Assembly (NCBI RefSeq): GCF_023150065.1
Contig: NZ_JAKLLN010000001.1
Coordinates: 62,001-126,000, forward strand
Source: Zoogloea sp.
GTDB taxonomy: Bacteria > Pseudomonadota > Gammaproteobacteria > Burkholderiales > Rhodocyclaceae
Direction: 5' to 3'
Length of the DNA: 64,000 nt
The stretch's first letter is position 1. Every line of letters begins with the position of its first letter. A program made the position numbers and the translations under genes. Positions 1-64,000 of this stretch are shown here, piece after piece. Under the pieces are notes generated by a model. The model did no database searches. It had not been told where the DNA came from and saw only the letters and a list, made by a program, of their open reading frames with translations.

Positions 1-2
1 GC

Positions 3-1928
3 GCCCAGTGGCATTTCGGCCGACTCGGGCGCTTGACCCGCATCGACCTGCGCCTGCGCGAGGGTGTGGCGCCCGAGGCGGCCCGCGCGGCCCTTCAGGC
101 CCGGCTGCCGGCCGGGGTGGTGGTGGCGCTGCCCGAGGCGGCTGAGGACGAGGCCGCCAACCTGTCCCGGGCCTATCGGGTCAATCTGACCCTGCTGGCG
201 GCCATTGCCCTGCTCACGGGGGGCTTCCTGGTGTTCTCGGCCCAGGCTCTTTCCGTGGTGCGGCGGCGCACCGAGTTTGCCTTTCTGCGGGCCGTGGGCC
301 TGGCCCGGCGCACCCTGTTCGGCTGGCTGCTGGCCGAGGGGGCGGTGGTGGGGCTGCTTGGCGGGCTGCTCGGCGTGGCCCTCGGCCATGCCCTGGCCTG
401 GGGCGCGCTGGCGGTACTGGGCGGCGATCTGGGGGCCGGCTACTTTTCGGGGCTCAGCCCGCGACTGCAGTTCCAGCCCGGGGTGAGCGCGCTGTATGTG
501 CTGCTGGGCATGGTCGCCGGTCTGGCGGGCGCCTGGCTGCCGGCCCGTGAGGCCGCCACCGTCTCGCCGGCCCGGGCCCTGAAGGCCGGCGACGAGGCCA
601 GCGTGGGCGGCGGGCAGGGCCATCCGCGCCTGGGCCTGGCCGTGCTGGTGGCAAGCCTGCCCGCCTGCCTCATTCCACCGCTGGAGGGGCTGCCCCTCGG
701 GGGCTATCTGGCGGTGGCCTGTCTGCTGGCCGGCGGCGTGTTGCTGCTGCCGGCCCTGGCCGCCGTGCTGGCGCGCCTGCTGCCTCAAGACGGCCCCGTT
801 TCTGCGCGTCTGGCTGCCGCTCGCCTGTCGGCGGCGCCGGGCCACGCGGTGGTGGCGGCTGCCGGGGTGCTCACCAGCGTGGCCCTGGCGGTGGCCATGG
901 CCATCATGGTGGCCTCCTTCCGGGATTCGGTGGACCAGTGGCTGGGCCAGATCCTGCCTGCCGATCTTTATGTGCGCGCGGGCCGGGCCAGCGGCAGCGG
1001 GCATCTGGATGAGGCCCTGCAGGCCCGCATCGCCGCGCAGCCCGGCGTGGGCCAGGTGGACTTCATCCGCCACGACACCCTGCGCCTCATCAGCGGCCAG
1101 CCGCCCGTGGCCCTGATCGCCCGCCCGGTGGCGGCAGACGGCAGCGACCTGCCCCTGGTGGCGCGGGCGGGCGGCGCGGGCACGCTGCCGCGCGTCTGGA
1201 TCTCCGAAGCGCTGCAGGATCTCCTGGGCTGGTGGCCGGGCCAGCAGGTGGCGCTGCCCCTGGCCGGCCGCAGTGTGCCGGTGGCGGTGGCCGGCGTGTG
1301 GCGCGACTACGCCCGCCAGACCGGCGCGGTGATGATCGGTCTGGCCGACTACCGGCAGCTCACGGGAGACAGGCTGGCCAACGATGCGGCGGTGCATCTG
1401 GCCTCCGGCGTCCGGGCGGACGATATTGCCGATGCCCTGGCCAGCCTGGCTGGCCCCGGCGCCCTGGAGATCGCCCGGCCCGGTGAGATCCGCGCCATCA
1501 GCCTGCGTATCTTCGACCGAACCTTCGCCGTCACCTACCTGCTCGAGGCAGTGGCCGTGGCCATCGGCCTGGCCGGCGTGGCGGCCAGCTTTGCAGCCCT
1601 GGCAGCGGCGCGGCGACGGGAGTTCGGAATGCTCCGCCACCTGGGCCTGACCCGTCGCCAGATCGGCGCCATGCTGGCCCGGGAAGGGGCCCTCGCCGCG
1701 GGGGTGGGGGTGCTCGGTGGCATGCTGGTCGGCGGGGCCATCGGCCTGGTGCTGATCGAGGTGGTCAATCGCCAGAGCTTCCACTGGAGCATGGACCTGC
1801 ACGTGCCCTGGCTGTCCCTGCTGTTCTTCGGCGCCGGGCTGGTGGCCCTGGCCGCGGTGGCGGCGGTGCTGGCCGGCCGGCAGGCCATGGGGCAGAGCGC
1901 TGTGCTGGCCGTGCGGGAGGACTGGTGA
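3..1928 (+). CDS. ABC transporter permease, FtsX/MacB type (5' end outside window)
   Basis: Inner-membrane subunit of an ABC export or lipoprotein-release type transporter. The reading frame is already open at base 3 and has no stop before 1926-1928, so the true start lies to the left; about 641 residues are visible. Two FtsX cores can be seen. The first ends in the typical cytoplasmic motif PAREAATVSPARALK near 540-585. The second ends in a four-helix block containing RRREFGMLRHLGLTRRQIGA near 1610-1665. A large extracytoplasmic domain lies between them. The stop overlaps the start of the next gene (ATGA), so the two are probably coupled. Pairing of such permeases with an AttH/CrtC-like protein is known from att-type operons; the substrate cannot be read from sequence. 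The ATPase gene should be upstream of the window. Confidence 0.85.
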   Translation, partial: AQWHFGRLGRLTRIDLRLREGVAPEAARAALQARLPAGVVVALPEAAEDEAANLSRAYRVNLTLLAAIALLTGGFLVFSAQALSVVRRRTEFAFLRAVGLARRTLFGWLLAEGAVVGLLGGLLGVALGHALAWGALAVLGGDLGAGYFSGLSPRLQFQPGVSALYVLLGMVAGLAGAWLPAREAATVSPARALKAGDEASVGGGQGHPRLGLAVLVASLPACLIPPLEGLPLGGYLAVACLLAGGVLLLPALAAVLARLLPQDGPVSARLAAARLSAAPGHAVVAAAGVLTSVALAVAMAIMVASFRDSVDQWLGQILPADLYVRAGRASGSGHLDEALQARIAAQPGVGQVDFIRHDTLRLISGQPPVALIARPVAADGSDLPLVARAGGAGTLPRVWISEALQDLLGWWPGQQVALPLAGRSVPVAVAGVWRDYARQTGAVMIGLADYRQLTGDRLANDAAVHLASGVRADDIADALASLAGPGALEIARPGEIRAISLRIFDRTFAVTYLLEAVAVAIGLAGVAASFAALAAARRREFGMLRHLGLTRRQIGAMLAREGALAAGVGVLGGMLVGGAIGLVLIEVVNRQSFHWSMDLHVPWLSLLFFGAGLVALAAVAAVLAGRQAMGQSAVLAVREDW

Positions 1929-2995
1929 TGCAGCGCCGCCGCTTTCTGCTCGCCCTCGCCGGCCTCGCTGCCGCACCCGCCGGCGCCGTGGAGTTTGCTC
2001 CGGTGCTGCCCGGCCGTCGCCTGGCCTTCCCGGCCGATCACGGTGCCCACCCGGATTTCCGCACCGAATGGTGGTACGCCACCGGCTGGCTCAAGCTCCC
2101 GGACGGCAGCCCGCTGGGCTTCCAGGTCACCTTCTTCCGGGTGCGCACCGGCCTGGGTGAAGGCAACCCCAGCGCCTTCGCCCCGCGCCAGCTGGTGCTC
2201 GCCCACGCCGCCATCGCCGACCCGCGCCTGGGCCGCCTGCGCCACGACGAACGTTCGGCCCGCGTCGGCCCGGGCCATGCCGGCTTCGACACCGGCACCA
2301 CCCGCGTCTGGCTGGGCGACTGGCGCTTCGAACTGGGCCCCGGGGGCTACCACGCCCGCGTCCAGGGCGCGGATTTTGCCTACCAGCTCGACCTGCAACC
2401 CGACGGCCCGCCGCTGCTGCAAGGGCAGGCCGGCTTCAGCCGCAAGGCCGCCGACCCGCGCCACGCCAGCTACTACTACAGCCGCCCCCAGTTACGGGTC
2501 AGCGGCCAGCTTACTCTCGACGGCACCGCCCAGCCGGTCACCGGCCAGGCCTGGCTCGACCACGAATGGTCCAGCGAACTGCTCCCCGAAGGCGCCCAAG
2601 GCTGGGACTGGATCGGTCTCAATCTGGACGACGGCAGCGGGCTGATGGCCTTCCGTCTGCGCGACGCCACCGGCAAGGCCCTGTGGTCCTCCGCCACCCT
2701 GCGCCCCGCCGGCCAGAGCGGGCAGGTGCTGCCACCCGAGGCCGTGCATTTCACCCCCCTGCGCCAATGGCACTCCCCCCGTTCGGGCATCGACTGGCCA
2801 GTGGCCTGGCGGGTGCAGGTGGGTAGGCGCCTGCTGGAGCTGCAGCCTTTGATCGATGACCAGGAACTCGACAGCCGACGCTCCACCGGGGCGATCTACT
2901 GGGAAGGGGCGGTGCGGGCGCTGGAAGGCGGGCGCGAGGTGGGGCGGGGGTATCTGGAGATGACGGGGTATGGGAAGCGGATTCGGGTGGGGTAG
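1928..2995 (+). CDS. CrtC/AttH-type lipocalin-fold protein with Tat signal
   Basis: Protein of 355 residues beginning with a twin-arginine type signal (RRRFLLALAG at residues 3-12, then an Ala-rich cleavage region), so it is probably exported folded to the periplasm. The mature part carries hallmarks of the AttH / carotenoid 1,2-hydratase (CrtC) superfamily: TEWWYATGWL near residue 37, and DHEWSS followed by GWDWIGLNLDDGSGLMAF near residues 210-240. No carotenoid genes are nearby, so a hydratase role is not implied; the usual partner of this family is an FtsX-type permease, and that is the overlapping upstream gene. I chose the ATG at 1928 (ATGA overlap) over the GTG three bases upstream. The role is inferred only as handling a hydrophobic molecule in the envelope. 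Confidence 0.8.
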   Translation: MQRRRFLLALAGLAAAPAGAVEFAPVLPGRRLAFPADHGAHPDFRTEWWYATGWLKLPDGSPLGFQVTFFRVRTGLGEGNPSAFAPRQLVLAHAAIADPRLGRLRHDERSARVGPGHAGFDTGTTRVWLGDWRFELGPGGYHARVQGADFAYQLDLQPDGPPLLQGQAGFSRKAADPRHASYYYSRPQLRVSGQLTLDGTAQPVTGQAWLDHEWSSELLPEGAQGWDWIGLNLDDGSGLMAFRLRDATGKALWSSATLRPAGQSGQVLPPEAVHFTPLRQWHSPRSGIDWPVAWRVQVGRRLLELQPLIDDQELDSRRSTGAIYWEGAVRALEGGREVGRGYLEMTGYGKRIRVG

Positions 2996-3109
2996 GGCGG
3001 GGAATGCTGCGGCCTGAGCTTCGTCTGGAAGCGGAACGGCGCAATTAGCAGACCATCATCCCTCGATGAAGATAAAAGGAGCATTGGGCGCTTGCGCTAG
3101 CCTTGATGC

Positions 3110-4261
3110 TCAGAACATCAGCCTGCACCCCCGCCCGACAATACTGATATCCACAAAGTTCGACCCGGTGTGCCGGGTGGGGGAGAAGTCCACCGTGTAG
3201 CCGCCCACGTCGTAGCCCTTGAGCCCATCGAGGGCCTGGACGAGTTTGGGGCGGGTGGGGGTGGGGCCGGCGCGGCGGATGGCTTCGAGGACGACCCGGG
3301 TGGTGACGTAGGCTTCCAGGTGGAAGATGCTCGGCCGGGTGCCGGGCTCGCCGAATTTGGCCATGTCTTCATGGAAGCGCCGGACGACCGGGATGGCGCT
3401 GTTGCCGAGGTTGGGCATGACCTGGGAGATGACTACGCCGCGGGTGGCTTCTTCGCCGGCCACCTGGCACAGGGTCTCGGCGTTGCCGTACGAAGCGGTG
3501 GCGAGCTGGGCGGGCAGGCCGCCATTGCCGCTCCGGTAGGCCTTGAGGAATTCGCCGGCCAGCTGGGCGGGGATCACCATGTAGATGATGTCGGGCTTGG
3601 CGGCGACCAGGGTCTTCACGGCGCCGGGGAGGTCGGCCTTGCCACCCAGGGGCAGGGCGACCCGGGCGACGATCTGCTGGGATCTGCCGCGGAACAGGGA
3701 TTCGAGGGTGTTCAGGCCGGCGGTGCCGAAGGGGATGTCGGCATAGGCCACGGCGACGCGCTGCTGGCCGGTGGTGGTGGCGTGTTCGGCGAGCTTGCGG
3801 TATTGCTCCAGATCGCCGGCGCGCACGTGGTAGACGTAGGGATTGACGGGGGTGCGCAGGGGTTCGGCGCCGGGGATCACGCCTATGACCGGAAACTTCT
3901 GGGTTTCGGGAAACTGTTCGGCCAGCAGGCGTGTCATGGCCGGGGAGCCGACGGTCATCAGCGCGGCCAGGGCGTCGGAGGCGGCGGCTTCGCGGAAGCG
4001 GGCGAGGGCGGTGTCGGCCTTGTACTCGTCGTCCAGGTTGCGCAGCACCAGCTGCTTGCCGTGGATGCCGCCAGCGGCGTTGGCGGCCTTCAGGGCCACG
4101 CGGATGCCGGTGTTGTATTCGCTGGCTTCCCGGGTGGCGGGGCCGCTGAGGGGGGCGACGTGGGCGAGGGCGATCTCGCCGGCAGCGGGGGCGGCCTGGG
4201 CGAAGGCTAGGCTGGCACCCAGCATGCCTGCACGGAGCAGGGCGCTGCGGATTCTTGTCAT
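3110..4261 (-). CDS. Periplasmic ligand-binding protein of branched-chain amino acid (LivJ/Peripla_BP_6) type
   Basis: Protein of 383 residues with a Sec signal peptide (about residues 1-27, ending AQAAPAAG). It is followed by a type I periplasmic binding fold whose first strand reads EIALAHVAPLSGPA, typical of LivJ-like receptors for amino acids, amides or aromatic acids. It also has the family segment GGIHGKQLVLRNLDDEYK. No permease or ATPase genes of a Liv transporter are adjacent, so it is either an orphan receptor or feeds a transporter elsewhere. It converges on the preceding plus-strand gene across a 114-base gap and diverges from clpB. A TATGAT-like -10 element on the minus strand lies at about 4354-4359, but with no convincing -35. 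Confidence 0.8.
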   Translation of the reverse strand: MTRIRSALLRAGMLGASLAFAQAAPAAGEIALAHVAPLSGPATREASEYNTGIRVALKAANAAGGIHGKQLVLRNLDDEYKADTALARFREAAASDALAALMTVGSPAMTRLLAEQFPETQKFPVIGVIPGAEPLRTPVNPYVYHVRAGDLEQYRKLAEHATTTGQQRVAVAYADIPFGTAGLNTLESLFRGRSQQIVARVALPLGGKADLPGAVKTLVAAKPDIIYMVIPAQLAGEFLKAYRSGNGGLPAQLATASYGNAETLCQVAGEEATRGVVISQVMPNLGNSAIPVVRRFHEDMAKFGEPGTRPSIFHLEAYVTTRVVLEAIRRAGPTPTRPKLVQALDGLKGYDVGGYTVDFSPTRHTGSNFVDISIVGRGCRLMF

Positions 4262-4381
4262 TGTCTCGTCTCCTTGGGGCGCACGGAGCCCGGGCGTGGC
4301 GGGCGATGGCGGCGGGGCTGGCGGATGCCCCTGTTGTTGTCGGACAGCCCCGCATCATACTTTTGTTAAAGACATTTGCGT

Positions 4382-4418
4382 ATGCCGCCGGGCGGGCCGG
4401 CAGATGCCCCGGCGGCAT
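4382..4418. repeat. Inverted repeat upstream of clpB promoter
   Basis: Perfect 11-base arms (ATGCCGCCGGG at 4382-4392 and its complement at 4408-4418) separated by 15 bases. It lies 13 bases upstream of the sigma-32 -35 element and inside the gap between divergent genes. There is no T-run on either side, so it does not look like an intrinsic terminator. Function unknown. Confidence 0.5.
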
Positions 4419-4431
4419 TCACCGCCTTCGA

Positions 4432-4459
4432 CTTGAAAGCCCGGTTTCACCCCCCATGT
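4432..4459 (+). promoter_or_regulatory. Sigma-32 (RpoH) heat-shock promoter of clpB
   Basis: The -35 element CTTGAAA (4432-4438) and -10 element CCCCATGT (4452-4459) are separated by 13 bases, matching the known RpoH consensus CTTGAAA-N(11-16)-CCCCATNT. Transcription would start near 4466, giving a leader of about 20 bases before the clpB ATG at 4488, with a GGAGG ribosome-binding site at 4479-4483. Confidence 0.85.
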
Positions 4460-4487
4460 AGGCCTCAGACCAGAATCCGGAGGCCTT

Positions 4488-7067
<2,580 letters not shown>

Positions 7068-7083
7068 TCGCCGGCCTTTGAAT

Positions 7084-7116
7084 ACGCCGCCGCCCGGTCT
7101 CCCCGGGCGGCGGCGT
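7084..7116 (+). terminator. GC-rich hairpin downstream of clpB
   Basis: Fourteen-base perfect arms (7084-7097 and 7103-7116) with a five-base loop, 17 bases after the clpB stop. The stem is very strong. The following sequence (GGCTTTGGGG) has only a short T-run, so it is a plausible but imperfect intrinsic terminator. Confidence 0.55.
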
Positions 7117-7147
7117 GGCTTTGGGGCGCCGCGGGGCGGCGGCAAGA

Positions 7148-7177
7148 TTGCCGGCTGACATGCCCAGGCAATAGAAT
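7148..7177 (+). promoter_or_regulatory. Candidate sigma-70 promoter of the DAR-like operon
   Basis: TTGCCG (7148-7153) and TAGAAT (7172-7177) are 18 bases apart, a fair match to -35/-10 elements, about 35 bases before the GTG at 7211. This is the only promoter-like pair seen before the ten overlapping genes that follow. Confidence 0.4.
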
Positions 7178-7210
7178 GCGGCTATTGAAACGCGCCCTCA
7201 GATCTCCCCA

Positions 7211-8194
7211 GTGTCGAACGAATCGCATCACGCTGCACCCAGGCCCATGAAGCGTGCGCTGGTCGTCGTTTACACACAGACGGGCCAGCTGTCCGCCATT
7301 GCCGAGCGCCTGATCGAACCCCTGGTGGCCGAGCCCGGCATCGCACTGCGGGTGGCGCAGCTCCAGCCCCGGGCGGCGTTTCCCTTTCCGTGGCCGTTCT
7401 TCCGCTTTCTCGATGCCTTTCCCGAATCGGCGCTGATGCGCCCCGGCGAGATCGCACCCCTTGAACTCCCCGCCGACGAATCCTACGACCTGGTCATCCT
7501 GTTCTACCAGGTGTGGTTCCTTGCCCCCAGCCAGCCCGTGGCGGCCTTCCTCCTCGGTGACGAGGGCCCCCGCCTGCTGCGCAACAAGCCGGTGGTCACG
7601 GTGGTGGCCTGTCGCAACATGTGGATGATGGCCCACGACCGGGTCCGGGCACGGCTGGCCGAGATCGGCGCCCGGCACCTGGACAACGTGGTGCTCACCG
7701 ACCGCGCCCCCACCCTCGCCACCCTGCTCACCACGCCCCTGTGGTTGCTCACCGGGCGCCGCCAGCCGGTGCCCTGGCTGCCCGCCGCCGGCGTGGCCGA
7801 GGACGACATCCGGCGCAGCATCCGCTTTGGCCGGGCGCTGCGCGACGCCCTGCTGGACGATCGGGAGCAGGGCACGGCGCCGCTGCTGTCCGGGCTTGGC
7901 GCCGTTCAGGCCCGCCCCGAGCTGCTCGTCAGCGAACGGGCCGGCAGCCGCAGTTTCCGCGTCTGGGGTACCCTGCTGCACTGGGCCGGGCGGCCTGGCG
8001 CCTGGCAGCGCCTGCCCCTGCTGGCCTTGTACCTGGTCTTCCTGGTGGCCATCATCCTGACGGTGGTCCCGGTCTCCCTCGCCTTACAGGCGTTTTTGCG
8101 TCCCTTCCTGCGCCGCCATCTCGACGCGGTGAAGGCATCCTACGAGCAGCCCTCGGGCTCCGGCCTTGAACGCCTTGCCCACTATGATTTCTGA
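7211..8194 (+). CDS. darA: DarA-like dialkylresorcinol condensing enzyme family protein
   Basis: Protein of 327 residues resembling DarA, which with DarB builds the dialkylresorcinol head group in Pseudomonas antibiotics and in the flexirubin/aryl-polyene pigments of Bacteroidetes. In published work DarB forms a cyclohexanedione and DarA aromatises it. Supporting motifs are the flavodoxin-like opening RALVVVYTQTGQLSAIAERL and the family segment AFPFPWPFFRFLDAFPES near residues 55-72. A hydrophobic segment near residues 270-295 suggests membrane association. Start: GTG at 7211, or ATG at 7247 (residue 13) just before the conserved strand; neither has a clear ribosome-binding site. Its end overlaps darB by 11 bases. 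First gene of the operon. Confidence 0.8.
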   Translation: MSNESHHAAPRPMKRALVVVYTQTGQLSAIAERLIEPLVAEPGIALRVAQLQPRAAFPFPWPFFRFLDAFPESALMRPGEIAPLELPADESYDLVILFYQVWFLAPSQPVAAFLLGDEGPRLLRNKPVVTVVACRNMWMMAHDRVRARLAEIGARHLDNVVLTDRAPTLATLLTTPLWLLTGRRQPVPWLPAAGVAEDDIRRSIRFGRALRDALLDDREQGTAPLLSGLGAVQARPELLVSERAGSRSFRVWGTLLHWAGRPGAWQRLPLLALYLVFLVAIILTVVPVSLALQAFLRPFLRRHLDAVKASYEQPSGSGLERLAHYDF

Positions 8195-9320
8195 CGTCTT
8201 CATCACCGGTTCGGCCGCCTATCTGCCCCTCGAGCCGGTTCCCAACGAGCGCATCGAGTCCATCCTCGGCATGGTCGGCGGCAAGCCCTCCCGGGCGCGG
8301 CGCATCGTGCTGCGCAACAACGGCATCAAGACCCGCCACTACGCCCTCGACCCCCTCACCCGGGAGCCGGTGATGACCCACGCCCGGCTCACCGCAGAGG
8401 CCATCCGCGCCCTGGGCGATGTCGGCCCGGTGGATTGCCTGGCCACCGGCACTTCCCATGCCGACCAGCTCCTCCCCGGGCATGGGGTGATGGTCCATGG
8501 CGAGCTGGGCTGGCCCCAGCTGGAGGTGGTGTCCCTGGCGGGCATCTGCCTGTCGGGTACCGCCGCCCTCAAGTACGCGGCCATGAGCGTGGCCTCCCGC
8601 AGCGCCCGGCGCGCCATCGCCACGGGTTCGGAGCTGGTCTCGCCGGTCATGCGGGCGAGCCATTTCGAGGCCGAAAGCGAACACCTGGCCCGGGAGATGG
8701 AGGCGCGCCCCGAGATCGCCTTCGACAAGGAATTCCTGCGCTGGATGCTCTCCGACGGGGCCGGCGCCCTGCTGCTGGAGCCGACGCCCCGGCCGGGGCA
8801 GGTTTCGCTCCGGGTGCACTGGATCGAGCTGTTCTCCAACGCCCACCGCCTGCCCGCCTGCATGTATGCCGGCGCCGAGAAGGAATCCGACGGCGGCCTG
8901 CGGGGCTGGGTGCGTTTCCCGGTGACCGACTGGGCCTCCCGTTCCATCTTCTCCCTCAAGCAGGATGTCCGGCTGCTCAACGAACACGTCGCTCCGGTCA
9001 CCCTCACGGATCCCATCCACGCCCTCCAGGCCCGCCATGGCCTCCGCCCCGAGGACGTGGACTGGTTCCTGCCCCATATCTCGTCCCTGTATTTCGCCCC
9101 CATCCTCGAACGCACCCTGGCGGACATCGGCTTCCCCATCCCCACCTCCCGGTGGTTCACCAACTTGGTGGACAAGGGCAACACGGGTTCCGCCTCGCCC
9201 TACATCATGCTCGACGAGCTGATGCGCTCCGGGCGCATCCGCCCGGGCCAGAAGCTCCTGCTCTACGTGCCCGAGAGTGGGCGCTTCTCCAGCGGCTTCG
9301 TCTTCCTGGAGGCGGTCTGA
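8184..9320 (+). CDS. darB: DarB-like ketosynthase III
   Basis: Protein of 378 residues in the FabH/KAS III superfamily, closest by eye to DarB. The N-terminal segment SRARRIVLRNNGIKTRHYAL (residues 34-53) is typical of that branch. The catalytic triad is intact: Cys122 (AGICLSG), His298 (LPHISS) and Asn333 (KGNTGSAS). DarB condenses two beta-ketoacyl thioesters head to head into the ring precursor of dialkylresorcinols. I chose the ATG at 8184 over an in-frame TTG at 8166, because conserved sequence begins directly after it. It overlaps darA by 11 bases, and its stop shares one base with the next start (TGATG), so coupled translation is likely. Confidence 0.85.
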   Translation: MISDVFITGSAAYLPLEPVPNERIESILGMVGGKPSRARRIVLRNNGIKTRHYALDPLTREPVMTHARLTAEAIRALGDVGPVDCLATGTSHADQLLPGHGVMVHGELGWPQLEVVSLAGICLSGTAALKYAAMSVASRSARRAIATGSELVSPVMRASHFEAESEHLAREMEARPEIAFDKEFLRWMLSDGAGALLLEPTPRPGQVSLRVHWIELFSNAHRLPACMYAGAEKESDGGLRGWVRFPVTDWASRSIFSLKQDVRLLNEHVAPVTLTDPIHALQARHGLRPEDVDWFLPHISSLYFAPILERTLADIGFPIPTSRWFTNLVDKGNTGSASPYIMLDELMRSGRIRPGQKLLLYVPESGRFSSGFVFLEAV

Positions 9321-9715
9321 TGGACGTGCAGGACGTGCCCCAGGATGGCAACGCCACCCTCGGCGGCCATCGCAAGGCCGTCTATGCGCGGGGCGCGGGT
9401 GGCACGATTGTGGCGGTGGAGTCCGCCGGCTGGGAGGCCGAAGAGATCGTCACCCTCCAGGCCGTGGATGTCTTCGATGCTTACACCGAGGCGGCCCGGG
9501 CCCGGGTCGTGGCGGGCCAGTCGTCGCCCCTGGAATACTGGATGTACGCCCGCCGCATGGACATCGCCACCTTCGCCCAGAGCTGCGGGGTGTGGCGCTG
9601 GCGCATCCGTCGCCATTTCCGTCCAGCGGTGTTTGCCCGGCTGTCGCCGGCGCTGCTGAATCGCTACGCCGCCGCCCTGGGCATCGCCCCGGAAACACTG
9701 CGGGCCTTGCCATGA
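9320..9715 (+). CDS. Uncharacterised 131-aa protein of the DAR-like operon
   Basis: Small protein of 131 residues that I do not recognise. Its first 60 residues are predicted mixed strand (KAVYARGAGGTIVAVESAG, then an acidic stretch). The C-terminal half is helical and basic, with RRMDIATFAQSCGVWRWRIRRH followed by LLNRYAAALGIAPETLRAL. The last part resembles the recognition-helix region of Cro/Xre-type helix-turn-helix proteins, but the match is loose. It has no signal peptide or membrane segment. Start and stop both overlap the neighbours (1 base with darB, 4 bases with the BtrH-like gene), so it is certainly translated as part of the operon. It could be a regulator or a small accessory protein for the ketosynthases. 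Confidence 0.7.
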   Translation: MDVQDVPQDGNATLGGHRKAVYARGAGGTIVAVESAGWEAEEIVTLQAVDVFDAYTEAARARVVAGQSSPLEYWMYARRMDIATFAQSCGVWRWRIRRHFRPAVFARLSPALLNRYAAALGIAPETLRALP

Positions 9716-10698
9716 GTGCGGACTTCCAGCACCGCCACGCCGCCCACTGCGAAAGCGGCACGGTGGCCAATCTCCTCAACCACCACGGGCTGCCCATCGG
9801 CGAGCCTATGGCCTTCGGTCTCGGCGGCGGCCTCAGCTTCGCCTACCTGCCCTTCGTGCGCATCCAGGAGATGCCGCTGATCGCTTACCGGGTGCCGCCC
9901 CGGGCGATCATCCGGGGGGTGCGCAAGTCCCTCGGGGTGCGCTTCCGCATCGAGCGCTTTGCCAGCGTCGCGGCCGGCGAGGCGCGCCTGGATGCGCTCC
10001 TCGATCAAGGGCAGGTGGTGGGCCTGCAGACCTCGGTTTACTGGCTGCCCTATTTCCCCGAGGACATGCGCTTCCACTTCAACGCCCACAACCTGGTGGT
10101 TTACGGGCGGGAAGGGGACGAGTACCTGATCAGCGACCCGGTGGGTGAGCACCCGGTGCGCTGCCACCGGGACGACCTCAACCGGGCCCGCTTCGCCAAG
10201 GGCATGCTCGCCCCCAAGGGCACCCTGTACTTTCCCGTCGATGTGCCCGGGCGGGACATCCAGCCCAAGGCCATCCGCCAGGCCATCCACCGGGTTGCCT
10301 GGAGCATGCTGGCGCCGCTGCCCATCTTTGGCGCAGGCGGAATCAAAGGCCTGGCCCGCAGCCTGGCCAGGCTCGATCGCACCCGGCCGGACAGCCTGCG
10401 CCTGGTAGGCCACATCGTGCGCATGCAGGAGGAGATCGGCACTGGCGGCGCCGGCTTCCGCTTTCTCTACGCGGCCTTCCTCCAGGAGGCTGCCCAGCAC
10501 GCGGAGCGCCCGGCCCTGGGCGAGTTTGCCGAGCGCCTGATGGACATCGGCGACGCCTGGCGGGCCTTCGCCCTGGCCGCCGCGCGCATGGTGAAAGGGC
10601 GCGACCCCTTTGATCCGCCGGCCCTGGCCGAACACCTTTTTGCCCTTGCGGCGGCCGAGAAGGGCTTCTTCACCGAGCTGAAGGCCGCGGTGTCCTGA
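9712..10698 (+). CDS. BtrH-like (BtrH N-terminal domain) cysteine acyltransferase/hydrolase
   Basis: Protein of 328 residues. The N-terminal half resembles the BtrH N-terminal domain, a papain/C39-like fold; BtrH itself moves an acyl group from an acyl carrier protein to an aminoglycoside in butirosin biosynthesis. A plausible Cys-His-Asp triad is visible: Cys13 in HAAHCESGTVANLL, His126 in FNAHNLVVYG and Asp142 in ISDPVG. The C-terminal half (about 180-328) is helical and matches the DUF4872-like extension often seen after this domain. No signal peptide. The carrier protein four genes downstream is a natural partner, so transfer or release of an ACP-bound acyl chain is a reasonable inference. 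Such genes also occur in flexirubin-type clusters. Confidence 0.75.
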   Translation: MSADFQHRHAAHCESGTVANLLNHHGLPIGEPMAFGLGGGLSFAYLPFVRIQEMPLIAYRVPPRAIIRGVRKSLGVRFRIERFASVAAGEARLDALLDQGQVVGLQTSVYWLPYFPEDMRFHFNAHNLVVYGREGDEYLISDPVGEHPVRCHRDDLNRARFAKGMLAPKGTLYFPVDVPGRDIQPKAIRQAIHRVAWSMLAPLPIFGAGGIKGLARSLARLDRTRPDSLRLVGHIVRMQEEIGTGGAGFRFLYAAFLQEAAQHAERPALGEFAERLMDIGDAWRAFALAAARMVKGRDPFDPPALAEHLFALAAAEKGFFTELKAAVS

Positions 10699-11627
10699 TG
10701 CTGCAGGTCCGCGGGCTCCACTATCGCTATCCGGCAGCGGCGGCGCCGGCCCTGGTGGATTTCAGCCTGGAAGCCCGGCGCGGCGAGATCCTCGGCCTGC
10801 TCGGGCCCAACGGGGCCGGCAAGTCCACCCTGGTGGCCCATCTGGCCGGTCTGCTTCAGGCCGATGGCGGGCAGATCGAGGTGGATGGCGAAGCCCTTGC
10901 CGCGCTGCGCCGCCGCACGCCCGGCTGCATCGCCATCGCGCCCCAGGACTTTGCCTTCTATCCCATGCTGAGCGTGGCCGAAAACCTGCGCTGCTTCGCC
11001 GCCGCCAGCCGCCTGTCCGGCGCGGCAGCCCGGCAGGCCATCGCCCGGACCCTCGCCGCCACCCGCCTCGAAGACTTTGCCGGCACCCGCGCCGAGCACC
11101 TCTCCGGCGGGCTCAAACGGCGCCTCAACCTGGCCATCGCCCTGCTGCCCACCCCCGCGCTGCTGGTGCTGGACGAGCCGACGGTGGGCGTCGACCCCCA
11201 GTCCCGGGCCTTCCTGCTGGACACCGTGCGTGCCCTGGCGGCCTCGGGCATGGGGGTGATCTACGCCAGCCACTACATGGAGGAGATCGAAGCGATCGCT
11301 GATCGCGTGGTGATCGTCGACCACGGCCGGGTGCTCTGCCAGGGGAGCCTGGCCGAACTCCTGGCCCAAGCCCGCGGGCATGTGGAGCTGCAGCTCGAAG
11401 TGCCCCTCGATGCCGCAGCCCTGAAGGCCCTGGCCGGTGAGATCGACGGCCGGCTGGAGGTGGCCGGCGTGCACCTGAAACTCGAGCTCGCCGCCGACGC
11501 CTCGCCGGTGGCGGCGCTGGCCCGCATCGAAGCCCGGGGAGGGCGCATCCGCGATGCCCGCTTCGGGCGTCACAGCCTGGAGCGCCTGTTCATGCGCCTG
11601 ACCGACACCCGGCTGCGGGATCACTGA
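10698..11627 (+). CDS. ABC transporter ATP-binding subunit (exporter)
   Basis: Protein of 309 residues, the cytoplasmic motor of an ABC-2 type exporter whose permease is the next gene (1-base TGATG overlap). Walker A GPNGAGKST at 36-44, signature LSGGLKRRLNLA from 135, Walker B LLVLDEPT with Asp159-Glu160, and a switch histidine in YASHYMEE. The region after about residue 215 is an extra C-terminal domain of the DrrA/CcmA-like drug and lipid exporter type. From its place in the operon it probably drives export of the resorcinol-type product or an intermediate; this is inference. Confidence 0.9.
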   Translation: MLQVRGLHYRYPAAAAPALVDFSLEARRGEILGLLGPNGAGKSTLVAHLAGLLQADGGQIEVDGEALAALRRRTPGCIAIAPQDFAFYPMLSVAENLRCFAAASRLSGAAARQAIARTLAATRLEDFAGTRAEHLSGGLKRRLNLAIALLPTPALLVLDEPTVGVDPQSRAFLLDTVRALAASGMGVIYASHYMEEIEAIADRVVIVDHGRVLCQGSLAELLAQARGHVELQLEVPLDAAALKALAGEIDGRLEVAGVHLKLELAADASPVAALARIEARGGRIRDARFGRHSLERLFMRLTDTRLRDH

Positions 11628-12796
11628 TGCTGCGTGCCCTGATCCGCAAGGAGCTCCTCGCCCTGCTGCGCGACCCCCATGCCCTGGCGGCCCTGTTCGT
11701 GATGCCGGCGGCCTTCATCGTGATCATGTCCCTGGCCCTGCAGAACCTCTACGCGCCCCCCCTGCGGCAACTCGCCTATGCCATCGACAGCGCAAAGGAC
11801 AGCCCCGCGGCCCGGCGCATTAGCGCCACCTGGGCAACGGCCCACGGCAGCCCCAGGCCCCTGCCGGCCACACCCGGCGAGGTCGACGAGGCCCTGCGCC
11901 AGGGGCGCCTGGCCTATGTGCTGACCCTCGACGCCAGCCTGGCCGACGCCCTGGGCGAGCTCGATCCGCCCCGCGCCCCGGTGGTCCGTCTGCGGGTCGA
12001 GCCGGGCCTCGATCAAGGCGCTTTCCGTACCCTGCAGGCCGAACTTGCCGGCGCCGTGGGTGAGCTGCGGGCGGCCCTGTTGCAGGCCAGCCTCACCGGC
12101 GAGAGCCCCCGGGGCAGCCAGTCCATCCTGCCCTTCATGGCCGTCGAGCAGCTGGGCCGCGCCCTGCGCCCGGTCAGCGCCGTGCAGCAGAACGTGCCGG
12201 CCTGGCTGGTCTTCGGCATGTTCTTCGTGGTCACCGCCATCAGCAGCCTCTTCGTGCAGGAGCAGCACAGTGGAGCCCTGGCCCGTCTGGCGGCGCTGGG
12301 CGTGCCCGAGCGTATCCAGATCCTCGCCAAGGCCTTGCCCTATGTGGGCATCAATGCCATCCAGGCAGCCCTGATGCTGACGGTGGGCTGTGCCCTGATG
12401 CCGCTGCTGGGCGGCGAGGCCCTGTCCCTGGCGGGCATCCACTGGCCGGCGCTGCTCATGATGCTGGCCGCCACCAGTGTGGCTGCCATCGGTTTTGCCC
12501 TGCTGCTCGCCTGCCTGGTCCGGACCCACGCCCAGGCCAACACCCTCGGCCCCCTGTGCAATCTGCTGATGGCCGCCCTGGGCGGCATCATGGTGCCCAC
12601 CTTCGTCATGCCCGGGCTGATGCAGCAGCTGGCCCGCCTGTCGCCCATGAACTGGGGCCTGGAAGGGCTGCTCACCGTGCTCCTGCGCCACGGTGATGTG
12701 GCCGAGGCGGCCCCCTGGGCCCTGCGTCTGGCCCTCTTCGGCATCCTCGGGCTGGCCCTGGCGAGCCGGCTTTTTTCCCGCAGAATCACGCCCTGA
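11627..12796 (+). CDS. ABC-2 type permease (exporter)
   Basis: Protein of 389 residues with the ABC-2/YhgE-like layout: cytoplasmic RKELLALLRDPHA, one membrane helix at about 20-40, a roughly 150-residue extracytoplasmic domain, then five hydrophobic helices (from about 195 to 385). It pairs with the ATPase that overlaps it by one base. Homologues export drugs, lipids or polysaccharides. In this operon the likely cargo is the amphipathic product of the Dar enzymes and ketosynthases. A seven-base gap, the only real gap in the operon, separates its stop from the carrier protein. Confidence 0.88.
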   Translation: MLRALIRKELLALLRDPHALAALFVMPAAFIVIMSLALQNLYAPPLRQLAYAIDSAKDSPAARRISATWATAHGSPRPLPATPGEVDEALRQGRLAYVLTLDASLADALGELDPPRAPVVRLRVEPGLDQGAFRTLQAELAGAVGELRAALLQASLTGESPRGSQSILPFMAVEQLGRALRPVSAVQQNVPAWLVFGMFFVVTAISSLFVQEQHSGALARLAALGVPERIQILAKALPYVGINAIQAALMLTVGCALMPLLGGEALSLAGIHWPALLMMLAATSVAAIGFALLLACLVRTHAQANTLGPLCNLLMAALGGIMVPTFVMPGLMQQLARLSPMNWGLEGLLTVLLRHGDVAEAAPWALRLALFGILGLALASRLFSRRITP

Positions 12797-12803
12797 ATAC
12801 ACC

Positions 12804-13073
12804 ATGCACACCCCCGACCCCGCTTTCATCCAGGCCCTGAAGCAGCTGATCCTGGAGGCCGCCGACAAGACCGAGCCCGCCGGTGGGCTGGCCGACGACG
12901 AGATCCTCTTCGGCCCGGACTCGCGCCTGCAACTGGACTCCCTCGACGCCCTGCAGGTCTCCATGGCCATCCAGAAGCGCTACGGCGTGCGCATGCCCGA
13001 CAGCAAGGAGACCCGCCGCGCCCTGGCCTCCCTGTCCACCCTCGCCGCCCACCTGGCCGAACGCCTGTCGTGA
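12804..13073 (+). CDS. Acyl carrier protein
   Basis: Protein of 89 residues with the phosphopantetheine attachment motif LQLDSLDALQ, where Ser46 is the predicted carrier serine. Acidic four-helix pattern typical of ACPs. It would hold the growing or finished acyl chains for the two ketosynthase-family genes that follow and for DarB; darC plays this role in Pseudomonas. Its end overlaps the next start by four bases (GTGA). Confidence 0.88.
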   Translation: MHTPDPAFIQALKQLILEAADKTEPAGGLADDEILFGPDSRLQLDSLDALQVSMAIQKRYGVRMPDSKETRRALASLSTLAAHLAERLS

Positions 13074-14146
13074 GTGTTGCCGGCAGCTACCTGCAGGGGC
13101 GTGGGCTGGCCTGCGCCCTGGGGCTGGACCTGCCCCGTGCGCTGGCCCGCCTGGCCGCCGGTGGCGTGCGCCCCGCGATGTTTGAGAGTGCCCCGGATGC
13201 CTTCTTTCCGGCCTTCACTATCCCCGATGCCGATCCGGACTGGCACGCCCGCGGTCGCCGGCTGGTGCGTGCCGCGGTGGCGGAGTGCGGCCCGGTGGAC
13301 CGCAGCGCGCCGCTCTTTCTGGCGTCCTCGTCCCTCAACGTGGGGGCGCTTGAACAGGGCTCGCCCTTCCTGCCCGACTGCCAGCGTTTCGCCGAGGACG
13401 TGGCCGGATGGCTGGACTGGCGCGGGCCGGTGTTCTGGGTGTCCACCGCGTGCACCTCGTCCATCGTGGCCCTGCTCAGCGCCCACCGCCTGATTGGCGC
13501 CGGGGAGGCGGATTCGGCCCTGGTGCTCGGGCTGGAGCTGACCAACCGCTTCAGCAGCGCCGGCTTTGGTGCCCTGCAGCTCCTCGATCCGCAGGCGCCG
13601 CGCCCCCTGGCGGCAGATCGGGCCGGCCTGGTGCTCGGCGAGGCCGTGGCGGCGGTCTGCCTCGGGCGCAAGACGGCCCGCTGGCGACTGCGCGGCGGCG
13701 CCAACCGGGTCGATGGCAGCAACCCGGCCGGGGCCTCCCGCCATACGGTCGAGCGCATGGTGCACGCTGCCCTGGCGGATAGCGGCATCGGCGCGGCCGA
13801 GGTGGATCTGATCAAGCTCCAGGCCGCCGGCAGCCCCCACAACGACGCGGAAGAGATCGCCGGGCTCAAGGCGGTCTTTCCCTGTCTGCCCGCGCTGGGC
13901 ACCCTCAAGGCCAGCATCGGCCACACCCTGGGCGCCGCGGGCGCGGCCGAGCTGGCCCTGCTGACGGCCTGCATCGACGCCGGGATATGGCCCGAGCCGC
14001 CGGGCTGTGCGCCCGATCCCGATCTGGCGGTGGCCCTCGCGCCCCGTCGTCCGCCACGGCTGCGTTTCATCCTCGCCCAGATCCTCGGCTTTGGCGGTGG
14101 TCATGCAGCCCTGGTGCTCGAAGACTGCCAGGAGAGCCTGTCATGA
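13070..14146 (+). CDS. Beta-ketoacyl-ACP synthase (KAS I/II type) with an altered active site
   Basis: Protein of 358 residues, shorter than FabF (about 410). The nucleophile is present as Cys128 in STACTSSIVAL, and the second histidine motif is intact (Lys280 and His285 in TLKASIGHTLGAAGA). The first histidine motif, normally AHGTGT, reads LQAAGS here, so the usual catalytic His is Gln251. Such a change should impair classical decarboxylative condensation. The protein may need its partner encoded next, use a non-malonyl donor, or act as an acyl transferase. GTG start at 13070, within the stop of the ACP gene. Four-base overlap with the next gene. Confidence 0.85.
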   Translation: MSVAGSYLQGRGLACALGLDLPRALARLAAGGVRPAMFESAPDAFFPAFTIPDADPDWHARGRRLVRAAVAECGPVDRSAPLFLASSSLNVGALEQGSPFLPDCQRFAEDVAGWLDWRGPVFWVSTACTSSIVALLSAHRLIGAGEADSALVLGLELTNRFSSAGFGALQLLDPQAPRPLAADRAGLVLGEAVAAVCLGRKTARWRLRGGANRVDGSNPAGASRHTVERMVHAALADSGIGAAEVDLIKLQAAGSPHNDAEEIAGLKAVFPCLPALGTLKASIGHTLGAAGAAELALLTACIDAGIWPEPPGCAPDPDLAVALAPRRPPRLRFILAQILGFGGGHAALVLEDCQESLS

Positions 14147-14748
14147 AGCTTTGGCGCATCGTCGGCCGTCACTTTGACGATCCGCCCCCGGACGACTGGC
14201 GCCAGCGCCTCGCCACCCGCCTGGGCGAGCGCCCGCGGCGGGTGGGGGCGTGGGTCGAGCTGGCGCTCTACGGTGCCCTCCAGTGTCTGGACGACGCCGG
14301 TGAGGCCGGCCTGCCCGACGCGGCCCTGCTCAGCCTGTCCACCCTTCACGGCCCGGACATCGCCCTGCGGGCGGCCCTGGCCGAGGCCCATGACGGCCTG
14401 CCCCTGCCCATCGGCTTTCTCACCAGCCAGCCGGGCCAGGCGCTGCCGGCCCTGGCCCGCTACCTGAACTGGCACGGGGAGGGGCGCTGCCTGTCCAGCC
14501 GTGCGCCGGCCCTGGCGCTGCAACTGGCCTGCATCGAGGCCGGCCCGGCGGGCCTGCTGGCCGGCTGGGTGGACGAGGACGGGCCCGGCCGCAGCCTGTG
14601 GTTGCGGCTGCTGCCCGAGCCCGGCCCGGCGCCAACCCTGGTCGGCGGCGTGTTCGAGACCCTGGCCGATCCGGCCGTGACCCACCTGGCCCTGACCGGT
14701 GCGCAACTGCACCTGGGCCGTTCACCCCTGGAGCGCGCCCATGGCTGA
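14143..14748 (+). CDS. Ketosynthase N-terminal-like protein (chain-length-factor type partner)
   Basis: Protein of 201 residues resembling the short family with a beta-ketoacyl synthase-like N-terminal domain (Ketoacyl-synt_2), found beside ketosynthases in aryl-polyene and similar clusters. The order of segments fits: an N-terminal basic stretch, LSLSTLHGPD, PIGFLTSQPGQALPALARYL, then SSRAPALALQLACIEAG at the place where a real ketosynthase has its active-site cysteine. No nucleophilic Cys lies at that site, so it is probably a non-catalytic heterodimer partner of the preceding ketosynthase that shapes the substrate tunnel. This is inferred from order and from KS/CLF pairs. Overlaps both neighbours (4 and 8 bases). 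Confidence 0.7.
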   Translation: MKLWRIVGRHFDDPPPDDWRQRLATRLGERPRRVGAWVELALYGALQCLDDAGEAGLPDAALLSLSTLHGPDIALRAALAEAHDGLPLPIGFLTSQPGQALPALARYLNWHGEGRCLSSRAPALALQLACIEAGPAGLLAGWVDEDGPGRSLWLRLLPEPGPAPTLVGGVFETLADPAVTHLALTGAQLHLGRSPLERAHG

Positions 14749-15772
14749 CGACTTCATCAGCCCCGAATACATCCTCAGCATCGGCACCGGTTTCAGTGCC
14801 GCCAAGACCCTGCTCAGTGCGGTGGAGCTGGACGTGTTCACCGCGCTGGCCCGCCAGCCCGGCAGCGCCGCCGACCTGGAGCAGCGTCTGGGCCTGCACC
14901 CCCGCTCGAGCCGCGATTTTCTGGATGCCCTGGTGGCCCTGGGCTTCCTGGAGCGCCAGGACGGCATCTACACCAACACTCCGCCGGCGGCCCGCTATCT
15001 CGACCGGGAGAGCGAGTCCTGCATCGCCGCGCTGCTGGAGATGGTCAATCAGCGCCTCTACCTCTACTGGGCCAATCTCACCGATGCCCTCAGAACCGGG
15101 GCGCCGCAGAACGAGCTGAAGCAGGGCGGCGAGACCCTGTTCTCGGCCCTCGCCGCCGATCCACACCGGCACCGCCAGTTCCTGAGCGCCATGACGGCCC
15201 TGTCGCGGGGGGCCAACCAGGCCATCGCCCGCAAGTTTCCGTGGGGCAATTACACGCGCTTCGTCGACCTCGGCACCGCCCAGGGCGATCTGGCTGCCCA
15301 GGTGGCCATCGCCCATCCCCACCTGCGTGGCACCGGCTTCGACCTGCCCACGGTCGCCCCCATCTTTGGCGATCACACCACCCGTCTGGGGGTGGCGGAG
15401 CGGGTCGGGTTCATGGCCGGAGACTTTTTCCGTGATGCACTGCCAGCCGCCCAGGTGATCGTGATGGGGCACATCCTGCATGACTGGGACCTGCAGGAAA
15501 AACGCTTCCTGATCGCCAAGGCCTACGCGGCCCTGCCGCCCGGCGGCGCCCTGATCGTGTATGAAGCCATGATCGACGACGCCCGGGAGAGCAGCGTCCA
15601 GGGGCTGCTGATGAGCCTTACCATGCTGATCGAGACCCGGGGCGGGTTCGACTACAGCGCGGCGGACTGCATCGGCTGGATGACGGAGGCGGGCTTCCAG
15701 GGCTGTTACCGGGAGAGGCTGACCGGGGCGGATGCCATGGTGGTGGGCTTCAAGGGGCAGGCTATTCCATGA
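14741..15772 (+). CDS. SAM-dependent O-methyltransferase (family 2, COMT/hydroxyneurosporene type)
   Basis: Protein of 343 residues. The N-terminal part is a winged-helix dimerisation domain (about 10-95); the C-terminal part is a Rossmann methyltransferase with SAM motif VDLGTAQGDLA at 175-185 and the segment GHILHDWD, in which His247 aligns with the catalytic histidine of plant and bacterial O-methyltransferases. It would methylate a hydroxyl group. As the last gene of the operon it probably caps a phenolic OH of the resorcinol made by DarA/DarB (inference). It overlaps the preceding gene by eight bases. No clear terminator follows. Confidence 0.88.
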   Translation: MADDFISPEYILSIGTGFSAAKTLLSAVELDVFTALARQPGSAADLEQRLGLHPRSSRDFLDALVALGFLERQDGIYTNTPPAARYLDRESESCIAALLEMVNQRLYLYWANLTDALRTGAPQNELKQGGETLFSALAADPHRHRQFLSAMTALSRGANQAIARKFPWGNYTRFVDLGTAQGDLAAQVAIAHPHLRGTGFDLPTVAPIFGDHTTRLGVAERVGFMAGDFFRDALPAAQVIVMGHILHDWDLQEKRFLIAKAYAALPPGGALIVYEAMIDDARESSVQGLLMSLTMLIETRGGFDYSAADCIGWMTEAGFQGCYRERLTGADAMVVGFKGQAIP

Positions 15773-15833
15773 TCGTGAATAGCTTTTTAACCTTTCCTTC
15801 GCGCATCCCGCGGAGTACGCCCGATTAAGCCGG

Positions 15834-15862
15834 TATACTTGCAAGGTTTGATTTCAACCTTG
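15834..15862 (+). promoter_or_regulatory. -10 element and leader inverted repeat of the OmpA-domain gene
   Basis: A good TATACT -10 box lies at 15834-15839; no strong -35 is seen. It is followed by perfect seven-base arms CAAGGTT (15842-15848) and AACCTTG (15856-15862). The repeat would sit at the start of the transcript or just behind the promoter, so it could be an operator or a 5' stabilising hairpin. Confidence 0.4.
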
Positions 15863-15882
15863 ACCTAGAAAGGAATTTTCCT

Positions 15883-16365
15883 ATGCAAGAAGACGACGAC
15901 AACCAGAACCTCGTACTGGGCATCCTGTTCGGCATCATCGCCCTGGTGATCGGCCTGGTGATCGGCCTGACCGTTTACGTCACCGGCCAGACCAATACCA
16001 AGACTGCTCCGGTTGCCGCCGTGGCCGAAGTGCCCGAGATCGCCGAAGTGGGCGAAGCCCTGGCGAAGCTCTACTTCGACTCCGGCAAGGCTGATCTGCC
16101 CGCCAATGCCGCCGATGAAGTGGCCAAGGTCGTCGCCAAGCTGCAGGAAGATGCCAGCAAGATCGTGCTGATCTCCGGCTACCACGACGAAACCGGTGGC
16201 GCCGCCGTCAACGCCGAAGTGGCCAAGGCCCGTGCCGTGGCCCTCAAGGACGCCCTGATCGCTGCCGGCGTGCCGGCCGACAAGGTGGCCATGCGCAAGC
16301 CCGCCGTGACCCTGGGTGGCACCGATGCCGCCGAGGCCCGCCGCGTGGAAGTGCGCGTGCAGTAA
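15883..16365 (+). CDS. Membrane-anchored OmpA-domain protein
   Basis: Protein of 160 residues with a short acidic cytoplasmic N-terminus (MQEDDDNQ), one membrane helix at about 10-33, and an OmpA/MotB-like peptidoglycan-binding domain (about 55-160). Features of the domain are LYFDSGKADLPANAADEV, ISGYHDETGGAAVNAEVAKARAVALKDAL and a C-terminal RRVEVRV. It is smaller than typical OmpA family members and has no beta-barrel, so it probably tethers the inner membrane to the wall. It has an AAAGGA ribosome-binding site and an independent -10 box, and a strong terminator follows, so it is monocistronic. Confidence 0.85.
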   Translation: MQEDDDNQNLVLGILFGIIALVIGLVIGLTVYVTGQTNTKTAPVAAVAEVPEIAEVGEALAKLYFDSGKADLPANAADEVAKVVAKLQEDASKIVLISGYHDETGGAAVNAEVAKARAVALKDALIAAGVPADKVAMRKPAVTLGGTDAAEARRVEVRVQ

Positions 16366-16387
16366 GCAGGACACTGCGCTGTGCCAG

Positions 16388-16412
16388 AAAAGCCGGGCTT
16401 GCCCGGCTTTTT
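16388..16412 (+). terminator. Intrinsic terminator of the OmpA-domain gene
   Basis: Eleven-base arms AAAAGCCGGGC / GCCCGGCTTTT (16388-16398 and 16401-16411) with a two-base loop and a T-run, 22 bases after the stop codon. Confidence 0.88.
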
Positions 16413-16458
16413 GCATTATGGGGCGGCCCATCGGCGTGGGCTGCTACCATCGCCCCCC

Positions 16459-17880
16459 ATGAGTCTCTACCAGACCCTCGCCGAAGACACCGCCCGGCTG
16501 ATCGCCGAGGGCGTGCTGCGCCCCGGAGACCGGCTGCCCTCGGTGCGCCAGACCTGCCGCATCCACGGCATTGCCCCGGTGACCGTCACCCAGGCCTATC
16601 ACCTGCTGGAGAGCCGGGGCCTGATCGAGGCGCGGCCCAAGTCGGGATACTTCGTGCGTGCCCGCCTGGGGCAGCGCCTGCCCGAGCCGGAGATGAGCCG
16701 CCCGGTAGGCCATTCCACGGCCCTGGAGGTGAGCGACTTCATCTTCGAGATCCTCGATAGCGTCAAAGATCCGGCCGTGGTGCCGCTGGGCTCCAGTTTC
16801 CCGAGCCCGCGGCTGTTCCCCCTGGACAAGCTGGGGCGTTTCCTGGCGGCCGCGGCACGGCATCTCGACCCCCTGTCGACGGTCACCGATCTGCCGCCGG
16901 GCAACGACGAGCTGCGCCGCCAGCTGTCCCTGCGCTACCTGGCCCAGGGGGCCCGGGTGTCGCCTCAGGAGATCGTGGTCACCTCCGGGGCCATGGAGGG
17001 GCTCAACCTGTGCCTGCAGGCGGTGACCCGCCCGGGCGACCTGATCGCCATCGAATCCCCGACCTTCTACGCCGGCCTGCAGGCCAGCGAGCGCCTGGGG
17101 CTGAAGGTCATCGAGATCCCCAGCCACCCCCGGGAGGGCGTCAACCTGGCCGCCCTGGAGGATGCCCTGCGCCATCACCCGGTGAAGGCCTGCCTGCTGA
17201 TGCTCAACTACGCCAACCCCACCGGCAGCCGGGTGCCCGACGCTCGGCGCCAGGCGCTGATTGAACTCCTCGACCGCCACGCGGTGCCGCTGATCGAGGA
17301 CGACGTGTATGCCGAGCTCTACTTTGGCGCCGGGCCGCCCCTGTGCAGCAAGGCGGTGGACCCCAACGGCCGGGTGATGCACGTGTCGTCCTTCTCCAAG
17401 TGCCTGGCGCCGGGCTACCGCATCGGCTGGGTGGCGGCGGGGCGCTACGCCGGCCTGATCCAGCGCCAGAAGCTGTCGACCAGCCTCGCCACCACGGTGC
17501 CGGTGCAGATTGCCCTGGCCGAATACCTCAAGCATGGTGCCTACGAGAACCACCTGCGCCACCTGCGCCGCACCCTGGCCGCCCAGGAGGCCGCCCTGGT
17601 CGAGGCGGTGGAGGCGTATTTCCCCGTGGGTACGCGCCTGGCCCGGCCCGAGGGGGGCTACTTCCTGTGGGTCGAGCTGCCCCGGCGGGTGGATGCCCTG
17701 GCGCTGCACCGCCAGGCGCTGGCCCAGGGCATCAGCCTGGCTCCGGGGCCGATCTTTTCGGCCAAGCGGGAGTTCGGGCACTGCATCCGCCTCAACTTTG
17801 GCCACCCCATCGACGAGCGGGCCCGGGAGGCCGTGAGGGCCCTCGGCCAGCTGCTGGCGGAGCAGGGCGCTGGGGCGTAA
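16459..17880 (+). CDS. MocR/PdxR-type regulator: GntR helix-turn-helix fused to aminotransferase-like domain
   Basis: Protein of 473 residues. Residues 1-70 are a GntR winged helix (GDRLPSVRQTCRIHGIAPVTVTQAYHLLE region). The remainder is a fold-type I aminotransferase-like domain with the PLP lysine Lys314 in SSFSKCLAPGYRIGW and LMLNYANPTG upstream. MocR proteins are transcription factors that bind PLP or an amino-acid adduct as effector and rarely act as enzymes. I took the ATG at 16459, where GntR homology begins, since the open frame further upstream crosses the terminator of the preceding gene. The target is unknown; the divergent or adjacent gene is often regulated, and here the next gene is 86 bases downstream on the same strand. 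Confidence 0.88.
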   Translation: MSLYQTLAEDTARLIAEGVLRPGDRLPSVRQTCRIHGIAPVTVTQAYHLLESRGLIEARPKSGYFVRARLGQRLPEPEMSRPVGHSTALEVSDFIFEILDSVKDPAVVPLGSSFPSPRLFPLDKLGRFLAAAARHLDPLSTVTDLPPGNDELRRQLSLRYLAQGARVSPQEIVVTSGAMEGLNLCLQAVTRPGDLIAIESPTFYAGLQASERLGLKVIEIPSHPREGVNLAALEDALRHHPVKACLLMLNYANPTGSRVPDARRQALIELLDRHAVPLIEDDVYAELYFGAGPPLCSKAVDPNGRVMHVSSFSKCLAPGYRIGWVAAGRYAGLIQRQKLSTSLATTVPVQIALAEYLKHGAYENHLRHLRRTLAAQEAALVEAVEAYFPVGTRLARPEGGYFLWVELPRRVDALALHRQALAQGISLAPGPIFSAKREFGHCIRLNFGHPIDERAREAVRALGQLLAEQGAGA

Positions 17881-17966
17881 ATCTGTGTCTATGAAAAACG
17901 ATACAGGCTGAATCTGTTTCCATTTTCATCCGGGTGATCTACTCCTTCCCCAGGAGGAAAGCCCGA

Positions 17967-19325
17967 ATGAACAAGCCAGTCAGCAAGGTCCGCGAGGCCA
18001 AGCTCGAGTTGTACCGCAAGAAGGGAAAGATCCACGCCCGCGAGGTGAAGGGGCGCTTCAACACGCTCCGCTGGGGCATGGTGTGGTTCACCCAGATCAT
18101 TTTTTACGGGGCCTGCTGGCTCCAGTGGGATGGGCGCCAGGCCCTGTGGTTCGACATCCCCCACGAGAAATTCCACCTCTTCGGCCTGGTGCTGTGGCCC
18201 CAGGACGCCCTGCTGCTGGCCATCGCCCTGATCCTGGCGGCCACCGGCCTGTTCCTGGTCACGGCCCTGGCGGGGCGGCTGTTCTGTGGTTTTGCCTGCC
18301 CGCAGACGGTCTATACGTCCATCTTCATGTGGATCGAGACCCGCGTGGAGGGCGACCATCTGGCCCGCCTGCGGCTCGACCAGGCGCCCATGGGGCTGCG
18401 CAAGCTGGGGCTGCGGGCCGCCAAGCATGCTCTGTGGCTGCTGTTTGCTGCCTGGACGGGGATCAGCTTCGTCGGCTATTTCACCCCGATCCGTGAGCTC
18501 CTGCCGGCCCTGGCGGGCTGGAGCGTGGGGCCCTGGGAGGGCTTCTGGGTGGTGTTCTACGCGCTGTTCACCTACCTCCAGGCCGGCTTTGCCCGGGAGG
18601 CGGTGTGCCAGCACATGTGCCCCTATTCCCGCTTCCAGGGGGTGATGTTCGACGCCACCACCCGTACGGTGAGCTACGACGCCGGCCGGGGCGAGCCCCG
18701 CAAGGGCAAGGGCGGCGGGGATTGCGTGGATTGCGGCATCTGCGTGCAGGTGTGCCCCACCGGCATCGACATCCGTGACGGCCTGCAGTACCAGTGCATC
18801 AACTGCGGCCTGTGCGTGGATGCCTGCGACGAGGTGATGACCCGCGTGTCCAGGCCCCTGGGCCTGATCCGCTTCGCCTCGGAGCAGGAGCTGGCCGGCC
18901 AGCCCCGGCGCGGCGGGCGCCCCCGCCTGGCGGTGTATGGCGGCCTGATCGGCGTCTTTGTGGCCCTGGGGGCCTGGACGGCGACCCAGCGCTCGCTGCT
19001 GCTGGTGGATGTGCTGCGTGACCGGGGCAGCCTGGCCCGGGAGGCCAGCGACGGCCGCATCGAGAATGCCTACACCCTCAAGCTGGCCAACCTGGCCGAG
19101 ATGCCCCGGAGCTTCGAGGTGGAGGTGAGCGGCCTGCCGGGCATCGAGCTGGTGGGGGCCCGGCGCTTTGCCGGCGAGGCCGGCAGCATCCGCGCGGTGC
19201 AGGTCACGGTGGCGGCGCCGGCCGATGCGGGGCCGGCGGGCGCCCGGCCGATCACCTTTCAGGTGCGTGCCACCGACGACCCGGCGACCCGGGTCACCGA
19301 GAAGAGCACCTTCGTCCTGCCCTGA
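17967..19325 (+). CDS. ccoG: CcoG/FixG/RdxA-type membrane ferredoxin
   Basis: Protein of 452 residues. Its N-terminal membrane part contains the family motifs RLFCGFACPQTVYTSIF and CQHMCPYSRFQ. It is followed by two 4Fe-4S cluster motifs (CVDCGICVQVCP, then CINCGLCVDACD) near residues 252-292, one more helix at about 325, and an Ig-like periplasmic domain at the end. CcoG helps assemble cbb3 oxidase, reducing copper in some species. Here no cco structural genes are present; the gene precedes a sulfite/nitrite reductase across 36 bases, so it could instead pass electrons to that enzyme (inference). Clear AGGAGGA ribosome-binding site at 17952-17958. Confidence 0.9.
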   Translation: MNKPVSKVREAKLELYRKKGKIHAREVKGRFNTLRWGMVWFTQIIFYGACWLQWDGRQALWFDIPHEKFHLFGLVLWPQDALLLAIALILAATGLFLVTALAGRLFCGFACPQTVYTSIFMWIETRVEGDHLARLRLDQAPMGLRKLGLRAAKHALWLLFAAWTGISFVGYFTPIRELLPALAGWSVGPWEGFWVVFYALFTYLQAGFAREAVCQHMCPYSRFQGVMFDATTRTVSYDAGRGEPRKGKGGGDCVDCGICVQVCPTGIDIRDGLQYQCINCGLCVDACDEVMTRVSRPLGLIRFASEQELAGQPRRGGRPRLAVYGGLIGVFVALGAWTATQRSLLLVDVLRDRGSLAREASDGRIENAYTLKLANLAEMPRSFEVEVSGLPGIELVGARRFAGEAGSIRAVQVTVAAPADAGPAGARPITFQVRATDDPATRVTEKSTFVLP

Positions 19326-19361
19326 CCCCGATCCCCGACCCCCTGAACTGCCGAGATCACC

Positions 19362-21038
19362 ATGTACCGATACAAGCAAACCGACCAGCGTCTGGTGGAA
19401 GACCGGGTCGCCCAGTTCCGCGACCAGATGACCCGCTTTCTGGACGGGCGCCTGGGGGAGGACGAGTTCCGCCCCCTGCGCCTGCAGAACGGCCTTTACG
19501 TGCAGCGCCACGCCCCCATGCTGCGGGTGGCGATTCCCTACGGCACCCTGGCGGCCTATCAGCTGCGCACGCTCGCCGACATCGCCCGGCGCTTCGACCG
19601 GGGCTACGGCCACTTCACCACCCGCTGCAACATCCAGTTCAACTGGGTGCGCCTGGAGGAGGTGCCAGACATCCTGGCCGAGCTGGCCGCGGTGCAGATG
19701 CACGCCATCCAGACCTCGGGCAACTGCATCCGCAACATCACCACCGACCCCTTTGCCGGGGTGGCGGCCGACGAGCTGTTCGACCCGCGGCCCTACTGCG
19801 AGATCGTGCGCCAGTGGTCCACCCTGGCGCCGGAGTTCCTGTTCCTGCCGCGCAAGTTCAAGATCGCCTTTGCCGGCGGGGCGGAAGACCGGGCCGCGGT
19901 GCGCTTCCACGATATCGGTGCCGTCGCCCGGGTGGCCGACGATGGCCGGATCGGCTTCGAGATCTTCGTTGGCGGCGGGCTGGGGCGCACGCCCATGGTG
20001 GGGCGCTCCATGCGCGACTTCCTGCCCCGGGAGGAGCTGCTCAACTATTTCGAGGCCATCCTGCGGGTGTACAACCGCCATGGCCGGCGCGACAACAAGT
20101 ACAAGGCGCGTATCAAGATCCTGGTGAAGGACCTCACCCTGGAAGGCTTCGTCCGCGAGGTGGAGGACGAATGGGCGTGGACCCGGGGTGGGGCGGGCTG
20201 CATCAGCGACGCGACCTTCCGGGAGATGGAGGCCTTCTTTGCCCGACCGGCGCCTGAGCCCGCCAGTGACGACGACTCCGCTTATCTCGCTGCGCTGGCC
20301 GGCAACCGGGCCTTTGTCCGCTGGGTCGAGCGCAATGTCTCCGCCCATCGGAAGCCGGGCCACGCCATCGTCACCTTGTCCCTCAAGAAGACCGGCGTGC
20401 CCCCGGGCGACGCCACGGCCGAGCAGATGGACGGGGTGGCCGAGCTGGCGGAGCGCTTCAGTGCCGGCGAGATCCGCGTCAGCCACGAGCAGAACCTGGT
20501 GCTGCCCCACGTTGCCCGGCGGGATCTGCCGGCCCTGTGGGAGGGGCTGCGGGCCCTCGGGCTGGCGACGCCCAACATCGGGCTGCTCACCGATCTGGTG
20601 TGCTGCCCCGGGGGCGATTTCTGCTCCCTCGCCAATGCCCGCTCCATTCCGGTGGCGGCGGCCATCCAGCAGCGCTTCGATGATGCGGATTACCAGTTCG
20701 ACCTGGGGCCGCTGGAGCTCAACATGTCGGGCTGCGTGAATGCCTGCGGCCACCATCACATCGGTCACATCGGCATTCTCGGCGTGGATAAGAACAACGA
20801 GGAGTGGTACCAGGTGACCCTGGGCGGTCGGGAGGGGAGCAGGGCGGCCCTGGGCCGGGTGATCGGCCCGTCCTTCGCCGCCGGGCAGATTCCGGACGTG
20901 ATCGCGCAGCTGCTCGAGGTGTATGTCGGTGTCCGCCATGAGGGCGAGATCTTCATCGATGCCCTGGAGCGGGTCGGCCTGGAGGCCTTCAAGGCACGGG
21001 TGTACGGGAGCGAGCGGGCACAGGGAGCCGAGGCATGA
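19362..21038 (+). CDS. cysI: Siroheme sulfite/nitrite reductase hemoprotein (CysI-like)
   Basis: Protein of 558 residues with the duplicated ferredoxin-like/reductase halves of the nitrite/sulfite reductase family. Siroheme-binding segments GYGHFTTRCNIQFNW and QTSGNCIRNITTD lie in the N-terminal half. The 4Fe-4S/siroheme ligands are Cys415, Cys421, Cys458 and Cys462 (CCPGGDFC and SGCVNACGHHH). It reduces sulfite (or nitrite) by six electrons in the cytoplasm. In betaproteobacteria this form is paired with a DUF934 protein, the overlapping gene downstream, and serves assimilatory sulfate reduction. No flavoprotein CysJ is nearby; the ferredoxin-like gene upstream may supply electrons. Confidence 0.88.
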   Translation: MYRYKQTDQRLVEDRVAQFRDQMTRFLDGRLGEDEFRPLRLQNGLYVQRHAPMLRVAIPYGTLAAYQLRTLADIARRFDRGYGHFTTRCNIQFNWVRLEEVPDILAELAAVQMHAIQTSGNCIRNITTDPFAGVAADELFDPRPYCEIVRQWSTLAPEFLFLPRKFKIAFAGGAEDRAAVRFHDIGAVARVADDGRIGFEIFVGGGLGRTPMVGRSMRDFLPREELLNYFEAILRVYNRHGRRDNKYKARIKILVKDLTLEGFVREVEDEWAWTRGGAGCISDATFREMEAFFARPAPEPASDDDSAYLAALAGNRAFVRWVERNVSAHRKPGHAIVTLSLKKTGVPPGDATAEQMDGVAELAERFSAGEIRVSHEQNLVLPHVARRDLPALWEGLRALGLATPNIGLLTDLVCCPGGDFCSLANARSIPVAAAIQQRFDDADYQFDLGPLELNMSGCVNACGHHHIGHIGILGVDKNNEEWYQVTLGGREGSRAALGRVIGPSFAAGQIPDVIAQLLEVYVGVRHEGEIFIDALERVGLEAFKARVYGSERAQGAEA

Positions 21039-21529
21039 GCACCCTGATCCGTGACGGCAAGGTCGTTGATGAACACTGGGCGTGGGTCACCGCCGATATG
21101 CCGGAGCCGCCTGACGGGCCTGCGCCGCAAGGGCGCGTGCTGCTGCCGCTGGCGCTGTGGCTGGCCCGGCCGGCCCCGCTGCCCGGGCGGCACACCGGCG
21201 TTTGGCTCGGCCCGGACGACGCGCCGGAGGCCTTGCTCCCCTGGCTGGCAGATGTGCCCGTGGTGGCCATCCACTTTCCGCTCTTCACCGACGGGCGGGG
21301 CTATTCCCTGGCCCACCTGCTGCGCCGGCGCCATGGCTATACCGGCGAGTTGCGGGCGGTGGGGGATGTGCTGGTGGACCAGCTCGCCCTGATGGCCCAG
21401 TGCGGTTTCGACAGTTTCAGCCTGCGGGCCGACCAGCCGCCGGCTGCAGCCCTGGCTGCCCTGGCCGGCGGGCTCCGCTCGCCCTGGCCATGCCCTGATT
21501 TGAAACAGCGTCGCGAGGTGGGGCTGTAA
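21035..21529 (+). CDS. DUF934 protein, partner of the sulfite reductase
   Basis: Protein of 164 residues of the DUF934 family, recognised from VVAIHFPLFTDGRGYSLAHLLRRRHGYTGELRAVGDVLVDQL and the C-terminal MAQCGFDSFSLR. It is nearly always encoded next to CysI in beta- and alphaproteobacteria and is thought to help sulfite reduction; its biochemical role is not established. It overlaps the reductase stop by four bases (ATGA), so the two are coupled. Confidence 0.88.
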   Translation: MSTLIRDGKVVDEHWAWVTADMPEPPDGPAPQGRVLLPLALWLARPAPLPGRHTGVWLGPDDAPEALLPWLADVPVVAIHFPLFTDGRGYSLAHLLRRRHGYTGELRAVGDVLVDQLALMAQCGFDSFSLRADQPPAAALAALAGGLRSPWPCPDLKQRREVGL

Positions 21530-21533
21530 CACT

Positions 21534-21550
21534 TGTTCATAGTCTGAACA
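21534..21550. promoter_or_regulatory. Candidate operator: perfect 6-5-6 inverted repeat
   Basis: TGTTCA (21534-21539) and TGAACA (21545-21550) form a perfect dyad with a five-base spacer, five bases after the DUF934 stop and 112 bases before the next start. Size and symmetry fit a dimeric regulator site. No T-run follows, so a terminator is unlikely. Confidence 0.45.
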
Positions 21551-21661
21551 TGGTGCATCGCGACATTCACGGTCTGCTGCAGTTTGTGGCGGCTGGCACG
21601 GCCCTTGCGCATCTTCGGGACGCGCTTCCCCTGCCGGGAGCGTTTCCCGAGGGAGGTGAGC

Positions 21662-22393
21662 ATGGTGGATGGGCTGGCGTTGTGGAAGCAGTTGCTGCAG
21701 GTGCAGGAGCCCTGGGTTGTCCAGGCCTGTCGTGCGGACGAATTCAACCGCTGCATGGCCGTGTGGATCGGCGTGGAGGCGCCGCGCAGCTGGTTTGGCC
21801 TGGGCCGCCCACGGGTGGTGGAAGGGGGCCCCGAGGCCACCTGGCGGCATACCGGCTTTGGCGGCTGGCGGGTCCAGGTGCATGTGCGGGTGCCGGCGGG
21901 CAGCGAGATGCCGCGCCACCCCTGGGCCGGCGAGGCTGGCATGCCCTTCACCCGTGCCCTCGACCGGCAGATCATGTCCCTGCTCAACGAAGGAGTGGGC
22001 ATGAACGGTGTGTGCGCCATCCTGGACCTGCCGATGGCCGAGGTGTGGCGCTATCGCTACGCCCTCGATCGGGGGCAGCATGCGCTGAACGGGGCCGAGC
22101 CGGCGCCGCTGGCTGCAGCGGAGCCTGGCCCTGGCGGTGCCCCGGCGGCCTCTGCCAGCCGGGTGCCGGACCTGGATGACCCGGTGTGGCAGCGCCTGAT
22201 GGACGGCACCCTGCCCCTGGACGTGCGGGTGCTTGGCCTGCAGCTACTGCTGTCCCGCACCCGCAGCCAGGTTGCGCTGATTGCCGATGAGGAGGTGCGG
22301 CGCATGAAGCTGCGCGACCTCCACCGCTATTTCGTCAAGAACGAACGCATGCTGGTCCACGAGCTGCGCCAGCTGCTGCCGGAGGCCGCATGA
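21662..22393 (+). CDS. Uncharacterised 243-aa protein with helix-turn-helix-like segment
   Basis: I do not recognise a characterised family. The start at 21662 has a strong GGGAGGTGAG ribosome-binding site. The protein has an N-terminal alpha/beta region (residues 1-90, with EPWVVQACRADEFNRCMAVW), a helix-turn-helix-like stretch IMSLLNEGVGMNGVCAILDL (about 100-119), a low-complexity Ala/Pro/Gly linker near 145-165, and a helical C-terminus rich in Arg, Leu and Val (about 175-243). The N-terminus loosely recalls the zinc-ribbon region of ISL3 transposases, but Cys pairs and a DDE domain are missing. It overlaps the next gene by four bases, and the two probably act together. Confidence 0.65.
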   Translation: MVDGLALWKQLLQVQEPWVVQACRADEFNRCMAVWIGVEAPRSWFGLGRPRVVEGGPEATWRHTGFGGWRVQVHVRVPAGSEMPRHPWAGEAGMPFTRALDRQIMSLLNEGVGMNGVCAILDLPMAEVWRYRYALDRGQHALNGAEPAPLAAAEPGPGGAPAASASRVPDLDDPVWQRLMDGTLPLDVRVLGLQLLLSRTRSQVALIADEEVRRMKLRDLHRYFVKNERMLVHELRQLLPEAA

Positions 22394-23376
22394 GCGCCGT
22401 GGAGAACGGCCTGATGGGGCCGGACGAGGCGGCAGTGCTGATCCGCTCCGGCCACTTCCTGATGATCGCCGGCGACGAAGCCCTGCTGCGCAGCCTGCCT
22501 GCCGGCAACTGGATTGGCGGCACGATTCCCTACTTCATGGGCAGTGACGGGGGGCAGGTGAGCCGCGAGCGGCTCTTCGTCACCCGCATCCCGGTGGATG
22601 CCGGCGCGCCGGAGATCCGCTGCTATGACATCACCAGCATCGATCATGTGTGTGCCGACGGCCCGGCCAACGGCTTCAGCCTGATCATCATCCCGGCCTT
22701 CTCGGCGATCCATTCCCTGTATGCGCGCAAGGCACCGGGCTTTGAGGACATGTTCATCAAGCCGATGGTGGGCTGGGTAGCGGGCTGCCACCTGGATGAT
22801 CTGGGGCGGGCCCAGCCGCGGGTGGTGAGTGGCCCCGGCCTGGACTTCGACGCCGAGCGGGCGGTGGTGATGCATGTGCCCCTGCCCGAGACCCGTTATG
22901 CCCACGTGCACATCCACAACCGCATGGAACAGGGGAGTGGAGAGGAGCTGCGCTTCCCGGAGACCGGCCTGTCTGCCGGGCTGTGTACGGTGGATGGGGT
23001 CGAGACCTCCTTGGCCGCCTATCTGGATGCGCGGAAGGCGGACCTGCGTCTGCCACTGGTGGCCGACTACGGGGGGGCGTCGGTGAACGTGTCCATCAAG
23101 GGGGTGGATCGGGCGGCCGGGCGGGTGGACTTCTATGCGCCGGTCTTCGATGACGTGGGCTATCGGCTCGCCGCGCCGGTGGATTTCGGGGCGGACCCGC
23201 AGCCGCCGACGGCGGGTGCGTCGGCGCTGTGGTCGTGCAACTGCATCCTCAACTACCTGTACTGCGGGCTGGAAGGCCGCCCCGGGGGGGCGCCGGGCGG
23301 GCCGATGACCTTTGGCGAGATCGCCTACCTGCTCCTCAACCAGACCCAGGTCTTCCTGGAGATCGAGGCGCTGTGA
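22390..23376 (+). CDS. Uncharacterised 328-aa protein coupled to the preceding gene
   Basis: A cytoplasmic protein of 328 residues without signal or membrane helices and without a motif I can tie to a known enzyme. Notable features are the opening NGLMGPDEAAVLIRSGHFLMIAGDEALLRSLPAGNWIGGTIPYFMG, which looks like an alpha/beta sensor or FIST-like strand-loop pattern, a GFSLIIIPAFSAIHSLYA segment, and a C-terminal cysteine pair in SALWSCNCILNYLYCGLEG. ATGA overlap with the upstream gene implies coupled expression. Its stop is 22 bases from the converging end of the GGDEF-EAL gene. A FIST-like signal-input role is possible, but only by general resemblance. Confidence 0.65.
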   Translation: MSAVENGLMGPDEAAVLIRSGHFLMIAGDEALLRSLPAGNWIGGTIPYFMGSDGGQVSRERLFVTRIPVDAGAPEIRCYDITSIDHVCADGPANGFSLIIIPAFSAIHSLYARKAPGFEDMFIKPMVGWVAGCHLDDLGRAQPRVVSGPGLDFDAERAVVMHVPLPETRYAHVHIHNRMEQGSGEELRFPETGLSAGLCTVDGVETSLAAYLDARKADLRLPLVADYGGASVNVSIKGVDRAAGRVDFYAPVFDDVGYRLAAPVDFGADPQPPTAGASALWSCNCILNYLYCGLEGRPGGAPGGPMTFGEIAYLLLNQTQVFLEIEAL

Positions 23377-23397
23377 GCACCGGCCGCCGCCTGGCGG

Positions 23398-25587
23398 CTA
23401 GGTCATGGCCGAGGCGGGAATGCCCAGGTGGAAGCCCTGGGCATAATCCACGCCCATGCTGCGCAGGGCCTGCAGGATGTCCTCGGACTCGACGAACTCG
23501 GCGATGGTGAGGATGCCCAGCTCCTGGCACAGGCGGGTGAGGTTGTGCACCAGGGTGCGGTCGATCCTGGAGCGGACGATGTTCTTCACGAAGGCACCGT
23601 CGATCTTCACGTAGTCGAAGCTCAGCTCGCGCAGGTAGTGGAAGGAGTTGTAGCCGCTGCCAAAGTCGTCGAGGGCGAACAGGAAGCCCTTCTTGCGCAG
23701 GTCGCTCAGAAACTTGCGCATGTGGGTCATGTCGCCGATGGCGTCCCGCTCCAGGATCTCGAAGACGATCACGCTGGGCGGTATGTCCAGCTCGGTGCAT
23801 AGCTGCTCGGCGTAGCCCAGGATGCCGCGGCCCTGGATCTCCTGGGCCGACAGGTTGATGAACAGGCGGAAGGGCGGCTTGTTGGCATCGAGTCGGGCGC
23901 GGGCGGCGTGCAGGGCCTGGGCGATGATGGTCCGGTCCAGGTCGCGGCCGAGGCCGTATTTTTCGATGGTCTCGATGAAGGCCCCGGCCGACAGGGTGCG
24001 CCCGTCGGTCTCGATGATGCGGGCCAGGGTCTCGTAGGCGAAGGGCTCACCGGTCTTGCAGTCGAAGATGCGCTGGTAGTAGGGCACCACGCGCCCGTCG
24101 CGCAGGGAGGCGCGCAGCTTCTCGGCGTAGTCCCGGGTCAGGCGGCTGGCCTTGACCCGGTCGCCCACCGATTCAAGCGTGCCGATGCCGTCCTTGCCCA
24201 GCTCCTTGGCCCGGTACAGGCCCAGGTCCACCCCGGCCATCAGGTCGGAGATGCTGTGGGCGTCCCCGGGGTAGGTGACGACGCCGATGGAGGTGGTGAT
24301 GTGGAAGTCCTTGCCATCGTCGCCACTGAAGGTCATCTGGCGCAACTCGGTGCGCAGCTTCTCGGCCACGGTGAGGGCGCCCTCGACACCGGTCTCCACC
24401 AGGATGATGGCGAACTCGTCGCCGCCGATGCGGGTGGCCAGGTCGCCGTTGCGCATGGACTGCTTCATCCGGTCGGCGACCTGCTGCAACACCCGGTCGC
24501 CGCAGGGGTGACCGTAGGTGTCGTTGACGTCCTTGAAGTCGTCCAGGTCGAGCATGAGGATGGAGAATTCGTGCTGGTGACGTTCCGAGCGCCCCACCTC
24601 GTAGCCGAGGATCTCGTTGAAGTAGCGGCGGTTGTGCAGCCCGGTGAGGGGGTCGTGGGTGGAGTAGTACTCCAGTTCCGAGAGGGTGCGGTTGAGGGCC
24701 TTGCTGGAGCCCACCACCATCACCATCACGGCGAGGATGGAGTGGATGACGCTGCTCTCCTGGGGGGTCAGATCCTCCAGGGAGGCGTAGGCGATGCCCA
24801 GCAGCCCGGCGAGGTTGGAGGCCTCGATGTCGGGCACCGGCACCGTGATCATGCGGATGTTGTCGATCTCGCCCACCGGGCGGTTCGCGTCCCGGGCCAC
24901 CTGGAATTCCTCGATGTCGAGGGGGACATCTGCGGGCAGCCGCAGGTGCGCCACCATGTCCCGGGCCAGCTTGCTGCGGGCGGCGGCGCGCACGTCGTCC
25001 GGAAAACTGCCCATGTAGTAGACGTACAGGGACAGGACGTTCTCTTCGGCGAAGGCGATGAAGAACACGTCGAAGGGAAAGAAGGCATGGAAGCCCAGCA
25101 GCACCTCCTGGACGAAGGCCTTCCACTGGGTGACCTTCTCGTGGGACAGGACGATGGTCTCCAGTACCTGGCTCTGGCGCTCCAGCAGATCCTTTTCGAT
25201 CAGGGTGCCGGCCAGGCTGTGGGAGGTGCGGTTGAACTCGAGCATCACGTGCTGGAGGTCGCTGGCGTTCTTGTGCCACTGCCGGCGGCGCTCGTCCACC
25301 AGCACGTCGAGGGTCTTGTCGAGGCGCTCGCAGCGGGCGACGGCCCGTTCGAGGCCGGAGACGATATGGCTGCGGGTGTCGGGGGCGATGTCCAGGCTGG
25401 CGATGCGCCGGATCGAGTCGCGCAGGCCCTGGAGGAGCTCGTCGTGGGTGTCGCGGGTCAGTTCGGTGATGCTGGAGGCGAAGCGTCGGCTGCGGGTCTG
25501 GCTTTCGAACAGGGCGGCAAAGCTCTCAAGCACCCGCTGGCGCATCTCTTCGTGACCATCGGGCACCTGCAAGGCGGCAGGTTTCAT
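23398..25587 (-). CDS. GGDEF-EAL protein with GAF-like sensor region (cyclic-di-GMP turnover)
   Basis: Protein of 729 residues, no membrane segments. The N-terminal about 130 residues are helical and recall a globin-sensor or coiled-coil linker region. Residues about 150-300 look like a GAF-type domain (GFHAFFPFDVFFIAFAEENVLSLYVYYMG). The GGDEF domain has an intact GGDEF signature at 388-392, so diguanylate cyclase activity is plausible. In the EAL domain the signature reads ETL (Glu519), and later catalytic motifs DDFGSGY, VKIDG and AEFVE are kept, so phosphodiesterase activity is also plausible. Its ATG shares one base with the stop of the ODP-like gene, and the two lie behind a chemoreceptor, so c-di-GMP output may follow oxygen or redox input. 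Confidence 0.9.
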   Translation of the reverse strand: MKPAALQVPDGHEEMRQRVLESFAALFESQTRSRRFASSITELTRDTHDELLQGLRDSIRRIASLDIAPDTRSHIVSGLERAVARCERLDKTLDVLVDERRRQWHKNASDLQHVMLEFNRTSHSLAGTLIEKDLLERQSQVLETIVLSHEKVTQWKAFVQEVLLGFHAFFPFDVFFIAFAEENVLSLYVYYMGSFPDDVRAAARSKLARDMVAHLRLPADVPLDIEEFQVARDANRPVGEIDNIRMITVPVPDIEASNLAGLLGIAYASLEDLTPQESSVIHSILAVMVMVVGSSKALNRTLSELEYYSTHDPLTGLHNRRYFNEILGYEVGRSERHQHEFSILMLDLDDFKDVNDTYGHPCGDRVLQQVADRMKQSMRNGDLATRIGGDEFAIILVETGVEGALTVAEKLRTELRQMTFSGDDGKDFHITTSIGVVTYPGDAHSISDLMAGVDLGLYRAKELGKDGIGTLESVGDRVKASRLTRDYAEKLRASLRDGRVVPYYQRIFDCKTGEPFAYETLARIIETDGRTLSAGAFIETIEKYGLGRDLDRTIIAQALHAARARLDANKPPFRLFINLSAQEIQGRGILGYAEQLCTELDIPPSVIVFEILERDAIGDMTHMRKFLSDLRKKGFLFALDDFGSGYNSFHYLRELSFDYVKIDGAFVKNIVRSRIDRTLVHNLTRLCQELGILTIAEFVESEDILQALRSMGVDYAQGFHLGIPASAMT

Positions 25588-26360
25588 CAGCGTTCACCCT
25601 TCCGGAAGCGGCCGGCCGAGACCATCAGGTCAACGCCGCATTCCAGCTCCCGGAACCACGCCAGGAAGGCGGGTACCGCAGCACCGCGATAGACCGGGCC
25701 GTGCTGGGGGGCGATCATCTGGATGTCCAGCTCCGACACGGCCTCGACCCACAGCCGGGCAGCCCGGTTGGAGGCCATGTAGCGGCGGTGGAAGCCCTCG
25801 ATGTAGGGCAGGTGGGCGGCGAAGTCGTCCACGAAGGGGTCATCGTTTCCGACGGGCATCATGGCGGCGCCGATGTCGCCGGTGAACAGAATGCGCGACA
25901 CCGGGTCGTAGACGTTGATCTGGCCTTCGGAGTGGAGGAAGTGGGCGGGGATCAGGTCCAGGGTGAAATTCGGGGCCACCTCGCAGCGCATGCCCTCATC
26001 GGGTACGCCGATGAAACGCTCCATGGAGCGCAGGCCGTAGTGGGGCAGGAAGCGCAGCCAGATGCGTGACACGTAAACCGGTGCGTCGCTGAGTTCGAGC
26101 CAGGTGGCGATGCCGCCGACGATGTCCGGGTCCTGGTGGGACAGCATGATGGCCTTGAGGCTGTCGGGGCCGATGTAGCGGAGCAGTTCGGACAGCACCC
26201 GCGGCATTACGCCGAAGCCGCCCGGGTCGAGGAGGACGCCGTGTTCGCCGTGGGCGACCAGGTACTGGTTGGAGCGGATGCCGTCTTCTTCGCCGGGCTC
26301 GCTTTCGTTCAGCAGGATGAACTTGTGATGTTCCGAACTGAACAGGGTGATGTTGCGCAT
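25587..26360 (-). CDS. Stand-alone diiron metallo-beta-lactamase-fold protein (ODP/flavodiiron-like)
   Basis: Protein of 257 residues with the ligand pattern of flavodiiron proteins and of oxygen-binding diiron protein (ODP): His75, Asp77 and Asp79 in LSHQDPDIVGG, His143 in HFLHSEGQ, Asp162 in FTGDIGA and His220 in APQHGPVY. The third residue of the canonical H-x-E-x-D-H is Ile80. The flavodoxin domain that makes an oxygen or NO reductase is absent, which is the ODP arrangement. In Treponema ODP acts as an oxygen sensor for chemotaxis. Here the gene lies between an Aer-like receptor (30-base gap) and a GGDEF-EAL gene (1-base overlap), which supports a sensory rather than catalytic role. Confidence 0.8.
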   Translation of the reverse strand: MRNITLFSSEHHKFILLNESEPGEEDGIRSNQYLVAHGEHGVLLDPGGFGVMPRVLSELLRYIGPDSLKAIMLSHQDPDIVGGIATWLELSDAPVYVSRIWLRFLPHYGLRSMERFIGVPDEGMRCEVAPNFTLDLIPAHFLHSEGQINVYDPVSRILFTGDIGAAMMPVGNDDPFVDDFAAHLPYIEGFHRRYMASNRAARLWVEAVSELDIQMIAPQHGPVYRGAAVPAFLAWFRELECGVDLMVSAGRFRKGER

Positions 26361-26390
26361 ACGACTTTCCTTCGGTGAATCTCTTTGACG

Positions 26391-28007
26391 TCAGTGAATC
26401 CTGAACCCGCCGATCAGGTCTTGCAACTTGCCTGAGGTGTCGAGGAGTTCGTGGGCGGCCCGGGTGGCCTGCTGGGCCGCGTCCATGTTGCCTTCGATGA
26501 GCTGGGAAATGCGCTCCATGTTGCGCGCCACATCCTCGCTGGCCTCTGTCTGCTCGATCGTGGCGGCGGAGATATTGAGGGACATGGCAGTCACGTCGTC
26601 GGCGGCTCGGGTCACACCGTTGAGGCTCTCGGCGCCGCTCTGCAAGTGGCCGATGGTGGCTTCCACCTCGCGCCGGGCGGTGGCCATGGCATCCACGGCC
26701 CGGGCGGTGACGGACTGGATCTCCGCCACGGTGGCGGCGATGTCGCGGGTGCTCGATGCGGTGCGCTCGGCGAGGGTGCGTACCTCGTCCGCCACCACGG
26801 CGAAGCCGCGCCCCTGCTCGCCGGCCCGGGCGGCCTCGATGGCCGCGTTGAGGGCCAGCAGATTGGTCTGGCCGGCGACCTCGGTGATCACCTGGGTGAT
26901 GTTGCCGATCTTGTGGATGGAGCCGGACAGGGTGTTGATGGCGTCGCTGGAGTCGGCCACGGCGCTCACCACCCGCTGGGTCATGTGAACGGTCTGGCCG
27001 ATGCGGGCGCTGCCGGCCTCGATGAGCTGCTGTGCCTCCCGTGCCGCGTGGGAGGTGTTGCCGGCGCCATGGGCCACTTCGCGGACCGAGACGCTGAGCT
27101 CTTCGGTGGCGGTGGCAACGCTCCTGGCGCTTTCATGCTGCAGGGTGGAGCTCTCCCGGACCAGGGCCGTCTGGCGCTCCAGGTTGATGCAGCGGGTCTC
27201 GATGGTGGCCGCGGCGGCGGCGATGTCGTCGAGCATGGCCAGCAGGTGCACCTGCATGCCGCCCAGCTGGCAGAAGAGCAGGCCGGTCTCGTCGCGGCTG
27301 GATACGTCCACGTCGTTGGTCAGATTGCCTTCGGCGATCTGGTTGAAGAACTCGGTGACCCGGGTGAGAGGGCGGTTGAGTTTGAGGGAGAAGTAGATGC
27401 CCACCGAGACCGCGGCCAGAGTGCTGAGCAGGGCCGCTCCGCCGACCAGCAGGGCGCGCTCGGGGGTCAAGGCCCCGGCAAAGGAGGCGACCGTGATGCC
27501 CGCCGACAGCAGGGCCATGCCGCCCATGATGGCCCACAGGCGGGTGCTGAAGGAGAAGCGCCCGAGCAGGCCCGGGTTGATGGTCGGAAAGCGCGCCTGC
27601 TTGTCGCGGATTTTCCGGTATAGGGCTTCTGCCTCACGCACCTGCTCGCGCCCGGGCTCGGTGCGCACGGACATGAAGCCGATGGTTTCGCCGTTGCGGC
27701 GCACTGGTACGACGAAGGCCTTGACCCAGTAGTAGTCGCCGTTCTTGCAGCGGTTCTTGACCAGGCCGTGCCAGGGCAGGCCGCTCTTGATGGTGCCCCA
27801 CAGATCGGCGAAGGCCTCCCGGGGCATGTCGGGGTGGCGCACCATGTTGTGGTGGCTGCCGATGAGCTCTTCGCGGCTGAAGCCGCTGATGTTCACAAAG
27901 GCATCGTTGGCGTGGGTGATGACGCCGTTCAGATCGGTTCTGGAAACCAGGTAGCGGCCAGACGGAAAGGGGATTTCGATCTGGGTGACGGGCAGATTGG
28001 TCTTCAC
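26391..28007 (-). CDS. Aer-like PAS-containing methyl-accepting chemotaxis protein
   Basis: Receptor of 538 residues. An N-terminal PAS domain (about 10-125) carries the Aer-type segment [29 protein letters not shown] in parts, which in Aer binds FAD and senses redox or energy state. Two closely spaced membrane helices follow (about 155-210) with almost no periplasmic loop, then HAMP (about 210-265) and a signalling domain with the conserved tip [18 protein letters not shown]. Start chosen as GTG at 28007, preceded by a GAGGGA ribosome-binding site; no ATG is close to the PAS domain. First gene of an operon with the ODP-like and GGDEF-EAL genes. Confidence 0.9.
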
Positions 28008-28125
28008 GCTTTTCCCTCTGGTATGGCCGGTGGAGGCGTGTCGTGCGCAGGCGTCCCCGGGGGGCCGCCCATCGCCTGCCGACAGGAGCGGATCGACTAC
28101 ATGGAGGCGCGTCCTTTCACCGGAA

Positions 28126-28193
28126 GCCAGACAATCTGGCCCAGCGGAGAACATAGCAATTACGGCCCGTGGCGTATGTCAGGAATTCCTGAA
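28126..28193. promoter_or_regulatory. Two palindromes upstream of the chemoreceptor operon
   Basis: GCCAGA-CAA-TCTGGC at 28126-28140 and TCAGGAATTCCTGA at 28180-28193 are both perfect inverted repeats in the 215-base gap between the response regulator stop and the chemoreceptor start. They lie 119-186 bases before the GTG, in range for operators of that operon. No FliA-type or other clear promoter was found beside them. Confidence 0.4.
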
Positions 28194-28222
28194 TCTGCAG
28201 GGCCCGGCCGGCCTGCGGCGGC

Positions 28223-28855
28223 TCAGCCCTTGCCGATGCCGTGGAGGATGGCGTAGCGGATCAGGTCGGCGTTGTTGTCAATGCCCAGCTTGTCCATCAG
28301 GCGCATCTTGTGGGTGCTGACGGTCTTCGGGCTGAGATGGAGACGGTTGGCGATGTCGCCCAGGGCTTCGCCGGCGGCGATGCCTTCGAGCACCTGGCGC
28401 TCCCGTTCCGAGAGGGCGTGGTCGGGGGTGGCCCAGGCCTGGCCCGCGTCAAAGCCGTTGCCGGGGGCGAGGGCCGGGTCGATGAAGACCTCTCCGCCGG
28501 CCACCCGCCGGATCCCGTCGAGGAGCACCTCCGGTTCGCTGCCCTTGGTGACGTAGCCGCGGGCGCCGGCCTTGAGGGCGCGGGCCACGATCTGCCCTTC
28601 GTTGTGCATGGACAAGGTCAGGATGGGCAGCGTGCCGTAGCGCAGGCTGAGGCTGCGGATGAGTTCGATGCCGGCCAGACCGGGCATGGCCATGTCGAGG
28701 AGCAGGAGGTCGACGGCGCCGGTCTGCAGCCGCTCGGGGATCTCCTCGCCGCGGGTGGCCTCGCCGACCACCACGATGTCGAGGGTGGTGGCGATGATCT
28801 GCTTCAGGCCGGTGCGCACGATGGTGTGGTCATCGGCGATGAGGACGCGGATCAT
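28223..28855 (-). CDS. NarL/FixJ-type response regulator
   Basis: Protein of 210 residues: receiver domain with phosphorylation site Asp54 (LLLLDMAMPG), acidic pair in ADDH, conserved Lys in YVTKGS, and a LuxR-type helix-turn-helix at about 145-205 (LSERERQVLEGIAAGEALGD and PKTVSTHKMRLMDKL). It is a DNA-binding transcription factor, phosphorylated by the histidine kinase encoded by the overlapping upstream gene (TCAT overlap on this strand). I took the ATG at 28855; the longer open frame upstream lies inside the kinase gene. Confidence 0.93.
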   Translation of the reverse strand: MIRVLIADDHTIVRTGLKQIIATTLDIVVVGEATRGEEIPERLQTGAVDLLLLDMAMPGLAGIELIRSLSLRYGTLPILTLSMHNEGQIVARALKAGARGYVTKGSEPEVLLDGIRRVAGGEVFIDPALAPGNGFDAGQAWATPDHALSERERQVLEGIAAGEALGDIANRLHLSPKTVSTHKMRLMDKLGIDNNADLIRYAILHGIGKG

Positions 28856-30405
28856 GGCCGTACGGCGCCGGGCAGGGGGATGTCGATGGAGACGGTGGTG
28901 CCCTGGCCGGGGGCACTGTCCACCCGCAGTGTGCCGTTGAGGGCCAGCACGCGCTCGCGCATGCCCAGCAGCCCGAAGCCCTCCCGGGGGGCGCCGGCGC
29001 TCGTGTCGAAGCCCTTGCCGTTGTCGCGGATGCACACATGCAGCTGCCCGTCGGCCTCGTGCAGGGTGATGTGCACGGCGCTGGCGGCGGCATGGCGGGC
29101 CACGTTGGTGAGGGATTCCTGGACGACCCGGAAGGCGACGGTGGCCGGCAGATCGCCCATGGGGATCTCCTCGTTGCCGATCTCCAGTTCGCAGCGGATC
29201 TCCGAGCGGAGCTGCAGATCTTCGGCCAGCCACTCGATGGCCGGCACCAGGCCCAGGTCCAGGGCGGCGGGGCGCAGGTTGCTGGCGATCTGGCGGACCA
29301 CGTCCATGGTGCCGTCGGCCAGGGTGCGCATCTCCTCTGCGATGCGGAACAGCTCCGGGTTGTTGCCAAAGCCCAGGCGCAGCAGGGAGATCTCCATTTT
29401 CAGGGCGGTCAGGCGCTGCCCGAGCTCGTCGTGGATCTCCCGGGCGATGTGCTTGCGTTCATCTTCGAGCAAGGACTTCTGGTGGCTCGACAGTTCGCGG
29501 AGCTGCCGGCGCGACTCGATCAGTGCCAGTTCGGTGCGCTTGCGTTCGGTGATGTCCTGCAGGGTGCCGCACATGCGCGGGGGCGTGGTGCCCGTGCCGG
29601 CTATCGGTTCGCCCTGCAGATAGACGAAGCGCTCGCTGCCGTCGGCACATTGCATGCGGCCGTCCATGGAGAAAGGCTCACCGCTGGCCAGGGCGGTGTT
29701 GAAGGCCTGGCGAATGGCGGATCTCTCGTCCGGGTGGAAACAGGCAATCAGTGCGTCGTGGGTCTGCGGTGCCTTGGCGGGTGGCGCGCCGAACAGGTGG
29801 GTGATCTCCTCGGACCAGCGCAGCACACCGCTGCCGGTGTCCCACTCCCAGTCGCCGATACGGGCGATGTGCTGGGCGTGGGCGAGGCTGGCGCGGCTGG
29901 TACGGAGGTCCCGTTCGATCTGTTTCTGGGTGTCGATGTCGAGCATCTGCCCCACCGAGTAGGCTACCTTGCCGTGCTGGTCGACGACCTGGGAGACGAC
30001 CATCAGGGCCCACACGACCCGCCCGTCCTTGCGCACATAGCGCTTCTCCTGCTGGAAGGTGGGCAGCTCGCCATTGACCAGGCGGATGCGGGCGCTGACG
30101 TTTTCGGCCAAGTCGTCCGGGTGGGTGATCTGGTGGTAGGACATCTGCAGCAGCTCGGCCTCGGTGTAGCCGACGAAGTTGCACATGGCCCGATTGACCT
30201 TGATGTAGCGTCCGCTCAGGTCGGCAACGGCCATGCCCACGGCCGCCGAGTCGAAGGTGCTCTGGAAGAATTCCTTGCTGATCCGCATCTCCTCGCGGGC
30301 GTGGCGCTGCCTGGCGAAGCTGGCGAAGGCACCACCGGCGAAGGCGGTGAGCAGCAGGCCGATGGTCAGAGGCGCGGTGAGGGAGAGCGACGACAGGGCA
30401 TCCAT
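28852..30405 (-). CDS. PAS sensor histidine kinase (NarX/DegS-type, HisKA_3)
   Basis: Kinase of 517 residues with one N-terminal membrane helix (about 8-28), two PAS domains with PAC motifs (about 45-165 and 175-295), a HisKA_3 dimerisation domain with phospho-acceptor His325 in REIHDELGQRLTALKMEI, and a HATPase domain ending in GLLGMRERVLALNGTLRVDS. The cognate regulator overlaps its end by four bases. With hardly any periplasmic loop, signals are probably sensed in the cytoplasm through the PAS domains. A possible promoter lies in the 86 bases upstream. Confidence 0.93.
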   Translation of the reverse strand: MDALSSLSLTAPLTIGLLLTAFAGGAFASFARQRHAREEMRISKEFFQSTFDSAAVGMAVADLSGRYIKVNRAMCNFVGYTEAELLQMSYHQITHPDDLAENVSARIRLVNGELPTFQQEKRYVRKDGRVVWALMVVSQVVDQHGKVAYSVGQMLDIDTQKQIERDLRTSRASLAHAQHIARIGDWEWDTGSGVLRWSEEITHLFGAPPAKAPQTHDALIACFHPDERSAIRQAFNTALASGEPFSMDGRMQCADGSERFVYLQGEPIAGTGTTPPRMCGTLQDITERKRTELALIESRRQLRELSSHQKSLLEDERKHIAREIHDELGQRLTALKMEISLLRLGFGNNPELFRIAEEMRTLADGTMDVVRQIASNLRPAALDLGLVPAIEWLAEDLQLRSEIRCELEIGNEEIPMGDLPATVAFRVVQESLTNVARHAAASAVHITLHEADGQLHVCIRDNGKGFDTSAGAPREGFGLLGMRERVLALNGTLRVDSAPGQGTTVSIDIPLPGAVRP

Positions 30406-30431
30406 ACGGGGGCGGTGGGAGGGGCGACTGA

Positions 30432-30465
30432 CCGGCACTATAGCCGGGTCCGTGGCTCCCGCAAA
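30432..30465 (-). promoter_or_regulatory. Candidate promoter with overlapping dyad for the PAS histidine kinase
   Basis: On the minus strand a TATAGT -10 box (30442-30437) follows a weak TTTGCG -35 at 17 bases. The -10 box lies inside the dyad CCGGC-ACTATA-GCCGG (30432-30447), which could be a repressor site covering the promoter. Confidence 0.35.
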
Positions 30466-30491
30466 AACATCGCCCCCCTTCGGAATGCCGC

Positions 30492-31427
30492 TCAGGCCCG
30501 GCTGTTCAGGCAGGCCAGCAGGGTGGCATACAGGGTGTCGGGCTCGACCGGCTTGGACAGGAAGGCGTCCATGCCCGCGTCGCCGCATTGCCGGCGGTCG
30601 TCGTCGAAGCTGTTGGCAGTCATGGCGACGATGGGAGTGTCCCGGTTGAGGGACGTCATGCGGATCTGGCGGGTGGCTTCGAGGCCGTCCATCAGGGGCA
30701 TCTGCACGTCCATGAGGATCAGGTCGAAGCGCCTGCTGCGGCTCATCTCCAGGGCTTCGAGGCCATTGTTGGCCACCTCGGTCACGAGCTCGACGGCACC
30801 GAGCAGATCCCGCGCCACCTCCTGGTTGAGCAGATCGTCCTCGACGATGAGCACCTGCTTTCCGGCATGCAGCCGGAGCAGGTGGTCCTCTGCGTCATGG
30901 CCGGCGGAGGGGGCGCCGTCGATGCGCAGCCAGGTGGTGAACCACAGGGTGTTGCCGGTGCCCGATACGCTGAACGCGCCAGCCGTTCCGCCCAGGAGTT
31001 CAGCAAAGTCGCGGGTGATGGCCAACCCCGGCGCGATGGCGTTGTCGGCCACTTCAAAGCGCAGCAGCATCCGGTTCCAGGCCTTTTCGAGGATGTGACA
31101 GCGCAGCCGGATGCGACCTCTCCCGGTGGCCAGCACGGCCTTGCCGGCGTAGTCGAGCAGCGCCAGGCTGAGGCGGGTGGCGTCGCCGATGAGGGGCTGG
31201 TCGATGTGGGAGGGCTCGACGATGATTTCCAGCCCTTTGCGCGCTGCCTCGGGCTGGATCGTCGCGGCGATGTCGGCGAGGAGTTCGTCGATGACCAGGC
31301 TGTGTTCCGCCGGAGGCGTCTGCAGCGGCTGCCCGGTGTTCTGCGGGTGGGTGCGGTGGCTGGCTCCGGGGGCGGGCGGAGGGGGAGGGGCTTGGGTGAG
31401 CGTGTTCATGATGCGGGGCAGGGGCAT
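30492..31427 (-). CDS. Degenerate HATPase-receiver hybrid protein
   Basis: Protein of 311 residues with a Pro-rich N-terminus, a histidine-kinase-like ATPase domain (about 40-175) and a receiver domain (about 185-305) with Asp240 in LILMDVQMP and Lys in LSKPVEP. The ATPase part is eroded: the N-box that should read like NLLGNAIKF is YAGKAVLAT, and the G1 box DxGxGI is DNAIAP. There is no dimerisation/phospho-acceptor domain. It therefore cannot be a normal kinase and is more likely a receiver protein with a relic or regulatory ATPase-like domain. It lies between two NarL-type kinase/regulator pairs. The start could also be the ATG at 31409. Confidence 0.75.
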   Translation of the reverse strand: MPLPRIMNTLTQAPPPPPAPGASHRTHPQNTGQPLQTPPAEHSLVIDELLADIAATIQPEAARKGLEIIVEPSHIDQPLIGDATRLSLALLDYAGKAVLATGRGRIRLRCHILEKAWNRMLLRFEVADNAIAPGLAITRDFAELLGGTAGAFSVSGTGNTLWFTTWLRIDGAPSAGHDAEDHLLRLHAGKQVLIVEDDLLNQEVARDLLGAVELVTEVANNGLEALEMSRSRRFDLILMDVQMPLMDGLEATRQIRMTSLNRDTPIVAMTANSFDDDRRQCGDAGMDAFLSKPVEPDTLYATLLACLNSRA

Positions 31428-31594
31428 CCTGGTGAGGACGTGGCCCAGTGCCTGGCTCGTCCTGTGCGCCGGGAGTCTGCTTTTCCGGGTTGGGAATGCC
31501 CTCAGTCTAGGGATCTCCCGGATGATGACAATTCCGCCTTCAGGGTAGGGGGACTACCTGAAAACCGGTATTTTGATGTCGTCGGGTTGCCGCT

Positions 31595-32239
31595 TTATGC
31601 CGATATCAGGCCGGCACGGACGGCGTAGCGGGTGAGCTCCGCGGTGGTGCGCAGGCCCAGCTTGCCCTTGATGTTGCGGCGGTGAACCTCGACGGTGGCA
31701 GCGCTGATGTCGAGGCTGCGGGCAATGTCGGTGCCCCGCTGGCCACTGGCCAGGAAGTGCAGGATCTCCTGTTCCCGGGGGGTGAGCAGGCTGAGGGGCG
31801 GGGTCTCGCAGGGGGCGTCCGGCTGGATTCCGTCGAGCATGGTGTCCAGCACGTCGGTGCTCAGAAAGCGGCGGCCAGCCGCCACGGCACGCAACGCGCC
31901 GAGCAGTTCGTCCAGCCCGGCGGACTTGAGCACGTAGGCCATGGCGCCGGCCTTGAGCATCTCGTCGACGAAGACTTTTTCCGCATGCCCGGTGAGGGCC
32001 ACGATGCGCACCTTCGGAAACAGCCGGCGCACCTGGGTGGCGACTTCGATGCCGTTGCGGCCAGGCAGGCTGATGTCCAGCACCAGCAGGTCGGCCACGG
32101 TCCGGGCGAGGGCGCTTGGCACGTCTTCGCCGCTGCCCACTTCTCCGGCGATGACGATGTCGGGCTCGCTGGCGAGCAGGCCGCGCAGGGCCTCACGGAA
32201 CATGCGGTGATCGTCGGCGAGGAGGATGCGCATGCTCAT
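31595..32239 (-). CDS. NarL/FixJ-type response regulator (second pair)
   Basis: Protein of 214 residues: receiver with Asp55 (LLVLDISLPG), Lys in YVLKSA, and a LuxR-type helix-turn-helix (LTPREQEILHFLASGQRGTD and AATVEVHRRNIKGKLGL). ATG at 32239; a second ATG lies two codons in. It overlaps the stop of the MASE4 kinase by four bases (TCAT) and is its expected partner. It differs enough from the regulator at 28.2-28.9 kb that the pairs do not look like a recent duplication. Confidence 0.92.
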   Translation of the reverse strand: MSMRILLADDHRMFREALRGLLASEPDIVIAGEVGSGEDVPSALARTVADLLVLDISLPGRNGIEVATQVRRLFPKVRIVALTGHAEKVFVDEMLKAGAMAYVLKSAGLDELLGALRAVAAGRRFLSTDVLDTMLDGIQPDAPCETPPLSLLTPREQEILHFLASGQRGTDIARSLDISAATVEVHRRNIKGKLGLRTTAELTRYAVRAGLISA

Positions 32240-34245
32240 GGCTGGGGGTTCCCGTGGTGGGCGTGCTGCGGGCAGGGCAGGGTGATCGTCACGATGGTGC
32301 CCTGATCGGGGGCGGACTGGATGTGCAGGCTACCACCCAGATGGGTTACCCGCTCGCGGATGCTGATGAGGCCGAAGCCCGTGCTGCCCGACAGGGCGAT
32401 TTCCAGGTGGTCCATGCCGGCCCCCTGGTCGCTCACCTGCAGGATGAGGTGCCCATCATCGAGGCGGGTTTCAACGATGGCAAACAGGGCCCGTGCATGT
32501 TTGAGCACATTGATCAGCAGTTCCCGCGTGGCCCGGAACAGGATGGCCGCCTGGGAGGCATTGAGGGGCTTGGGCTGCCCGTCGTCGATGGCTTCGACGG
32601 TGAGATCGTAGGTGCGCTCCATTTCGCTGGCGAGCCAGGCCAGGGCGGGAACAAGGCCCAGCCGGTCGAGCACCGGCGGGCTGAGCTGGCTGGTCAGGGA
32701 GCGGATGCGGGTGCTGGCGTCGCTGAGGGCCAGATCCAGCTGCAGGGCCAGGTTCTGCCGTGCGTCGCTGTCGTGGCTGCGGCCCATGGCTTCGAGCTTC
32801 ATGCGTGCCACATGGATGAGCTGCCCGATGTCGTCATGGAGATCCCGGGCGATGGCCCGGCGCTCGCCTTCCTCGGCCAGGGTGGCGTCGGAGGCCAGCT
32901 GCCGGAGCTGTCGGGTGCGTTCGGCAATGCGCAGCTCCAGGTCCTCCTTGGCGGACAGCAGCGCCTGTTCGGCTTCCTTGCGCTCCTTGTTGTTCACCAC
33001 CACGCTGCGGGTGCGCAGGGCGGGGGTCCCGGGCGTTCCCACCAGGTTGGCACTGACCAGCACCGGCAGGTACCGGCCGTCCTTGCCCCGAAGCTCGAGA
33101 TCTAGGTCATGTACGGCGCCGCTGTGCAGGAAGGCGGGGAAGTTGAGATCGAAGGTGGCCTGCGAGGCCGGGCTGAGCAGATCGCGGATATGGACCCGGC
33201 CGATGAGCTCTTCCCGGCGGTAGCCGAGCATGCGCAGTTCGGTGTCGTTGATGGCCTGCACGATGCCGTTCTCGTCCAGGGAGTGATAGCCGCAGGGGGC
33301 GTTGTGATAAAGGTCGGCGATCTCTTCACCTTGCCGACGGATCTCCCGCTGGGCGGCCAGCATGGTCACGTGGTCGCGCAGTGCATTGACAAGCAGCGCC
33401 CCGAGCAGGATGGAGGAGGAGAGGAGCCCATACAGCCGGCCAGCGTAGAAACCCAGGTCAAAACGCCCGGCGTTGAGCAGGGCCGACAGGGAGATGTCGA
33501 GCAGCCAGGCCCACATCACCACCAGCAGCCACAGGCTCAGCTTGGAGCGCCGATGCTGGCGCCACGCCAGGCCCAGGGCCACCAGCGTGGTGAGGCAGAC
33601 GCTCCCGATCGCCAGTCGCATGCTGTCGGTGTAGCCATTGCCGGCCATGATCGCCGGCAGCCTAGCACTCCCCAGGGTGGTGAGCAGGATGGCGCCTAGT
33701 GCGAGCAGGGGCACGGCGCCTATGGCGGCGGGGAGGAGGAGGGGCGGCAAGGCGCTGGCGCGGGTGTTTTCCAACTGGCAGTAGGCAATGACGCACAGGG
33801 GAAAGCCGGCATGCCAGATCATGTACAGCCAGGCCGTGGTCTGGGGGCCGGCACCCAGCAGACCGCTTTCCGACAGCAGGCCGGGGAAGGTGAGCATATG
33901 CACCGTGGCCAGAATGCTGGTGAACAGGTAGCCACAGCCGAGCACCAGCAGGGGCAGCGAGCGGCGCACGAAGCACATGCCCAGCAGCAGCACCGCGGTG
34001 ACCAGATCATTGATCGCCATGGCGGTCTGGTACATGCCGATGAAGGCTGGTTTGGCTGGCAGGCGTACCTGGGCAAAGAGGGCTGCCCCGACAAAGAACA
34101 GGCTGGAGAGCCCGATGAAGATCCACGCCAGCCGGCATTCCCGTCGGCTGGGGAGGGTATCCAGCAAGAATGGCGCGATCTGTTGCGGGCCGTGACTGTC
34201 GGTGATGTCCGTTGGCGGCGGTGGTGGGCTCAATGTGGCGGGCAT
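32236..34245 (-). CDS. MASE4-PAS sensor histidine kinase
   Basis: Kinase of 669 residues. An N-terminal MASE4 membrane sensor (about 7-8 helices, residues 30-270) is recognised from GLLGAGPQTTAWLYMIWHAG. A PAS/PAC domain follows (about 290-415), then a coiled coil, a HisKA_3 domain with phospho-acceptor His470 in IARDLHDDIGQLI, and a HATPase domain ending in GFGLISIRERVTHLGG. Start chosen as ATG 34245: a good minus-strand TATAGT box at 34293-34298 would leave too short a leader for the GTG at 34278. MASE4 domains are membrane sensors of unknown ligand. The partner regulator overlaps its end. Confidence 0.9.
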   Translation of the reverse strand: MPATLSPPPPPTDITDSHGPQQIAPFLLDTLPSRRECRLAWIFIGLSSLFFVGAALFAQVRLPAKPAFIGMYQTAMAINDLVTAVLLLGMCFVRRSLPLLVLGCGYLFTSILATVHMLTFPGLLSESGLLGAGPQTTAWLYMIWHAGFPLCVIAYCQLENTRASALPPLLLPAAIGAVPLLALGAILLTTLGSARLPAIMAGNGYTDSMRLAIGSVCLTTLVALGLAWRQHRRSKLSLWLLVVMWAWLLDISLSALLNAGRFDLGFYAGRLYGLLSSSILLGALLVNALRDHVTMLAAQREIRRQGEEIADLYHNAPCGYHSLDENGIVQAINDTELRMLGYRREELIGRVHIRDLLSPASQATFDLNFPAFLHSGAVHDLDLELRGKDGRYLPVLVSANLVGTPGTPALRTRSVVVNNKERKEAEQALLSAKEDLELRIAERTRQLRQLASDATLAEEGERRAIARDLHDDIGQLIHVARMKLEAMGRSHDSDARQNLALQLDLALSDASTRIRSLTSQLSPPVLDRLGLVPALAWLASEMERTYDLTVEAIDDGQPKPLNASQAAILFRATRELLINVLKHARALFAIVETRLDDGHLILQVSDQGAGMDHLEIALSGSTGFGLISIRERVTHLGGSLHIQSAPDQGTIVTITLPCPQHAHHGNPQP

Positions 34246-34292
34246 GGCGTGGCAGGCAGGGTGGGCGGGTCGGACCACGGCAGTCTGACTTC

Positions 34293-34325
34293 ACTATAGG
34301 CAAGCAGGCCGTCATTGCTGACGGC
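34293..34325. promoter_or_regulatory. -10 box and hairpin in divergent gap (MASE4 kinase / transglycosylase)
   Basis: The minus-strand -10 box TATAGT (34298-34293) is followed upstream by a perfect dyad GCCGTCA-TTGC-TGACGGC at 34308-34325, which covers the place where a -35 would be. This suggests an operator for the kinase gene. The rest of the 34279-34492 gap shows nothing clear. Confidence 0.4.
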
Positions 34326-34492
34326 AATCTCGGGGCATGCGGCTGCCCGCGGGCGAAATGTGAAATTCATCGCATTATTGCTTCGAAGCCTCCGTGCCGT
34401 GCGGGTTTAGCACCGCCAACGGCGAGTCCGTCACGGCAGTGCAGCATGGGGGCGGGCATGATGCGGGCTCTGATTCCATTGCCCCGTACCTC

Positions 34493-35398
34493 ATGTTTGC
34501 TTTCCGCCTGTCCCGTTTCCGCCGCCACGCCCTCGTCGCCCTGCTGGCCTTGCTGGCCGCTGGCGTCCAGGCCGCCGGGCGCGATGCGGGGCCGTCGGAG
34601 GCACCAGAGTGGAGCGACGAGCCGCCGGCCCTGGCGCGCCTGCTGGAGAGTGGCTACCGGGCCGAGGCTGGCCGCCAGCCCGGCGTGGCGGCCGCCCACT
34701 ACTGCGCTGCAGCGCGGGATGGCAGCGTCGAGGGCCAGTACCGCCTGGGTCGTCTGTACCTGCTGGGGCAGGGCGTTGCCCGGGACAGCCAGGTGGGCAC
34801 GACGCTGCTGTCGATTGCCGCCCAGCGGGGGCACGAGAAGGCCCAGGGCCTCGTCAGCCCCCTGGCGGCGGCCGAGAAGCTGCCCGATTGCCTCATCACC
34901 GGCAAGGCGCCGGAGGTGCTGGTGGCGGCGGACAGTGGCGAGGCTGTGCCCCACGAAGTGGTGGACCGCTTTGTCCGGGCGCTGCCGGCGGACAAGCGCC
35001 GTCACGCCCAGATGGTCCAGAAGCTGGCACCCCGCTTCAGCGTGGACCCGCGCCTGGCTCTGGCCATCGTGCGTACCGAATCCAATTTCGACGCGACGGC
35101 GCGCTCCCCCAAGAACGCCCTCGGCCTGATGCAGCTGATCCCCGACACCGCCGAGCGCTTCGGTGTGCGTGATGCCCTCGACCCGGAGCAGAACATCCGC
35201 GGTGGCCTGGCCTACCTGCGCTGGCTGCTCCAGCATTTCAAGGGTGACGTGGCCCTGGCCGCGGCGGCCTACAACGCGGGCGAGGGTAACGTGGCCCGCT
35301 ACAAGGGGGTCCCGCCCTTTGCCGAAACCCAGGAGTACGTGCGCCGGGTGCTGGCCTTCTACCGGGCGCCGCGGCACCCCGAAACCATGCGGGGCTGA
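34493..35398 (+). CDS. Lytic transglycosylase with Sel1-like repeats
   Basis: Protein of 301 residues with a signal peptide (about 1-27, ending VQAAG) and no lipobox, so probably periplasmic. Residues 50-125 contain Sel1/TPR-like helical repeats (EGQYRLGRLYLLGQGVARDS). The C-terminal SLT domain has catalytic Glu196 in RTESNFDATA, followed by ALGLMQLIPDTAERFGV and AAAYNAGEGNVARYKG. It would cleave peptidoglycan with anhydromuramyl formation. Start: the ATG at 34493 directly before the signal peptide; upstream in-frame starts would add an unlikely 33 residues. Confidence 0.88.
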   Translation: MFAFRLSRFRRHALVALLALLAAGVQAAGRDAGPSEAPEWSDEPPALARLLESGYRAEAGRQPGVAAAHYCAAARDGSVEGQYRLGRLYLLGQGVARDSQVGTTLLSIAAQRGHEKAQGLVSPLAAAEKLPDCLITGKAPEVLVAADSGEAVPHEVVDRFVRALPADKRRHAQMVQKLAPRFSVDPRLALAIVRTESNFDATARSPKNALGLMQLIPDTAERFGVRDALDPEQNIRGGLAYLRWLLQHFKGDVALAAAAYNAGEGNVARYKGVPPFAETQEYVRRVLAFYRAPRHPETMRG

Positions 35399-35469
35399 GC
35401 AGCGCTTCACGCTACCCGTCCGTTTCCTGTACTTTCTCTCCGTTTCCATAACAACAGAGGACGGAGAGC

Positions 35470-36903
35470 ATGCCCCACCATCAGCAGTTTTATATTGGCG
35501 GCCAGTGGGCCGACCCGGCCGGTACCGCCCGGCTCGACGTGATCAATCCCGCCACCGAGGCCGTCGTCGGCAGCATTGCCCTGGGGGGGCCGGATGACGT
35601 GTCCCGCGCCGTGGCAGCGGCCCGGGCGGCCTTCCCGGCGTTTTCCGCCACAACCCGGGAGGCGCGCCTCGATCTGCTCCAGCGCATCTGCACGGCCTAC
35701 AAGGCGCGGTACGAGGACATGGCCCGGGCCATCTCGGCTGAGATGGGTGCGCCATTCAAGCACCTGGCCGGCAGCGCCCAGTCGGGCTCTGGCCTGGCTC
35801 ACTTCAAGGCGGCGGCGGCTGCCCTGGCGGATTTCTCCTTCGAACACAGTCGTGGCGCGACGCGCATCCTGCGTGAGCCCATCGGCGTGTGCGCGCTGAT
35901 CACTCCGTGGAACTGGCCGGCCAACCAGATGGCCTGCAAGGTGGCGCCAGCCCTGGCCGCCGGGTGCACCATGGTCCTCAAGCCCTCCGAGCTGGCACCC
36001 CTTTCGGCGATCATCCTGGCCGAGATCCTCCACGAGGCCGGTGTGCCGGCGGGGGTGTTCAACCTCGTCAACGGTGATGGTCCCGGCGTCGGTGCGCCCC
36101 TGTGCGCCCACCCGGACGTGGATATGGTGTCCTTCACCGGCTCCACCCGGGCCGGCAAGCTGGTCATGAAAAGCGCCGCCGATACCGTCAAAAAGGTGGC
36201 CCTGGAGCTGGGCGGCAAGTCCGCCAACATCCTGCTCGACGATGCGGACTTTCCCCGTGCGGTGAAGCAGGGCGTGCTCACCCTGATGACCAACAGTGGC
36301 CAGAACTGCAACGCGCCGTCCCGCATGCTGGTGCCCGAGGGGCGTCTTGCCGAGGTGGAGGAGATCGCCGCCGCTACGCTGACCCGGGTGGTGGTGGGAG
36401 ATCCGGCTTTGGACAGCACGACGATGGGGCCGCTGGCCAACCGGGCCCAGTTTGAACGGGTCCAGGCCTTGATCGCCGGCGGTGTCGCGGAAGGCGCAAA
36501 GCTGGTGGCCGGTGGCCCCGGACGACCGGAGGGGGTGGAACGGGGCTTCTTCACCCGGCCGACGGTCTTCAGCGGCGTAACGCCGGCGATGACCATCGCC
36601 CGGGAGGAGATCTTCGGTCCGGTGCTGTCCATCCTCACCTACAAGGACGAGGAGGACGCCATCTGCATCGCCAACGACACGGTGTATGGCCTGTCGGGCT
36701 ATGTGTCCTCGTCAGACCTGGGTCGGGCGCGTTCGGTGGCCCGGCGCCTGCGCACCGGCAACGTGCATCTCAACGGCGCACCCATCGATCTGGCGGGGCC
36801 GTTCGGGGGCTACAAGCAGTCTGGCCTGGGGCGGGAGTGGGGGGCGTTCGGCATCGAGGAGTTCCTCGAGGTGAAGGCGATCCTGGGCTACGGGGACGAT
36901 TGA
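35470..36903 (+). CDS. NAD(P)-dependent aldehyde dehydrogenase
   Basis: Protein of 477 residues of the ALDH superfamily. Catalytic Cys280 (NSGQNCNAPSRM) and general base Glu246 (ALELGGKSAN) are present, with the cofactor segment ITPWNWPANQMACKVAPALAAG and the FTGSTRAGK motif. The Pro-Trp-Asn-Trp-Pro pattern and NSGQNCNAPSR resemble the group related to 3-succinoylsemialdehyde and vanillin-type dehydrogenases, but the substrate is not assigned. GGAGAG ribosome-binding site. It ends in a terminator, and no operon partner is visible. Confidence 0.9.
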   Translation: MPHHQQFYIGGQWADPAGTARLDVINPATEAVVGSIALGGPDDVSRAVAAARAAFPAFSATTREARLDLLQRICTAYKARYEDMARAISAEMGAPFKHLAGSAQSGSGLAHFKAAAAALADFSFEHSRGATRILREPIGVCALITPWNWPANQMACKVAPALAAGCTMVLKPSELAPLSAIILAEILHEAGVPAGVFNLVNGDGPGVGAPLCAHPDVDMVSFTGSTRAGKLVMKSAADTVKKVALELGGKSANILLDDADFPRAVKQGVLTLMTNSGQNCNAPSRMLVPEGRLAEVEEIAAATLTRVVVGDPALDSTTMGPLANRAQFERVQALIAGGVAEGAKLVAGGPGRPEGVERGFFTRPTVFSGVTPAMTIAREEIFGPVLSILTYKDEEDAICIANDTVYGLSGYVSSSDLGRARSVARRLRTGNVHLNGAPIDLAGPFGGYKQSGLGREWGAFGIEEFLEVKAILGYGDD

Positions 36904-36939
36904 GGTCTGGCGTTCGCAGGCGCGAAGGCCGGAAACAGC

Positions 36940-36963
36940 AAAGCCCCTGATGTCAGGGGCTTT
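36940..36963. terminator. Intrinsic terminator between the aldehyde dehydrogenase and tRNA-Leu
   Basis: Perfect arms AAAGCCCCTGA / TCAGGGGCTTT with a two-base loop. The T/A flanks work in both directions, so it can end the aldehyde dehydrogenase transcript and the oppositely transcribed tRNA. Confidence 0.8.
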
Positions 36964-36996
36964 GTGCTGCGGCGTGTGGCCAGGTGAAACTGCTGA

Positions 36997-37081
36997 TGGT
37001 GCGGGGCAAGGGACTCGAACCCTCACGCCTTGCGGCGCTGGAACCTAAATCCAGTGCGTCTACCAATTCCGCCAACCCCGC
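36997..37081 (-). tRNA. tRNA-Leu(UAG)
   Basis: An 85-base class II tRNA on the minus strand. Acceptor GCGGGGT pairs with the 3' side and CCA is encoded. The anticodon stem CTGGA/TCCAG encloses the loop TTTAGGT, giving anticodon UAG, which reads leucine CUN codons. A short variable arm (CGCCGCAAGGCG) and the T-arm GGTTCGAGTCC are present. Confidence 0.96.
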
Positions 37082-37188
37082 ATCCAGCGGCGCGCATTGT
37101 AATGGCAGGCTGATCCGAGGGCCAGCCTTTTGTGCTGGCGCGGTGGCGGGGATTCGTTGCCGGGGCTGCGGTGGCCGTAAACGGCACC

Positions 37189-37232
37189 GCCCGGGCTGCA
37201 CACCGGGAGAAAGCTCCGTGCGCAGCCCGGGC
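37189..37232 (-). repeat. GC-rich inverted repeat downstream of rho
   Basis: Eleven-base perfect arms GCCCGGGCTGC (37189-37199) and complement (37222-37232) around a 22-base loop, 27 bases past the rho stop. No T-run follows on the minus strand, so it may protect the 3' end or help a factor-dependent stop rather than act as an intrinsic terminator. Confidence 0.5.
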
Positions 37233-37258
37233 GGGGGCGACAGCCATGGGTAGCGGGA

Positions 37259-38518
37259 TCAGCCGCGGCGCATGGCGTCGAAGAACTCACCGTTGTTCTT
37301 GGTCGCCTTGATCTTGTCGAGCAGGAACTCCATCGCATCGATGTCATCCATGCCGTACAGCAGCTTGCGCAGCACCCACACCTTTTGCAGCACGTCGGAC
37401 TTGAGCAGCAGCTCTTCGCGACGGGTGCCCGAGCGGTTGACGTTGATGGCGGGGTAGACCCGCTTCTCCGCCATGCGCCGGTCCAGGTGGATTTCCATGT
37501 TGCCGGTGCCCTTGAATTCTTCGTAGATCACATCATCCATGCGGCTGCCGGTGTCGATCAGGGCGGTGGCGATGATGGTCAGCGAGCCGCCTTCCTCGAT
37601 GTTGCGGGCGGCGCCGAAGAAGCGCTTCGGCTTTTGCAGGGCGTTGGCATCCACACCACCGGTGAGCACCTTGCCGGAGGCCGGCACCACGGTGTTGTAG
37701 GCGCGGGCCAGGCGGGTCAGGGAGTCGAGGAGGATCACCACGTCACGCTTGTGCTCGACCAGGCGCTTGGCCTTTTCGATGACCATTTCGGCCACCTGCA
37801 CGTGGCGGATGGCGGGCTCGTCGAAGGTGGAGGCGACGACCTCACCCTTCACGGAGCGTTGCATTTCCGTCACTTCTTCAGGGCGTTCGTCGATCAGCAG
37901 CACGATCACCACCACATCCGGGTGATTCGAGGTGATCGAGTGGGCGATGTGTTGCAGCATCACCGTCTTGCCGCTCTTCGGCGGGGCCACCAGCAGGCCG
38001 CGCTGGCCCTTGCCGATGGGGGAGATCATGTCCACCACCCGGGAGGTGATGTTCTCTTCGGCCCGGATATCCCGTTCCAGCTTGAGGCACTGGTTGGGGT
38101 GGAGCGGGGTGAGGTTTTCGAAGAGGATCTTGTGCTTGGAGGCCTCGGGCGGCTCGAAGTTGACCTTGTCGACCTTGACCAGGGCAAAGTAACGCTCGCC
38201 GTCCTTGGGGGTCCGGATCTCTCCCTCCACGGTATCGCCGGTATGCAGGTTGAACCTGCGGATCTGGCTGGGCGATACGTAGATGTCGTCGGTGCCTGCC
38301 AGGTAGGAGGTGTCGGGGGAGCGCAGGAAGCCGAAGCCGTCCGGCAGAACCTCCATCACGCCATCACCGTAAATCGGCTCGCCTTTCTTGGCGCGGTTCT
38401 TGAGCAACGCGAAGACCAGTTCCTGCTTGCGCAGGCGGTTGGCGCCTTCGATGTCGTTGGCAATGGCCATTTCGAGCAATTGGCCGACGTGGAGAGACTT
38501 GAGCTCCGAGAGGTGCAT
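37259..38518 (-). CDS. rho: Transcription termination factor Rho
   Basis: Full-length Rho (419 aa), the hexameric RNA-dependent ATPase that ends transcription at unstructured C-rich sites. Visible: the N-terminal helix bundle ([18 protein letters not shown]), the RNA-binding cold-shock-like domain with [23 protein letters not shown]-loop PPKSGKT with Lys184, Walker [11 protein letters not shown], and the Q/R loops near the C-terminus ([13 protein letters not shown]). Encoded 172 bases behind trxA on the same strand, a common betaproteobacterial arrangement. The leader contains a large inverted repeat; rho is autoregulated through its leader in E. coli. Confidence 0.98.
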
Positions 38519-38613
38519 GGCAGGCAGCGGTGGGAGAGAGATTGGGACGGGTGTGGGGGATATGGGAACAGCAGGACTACGGCAAGTACGGCAGCAGATG
38601 TGCTCGAACTGTG

Positions 38614-38659
38614 TAGCGGCGCCGGGCTTGCCGGGTGGTTCGCCCCGAGGGCGCCGCTA
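38614..38659 (-). repeat. Long inverted repeat in the trxA-rho gap (rho leader)
   Basis: Perfect ten-base arms TAGCGGCGCC (38614-38623) and GGCGCCGCTA (38650-38659) around 26 bases that can themselves pair in part. It lies 96-141 bases before the rho start on the transcribed strand and 32 bases after trxA. Without a T-run it is more likely a leader structure than a terminator. Confidence 0.45.
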
Positions 38660-38690
38660 AGTAACGACTACTTGAAGGAGAGTATGCCGA

Positions 38691-39017
38691 TTACAGGTGG
38701 CTGTCAATGAAGGCCGCGAGCTGCGACTTGGACAGTGCACCGACCTTGGTGGCCTCGATATTGCCGCCCTTGAACAGCATCAGGGTCGGAATGCCGCGGA
38801 TGCCGTACTTGGCAGGCGTTTCCTGGTTTTCATCGATGTTCAGCTTGGCAACCTTGAGCTTGCCGGCGTATTCCTTCGAAACTTCGTCGAGGATGGGGGC
38901 AATCATCTTGCACGGACCACACCACTCAGCCCAGTAATCTACCAGCACGGGGCTGGTGGACTGCAGAACCTCCGCTTCGAAGTTCGCATCGGTGACGTAA
39001 TGGATATGTTCGCTCAT
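38691..39017 (-). CDS. trxA: Thioredoxin 1
   Basis: Protein of 108 residues, the normal length for TrxA, with redox motif W32-C-G-P-C36 in [17 protein letters not shown] and the cis-proline loop GIPTLML. It is a cytoplasmic disulfide reductant, kept reduced by thioredoxin reductase. A TATAAA box on the minus strand (39038-39043) gives it its own promoter region with a palindrome upstream. It probably shares some transcripts with rho. Confidence 0.97.
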
Positions 39018-39355
39018 GATTCCTCGCTTCAGGGGATTTTATAGATGTCGCCGCGGGTGGGGAGCATGTTCCGGGTGGCCGGAACCCCGCAACTCGGGCA
39101 ACAAGACGATAGATGGCGGGATGCTAGCGAATAATCACGGGCAAGAAAAGCGCTTTTCTCGCCGGTGCCCTTGACATGTGGTAACGGTGGCACACTTGGA
39201 ACATTTCTGGACAGGGGCTGTCTCGCTTTTGGGGCGCGGCTGTCCTGCATCCTCTCGAGTCTGCCCAATGGGGTATATTGCGGCCCCTCTACACTTCACA
39301 TGTTTTGTCGTTGCCCGGGCGGGCGACGGCAATTCAAACAACAGGAGCGCGCCCG
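39018..39355. promoter_or_regulatory. Divergent trxA-fdxA intergenic region
   Basis: This 338-base gap holds no gene I can support. For trxA (minus strand) there is a TATAAA box at 39038-39043, and just upstream of it a perfect dyad GTTCCGG-GTGG-CCGGAAC (39068-39085). Near the middle is a 16-base perfect palindrome AGAAAAGCGCTTTTCT (39144-39159). For fdxA there is a TATATT box at 39274-39279 without a clear -35. A TTGACA hexamer at 39171-39176 has no matching -10. Confidence 0.5.
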
Positions 39356-39679
39356 ATGACTTACGTCGTTACTGAAAATTGCATCCGCTGCAAGTACACC
39401 GACTGCGTGGACGTGTGTCCGGTGGATTGCTTTCGCGAAGGCCCCAATTTCCTGGTGATCGACCCCGACGAGTGCATCGATTGCACCCTCTGCGTGGCGG
39501 AATGCCCGGCCGAGGCGATTTTTGCCGAGGACGACGTTCCGGCCGGGCAGCAGGCCTTCATTGCCCTGAACGCGGAGCTTGCTGCCAAATGGGTGCCGAT
39601 CGTCGAGCGCAAGGAGCCTCCGGCCGATGCCGACGACTGGCGCGGTGTGGCGGACAAACTCAAGCACCTCGAGCGCTGA
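39356..39679 (+). CDS. fdxA: 7Fe ferredoxin (FdxA type)
   Basis: Protein of 107 residues resembling Azotobacter ferredoxin I. Cysteine pattern: Cys9, Cys12, Cys17 and Cys21-Pro, then Cys25, and Cys40, Cys43, Cys46 and Cys50-Pro, enough for one 3Fe-4S and one 4Fe-4S cluster. The C-terminal extension is typical of this family. A low-potential cytoplasmic electron carrier. ATG at 39356 behind CAGGAG; the longer in-frame opening upstream lacks conserved sequence. Confidence 0.93.
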
Positions 39680-39820
39680 TTCCGGGTTGCCGTCGGCTTC
39701 TGCCTGGCGTCCGGGGCAAGCCTCGCGCTTGAGCGTTGCAGCATCTGCACTTGTCGGTGTGCTGGTATTCGAGTCCGGAGCGCACGGGTCTATGGCGCTG
39801 GAGTAGGGGTATATCCTGAT

Positions 39821-39902
39821 TTTTCGAGGCTTTGCGCCCCTGCCTCCAATCGAATACCATCACGGGCAGTAATGATTCCGGCGGATACGCGCCTCGAAAA
39901 GG
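39821..39902 (+). promoter_or_regulatory. Possible leader structure pairing with the CBS-gene ribosome-binding site
   Basis: Ten-base perfect arms TTTTCGAGGC (39821-39830) and GCCTCGAAAA (39891-39900) lie 60 bases apart. The second arm ends at the A-run next to the GG of the ribosome-binding site (AAAAGGAAAA, 39897-39906). A further GCG/CGC pairing can extend the stem after a three-base bulge. The rest of the 39680-39910 gap shows no gene. Confidence 0.4.
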
Positions 39903-39910
39903 AAAACAAA

Positions 39911-40357
39911 ATGCTGGTCAGTGAAATTCTCGCAATCAAGGGCAAGGTGCTGTTTACGGTTGCCTCCAACAAGACGCTTGCCGAGGCGGTTGCGGTGATG
40001 ACGGAGCAGGATGTCGGGTCCCTGGTGGTTTTCGACAAGGGCCGCATGGCCGGTTTGTTGACCTTCCGCGAGGTGCTGGTGGCGACCCAGAAGGCGGGTG
40101 CTGAATGGCAGACCCTGTCTGTCGTCGACGCCATGTTGAAAGACCCCGTGGTGGCTGCGCCGAACATGGAGATGGACGAGCTGCGCCGCCAGATGGTCGA
40201 ACATCACCAGCGCTATCTTCCTGTAATGGAAGACACCATGCTGATGGGGGTCGTGTCCTTCCATGACGTGGCAAAGGCCGTGCTGGAGGAGCAGAGCTTC
40301 GAGAATCGCATGCTCAAGAATTACATCCGCAACTGGCCTGCCGAGGATCAGGCCTGA
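39911..40357 (+). CDS. Two-CBS-domain protein
   Basis: Protein of 148 residues made of a tandem CBS (Bateman) pair, residues about 1-60 and 70-130 (TLAEAVAVMTEQDVGSLVVF and MDELRRQMVEHHQRYLPVMED). Such modules bind adenosine nucleotides and act as energy sensors; stand-alone forms are common in betaproteobacteria and have no fixed partner. I chose the ATG at 39911, which has the AAGGA site and begins at the conserved domain, over an ATG 13 codons upstream. The leader may fold over the ribosome-binding site. Confidence 0.88.
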   Translation: MLVSEILAIKGKVLFTVASNKTLAEAVAVMTEQDVGSLVVFDKGRMAGLLTFREVLVATQKAGAEWQTLSVVDAMLKDPVVAAPNMEMDELRRQMVEHHQRYLPVMEDTMLMGVVSFHDVAKAVLEEQSFENRMLKNYIRNWPAEDQA

Positions 40358-40430
40358 TCAGCGTCGGTTTCAATGGTTTTACGGTAGCAAGCAGGGTGTT
40401 CCGCTAAGGGGGCGGATACCCTGACAAAAA

Positions 40431-40444
40431 GGCGTTCGAACGCC
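40431..40444. promoter_or_regulatory. Candidate operator upstream of fadD
   Basis: GGCGTTCGAACGCC is a perfect 14-base palindrome, 138 bases before the fadD start, in a 224-base gap with no other clear element. Fatty-acid genes are often controlled by TetR- or GntR-type repressors with such sites; the regulator here is unknown. Confidence 0.4.
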
Positions 40445-40581
40445 GGTCGAAAAGTACGTTGGAAGCCGTCACCGTCTCGGTGTCGGGCCGCCTGGGGAGG
40501 GCGGGTCTCCGGTCTGACTCCCGTCGTGCGCGACGGGGCAGGCTGGTGAGGCCTTGAACCAACTACAAAGGAGACAGAAGC

Positions 40582-42264
40582 ATGAAAAAAATATGGCTTG
40601 AAAGCTATCCCCCTGGTGTTCCGGCAGAAATCGACACGAACCAGTTTGCATCCCTGGGTGATCTGTTCGACAAGAGTGTCGCGAAGTATGCCGAACACAC
40701 GGCCTATATCAACATGGGCAAGTCGATCACGTATGCCGAGCTCGACCTTCTTTCACGTCAGTTCGCGGGCTATCTCCAGGGTGAGTTGAAGTTGGCCAAA
40801 GGTGCCCGGGTGGCACTGATGATGCCCAACTGCCTGCAATATCCGATCGCCATGTTTGCCGTGCTGCGGGCGGGATTCACCGTGGTCAATGTGAATCCGC
40901 TGTACACCGCCCGGGAACTGGAGCATCAGCTTCGCGATGCCGGCTGCGAGGCCATCGTGATCATGGAGAACTTCGCCCACACTCTCGACGAGGTGATCGC
41001 GCGTACTTCGGTGCGTCACGTGGTTGTCACCGGGTTGGGTGACATGCTGGGTTTTCCGAAATCCTTGCTGGTGAATCTGGTGGTGCGCCATGTGAAGAAA
41101 ATGGTGCCGGCCTGGAGCCTGCCTGGGCATGTGGGCTTTCGCGATGCCCTTGGCCGTGGTTCGGCCCACGGTCTGAAAGCCGTGAGCATGACCCACGACG
41201 ACCTCGCCTACCTCCAATACACCGGGGGCACCACGGGGGTGGCCAAGGGGGCGATGCTGACCCACGGCAACATCGTTGCCAACCTGCAGCAGGCCCATGC
41301 CTGGATCAGCCCTTGCGTGCGGGAAGGGGAGGAGGTGATCATCACGGCACTGCCGCTTTATCACATCTTCTCGCTCACCGCGAACTGCCTCACCTTCTTC
41401 AAGATCGGCGCCAGCAATGTGCTGATCACCAATCCCCGGGACATTCCGGCCTTTGTCGCTGAACTGGGCAAATATCCGTTTACCGTGATTACGGGCGTGA
41501 ACACCCTGTTCAATGCCCTGCTCAACAACCCTGAGTTCGAGAAGCTTGATTTTGGCACGCTCCGGGTTGCCCTCGGCGGCGGAATGGCGGTGCAGCAGGC
41601 CGTGGCAGATCGCTGGAAGAAAGTGACCGGCAAGCCCCTGGCAGAGGCTTACGGCCTCACCGAAACTTCCCCTGCCGTCTGTATCAATCCCCTTGACCTG
41701 CCCGAATTCAACCACTCCATCGGTCTGCCCATCTCTTCTACCGACATCAGTCTGCGTGACGATGACGGATACGAGGTTTCCATGGGCATCCCCGGGGAGC
41801 TGTGTGTGAAGGGGCCCCAGGTCATGAAAGGCTATTACAACCGGCCCGAGGATACCGCGCGCGCTTTCACGCATGACGGCTACCTGCGCACCGGGGATGT
41901 GGCGACCATCGATGATGATGGCTTCGTGCGTATCGTCGATCGCAAGAAGGACATGATCCTGGTGTCGGGCTTCAACGTTTATCCGAATGAGGTGGAGGAC
42001 GTGGTGGCAACCCACCCCGGTGTGATGGAGGTGGCGGCGCTAGGCGTGCCTGACGAGCATTCCGGTGAGGCGGTGAAGATCTTCGTTGTCCGCAAGGATC
42101 CTGCGCTGACGGCAGAGGCACTCATTGCGCATTGCCGGGCAGGTCTGACCGGTTACAAGGTGCCGCGCTTCGTCGAGTTTCGGGAAGAGTTGCCGAAGAG
42201 CAACGTGGGCAAGATCCTGCGTCGCGTACTGCGTGACACGCAGCACGCTGCGGAGCACGCATGA
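40582..42264 (+). CDS. fadD: Long-chain fatty acid-CoA ligase
   Basis: Protein of 560 residues of the ANL superfamily, the length of FadD. Nucleotide motif [18 protein letters not shown] (about 214-231), the AMP-binding A5 motif [10 protein letters not shown], the hinge region [26 protein letters not shown] and the C-terminal catalytic lysine region [11 protein letters not shown] are all present. It activates fatty acids with ATP and CoA at the inner membrane for beta-oxidation or phospholipid synthesis. It stands alone between the CBS gene and the ilv leader. Start ATG with an AAAGGAGA site. Confidence 0.95.
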
Positions 42265-42285
42265 GCCATGTCGGAAAAATAGCGC

Positions 42286-42314
42286 TTGTGTTTTCGGCCT
42301 GTTGTGCGAATAAT
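42286..42314 (+). promoter_or_regulatory. Candidate promoter of the ilvBN leader
   Basis: TTGTGT (42286-42291) and AATAAT (42309-42314) are 17 bases apart. Transcription would start near 42321, about 20 bases before the leader peptide start, which suits an attenuated operon. Confidence 0.5.
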
Positions 42315-42340
42315 TCAAGGCTAGTCTTGTAGATGACCTC

Positions 42341-42421
42341 ATGACCCTTTTCGCATTCGCCCTGCCTGTCGACGTCGTTGCTGTAGTACGCGTAGTAAGC
42401 GTAGGTGAGCGCGCGTCGTAA
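42341..42421 (+). CDS. Valine-rich leader peptide of the ilvBN attenuator
   Basis: An open frame of 26 residues starting ATG ACC CTT and ending TAA at 42419-42421. Eight residues are valine, clustered as V10, V12, V13, V15, V16, V18, V19 and V21; two are leucine and none isoleucine. It is followed 31 bases later by a strong terminator and then the acetolactate synthase genes. This is the layout of the E. coli ivbL/ilvB leader: when charged tRNA-Val is scarce the ribosome stalls on the valine codons and the terminator does not form. There is no classical ribosome-binding site directly before the ATG. Confidence 0.75.
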   Translation: MTLFAFALPVDVVAVVRVVSVGERAS

Positions 42422-42452
42422 GGGTCCCCAGGTAGTCGATAAAGAATTTCAG

Positions 42453-42492
42453 ACCCCCGCCGGCGCGCAACCGGCGGGGGTTTTGTCTTTTT
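42453..42492 (+). terminator. Attenuator (intrinsic terminator) of ilvBN
   Basis: Eleven-base perfect arms ACCCCCGCCGG (42453-42463) and complement (42471-42481) with a seven-base loop, then TTTTGTCTTTTT. It lies between the leader peptide and ilvB. The upstream GGGTCCCC (42422-42430) could pair with the G-rich 3' arm as part of an alternative structure. Confidence 0.85.
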
Positions 42493-42546
42493 GTTGCACC
42501 CCAGGCCCGGAAAGCGTTTCGGCTTCCAAGCCCCAAGGAGAAATCG

Positions 42547-44211
42547 ATGATGCAAATGACTGGAGCAGACCTGATCGTGAAGCTGCTCGAGCGGCAGGGA
42601 ATCAGCACCATTGCCGGTGTGCCCGGCGGTGCAGCCCTGCCGATGTACGACGCCCTGTCCAAGAGCGAGCAGATCCACCACGTTCTGTGCCGCCATGAGC
42701 AAGGTGCGGGCTTCATTGCCCAGGGTATGGCGCGTGTCTCGGGTCGCCCCGAGGTGTGCCTGGCGTCCAGCGGTCCGGGTGCCACCAACCTGATCACGGC
42801 CATCGCCGATGCCAAGCTCGATTCGATCCCGATGATCGCGCTGACCGGCCAGGTGCCCCTGTCGATGATCGGCACCGACGCCTTCCAGGAAGTCGACACC
42901 TACGGCCTGACCATCCCCATCACCAAGCATAATTTCCTGGTCCGCTCGGCCAAGGAACTGCTGACCGCCGTTCCCGCCGCCTTCCGCATTGCCATGTCCG
43001 ATCGCCCGGGTCCGGTGCTGATCGACGTGCCGAAGGATGTGCAGAACCAGATGGTGAGCTTCGAGGAATACCCCAATGTGGTGGTTCCCGATGCCGCGCC
43101 CACCTTCGACATCGCCGCGATTGAAGAAGCCGCGAAGATGATCGAGTCTGCCGAGCGCCCCGTGCTTTACCTGGGTGGTGGTGTGATCCATTCGGGTGCC
43201 GCCCATATGGCCGTGACCCTGGCCGAGCAGGCCTCCCTGCCGACCACCATGACCCTGATGGCCCTCGGCGCCATGCCCATGGACCATCCCCTGTCCCTGG
43301 GCATGCTGGGCATGCACGGCGCCCGTTACACCAACTACGTGCTGGAAGAGGCCGACCTGCTGATCTGTGTCGGCGCCCGTTTCGACGACCGTGCCATCGG
43401 CAAGACCGCCGAGTTCTGTCCGAACGCCAAGATCATCCACATCGACATCGACCGCTCCGAGCTGCACAAGGTCAAGAACGCCCATGTGGCCATCGCTGGC
43501 GATGTGGGGCAGGTTCTGTCCGAGCTGCTGCCGCGCGTCAAGCCGCAACTGCGCAAGCGCTGGCTGTCCCACGTGGAGAGCCTCAAGGGCCGCTTCCCGC
43601 TGGCCATGCCGGGCATCGACAACCCGCGTTCGCCCTACGGCCTGATCCATGCCGTGGCCAACTGTCTGGACGACAACGCCATCATCACCAGCGACGTCGG
43701 CCAGCACCAGATGTGGGTGGCCCAGGCCTACCCCTTCCGCCGTTCGCGCCAGTGGCTCAACTCCGGTGGCCTGGGCACCATGGGCTTCGGCTTCCCGGCA
43801 GCGATCGGTGCTGCGCTGGCCGCGCCGGATCGCACGGTGGTGTGCTTCTCCGGTGACGGCAGCCTGAAGATGAACATCCAGGAGATGGCCACCGCCGCCC
43901 AGGAAAACGTCAACGTGAAGATCGTGCTGTTCAACAACCAGTCCCTCGGCCTGGTGCACCAGCAGCAGAACCTCTTCTACGGCAAGCGCATCATGGCGTC
44001 GCGCTATGAGCGTCCCACCGACTTCCTCAAGATCGCCGACGGCTTCGGCATGCGTGCGGTCGATCTGGATCCGGCACCGAACCCCCGCGCCACCCTTGCG
44101 GAGGCGCTCAACACCCCGGGCCCCTGCCTGATCCACGCCACGATCGACCCGAACGAATTCGTTTACCCGATGGTGCCGCCGGGCGCCGCCAACTCCGAGA
44201 TGATCGGCTGA
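42547..44211 (+). CDS. ilvB: Acetolactate synthase, large catalytic subunit
   Basis: Protein of 554 residues, ThDP- and FAD-dependent enzyme joining two pyruvates (or pyruvate and 2-ketobutyrate), the first common step of valine, leucine and isoleucine synthesis. Visible: catalytic Glu region CRHEQGAGFIAQGMARVSG, FAD region, and the ThDP/Mg motif GDGSLKMNIQEMATAAQENVNVKIVLFNNQSLG in its usual C-terminal place. AAGGAG ribosome-binding site. The valine-rich leader and the short regulatory subunit that follows favour an ilvBN-like rather than ilvIH-like naming, but the catalytic subunit alone does not decide it. Confidence 0.93.
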   Translation: MMQMTGADLIVKLLERQGISTIAGVPGGAALPMYDALSKSEQIHHVLCRHEQGAGFIAQGMARVSGRPEVCLASSGPGATNLITAIADAKLDSIPMIALTGQVPLSMIGTDAFQEVDTYGLTIPITKHNFLVRSAKELLTAVPAAFRIAMSDRPGPVLIDVPKDVQNQMVSFEEYPNVVVPDAAPTFDIAAIEEAAKMIESAERPVLYLGGGVIHSGAAHMAVTLAEQASLPTTMTLMALGAMPMDHPLSLGMLGMHGARYTNYVLEEADLLICVGARFDDRAIGKTAEFCPNAKIIHIDIDRSELHKVKNAHVAIAGDVGQVLSELLPRVKPQLRKRWLSHVESLKGRFPLAMPGIDNPRSPYGLIHAVANCLDDNAIITSDVGQHQMWVAQAYPFRRSRQWLNSGGLGTMGFGFPAAIGAALAAPDRTVVCFSGDGSLKMNIQEMATAAQENVNVKIVLFNNQSLGLVHQQQNLFYGKRIMASRYERPTDFLKIADGFGMRAVDLDPAPNPRATLAEALNTPGPCLIHATIDPNEFVYPMVPPGAANSEMIG

Positions 44212-44230
44212 GCCCCGAGGAGAGAATACG

Positions 44231-44566
44231 ATGTCCGAACAGAACACCAACCTTTCCGAATACATTCCCGACGTTCCCGAGCACGGCGGTTTTCACAAGG
44301 TCGTGCTGGAACTGGGAGTGGCCAACCACCCCGGCGTGATGAGCCATATCTGCGGCCTTTTTGCCCGCCGGGCGTTCAACGTGGAAGGCATCCTGTGCAT
44401 GCCCGTCGGCAACGCCGAGACCAGCCGCATCTGGCTGCTGATCTTTGAAGACGAGCGGCTCGACAAGATGATCAAGCAGGTCGAGAAGCTCGAGGATGTG
44501 CTCTATGTGCGTCAGCACGTGGGGGAACACCCCGTCTTTGGCCGGCTTGACGAGTTCTTCCAGTAA
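44231..44566 (+). CDS. ilvN: Acetolactate synthase, small regulatory subunit
   Basis: Protein of 111 residues with a single ACT domain ([32 protein letters not shown]), close in length to E. coli IlvN (96) and shorter than IlvH (about 163). It binds valine and gives feedback inhibition while raising activity of the large subunit. Nineteen bases after ilvB with a GAGGAGAG site, so they are cotranscribed. A GC-rich hairpin (44582-44606) without a T-run follows. Confidence 0.9.
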
Positions 44567-44581
44567 TCTGTCGGTTGTTCC

Positions 44582-44606
44582 CGCCGCCGGACCCGTGCCG
44601 GCGGCG
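44582..44606 (+). repeat. GC-rich hairpin between ilvN and aroC
   Basis: Nine-base perfect arms CGCCGCCGG / CCGGCGGCG with a seven-base loop, 15 bases after ilvN. With no clear T-run it is a weak terminator at best, so aroC may be partly cotranscribed with ilvBN. Confidence 0.45.
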
Positions 44607-44646
44607 TGCTAGATTCCCCTTTCTTCCTGTTTTCGCGAGTTTCCCC

Positions 44647-45786
44647 ATGTCCGGTAATACGCTCGGCACGCTCTTCTGCGTCACTTCCTTCGGCGAGTCC
44701 CATGGCCCTGCTATCGGTTGCGTGGTGGACGGCTGTCCGCCGGGTCTGGCCATCAGCGAGGCTGACATCCAGGCGGAGCTCGACCGACGCAAGCCCGGCA
44801 CGTCCCGGCATGTCACCCAGCGCCGGGAGCCCGATGCGGTGGAGATCCTGTCCGGCGTTTTCGAGGGGGTCACCACCGGCACCCCGATTGCGCTGCTGAT
44901 CCGCAACCAGGATCAGCGTTCGAAGGACTACGGCAACATCGCCGAGAGCTTCCGTCCGGGGCATGCGGATTACGGCTACTGGCAGAAATACGGCATCCGC
45001 GACTATCGCGGTGGCGGTCGTTCGTCAGCCCGGGAGACCGCCGTGCGTGTCGCGGCCGGCGCGATTGCCCGCAAGTGGCTGCAGGAGCGTTACGGCATCG
45101 TGATCCGCGGCTACATGGCCCAGCTTGGCCCAGTGGCGATTCCCTTCGTGTCCTGGGACGACGTGGACGGCAATGCCTTCTTTGCTCCGAACCAGGCGAT
45201 CGTGCCGCAACTCGAGAGCTACATGGATGATCTGCGCAAGTCGGGTGACTCGGTGGGCGCTCGCATCAACGTCGTTGCTACCGGCGTGCCGGTGGGCTGG
45301 GGTGAGCCGGTCTACGACCGCCTGGATGCCGACATCGCCCACGCCATGATGAGCATCAATGCGGTCAAGGGTGTGGAGATCGGCGCCGGTTTTGACAGCG
45401 TGTCCCAGCTGGGCACCCAGCACTCCGATGAAATGAGCCCCGAGGGCTTCCTGTCGAATCACGCGGGCGGTGTGCTGGGTGGAATCTCCACCGGCCAGGA
45501 CGTGGTGGTGAGTATGGCCATCAAGCCGACTTCGAGCACACGCCTTGATCGGCACTCCATCAACAAGGCCGGTGAGCCGGTGGTGGTCAATACCCACGGC
45601 CGACATGACCCTTGTGTGGGTATTCGTGCCACGCCCATTGCCGAATCCATGCTGGCCATCGTGCTGATGGACCACGCCCTGCGGCATCGGGCCCAGAACG
45701 CCGATGTGGTGGGTACGACACCAAAAATTGCAGGTCTGGCCCCGCGCGGCGCCCAGGCGGTGCCGTCACCCCGGCCCAGGAGTTGA
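44647..45786 (+). CDS. aroC: Chorismate synthase
   Basis: Protein of 379 residues. It converts 5-enolpyruvylshikimate-3-phosphate to chorismate with reduced FMN, the last step of the shikimate pathway. Family signatures [48 protein letters not shown] and, near the end, [17 protein letters not shown] are intact. ATG at 44647; the open frame upstream runs through the hairpin. The C-terminal tail [18 protein letters not shown] is Pro/Arg-rich and variable in the family. Confidence 0.97.
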
Positions 45787-45871
45787 TCGCAGTCAACTTT
45801 TCCCGGGCGTCTGCGGCGTAGAGTGGATTCACGAACTTTCGAAATCCAATGACAAAGCGGGAGATGACTGC

Positions 45872-46114
45872 ATGGAGCAACACGATCTGAACCACGAGCT
45901 TCCGGAGTATCGCGAGCAGATTCACGCCCTGAAAATGTCCAACGGGCACTTCGCACGGCTTTTCGACGAATATCACGATGTCAATCGGCATGTGGTCCGC
46001 GTAGAGGTTCATGCCGAGACCGCTACCGACTTCGAGCTTGAAGACCTGAAGAAACGCAGGCTCAAACTCAAGGACGAGCTCTACGAAATGTTGAAGGGCG
46101 CGACCGTCAACTGA
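45872..46114 (+). CDS. YdcH/DUF465 small protein
   Basis: Protein of 80 residues, predicted helical hairpin, recognised as DUF465 (YdcH-like) from HALKMSNGHFARLFDEYHDVNRHVVRVE and DLKKRRLKLKDELYEML. Function in the family is unknown. GGGAG site at 45859-45863. Closed by its own terminator, so it is the end of a transcript. Confidence 0.88.
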   Translation: MEQHDLNHELPEYREQIHALKMSNGHFARLFDEYHDVNRHVVRVEVHAETATDFELEDLKKRRLKLKDELYEMLKGATVN

Positions 46115-46137
46115 TTTTTCGGCGGACGTCTGCAACG

Positions 46138-46164
46138 AAAAGAGCGCTTTCGGGCGCTCTTTTT
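46138..46164 (+). terminator. Intrinsic terminator after the YdcH-like gene
   Basis: Arms AGAGCGC / GCGCTCT (46141-46147 and 46154-46160) with A-run before and five or more T after. Confidence 0.88.
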
Positions 46165-46187
46165 CATGGCCGGGTAGAATCGCGCCG

Positions 46188-47345
46188 ATGATTCCCTATT
46201 GGCGCCTGTCGGGCTACTACTTCTTCTACTTCGCTTTCATCGGCGCCTTTTCACCCTATTTCGGCCTCTATCTGCAGTCCATCGGCAGCTCTGCCGCACA
46301 GATTGCGGTACTGATGTCGCTGATGTCGGTAATGCGCATGCTCGCGCCGACCCTGTGGGGCTGGCTGGCAGACCGGCTGGGGGTGCGTACGCCCATCGTG
46401 CGTCTCTCGGCGTTTCTGTCGGTCATCGGCTTTGCCGGCTTTCTGATGACGGACGCCTATTTTGGCCTGTTTCTGAGCATGGCTTTTCTGTCCTTTTTCT
46501 GGAGTGCGGCGCTCCCTCTCGTGGAGACGCTGACCTTTGCCCACCTGAAGGGGCAGGCCAGCCGTTACGGCAATATCCGGGTGTGGGGATCGGTGGGCTT
46601 CGTGATCGCGGTGCTCGGGCTTGGCTATCTGCTGGATGATCTGCCGGTGCGGGCTTTGCTCTGGATCACCCTGGCCATGCTGGTGGGCATCTTTGCCTGT
46701 GCCATGACGATTCCCGAGGCGCGCAAGCCTGGTGTGCCCCAGCCGCCGGTGGCCTTGCGGGAGATCCTCCGTCGCCCCGAGGTGGGGGGGCTGCTGGCGG
46801 CATGCTTCTTCATGTCGGCAGCCCATGGTGCTCTTTACGTCTTCTATTCGCTGCACCTGGTCGCCCATGGCTACAGCAAGTCGCTGGTGGGGTGGATGTG
46901 GACGCTGGGCGTGGTCGCCGAGATCGCCGTCTTCATGGGAATGCCCCAGCTCCTGAAGGCCTTTTCGCTACGGGATCTGCTGGTGCTGAGTTTTGTTGCG
47001 GCGGTGCTGCGCTTTGTCTTGATCGGCTGGGGCGCGGATTCGGTGGCCGTGCTGGTGTTTGCCCAGGTCCTGCATGGCGCGACTTTCGGTGCCTACCATG
47101 CGGCGGCGGTGGCGGCGGTGAATCACTGGTTCGGTACCCAGCATCAGGCTCGGGGGCAGGCCTTGTATGGAAGCATCTCCTTTGGCGCCGGAGGCATGAT
47201 GGGTGGGCTTGTCAGCGGCTACACTTGGGAGTCGATCGGCCCAGAATGGACCTATTCGCTGGGTTCCCTGTTCGCCCTGCTGGGCTTGATCGCGCTGCTT
47301 GGCTGGTGGAAAGATGAGGGGGGCGCCCAGGCGGGTGCCCGTTGA
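46188..47345 (+). CDS. MFS transporter, MFS_1-like/HcaT type
   Basis: Protein of 385 residues with about twelve hydrophobic helices. The opening YWRLSGYYFFYFAFIGAFSPYFGLYL and the segment GNIRVWGSVGFVIAVLGLGYLLD are characteristic of the PPP/HcaT and nucleoside-permease-like subgroup. HcaT takes up 3-phenylpropionate in E. coli; the substrate here is not readable, and no aromatic catabolism gene is adjacent. Start 24 bases behind the preceding terminator, with little room for a promoter. The M48 protease gene follows after 23 bases. Confidence 0.88.
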   Translation: MIPYWRLSGYYFFYFAFIGAFSPYFGLYLQSIGSSAAQIAVLMSLMSVMRMLAPTLWGWLADRLGVRTPIVRLSAFLSVIGFAGFLMTDAYFGLFLSMAFLSFFWSAALPLVETLTFAHLKGQASRYGNIRVWGSVGFVIAVLGLGYLLDDLPVRALLWITLAMLVGIFACAMTIPEARKPGVPQPPVALREILRRPEVGGLLAACFFMSAAHGALYVFYSLHLVAHGYSKSLVGWMWTLGVVAEIAVFMGMPQLLKAFSLRDLLVLSFVAAVLRFVLIGWGADSVAVLVFAQVLHGATFGAYHAAAVAAVNHWFGTQHQARGQALYGSISFGAGGMMGGLVSGYTWESIGPEWTYSLGSLFALLGLIALLGWWKDEGGAQAGAR

Positions 47346-47368
47346 CCTACGTGTAACCGGAAATAGAG

Positions 47369-48211
47369 ATGAGCTCAGGATTCAGTTGGATGCGGGGCGT
47401 GGCCCCGGTGATTGTGACCGCAGCCCTTGTCAGTGCCTGCCAGACGGTGAATACCACCCATACCGGGGCCGTCGGCATCGAGCGCAAGCAGATGATGATG
47501 GTGTCGTCGGGAGAGATGGACAAGGCTTCATCCCAGAGCTACCAGAAGATTCTCCAGCAGGCGGGGCAGAAGAACGCCCTGAACCGGGACAAGGATCAGG
47601 TGGCGCGGGTGCGTGCCGTGGCGAGCCGTCTGATCCCCACTACCGGCGCCTTCCGCCCTGATGCGCCCCAGTGGCGCTGGGAGGTGAATGTCCTCACTTC
47701 GCCGGAACTCAATGCCTGGTGCATGGCGGGCGGGAAGATCGCGTTCTACTCGGGGATCATCGAAAAGCTTCAGCTCAGCGATGACGAGATCGCGGCGATC
47801 ATGGGGCACGAGATCGCCCATGCGTTGCGCGAGCATGCCCGGGAGCGGGCCTCCCAGGCGATGGTGACCAACATCGGGGTGAGCGTGCTCGGCGCGGCCC
47901 TCGGGGTGGGGCAGGTGGGGACCGACCTGATCGGCTCCGTTGCCAAGGTGACTTTCGAGCTGCCCAACAGCCGCGAGCACGAGATCGAGGCTGATCGCAT
48001 CGGCGTCGAACTGGCCGCCCGGGGCGGCTATGACCCGCGTGCCGCGATCAGCCTGTGGCAGAAGATGGGCAAGGCCAGCAGCGGGCAGCCGCCCCAGTGG
48101 CTGTCCACCCACCCTTCCAGCGAGAGCCGGCAGCAGGATCTGGCCCAGTACGCAGCCCGTGTGATGCCGCTCTATGAGCAAGCTACTCAGCACGCGAAGC
48201 CTGTGAAATAA
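47369..48211 (+). CDS. M48 metalloprotease lipoprotein (LoiP/YcaL-like)
   Basis: Protein of 280 residues with a lipoprotein signal, lipid attachment at Cys24 (LVSAC), and an M48 catalytic domain with zinc motif His147-Glu148-x-x-His151 (GHEIAHALREH). The third ligand Glu lies in EIEADRIGVELAARGGYDP. Acts in the periplasm, probably at the outer membrane, in quality control of envelope proteins. No TPR extension, so it is closer to LoiP than to BepA. Ends 34 bases before leuC. Confidence 0.9.
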   Translation: MSSGFSWMRGVAPVIVTAALVSACQTVNTTHTGAVGIERKQMMMVSSGEMDKASSQSYQKILQQAGQKNALNRDKDQVARVRAVASRLIPTTGAFRPDAPQWRWEVNVLTSPELNAWCMAGGKIAFYSGIIEKLQLSDDEIAAIMGHEIAHALREHARERASQAMVTNIGVSVLGAALGVGQVGTDLIGSVAKVTFELPNSREHEIEADRIGVELAARGGYDPRAAISLWQKMGKASSGQPPQWLSTHPSSESRQQDLAQYAARVMPLYEQATQHAKPVK

Positions 48212-48245
48212 TTAAGGTTTCTCTGCCCCTACACGTCCTTCGCCC

Positions 48246-49655
48246 ATGCAAGCGCAAACGCTTTACGAAAAACTGTGGTCGAGTCACGTGGTGCACGTCG
48301 AAGATGACGGTACCGCGCTGATCTACATTGACCGTCACCTCGTTCATGAAGTCACCAGCCCGCAAGCCTTTGAAGGTCTCAAGCTGGCTGGCCGCAAGCC
48401 TTGGCGTGTCGACTCCATCGTTGCGACGGCGGATCACAATACGCCGACAGATCATTGGGAAATGGGCATCCAGGATCCGGTTTCCCGCCAGCAGGTGGAA
48501 ACCCTGGACAGCAATATCCGTGAGGTCGGCGCCCTGGCTTACTTCCCGTTCAAGGACGAGCGGCAGGGCATTGTCCACGTTATCGGGCCCGAGAACGGCG
48601 CCACCCTGCCGGGCATGACCGTGGTGTGTGGCGACTCCCACACCTCGACCCATGGCGCGTTCGCCTGTCTGGCCCACGGCATCGGTACCTCCGAGGTCGA
48701 GCATGTGATGGCCACCCAGTGCCTGCTGCAAAAGAAATCGAAGACCATGCTGGTCCGCGTGGACGGTCAGCTTGGCGCCGGTGTGACGGCCAAGGATGTG
48801 GTGCTTGCCATCATCGGCCGCATTGGTACGGCCGGCGGTACGGGCTACGCCATCGAGTTCGGCGGCAGCGCCATTCGCAGCCTGTCCATGGAAGGGCGCA
48901 TGACGATCTGCAACATGGCCATCGAGGCAGGCGCCCGCGCCGGCCTGGTTGCCGTGGATGACCAGACCGTGGCCTATCTCAAGGACCGTCCCTTCTCGCC
49001 CCGAGGCGACCACTGGGAACGGGCGGTTGCCTACTGGCGCACCCTGCATTCCGATGACGGCGCCGTCTTTGATGCGGTGGTCGAGTTGAATGGCGCCGCC
49101 ATCAAGCCGCAGGTTACCTGGGGAACGTCTCCCGAGATGGTCGCCGCCATTGACGGCATCGTGCCGGATCCGGCCCTTGAAAAGGACCCGGTCAAGCGCG
49201 AGGGTATGGAGCGGGCGCTTCAGTACATGGGGCTCAATCCGCGGACGCCGATCAACGCCATTGCCATCGACAAGGTCTTCATCGGTTCCTGTACCAACTC
49301 GCGCATCGAAGATCTGCGTGCCGCGGCCTTCGTGGCTCGCGGCCGTCGCAAGGCCGACAACGTCAAGCTGGTGCTGGTGGTGCCGGGTTCCGGTCTGGTC
49401 AAGCGGCAGGCCGAGGCGGAAGGCCTCGACAAGATCTTCGTCGCGGCGGGCTTCGAGTGGCGTGAGCCCGGTTGCTCCATGTGCCTCGCCATGAACGCCG
49501 ACCGGCTTGAGCCGGGTGAACGCTGTGCCTCCACGTCGAATCGCAACTTCGAAGGGCGTCAGGGCGCTGGTGGCCGGACGCATCTGGTCAGTCCGGCCAT
49601 GGCGGCCGCCGCCGCGATCGCTGGTCGGTTTGCCGACGTGCGCGAGCTGGCCTGA
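48246..49655 (+). CDS. leuC: 3-isopropylmalate dehydratase, large subunit
   Basis: Protein of 469 residues of the aconitase superfamily. With LeuD it interconverts 2- and 3-isopropylmalate in leucine synthesis. The 4Fe-4S ligands lie in [11 protein letters not shown]..., [13 protein letters not shown] and [11 protein letters not shown]. First gene of a leuC-entericidin-leuD-leuB-asd cluster; leuA is not in the window. Confidence 0.97.
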
Positions 49656-49671
49656 GCAGAAAGGTGCCCAC

Positions 49672-49809
49672 ATGCTTACCCATCTGCGTAGATTGACAGC
49701 GATGGCCGGCGTCATTGCCATGTTTGTCCTGACGGGCTGCAATACCGTCCAGGGCCTGGGCAAGGATATTGAAAAGGGTGGTGAAGCCATCCAGAAGGTA
49801 GCCAAGTAA
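49672..49809 (+). CDS. Entericidin-type small lipoprotein
   Basis: Protein of 45 residues: lipoprotein signal with lipobox VLTGC (Cys23) and the short mature part NTVQGLGKDIEKGGEAIQKVAK, which fits the entericidin A/B family (EcnA/EcnB), a toxin/antidote-like pair in Enterobacteria. Only one copy is present. It lies exactly between leuC and leuD, 16 bases after leuC and touching the leuD ATG, so it is translated with the leu genes. AAAGGTG site upstream. Confidence 0.88.
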   Translation: MLTHLRRLTAMAGVIAMFVLTGCNTVQGLGKDIEKGGEAIQKVAK

Positions 49810-50448
49810 ATGAATCCCTTCCGTAAACTCGATGGTCTGGTGGCGCCCATGGATCGCGCCAATGTCGATACCGACGCGATCATCCCCAAGCAGTTCCTCA
49901 AGTCGATCAAGCGCAGCGGCTTTGGCCCCAACCTGTTCGACGAGTGGCGCTATCTGGATGTCGGACAGCCGGGGCAGGACAACTCCGGGCGGCCGCGGAA
50001 TCCTGATTTCGTGCTCAATCAGGCGCGCTATCAGGGCGCCCAGATTCTGCTCGCCCGCGACAACTTCGGCTGCGGCAGCTCCCGGGAGCACGCCCCCTGG
50101 GCGCTGGAGGATTTCGGCTTCCGCGTCATCATCGGGCCGAGCTTTGCCGATATCTTCTTCAACAACTGCTTCAAGAACGGCCTGCTGCCGATCAAGCTCG
50201 ATGCAGCTGAAGTCGATGCGCTGTTCGCCCAGTGTCTCGGTACGGGCGGCTACCGCCTGAATGTCGATCTCGAAACCCAGACCATCACGCGCCCGGATGG
50301 CAAGGTGATCCCGTTCAGCGTGGATCCCTTCCGCCGCGAATGCCTGCTCAACGGCTGGGACGATATCGGCCTGACCCTGCGTCACGCAGACAAGATCCGC
50401 GAGTTCGAGGCCCGTCGCCGCATCGAACAGCCCTGGCTGTTTGCCTGA
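49810..50448 (+). CDS. leuD: 3-isopropylmalate dehydratase, small subunit
   Basis: Protein of 212 residues. The swivel domain partner of LeuC, with [23 protein letters not shown] and the substrate-binding segment [15 protein letters not shown]. Its ATG follows directly after the entericidin stop (TAAATG). A perfect eight-base-arm hairpin (50454-50473) lies between it and leuB, without a T-run. Confidence 0.97.
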
Positions 50449-50499
50449 TTGCCCGCCGGCCCGAGGGCCGGCGTCATCCAACCAAAACAGAAAGACATA

Positions 50500-51561
50500 A
50501 TGAAAATCTGCGTTCTGCCGGGAGACGGCATCGGCCCTGAAATCATGGAGCAGGCCCTGCGCGTGCTCGACGCCCTGCGTGGTGATGGCTTCAACTTTGA
50601 AGCAGAAACCGCTTTGATCGGGGGCTGTGCGGTGGATGCAACCGGCACCCCTTATCCCGAAGCCACCAGCAAGCTGGCCAAGGCTGCTGATGCGATCCTG
50701 CTTGGCGCCGTTGGTGGCCCCCAGTGGGACAACCTGCCGCGTGAGCAACGTCCCGAGCGTGGTCTGCTGGCCATCCGCAAGGAGCTCAACCTGTTTGCCA
50801 ATCTGCGTCCGGCCATCCTTTATCCGGAGCTGGCCAACGCTTCCACCCTCAAGCCGGAAGTCGTGGCGGGGCTGGACATCCTGATCGTCCGCGAGCTGAC
50901 CAGTGACATCTACTTCGGCCAGCCCCGCGGTATTCGCGAGGAAGGCGGCGAGCGCGTCGGCTTCAACACCATGGTGTACGCCGAGTCGGAGATCCGCCGT
51001 ATCGGCAAGGTCGCCTTTGAAGCCGCGCGCAAGCGCGGCAAGAAGCTGTGCTCGGTGGACAAGATGAACGTACTCGAGTGCACCCAACTGTGGCGCGACG
51101 TGATGATCGAGCTGTCGGCCGATTATCCGGACGTGGAGCTGTCGCACATGCTGGTGGATAACGCCTCCATGCAGCTGGTGCGCGCGCCCAAGCAGTTCGA
51201 CGTGATGGTGACCGGCAACATGTTCGGCGACATCCTCTCCGACGAAGCGTCCATGCTCACCGGCTCCATCGGCATGCTGCCGTCCGCATCCCTCGACGCC
51301 AACAACAAGGGTCTCTACGAGCCCAGTCACGGCTCCGCACCCGACATCGCCGGCAAGGGTCTGGCCAATCCGCTGGCCACCATCCTGTCGGCGGCCATGA
51401 TGCTGCGCTATACCTTCAATCTCGAGGCTCAGGCCGTGCGTATCGAGAATGCCGTGAAGAAGGTGCTTGCCGCTGGCTACCGTACCGGCGACATCTATGA
51501 GGCGGGCACCCGCCGCGTTGGTACCAAGGAAATGGGCGACGCGGTCATCGCAGCGCTGTAA
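50500..51561 (+). CDS. leuB: 3-isopropylmalate dehydrogenase
   Basis: Protein of 353 residues. NAD-dependent oxidative decarboxylation of 3-isopropylmalate. Signatures: [19 protein letters not shown], the LeuB loop [13 protein letters not shown], and the metal/substrate motif [28 protein letters not shown] at 50500, chosen over upstream in-frame GTG codons because the Rossmann-like strand [10 protein letters not shown] starts here. Confidence 0.97.
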
Positions 51562-51601
51562 GCAATCAAGAAAAACATATCAAGTCTGATCGGGGATCAA
51601 A

Positions 51602-52726
51602 ATGAAGAGAGTAGGTCTGGTTGGCTGGCGTGGCATGGTCGGTTCCGTGCTCATGCAACGCATGCGCGAAGAGAACGATTTTGCACTGATCGATCCGGTG
51701 TTCTTCACCACCTCCAATCCGGGGGGCAAGGCGCCCAATTTCGGCAAGGAAGCGCCTGCGCTGAAGGACGCGAAGGACATCGACGCGCTCAAGTCGATGG
51801 ACATCGTCATCACCTGTCAGGGCGGTGATTACACCAACGAGGTGTATCCCAAGCTGCGCGCCGCCGGCTGGAATGGTCACTGGATCGATGCGGCTTCCTC
51901 CCTGCGCATGGACCCGAAAGCCGTCATCATCCTTGATCCGGTCAACCTCAACGTCATCAAGGACTCCCTGGCCAAGGGCGGCCGTGACTGGATCGGCGGC
52001 AACTGTACCGTGTCCCTGATGCTGATGGCTTTGGGTGGGCTGTTCCAGCGCGATCTGGTCGAGTGGGCCACCTCCATGACCTACCAGGCGGCTTCCGGTG
52101 CCGGCGCCCAGAACATGCGCGAGCTGCTGTCCCAGATGGGCGAGCTCAACCGCTCCGTCAAGGAACTGCTCGACGATCCGGCTTCCGCCATCCTCGACAT
52201 CGACCGTGAAGTGGCCGGCACCATGCGTGAAGATGCCTTCCCGGCCTCCAACTTCGGCGTGCCCCTGGCCGGCTCGCTGATCCCCTGGATCGACAAAGAT
52301 CTGGGTAACGGCCAGTCCAAGGAAGAATGGAAGGGCGGTGTCGAAACCAACAAGATCCTCGGCCGTGGCGAAGGCTTCGGCTCCCCGGTGGTGCCCATCG
52401 ATGGTCTGTGCGTGCGGATCGGTGCAATGCGCTGCCACAGCCAGGCCCTGACCCTGAAACTGCGCAAGGACATCCCGGTCGACGAGATCGAGGGCATGCT
52501 GGCGTCGGCCAACGATTGGGTCAAGGTGGTGCCGAACCAGCGCGATGTGACGATGCGTGACCTGACCCCGACCGCCGTGACTGGCACTCTGACGGTTCCT
52601 GTCGGCCGTCTGCGCAAGCTGGCCATGGGGGGCGAGTACCTGTCGGCCTTCACCGTGGGCGACCAGCTCTTGTGGGGGGCGGCGGAGCCCCTGCGGCGCA
52701 TGCTGCGGGTCCTGCTGGAGGACTGA
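51602..52726 (+). CDS. asd: Aspartate-semialdehyde dehydrogenase
   Basis: Protein of 374 residues, Gram-negative type. It reduces aspartyl phosphate to the semialdehyde for lysine, threonine, methionine and diaminopimelate. Glycine-rich [14 protein letters not shown] at the start, catalytic Cys135 in [10 protein letters not shown], and the C-terminal catalytic His region ([11 protein letters not shown]). A small dyad TGATC-GGG-GATCA (51587-51599) ends two bases before the ATG and holds the ribosome-binding GGGGA, so it could modulate initiation. Ends in a strong terminator. Confidence 0.97.
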
Positions 52727-52728
52727 TG

Positions 52729-52755
52729 AAAAAGGCGGCCATGGCCGCCTTTTTT
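52729..52755 (+). terminator. Intrinsic terminator after asd
   Basis: Arms AAAAAGGCGGC / GCCGCCTTTTT around CATG, followed by further T, directly after the asd stop. Confidence 0.9.
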
Positions 52756-52791
52756 ATTGATGCAGGAAGGGTGAGCCAACTTCAAACATGG

Positions 52792-52818
52792 CTTGAACTT
52801 GCCTCACCAAACCCATGA
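52792..52818 (+). promoter_or_regulatory. Sigma-32-like promoter candidate upstream of fimV
   Basis: CTTGAAC (52792-52798) and ACCCATGA (52811-52818) are 12 bases apart, resembling the RpoH consensus with three mismatches in total. It would start a transcript near 52825, 35 bases before the fimV start. No better sigma-70 pair was found in this gap. Confidence 0.3.
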
Positions 52819-52859
52819 TGTTATGTTCATCAGCAACTCGATTTCGACGATAAGCCTTC

Positions 52860-55787
52860 GTGCATAAGAACCTCGTGAAAAGCCGGCTCAAACGCACCCT
52901 GATCGCGGCATCCATTGGCGCCCTGTCTCTGGGCGCCAATGCCGCTGGCCTCGGACGCATCACTGTTCTCAGCGGCCTCGGCCAGCCTCTTCGCGCTGAA
53001 GTGGATATTGCCGCAACGCCTGAAGAACTCCAGAACATGACCGCGCGGCTTGCTTCAGCCGAAGCCTTCAGGCAGGCGGGCATCGATTTCGCACCATCGG
53101 TGAGTGGTCTGCGCATGTCCATTGAGCGGCGGGGCAGTGGGGCTGTGGTCAGGGTGAGCAGCGATCGTCCGATCAACGAGCCTTTCGTCGATATGCTCGT
53201 GGAGCTCAACTGGTCTGCTGGCCGGCTGATCCGTGAATACACCTTTCTGCTTGACCCGCCCGATCTGGGTTCCAGCCGCGCAGCGGCACCCGTGGCTTCT
53301 CCCGAGATGCGTCCCGGTGTTTCCAGTAGTGGCATAGCTGCTGCGCCCAAGCGCCAGCCCGTAGCCCGGGTTGCCCGCCCAGCGGCAGCGCCGGCGGCCG
53401 GGGCTGGGCGCACTTATATGGTTCAACCCGGTGACACCCTGAATCGCATTGCCGCCGAGAATCGTCCCGAGGGCGTCTCGATGGAGCAGATGCTCCTGGC
53501 CCTGTTCCAGGGCAATCGTTCTGCTTTTGATGCGGACAACATGAACCGCCTGCAGGCCGGCAAGATTCTCCGCATTCCTGATGCCGAGAGCGCCCGCCAG
53601 CTGGCCGGTGATCCATCGCGGCAGCAGGTTGTTGCCCACTCGTCAGATTTCGGTCGTTACCGCCAGAAGCTCGCCGAGCAAGCTGCCGCCATGCCGGCCA
53701 AGGATGCGCCCGCCCAGCAGGGAAGCAGCGGAAGGATTGGGGCCAAGGTGGAGGATCGCGCACCCGCTGCGGCAGGGGCTAGTGATCAGTTGAAGGTTTC
53801 CAAGAGTGATGAAGGCCTCAAATCCGGTTCGGCGCCGGGGGGTGAAAAATCCGTAGCCCGCCTGCAAGCCCTGGAAGAAGATCTCGTTTCCCGGGACAAG
53901 GCCCTGCGTGAAGCCAACACCCGTCTGGCCGAGCTTGAAAAGAGCATCAAGGAACTGCAGCGTCTGGTGGAACTGAAGAGCCAGGGTATGGCCCAGGCTC
54001 AGCCCGAGGCGCCGCGGGCCGAGGCGCCAGCGGCTCCGCAGCCTGCCGAGGCAGCGCCGCCGGTCCCCCCGGCCGCTGGAGCAGAAGCACCCAAGGCCCC
54101 CGAACCCGTTGCCGAGGTCAAGCCGGCTCCGCAGCCCGAAACGAAGCCTGTTCCGCCGGAGCCTCCAAAGGCGCCCCAGGTGCAGGCTAGCGCCCCTGAA
54201 GACATGTCCCTGCTGCTGGGCGGGGGCGGAATTCTGGCCCTGCTGCTTGGCTGGGGGGGGTACAAGATTTACCAGCGTCGCAATGGCGGCGGGGCGCCGA
54301 CCACGACGCCGGCACTCTCCGAGTTTGGTGATGGCTCCAACTCCGTGTTCGGTAGTGCTGGCGGACAAAGCGTCGATACCGGCAGCACCAGTCAGATCCA
54401 GACCGACTTCAGCCAGTCGGGGCTGTCGTCCATCGATACGGATGAAGGTGTCGATCCGGTAGCCGAAGCGGATGTGTACATGGCTTATGGGCGTGATGCC
54501 CAAGCCGAAGAGATCCTGCTCGATGCGCTCAAGACTGATCCGGGGCGCACTGGCGTTCATCTCAAGCTGCTCGAGATCTATGCCCAGCGGAAGAACCTCA
54601 AGCAGTTCGAAACGACCGCAACAGAGCTCTACTCCCTTACCGGTGGCAACGGCCCCGACTGGGAGAAGGCTGCCTCGATGGGCAGAAAATTTGATCCGGA
54701 CAGCCCGCTGTACCGCATTCCTGCGCCTGGTGCCGCGCCGGTTGCGCCGCCGGTCAGGCCGGCCGTTGCAGCCGCGGCTGCGGCGGCGGTTGCCGCAGGC
54801 GAGACGGGTTTTGTGCAGGCGGGGCAGGTTCGACCCGTCGTCCGGGAGCCGGTGCCGAGTCAGGCCGATTTCATGGCGACTGCCACGGCTTCCGACCCCC
54901 TTGAGTCCCCTTCGCAGCTGAAGGACACCTGGGCTTTGCCGGGCGAGCTCAATCAGTATGCAAGCCTTGAGGACATCGAGCGGGCAGCTTCGCCGTCTCC
55001 GACGACGACGTTGACGCCGAATATTCCTGACACTTCGGTTCTTGATTTCGATCTCGATCTGAATGCGGATGCACATGTCTCCGCGTCTACCGTGACGGCT
55101 TCGCCCGCAGGGGGCGAACTGGGCGGCGGGCTCGATTTCGATCTCGGGCTTGACATGGACACCACCTCTGCCGTTCCGGCGGGGGCGGGGGCCACGCTGG
55201 TTGCGGGTGACGCAATGGCGCGCAGTTTCGAGGAGACATCCACACGCCCGCAGCGTGTGACGGAAGACTTCAGCCTTCCCGATCCCAGCGATCTCGACTT
55301 CGAGATCAGCTCGGAGTTTGGCGAACGGCAGGTGTCGCCGCGTGCGGACGCCACGGTGGATGTCGATCTCACTGCCACCCTCTCCGACGACGGGCTCAGA
55401 TTGCCCCTGGATAGGGCAACGGTCGATCTCGAGAAAACGAGCTTCGACAGCAGCCTGCTCGACTTCGACTTTGAACTGGACGAAAAATCCGACACGAGTC
55501 CTGCGCCTGTCAGGTCCTTTACGCCTGCTGCCGATCTGAGTGCCATCGATCTTGAACTCAATATCCCGGCGACCACACAGATCGAGTTGCCGGATGCCGG
55601 CCCGCCGACGGAGCCGCCCCTTGATCTCGATCTGCAGCAGGAGGTTGCGACCAAGCTGGAACTGGCCCGCGCCTATGAAGAGATGGGTGACAAGGACGGC
55701 GCGCGAGAGCTGGTTGAAGAGGTCTTGCGCGAAGGGTCTGGTCGGCAGAAGGATGAGGCTCAGGCCATTCTGGCCCGCCTGTCCTGA
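52860..55787 (+). CDS. fimV: FimV/HubP-type polar hub and pilus assembly protein
   Basis: Protein of 975 residues. Signal peptide (about 1-28, GANAAG), the FimV N-terminal domain (LGRITVLSGLGQPLRAEVDI), a LysM peptidoglycan-binding domain (about 180-240, VQPGDTLNRIAAENR), a coiled coil near 330-375, a Pro/Ala/Glu-rich linker, one membrane helix (about 449-469), an acidic TPR region (AEADVYMAYGRDAQAEEILLDAL), repeated acidic patches such as LDFDLDL, and the conserved FimV C-terminal helix-turn-helix repeat (KLELARAYEEMGDKDGARELVEEVL). In Pseudomonas and Vibrio these proteins mark cell poles and promote type IV pilus assembly and twitching. GTG start at 52860, with another GTG at 52875; neither has a clear ribosome-binding site. 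Confidence 0.92.
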   Translation: MHKNLVKSRLKRTLIAASIGALSLGANAAGLGRITVLSGLGQPLRAEVDIAATPEELQNMTARLASAEAFRQAGIDFAPSVSGLRMSIERRGSGAVVRVSSDRPINEPFVDMLVELNWSAGRLIREYTFLLDPPDLGSSRAAAPVASPEMRPGVSSSGIAAAPKRQPVARVARPAAAPAAGAGRTYMVQPGDTLNRIAAENRPEGVSMEQMLLALFQGNRSAFDADNMNRLQAGKILRIPDAESARQLAGDPSRQQVVAHSSDFGRYRQKLAEQAAAMPAKDAPAQQGSSGRIGAKVEDRAPAAAGASDQLKVSKSDEGLKSGSAPGGEKSVARLQALEEDLVSRDKALREANTRLAELEKSIKELQRLVELKSQGMAQAQPEAPRAEAPAAPQPAEAAPPVPPAAGAEAPKAPEPVAEVKPAPQPETKPVPPEPPKAPQVQASAPEDMSLLLGGGGILALLLGWGGYKIYQRRNGGGAPTTTPALSEFGDGSNSVFGSAGGQSVDTGSTSQIQTDFSQSGLSSIDTDEGVDPVAEADVYMAYGRDAQAEEILLDALKTDPGRTGVHLKLLEIYAQRKNLKQFETTATELYSLTGGNGPDWEKAASMGRKFDPDSPLYRIPAPGAAPVAPPVRPAVAAAAAAAVAAGETGFVQAGQVRPVVREPVPSQADFMATATASDPLESPSQLKDTWALPGELNQYASLEDIERAASPSPTTTLTPNIPDTSVLDFDLDLNADAHVSASTVTASPAGGELGGGLDFDLGLDMDTTSAVPAGAGATLVAGDAMARSFEETSTRPQRVTEDFSLPDPSDLDFEISSEFGERQVSPRADATVDVDLTATLSDDGLRLPLDRATVDLEKTSFDSSLLDFDFELDEKSDTSPAPVRSFTPAADLSAIDLELNIPATTQIELPDAGPPTEPPLDLDLQQEVATKLELARAYEEMGDKDGARELVEEVLREGSGRQKDEAQAILARLS

Positions 55788-55817
55788 TCTCTCCGAGGAA
55801 GCTTCCAGCGACGATTG

Positions 55818-56420
55818 ATGCCTGCGTTTCATCCGGCCACCCGTCTGATTGTCTGGGCGGCGCTGGTCGTGCTGGTGCAACTGGCCCGAGGCCCCTTGCT
55901 AGGGGGTTTCGGGCTTTTCATTGGGGTCGTGGCGCTGAGGTTTGCGGCCCGGCGTTCGTGGTTGCTGGTCCGTCGGGTTCGCTACCTGCTTCTTGTGTCA
56001 GTTGTGCTGTTTGCCTTTTTTACGCCCGGCGAGCTTGCCCTGCCTTTGCTGGGGCAAGTGAGTCCGAGCCTTGAAGGCCTGGGGCTTGCCCTGACCCAGG
56101 GGCTAAGGCTGGTGGCCGTCGTCCTGCTCGTGGCGCTGCTTCTTGAATACACCGATGAGCGTGCGCTGATTTCCGGAATGCTGACCCTGTCCCGTCCCCT
56201 GTCCCTGCTCGGCATGTCATCCGGGCGACTGGCAGTGCGTCTGCTGTTGGTCTTTCGATATGTAGAGAACCCGCCGGCCGGGGGCTGGAGAAGCCTGCTT
56301 GCCAAGGGAGGGGATGTGGAAGAAGGCGTGTTGGCCTTGCGGGATGTGGCCTTGCATTGGGGCGATCGGGTGGTCATCGCTGGTGTGGTGCTGGTGGGTG
56401 TAGGAGGGGTGTTCTGGTGA
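55818..56420 (+). CDS. CbiQ/EcfT-like membrane protein
   Basis: Protein of 200 residues with about five hydrophobic segments. The opening FHPATRLIVWAALVVLVQLA and the ARRSWLLVRRVRYLLLVSVVLFAFFTPGE region resemble the transmembrane T component of energy-coupling-factor vitamin/cobalt transporters. The canonical Ala-Arg-Gly coupling motifs near the C-terminus are not clear, and no ATPase or substrate-binding S component is nearby. It lies between fimV and truA and overlaps truA by four bases (GTGA). Start ATG 55818, one codon inside a longer frame with TTG. The function is unassigned. Confidence 0.65.
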   Translation: MPAFHPATRLIVWAALVVLVQLARGPLLGGFGLFIGVVALRFAARRSWLLVRRVRYLLLVSVVLFAFFTPGELALPLLGQVSPSLEGLGLALTQGLRLVAVVLLVALLLEYTDERALISGMLTLSRPLSLLGMSSGRLAVRLLLVFRYVENPPAGGWRSLLAKGGDVEEGVLALRDVALHWGDRVVIAGVVLVGVGGVFW

Positions 56421-57211
56421 GGGTGGCGATTGGCGTCGAGTACGCAGGCAATGCGTTTGAAGGCTGGCAGACCCAGCCCCATGGACGGACCGTCCAGGAT
56501 GCGCTCGAGCAGGCCCTGGCCGTCATTGCCCAGGAACCGATCAAGCTGGTCTGCGCGGGGCGGACCGATACCGGCGTGCATGCCACCGCTCAGGTCGCCC
56601 ATTTCGACACGACCGTGGACCGTCCGCTCGAGGCCTGGGTGCGTGGTGTCAACAGTCATGCCCCGGCGAGCGTCGGGGTATTGTGGGCTGTGCCGGTGGA
56701 TGATGAGTTTCACGCCCGTTTCAGCGCCGAGTCCCGACGCTACCGGTATGTGCTGCTGAATCGGCGGGTGAGGCCGGGGATGCTGAACGGCCGGGTCGGG
56801 TGGACCCATGGCCCGCTTGATGAGGTGGCCATGAATGAGGCTGCCCAGTGTCTCCTGGGGGAGCACGATTTCACGTCATTCCGGGCCGCCCAGTGCCAGG
56901 CAAAATCCCCTGTGCGTTTCATGCACTCCGTCTCGGTGAAGCGCTCGGGTGATGTGTTCGTGTTTGACTTTCACGCCAACGCCTTTCTTCACCACATGAT
57001 TCGCAATCTTGTCGGCTCGCTCGTGTATGTCGGCAAGGGGAGGCGCCCGGTTGCCTGGATGGGCGAGCTTCTCGCCGCCCGCAAGCGCAGTCTTGCAGCG
57101 CCGACCTTTGCCCCCGATGGTCTCTATCTTTGTGGGGTGGAGTATCCGGAGCGGTGGCCGCTGCCCGGTGGGGGGCGTATCATCGCGCCTCCGCAACTCC
57201 TTATCCCGTGA
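56417..57211 (+). CDS. truA: tRNA pseudouridine(38-40) synthase
   Basis: Protein of 264 residues. Catalytic Asp51 in [19 protein letters not shown], and the family segments [13 protein letters not shown] and [19 protein letters not shown]. Modifies positions 38-40 of the tRNA anticodon arm. GTG start at 56417 inside the stop of the preceding gene (GTGA overlap). Confidence 0.95.
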
Positions 57212-57840
57212 TCGCCGTGCATCGCACCCGAATCAAGATCTGCGGCCTGACCCGAGAGGGCGATGTTGTCGCGGCCGTAAACGCAGGAGCGGACGCCATC
57301 GGCTTCGTCTTCTATCCCCCCAGCCCGCGCTATGTGAGCCCTGCCAGGGCCGCCGAGCTCGCGCGTCTGTTGCCACCCTTCGTCACCGCGGTCGGCCTGT
57401 TTGTCAATCCGTCACGGGATGATGTGGCCGAAGTGCTGGGTAGTGTGCCTTTGCAACTGCTGCAGTTTCACGGGGATGAGGTGGAGTCTGATTGTCTCGG
57501 ATACGGGCTCCCTTACATCAAGGCTGCGCGGATGCGGTCGGGTCTCGATCTGTTAAAATACGCGGCTTCCTTCGCGGGCGCCCAGGGATTGCTCCTGGAC
57601 GCCTTTGTCGAAGGCTATGGTGGTGGTGGCGAAACGTTTGACTGGTCGCTGATTCCTTCGGATTTGCCCATGCCCCTGATCTTGTCTGGTGGCCTGCATG
57701 CAGGCAATGTTGCCGAGGCCGTGAGGCGCGTCCGGCCGTGGGCCGTGGATGTGTCCAGCGGTGTCGAGAGCGCGAAGGGCATCAAGGATGCCGCCCGTAT
57801 CACCGAGTTTGTTGCCGGAGTTCGAAATGCACATGGCTGA
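57208..57840 (+). CDS. trpF: Phosphoribosylanthranilate isomerase
   Basis: Protein of 210 residues, TIM barrel. Amadori isomerisation in tryptophan synthesis. Catalytic Cys region [12 protein letters not shown] at the start, [17 protein letters not shown], and a C-terminal phosphate-binding [15 protein letters not shown] with [13 protein letters not shown] start at 57208 overlaps truA by four bases; a second GTG three codons on is also possible. Overlaps trpB by 14 bases. Confidence 0.95.
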
Positions 57841-59038
57841 TGCCCCCTATGATCTTCCCGACGCACGTGGTCACTTTGGTCCCTACGGCGGTATCTTCGT
57901 CGCGGAGACCCTGATCCCTGCATTGACCGAGCTGCGAGAAGCTTACGAAGAAGCTCAGCGTGATCCTGCGTTCGTGGCCGAGTTTGAGTACGAGCTCAAG
58001 CACTATGTCGGGCGTCCCAGCCCTATCTATCACGCCAAGCGCTGGTCCGAGCTTCTTGGCGGCGCCCAGATCTATCTCAAGCGTGAAGACCTGAATCACA
58101 CCGGCGCCCACAAGGTAAATAACTGCATCGGTCAGGCCATGCTGGCACGTCGCATGGGTAAGCCGCGGGTGATCGCCGAGACGGGCGCTGGTCAGCACGG
58201 CGTGGCCACGGCGACCGTGGCGGCCCGCTACGGAATGGAGTGCGTGGTGTACATGGGCTCCGAGGACGTCCGTCGTCAGGCGGCAAATGTCTACCGCATG
58301 AAACTGCTCGGTGCGACGGTCGTGCCGGTCGAGAGCGGCTCGAAGACCCTCAAGGATGCCCTCAATGAGGCCATGCGTGACTGGGTCACCAACATCAACA
58401 ACACCTTCTACATCATCGGCACGGTGGCAGGCCCGCACCCGTATCCCATGATGGTGCGGGATTTCCAGGCGGTGATTGGCAAGGAGTGCATCGAGCAGAT
58501 GCCTGACATGGCCGGTCGTCAGCCGGATTACGTGATTGCCTGTGTGGGCGGCGGCTCCAACGCGATGGGGATCTTCCATCCCTATATCGGCCACGGGGAC
58601 GTACGTCTGGTTGGCGTCGAAGCCGCCGGTAGCGGTATCGACACGGGCCGGCATGCCGCTTCCTTGTCGGCTGGTCGGCCCGGTGTCCTCCATGGAAACC
58701 GGACTTACCTGCTGCAGGACGAGGACGGTCAGATCATCGAAACCCACTCGATCTCGGCGGGGCTCGACTATCCTGGCGTCGGCCCCGAGCATGCATGGCT
58801 GAAGGACATCGAGCGAGCCGAGTACGTCGGGATCACCGACGCCGAGGCGCTCCAGGCCTTCCATAACCTGTGTCGTTTCGAGGGCATCATTCCTGCACTG
58901 GAGTCGTCCCACGCGCTGGCTTATGCTGCCAAGCTCGCTCCGACCCTCCCGAAGGACAAGGTCCTGCTGGTGAATCTGTCCGGTCGTGGCGACAAGGACA
59001 TGCATACCGTTGCCGAGAAGTCCGGCATCCAATTCTGA
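57827..59038 (+). CDS. trpB: Tryptophan synthase beta subunit
   Basis: Protein of 403 residues, PLP-dependent, joins indole and serine. PLP lysine Lys96 in [18 protein letters not shown], the glycine loop [12 protein letters not shown] and the C-terminal [10 protein letters not shown] chose ATG 57827 (MHMADAPY), which has GGAG six bases upstream at 57817-57820; the next ATG at 57833 is less well spaced. The start lies inside the end of trpF. Confidence 0.97.
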
Positions 59039-59094
59039 TTTTCGTGGCCCTGGCCGGGTTTCCGGGCAGGGCCACTGACCATTGATACCCATCC

Positions 59095-59907
59095 ATGTCC
59101 AGAATTCAACAGACCTTCAAGCGGCTGGAGAGCGAAGGGCGCAAGGCGCTCATTCCCTTCATCACCGCTGGCGATCCTGCCCCTGATATGACCCTGCCCT
59201 TGATGCAGGCGCTTGTTGCAGGCGGCGCGGACATCATCGAGCTCGGTGTCCCGTTTTCAGATCCGATGGCTGACGGCCCGACCATCCAGCGCGCTTCCGA
59301 GCGTGCCCTGGCTGCCGGCATGAGCATGCGCAAGGTGCTCGATATCGTGCGCAGCTTCCGGGCCACAGGCGACGAAACCCCTGTCGTGCTGATGGGGTAC
59401 GCCAACCCCATCGAAGCCATGGGTGCCGATCGCTTTGCCAAAGCAGCCGCGGAGGCGGGGGCTGATGGTGTGCTGGTGGTGGACTATCCGCCTGAGGAGT
59501 GTCGTGCCTTTGCCGACATCTGCAAGGCCTCGAGCCTGGATCCGGTCTTCCTGCTGGCGCCCACTTCCACTGAGCAGCGTTTCGATGACGTGGCTGCGGT
59601 GGGAGGCGGTTACATCTATTACGTCTCCCTCAAGGGTGTCACCGGCTCGGCCACCCTTGATCTGGAAGAAGTGGCCCGCCGGATTCCGGCGATCCGGGAG
59701 CGTGTAGGCATGCCTGTCGGGGTCGGCTTCGGTATCCGTGACGGCGCGACTGCGGCAAAGATTGCCGCTTTGGCCGATGCCGTGGTGATCGGCAGCCGGA
59801 TTATCGAAGAGATCGAGGGCAGTACGCGCGAACAGGCGCCGGCCAAGGTTGAAGCCTTTCTGCGTGGTGTCCGGACTGCCATCGATGCAGCGGGAGCACA
59901 GGCATGA
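59095..59907 (+). CDS. trpA: Tryptophan synthase alpha subunit
   Basis: Protein of 270 residues, TIM barrel that cleaves indole-3-glycerol phosphate and channels indole to TrpB. Catalytic Glu in [14 protein letters not shown] and Asp in VDYPPEE, phosphate-binding [14 protein letters not shown]. The trpFBA genes form the common betaproteobacterial late-trp cluster. Overlaps accD by four bases (ATGA). Confidence 0.97.
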
Positions 59908-60779
59908 GCTGGCTGAAAAAGCTGTTACCTCCCAAGATCAAGCGCGAGACCCCCTCCGCCCGGAAGTCCATCCCGGAAGGCTTGTGGAGCAAATGCCCGG
60001 CCTGTGAGGCGGTGCTGTATCGCTCCGATCTGGAGAGCAATCTCAATGTCTGCCCCAAGTGCGGTCATCATCAACGCATCCGGGCACGTCAGCGCATTGA
60101 TTTTCTGCTTGATCCTGAAGGTCGTTTCGAGATCGGTGCCGAGGTGGTGCCGGTCGACCCGTTGAAGTTCAAGGATTCCAAGCGCTATCCGGATCGCCTG
60201 GCCGCTGCCAATGAGGACACCGGGGAAGCGGATGCGCTGGTGGTGGTGCAGGGGGCGATCAAGACCGTCCCGGTCATCATCGCCTGCTTCGAGTTTGAAT
60301 TCCTCGGTGGTTCGATGGGTTCGGTGGTTGGCGAGCGTTTCGTGCGCGGCGTCAAGGCTGCGCTGGAGCAGCGCCTGCCCTTCATCTGCGTCACCGCAAC
60401 CGGTGGCGCACGGATGCAGGAAGGTCTGTTCTCGCTGATGCAGATGGCCAAGACGACAGCGGCCATCACCCGGCTTGCCGAGCGTCGGCTGCCCTTCATC
60501 ACTTTGCTGACCGACCCTACCATGGGCGGTGTGTCCGCCAGCTTCGCCTTCATGGGTGATCTGGTGATTGGTGAGCCGGGGGCGCTCATCGGCTTTGCCG
60601 GGCCCCGGGTGATCGAGCAGACCGTGCGTGAGACGCTGCCAGCCGGTTTCCAGCGTTCCGAGTTTCTGCTCGAGAAAGGTGCGCTGGACATGATCATCGA
60701 TCGCCGTGAGCTGCGGGACAGGCTGTCGGAGCTCATCACGCTGCTGACCCGGCAGGCGTCTGTTGCGACTGCGTCCTGA
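59904..60779 (+). CDS. accD: Acetyl-CoA carboxylase carboxyltransferase beta subunit
   Basis: Protein of 291 residues. N-terminal zinc ribbon with Cys-x2-Cys pairs ([10 protein letters not shown] and [10 protein letters not shown]), then the crotonase-like carboxyltransferase core with [37 protein letters not shown] and [17 protein letters not shown]. It forms malonyl-CoA together with AccA. Follows trpA in many betaproteobacteria. One base separates its stop from the folC ATG. Confidence 0.97.
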
Positions 60780-60780
60780 C

Positions 60781-62052
60781 ATGCAGTTGCCTGAAACTCT
60801 TGATGGCTGGCTGGGCCTGCTGGAGGCCCGCCATGGTCAGTCCATCCAGCTCGGGCTGGATCGGGTGCGGACGGTGCGGGATGCCCTGCAGCTTCCTCAG
60901 ACCTGCCCGGTCTTTACCGTGGGTGGTACCAATGGCAAGGGCTCGACCTGCGCGCTGCTCGAGGCCGTGCTGCTCGCTGCCGGGTATCGGGTCGGGGTGT
61001 ACACCTCTCCCCATCTGCTGCGCTACAACGAGCGGGTGCGGATCAATGGGCGTGATGCCACCGATGGCGTGCTCGTGGATGCCTTCGCGGAAGTCGAGCG
61101 TGCACGGGGCGACATTCCCCTGACCTATTTCGAACATGGAACCCTGGCGGCCTGGGCGGCGTTCTGCCACGCCGGGCTCGATGCGGTGATTCTCGAAGTG
61201 GGCCTGGGTGGGCGTCTTGATGCCGTCAATGTCTTCGAGCCCGATTGTGCCATCGTCACCAGTGTGGCCATGGATCACATGGATTACCTCGGCGACACCC
61301 GCGAAGCGATTGGTTTTGAGAAGGCCGGAATCTTCCGCGCGGGTCGTCCGGCAATCTGTAGTGATCCCATGCCGCCGGCCTCGCTGGTCGAGCATGCGGA
61401 AGCGATCGGTGCAAAGCTCTGGGTCAGCGGTCGCGATTTCGGTTTTTCCGGCGACCAGAACCAGTGGGCGTTCTGGATCGCGGGTGGTAGTCGACGGGGT
61501 GGGTTGGCCTATCCGTCACTGCGAGGTACCAACCAGTTGCTGAACGCGGCGGCGGTGATGGCGGCCTGTGAGGCTGTCCGTGATCTGCTTCCGGTGCCCA
61601 TGCAGGCGGTGCGCCAGGGGTTCATGCTGGTGGATCTGCCCGGGCGTTTCCAGGTTTTGCCGGGCCGTCCGACGGTGGTGCTCGATGTCGCCCATAATCC
61701 CCAGGCTGCCGGTGTGCTGAGTGAGAACCTCGCCAGCATGGGATTCTTCCCTGAGACCTGGGCGGTGGTCGGCATGCTCGCCGACAAGGACGTGGCCGGC
61801 GCCGTTCGCCTGCTGCGGGATAGGGTCGACCATTGGGTTGTCGCGAGCCTCCCCGGCCCTCGGGGGCTGGAAGCACAGAGGCTTGCTGCGATCCTCCGCG
61901 AGTGCGGTGTTGCCGGTGGCATTTCTGAGTGCGCCTCGCCTCAGGAGGCCTACGCGCTGGCACATGAGCAGGCGGCCGAGGGTGATAGAATCGTGGTCTT
62001 TGGCTCTTTCCTGACCGTGGCAGACGTGCTTGCCGCCCGGAAAGCCCCGTAA
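60781..62052 (+). CDS. folC: Dihydrofolate synthase/folylpolyglutamate synthase
   Basis: Protein of 423 residues of the Mur ligase family. P-loop TVGGTNGKGSTCALLEAVL, the Mg-binding LEVGLGGRLDAVNVF, TSVAMDHMDYLGDTREAIGFEKAGIFR and the C-terminal domain start (VLDVAHNPQAAGVL). Adds glutamate to dihydropteroate and folates. ATG at 60781. Confidence 0.95.
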   Translation: MQLPETLDGWLGLLEARHGQSIQLGLDRVRTVRDALQLPQTCPVFTVGGTNGKGSTCALLEAVLLAAGYRVGVYTSPHLLRYNERVRINGRDATDGVLVDAFAEVERARGDIPLTYFEHGTLAAWAAFCHAGLDAVILEVGLGGRLDAVNVFEPDCAIVTSVAMDHMDYLGDTREAIGFEKAGIFRAGRPAICSDPMPPASLVEHAEAIGAKLWVSGRDFGFSGDQNQWAFWIAGGSRRGGLAYPSLRGTNQLLNAAAVMAACEAVRDLLPVPMQAVRQGFMLVDLPGRFQVLPGRPTVVLDVAHNPQAAGVLSENLASMGFFPETWAVVGMLADKDVAGAVRLLRDRVDHWVVASLPGPRGLEAQRLAAILRECGVAGGISECASPQEAYALAHEQAAEGDRIVVFGSFLTVADVLAARKAP

Positions 62053-62068
62053 TTGGTATAGCAGCAAG

Positions 62069-62854
62069 ATGGCGGACAACGATTCCCAGGTTGACCTCAA
62101 GAAGCGCGCCCGCAGGCGCCTCGTCGGATCCGCTGCGCTCGCCCTCGCGGCAGCCATCGTCCTTCCGATGGTGATGGATCATGAGCCTCGCACGCCCTTG
62201 CAGGACGTTCAGATTCGCATCCCCGGTCAGGAAGGCAGCAACTTCACATCCCGCGTGATCACTGGCAAGGGGCCGACGCCGAGCCAGCCTGTTGCGGGTG
62301 CCGTGGCTGAGGAGACCGCGCCTCCTATTGTGGATGACGTCGCGCGTCGCAAGTCTGAGCCTGAGGCGGACAGCCCGGTGTTCAAGCCGGGCGAGGAGCT
62401 CATTCCTCCTCCCCGCAAGGTGGATCAGCCCAAGGCAGATGCCCGGGCCGAAGTGCCTTCCAAACCAGATCCCAAACTTGAAGCTGCAAAGCAGAAAGAG
62501 AAAGAGCGGGAGAAGGAGCGTGATCGGGAACGCGAGCGGGAGAAGGAAAGAGAGAAGGAGAAGGCCCAGGCTGAGGCTGCTCGTGCGAAGGCACTGCTTG
62601 CAGGCACCACTCCGAAGGCGAGTGGCCCGGACAGCCCCCACGTGGTGTCGCTCGGAGCCTATCGCGAGGCCTCCAACGTTGCCGGACTCCGTGCCAAGTT
62701 GAAGGCCGAGGGCTATTCTTCTTACGTGGAGCCCCTGGGCGACAAGGTGCGGGTTCGGGCCGGGCCGTTTCCGAACAAGGCTGCTGCCGACAAAGCTGCA
62801 GCACGGATCAGCAAGATCCTGGGCGTTTCTGCGTCCGTGGCGGCCAAACCCTGA
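62069..62854 (+). CDS. dedD: SPOR-domain cell-division protein (DedD-like)
   Basis: Protein of 261 residues with a short cytoplasmic tail (DLKKRARRRLVGS), one membrane helix (about 20-37), a Pro-rich linker, a very regular charged stretch of alternating Lys/Glu/Arg/Asp (about 137-172, KEREKERDRERE), and a C-terminal SPOR domain (about 190-261, HVVSLGAYREASNVAGLRAKLKAEGY). SPOR domains bind denuded glycan at the septum. The position between folC and cvpA is that of dedD in many proteobacteria. The charged stretch should form a long single alpha-helix spacing the SPOR domain from the membrane. Confidence 0.88.
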   Translation: MADNDSQVDLKKRARRRLVGSAALALAAAIVLPMVMDHEPRTPLQDVQIRIPGQEGSNFTSRVITGKGPTPSQPVAGAVAEETAPPIVDDVARRKSEPEADSPVFKPGEELIPPPRKVDQPKADARAEVPSKPDPKLEAAKQKEKEREKERDREREREKEREKEKAQAEAARAKALLAGTTPKASGPDSPHVVSLGAYREASNVAGLRAKLKAEGYSSYVEPLGDKVRVRAGPFPNKAAADKAAARISKILGVSASVAAKP

Positions 62855-62867
62855 CAGCGTCTGACAC

Positions 62868-63359
62868 TTGAACGGTCTTGATTACGCCCTTCTGGGCCTG
62901 CTGGGATTGTCGGCTGTGCTGGGTTTCTGGCGTGGCCTGCTATCCGAGATCGTGGCATTGGGTGCCTGGATATTGGCGTTTTTCACGGCTAGGGCGTTCA
63001 TGTCCGACGTTCAGCCGTATACCTCCACCTGGGTCAAGGAGCCCATGCTCCAGGGCGCGGCAGCTTTTCTGCTGGTGTTTGTCGCCATCCTGATTGTGGT
63101 GGCGCTGGTGCGTTGGTTGTTGAGTGAGTTGATTCGGGCTGCCGGACTGGGTATCGCAGACCGTTTCCTGGGTGCCTGTTTCGGCTTGATGCGTGGTGGC
63201 GTGATCGTTTTTGCAGTGGCCTTGCTCGTCGGCATCGGCGGCTTTGCCAAGGAGGCGTGGTGGCAGGCGGCCCAGTTGTCGGCCCCCCTCGAAACCGCTG
63301 TGATGGCTTCCAGACCGTGGCTCCCCGAGCTTCTGGCAAATAGACTTAGATACCGATAG
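62868..63359 (+). CDS. cvpA: CvpA family membrane protein
   Basis: Protein of 163 residues with four hydrophobic helices. The opening LDYALLGLLGLSAVLGFWRGLLSEIVALGAWILAF fits the CvpA family (colicin V production accessory protein), now often linked to envelope stress resistance. It starts with TTG at 62868, since no ATG or GTG is available before the conserved region. Lies directly upstream of purF, as in E. coli. Confidence 0.88.
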   Translation: MNGLDYALLGLLGLSAVLGFWRGLLSEIVALGAWILAFFTARAFMSDVQPYTSTWVKEPMLQGAAAFLLVFVAILIVVALVRWLLSELIRAAGLGIADRFLGACFGLMRGGVIVFAVALLVGIGGFAKEAWWQAAQLSAPLETAVMASRPWLPELLANRLRYR

Positions 63360-63369
63360 GTGGTTTGAA

Positions 63370-64000
63370 ATGTGTGGGATTCTGGGCGTAGTAGCGACGA
63401 CACCCGTCAATCAGCTTCTTTATGATGGTCTGCAGGTGCTTCAGCACCGGGGGCAGGACGCGGCCGGCATTGCCACTGCCGAGGGCGGAAAGTTCCACAT
63501 GCACAAGGCCTCCGGTCTTGTTCGTGATGCGTTTCGCACGCGCAACATGCGTGACCTGCCGGGCAACTGGGGGATTGCACATGTCCGTTACCCTACCGCT
63601 GGTTCGGCTTCGGCTGCCGCAGAAGCGCAGCCTTTCTATGTGAATTCGCCTTTCGGGCTGATGTTGGCCCATAACGGCAACCTCACCAACTCCGAAGAGC
63701 TCAAGCGGGAGATGTTCCTCTCCGACCTGCGGCACATCAACACCAACTCGGATTCGGAAGTGTTGCTCAATGTGCTGGCCCATGAGTTGCAGGCCGCAGC
63801 CAAGAGCTTCCGTCTGGACGAAGAAACCGTGTTCACGGCAGTTGCAGGTGTGCATCGCCGTTGCCGTGGTGCCTATGCCACGGTCGCCATGATCTCCGGA
63901 ACCGGCCTGCTGGCCTTCCGTGATCCTTACGGCATCCGGCCGTTGGTCATCGGGCGCAATGACACGCCCAAGGGTACCGAATGGCTGGTGGCGTCCGAGA
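63370..64000 (+). CDS. purF: Amidophosphoribosyltransferase, 5' part (runs out of window)
   Basis: The first 210 residues are visible; family members are about 500. The N-terminal nucleophile Cys2 (MCGILGVV) and the glutaminase domain motifs LQHRGQDAAGIAT, HVRYPTAGSA and LAHNGNLTNSEEL, with INTNSDSEVLLNVLAHEL, are intact, and RDPYGIRPLVIG appears near the edge. It carries out the first committed step of purine synthesis, transferring ammonia from glutamine to PRPP. The start lies ten bases after cvpA. Confidence 0.96.
   Translation, partial: MCGILGVVATTPVNQLLYDGLQVLQHRGQDAAGIATAEGGKFHMHKASGLVRDAFRTRNMRDLPGNWGIAHVRYPTAGSASAAAEAQPFYVNSPFGLMLAHNGNLTNSEELKREMFLSDLRHINTNSDSEVLLNVLAHELQAAAKSFRLDEETVFTAVAGVHRRCRGAYATVAMISGTGLLAFRDPYGIRPLVIGRNDTPKGTEWLVASE

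Follow-up and report, generated by a model that had tools for sequence, protein, structure and literature searches.

We propose that the ten-gene operon at positions 7211 to 15772 provides, with high probability, the dialkylresorcinol (dar) part of a pigment pathway of the arcuflavin type, the polyene half being made in trans from another contig of the same genome (C196). As predicted from the sequence, the pathway most likely leads to a polyene-resorcinol ester resembling arcuflavin and not to a free methylated resorcinol. Apart from the altered active site of its ketosynthase DarJ, the operon is most likely an ordinary one for the most part, and the pigment type, a yellow pigment of the membrane, has already been described. 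The window, that is, the whole 64-kb stretch of DNA that was analyzed, covers positions 62001 to 126000 of contig C111 in an assembly of 5.2 Mb and 251 contigs (97.85% complete, 1.07% contamination).

All ten open reading frames listed for the operon lie on the + strand with their frames open, and they adjoin through overlaps of 11, 1, 4, 1, 1, 4, 4, and 8 bases in gene order plus a single 7-base gap, a tight layout that agrees in coordinates and junction sizes with the preliminary description of this DNA. The operon begins with darA (7211..8194, from GTG 7211 or ATG 7247), encoding the ring aromatase/condensing protein, which is assigned from its position, from a Q-[ST]-G-Q-L stretch conserved among 66 aligned rows, and from the gene order in Table 1 of the Azoarcus paper (PMC3949708). 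The next gene, darB (8184..9320), encodes a KAS III-type ketosynthase of the StlD/DarB family that scores over the cut-off of NCBIfam NF005293 (547.7 bits, cut-off 450) but under that of the stricter NF053539 (445.5, cut-off 550), and its Cys122, His298, and Asn333 are invariant in 71/71 aligned rows. Behind darD and darE come the exporter genes darF (10698..11627; ABC transporter ATPase, PF00005, 104.9 bits) and darI (11627..12796; ABC-2 type permease, PF12698, 74.5 bits, and PF01061, 69.3 bits), then darC (12804..13073), an acyl carrier protein gene (PF00550, 22.9 bits, cut-off 20.8) with an attachment Ser46 invariant in 67/67 aligned rows. The last three genes are darJ (13070..14146), a ketosynthase matching PF00109/PF02801, darK (14143..14748), a chain-length-factor-like partner of darJ with 201 aa, and an O-methyltransferase gene (14699..15772, from GTG 14699 or ATG 14741; PF00891, 126 bits, and PF08100, 49.9 bits). 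Profiles support the earlier view that genes of the DarA/DarB type share one operon with a dedicated exporter and confirm eight of the ten identities first given (DarB to the ketosynthase, and the O-methyltransferase), while that of DarA comes from position and motif and that of the ketosynthase-like partner DarK from its fold; no Pfam or NCBIfam model matched either of these two proteins at an E value of 0.01.

Two of the genes are named differently in different sources: the Azoarcus paper calls that of the 131-aa protein darD and that of the BtrH-like protein darE, where NCBIfam has DarG and DarH, and it uses darG and darH for small PHD/PilT-like genes (PMC3949708). DarD (9320..9715) matches the DarG_fam model NF053536 (160.1, cut-off 70), and in its structure model (pLDDT 90.8) a beta-hairpin and a long helix accompany a helix-turn-helix-like bundle; small DNA-binding proteins in the PDB match this fold weakly (best E value 4e-3). 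DarD is present in every aligned dar locus (42 rows), and a W-x-W-[RT]-[IV] region of its C-terminal helix-turn-helix-like bundle is strongly conserved. We do not conclude that DarD is a proven transcription factor, as no PDB fold matched at an E value of 1e-3 or below and the profile matches were marginal. DarE (9712..10698) is a BtrH-like acyltransferase recognized by NF053550 DarH_acyl (455.5 bits, cut-off 300), PF14399, and PF16169; its Cys13, His12, His122, and His126 are invariant in 7/7 rows, and it is 95% identical to its counterparts in the dar loci L021 and L022, from which we take the host to be a Zoogloea-like bacterium. When the BtrH-like protein was compared with plasmids, 59 records matched, all below 60% identity.

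The closest described system is that of Azoarcus sp. BH72, whose dar cluster comprises azo0283-0293 and is listed in Table 1 of PMC3949708 as darA, darB, darD (hypothetical), darE (BtrH-like), darF (ABC ATPase), darG/darH (PHD/PilT-like), darI (permease), darC (ACP), darJ (ketosynthase), and darK (hypothetical). The window shares the content and order darA-B-D-E-F-I-C-J-K, darK being matched by position and fold and darA by position and motif, not by profile, and in both organisms the polyene genes lie in trans. Azoarcus differs from the window in that the two PHD/PilT-like genes separate darF from darI and in that its dar table holds no O-methyltransferase. As reported there, the Azoarcus polyene comes from two arc loci linked neither to each other nor to dar, arcK and arcT mutants are colorless, and arcuflavin is a xanthomonadin-dialkylresorcinol hybrid in which a xanthomonadin-like polyene is tied to the resorcinol; both cluster types are also reported from Dechloromonas aromatica, Variovorax paradoxus, and Sideroxydans lithotrophicus (PMC3949708). 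The mutants described in that paper are in polyene genes and not in dar genes, which is a point against carrying its reading over to the window (PMC3949708). Our own literature search found no paper joining Zoogloea, aryl polyene, and resorcinol, and the present reading would extend arcuflavin-like pathways to a Zoogloea-like organism.

The preliminary description had stressed that aryl-polyene genes were missing, and this holds for the 64-kb window, where 18 polyene-cluster proteins gave only cross-matches to darJ and darC. At the genome level the premise fails, because a search with DarJ reached a polyene cluster of the arcuflavin/xanthomonadin type (arc/xan gene set) on C196. In its stretches L005 and L006, profiles identify a halogenase-like FAD enzyme, an FkbO/Hyg5-type chorismatase, MipA, two acyltransferases, a family 2 glycosyltransferase, a FabG-type reductase, a methyltransferase, a polysaccharide deacetylase, an MMPL exporter, LolA_3, an ACP, and a further ketosynthase. 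They also recognize a ketosynthase of the PRK09185 model (512.7 bits, cut-off 407), which is accompanied by a Ketoacyl-synt_2 partner. C196 therefore holds, in the window's own genome, an arc gene set with a XanB2-like chorismatase and an AMP-ligase. The chorismatase scores well over the cut-off of PF21168 (136.3 bits, cut-off 27) but under that of TIGR04444 (233, cut-off 325), and the FlxB-type reductase, at 277, is under the 340 cut-off of the most specific model; both shortfalls count against the arcuflavin-type reading. Two proteins of 145 and 228 aa, which match no profile, were equated with arcI and arcU by position alone, and one gene was called antiporter-like from visual inspection. 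The cluster methyltransferase is 84% and 79% identical to homologues in two Zoogloea MAGs, which makes contamination an unlikely origin of C196.

This cluster departs from the Azoarcus arrangement in that the polyene genes were found in one cluster and not in two loci, and in that one fused protein combines the AMP-ligase with a FabA/ApeI-like dehydratase domain (L006, 1837-3480), the Azoarcus arcS and arcT being separate (PMC3949708). The flexirubin system of Chitinophaga pinensis shares DarA/DarB and a polyene-resorcinol ester, and its polyene cluster likewise has genes for a LolA-like protein, an acyltransferase, a glycosyltransferase, and an exporter (PMC3992019). It starts from tyrosine through an ammonia lyase (PMC3992019), whereas the starter enzyme of the window's genome is the chorismatase; no ammonia lyase was present among the profile-searched ORFs of C196. 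A halogenase-like FAD enzyme (L005, 5829-7376; PF04820, 121 bits) opens the C196 cluster, and a halogenated pigment is thus possible.

The product first envisaged was a free resorcinol or cyclohexanedione lipid bearing an O-methyl group, with the ABC pair as its exporter and no dependence on any polyene cluster. We now consider this improbable and demote it because of the polyene cluster in the same genome, which undercuts the independence of product and acyl chains from aryl polyene, as it does in Azoarcus BH72. It was attractive since the window is free of polyene genes, the operon encodes an O-methyltransferase and an ABC pair of its own, and free dialkylresorcinols are known, being named in PMC3949708. 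Heterologous Dar proteins do give free resorcinol, but the compound was not detected in Azoarcus itself (PMC3949708). It had been stated beforehand that polyene genes elsewhere, regulated together with the operon, would tell against a polyene-free lipid; the first part, genes in trans, is what C196 provides.

Relatives of the operon point the same way. An alignment of seven DarE sequences was used as the query against genome contigs, and the best 80 of at least 568 relatives were kept and all scanned. The nine dar genes of the window are kept in order and strand in 20 of these best 80 loci (in L037 darA is cut at the contig end), and a further 16 of the 80 have darA to darJ in order with no darK detectable by tblastn; downstream of darJ in 8 of these 16 loci, a ketosynthase-like ORF was seen in five (L044, L046, L048, L050, and L072). 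In other loci contig ends interrupt the operon, and many gammaproteobacterial loci have the genes split over two strands. As polyene markers we took LolA_3 and the PRK09185 ketosynthase, each over its cut-off, in the 44 dar genomes searched out of the 80 loci. Each marker was found in 39/44 genomes, and at least one in 41/44, which argues against a free lipid. Among the 33 closest of the dar genomes examined (L021-L053, four labeled only "Proteobacteria" and the rest betaproteobacterial), all 33 carry at least one marker and 30 carry both, the two lying on one contig within 15 kb in 16 of the 30; in L034 and L040 polyene genes directly adjoin dar. Against the arcuflavin-type reading, three of the 44 (L054, L055, and L057) have neither marker; weaker polyene-type genes lie beside dar in two of these and, less clearly, in the third. 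In a 300-genome order sample, DarH matched at an E value of 0.001 in 10 genomes, in 7 of them over cut-off; LolA_3 occurred in all 7 of the latter versus 84 of the 293 others, which take in the three genomes with below-cut-off DarH (Fisher p 2e-4, relatedness ignored). The figure of 84/293 also means that polyene clusters are common without dar, a further point against the arcuflavin-type reading. Hence, a dar operon without adjoining polyene genes should not be taken as polyene-free.

The same conservation bears on whether the operon could be a silent or decaying remnant, as might be read from its upstream region, which gave a single weak promoter-like match (9/12). With ten open frames, invariant catalytic residues in DarB and DarC, and a gene order retained in distant genera, we regard this as extremely improbable.

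The DarJ/DarK pair is where the operon is least ordinary. DarK has a structure model of pLDDT 87.2 (14 sequences) that matches 7f28_C (E value 4e-6) and ApeC, 6qsp_B (E value 1e-5), and a profile comparison with the ketosynthase-like partner of the polyene cluster gave a probability of only 65. Judged from this model, DarJ and DarK are a predicted ketosynthase/chain-length-factor pair of the ApeO/ApeC type, namely, a ketosynthase with a ketosynthase-fold partner devoid of an active site. By sequence DarJ is related to 6qsp_A, and the DarK model matches ApeC; unlike in ApeO/ApeC, the first catalytic His is absent from the DarJ of the window, and DarK has only 201 aa. Instead of the Cys-His-His condensing site of the KAS I/II type, the window DarJ keeps the Cys, the Lys, and the second His, and the change of the first His to Gln also shows when HMMER aligns DarJ to 7f28_B and 6qsp_A. 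The first His of a ketosynthase is needed for decarboxylation, and a ketosynthase without it should decarboxylate poorly. Our literature search found no paper tying the loss of this His (H298Q included) to lost decarboxylation.

DarJ could be taken from 60 of the best 80 loci (of at least 568) and from the window; the remaining 20 have contigs too short, no ketosynthase, or, beside darC, a ketosynthase better read as ArcK (L065, L067, and L073), with the His kept in L065. The Cys is kept in 61/61 sequences and the Lys and second His in all 60 complete rows; at the position of the first His, 30 sequences have Gln and 30 have His. In a midpoint-rooted tree built from the window, ArcK, and 59 loci, with active-site columns included, 32 of the loci group with the window on one supported branch (99/95) that reads QAA in 30, HAA in 2, and HCG in 1, with no HGT, and the other 27 loci keep the first His (HGT in 23, HAT in 4). 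ArcK, FabF, and the second polyene-cluster ketosynthase of the window's genome keep it as well.

Gln in 30 of the 33 clade sequences suggests that DarJ is a ketosynthase-fold acyltransferase, and it weakens the earlier proposal that the local ketosynthase pair supplies the acyl chains. We put forward, tentatively and as a rather doubtful proposition in its full form, that DarJ/DarK of this mostly betaproteobacterial clade would be an aryl-polyene-type ketosynthase/chain-length factor that lost decarboxylation through the His-to-Gln change and now may act as an acyltransferase, moving the polyene or acyl chain between carriers or forming the polyene-resorcinol ester. A normal condensing pair, elongating and supplying a fatty beta-ketoacyl chain to DarB, has a somewhat better chance, a little short of even. 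The retained Cys, Lys, and second His, the aryl-polyene-type condensing enzymes that are the closest solved relatives, and the first His of the 27 DarJ outside the clade all speak for condensation, and the Gln in 30/33 clade rows, the window among them, speaks against it, the other three being the two HAA and one HCG rows. The enzyme forming a polyene-resorcinol ester is only proposed in the available text of PMC3949708 and PMC3992019, the latter naming the ligase-like FlxW for flexirubin. In the window, the ketosynthase pair without the first catalytic His and the BtrH-like protein are the candidates for joining polyene and resorcinol.

In the arcuflavin-type pathway that we favor, and by analogy with published work on the family, DarB would join two fatty-acid-derived chains and DarA would aromatize the ring, DarC would carry an acyl chain, and DarJ with DarK would serve as the ketosynthase/chain-length-factor-like pair. 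The polyene acid would be made in trans by C196 (chorismatase, AMP-ligase, ketosynthases, ketoreductase, and ACP), and DarE or the DarJ/DarK pair may form the ester between polyene and resorcinol. DarF/DarI together with the MMPL and LolA-like proteins of C196 could then move the lipid toward the outer membrane, and the O-methyltransferase, the last gene of the operon, might add a lineage-specific methyl group, making an O-methylated pigment variant possible.

The O-methyltransferase noted earlier in the operon is real by its PF00891 match, and, together with the active-site change of DarJ, it goes beyond the published Azoarcus cluster. It adjoins dar in only 2 of the best 80 of at least 568 loci, in Zoogloea (L021) and in a Rhodocyclaceae genome (L023), and close homologues (94% and 64%) occur in only 2 of the 33 closest dar genomes, five others having matches of 24 to 28%. 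No match to the O-methyltransferase came from the 3.0-Mb Zoogloea MAG of L022, where the dar contig stops after darI; its absence may reflect missing sequence. We rejected the idea that the gene is a relocated arcuflavin methyltransferase, since an ArcM-like gene is still present in the C196 cluster and in 29/33 of these relatives.

Around the operon, inspection by eye showed a ClpB-like chaperone gene before it (4488-7067) and a gene for an OmpA-like lipid-anchored or membrane protein after it (15883-16365). On C111, ahead of the window, two squalene/phytoene-synthase-like genes and one FAD desaturase-like gene were likewise seen by eye (L007, 7723-10708).
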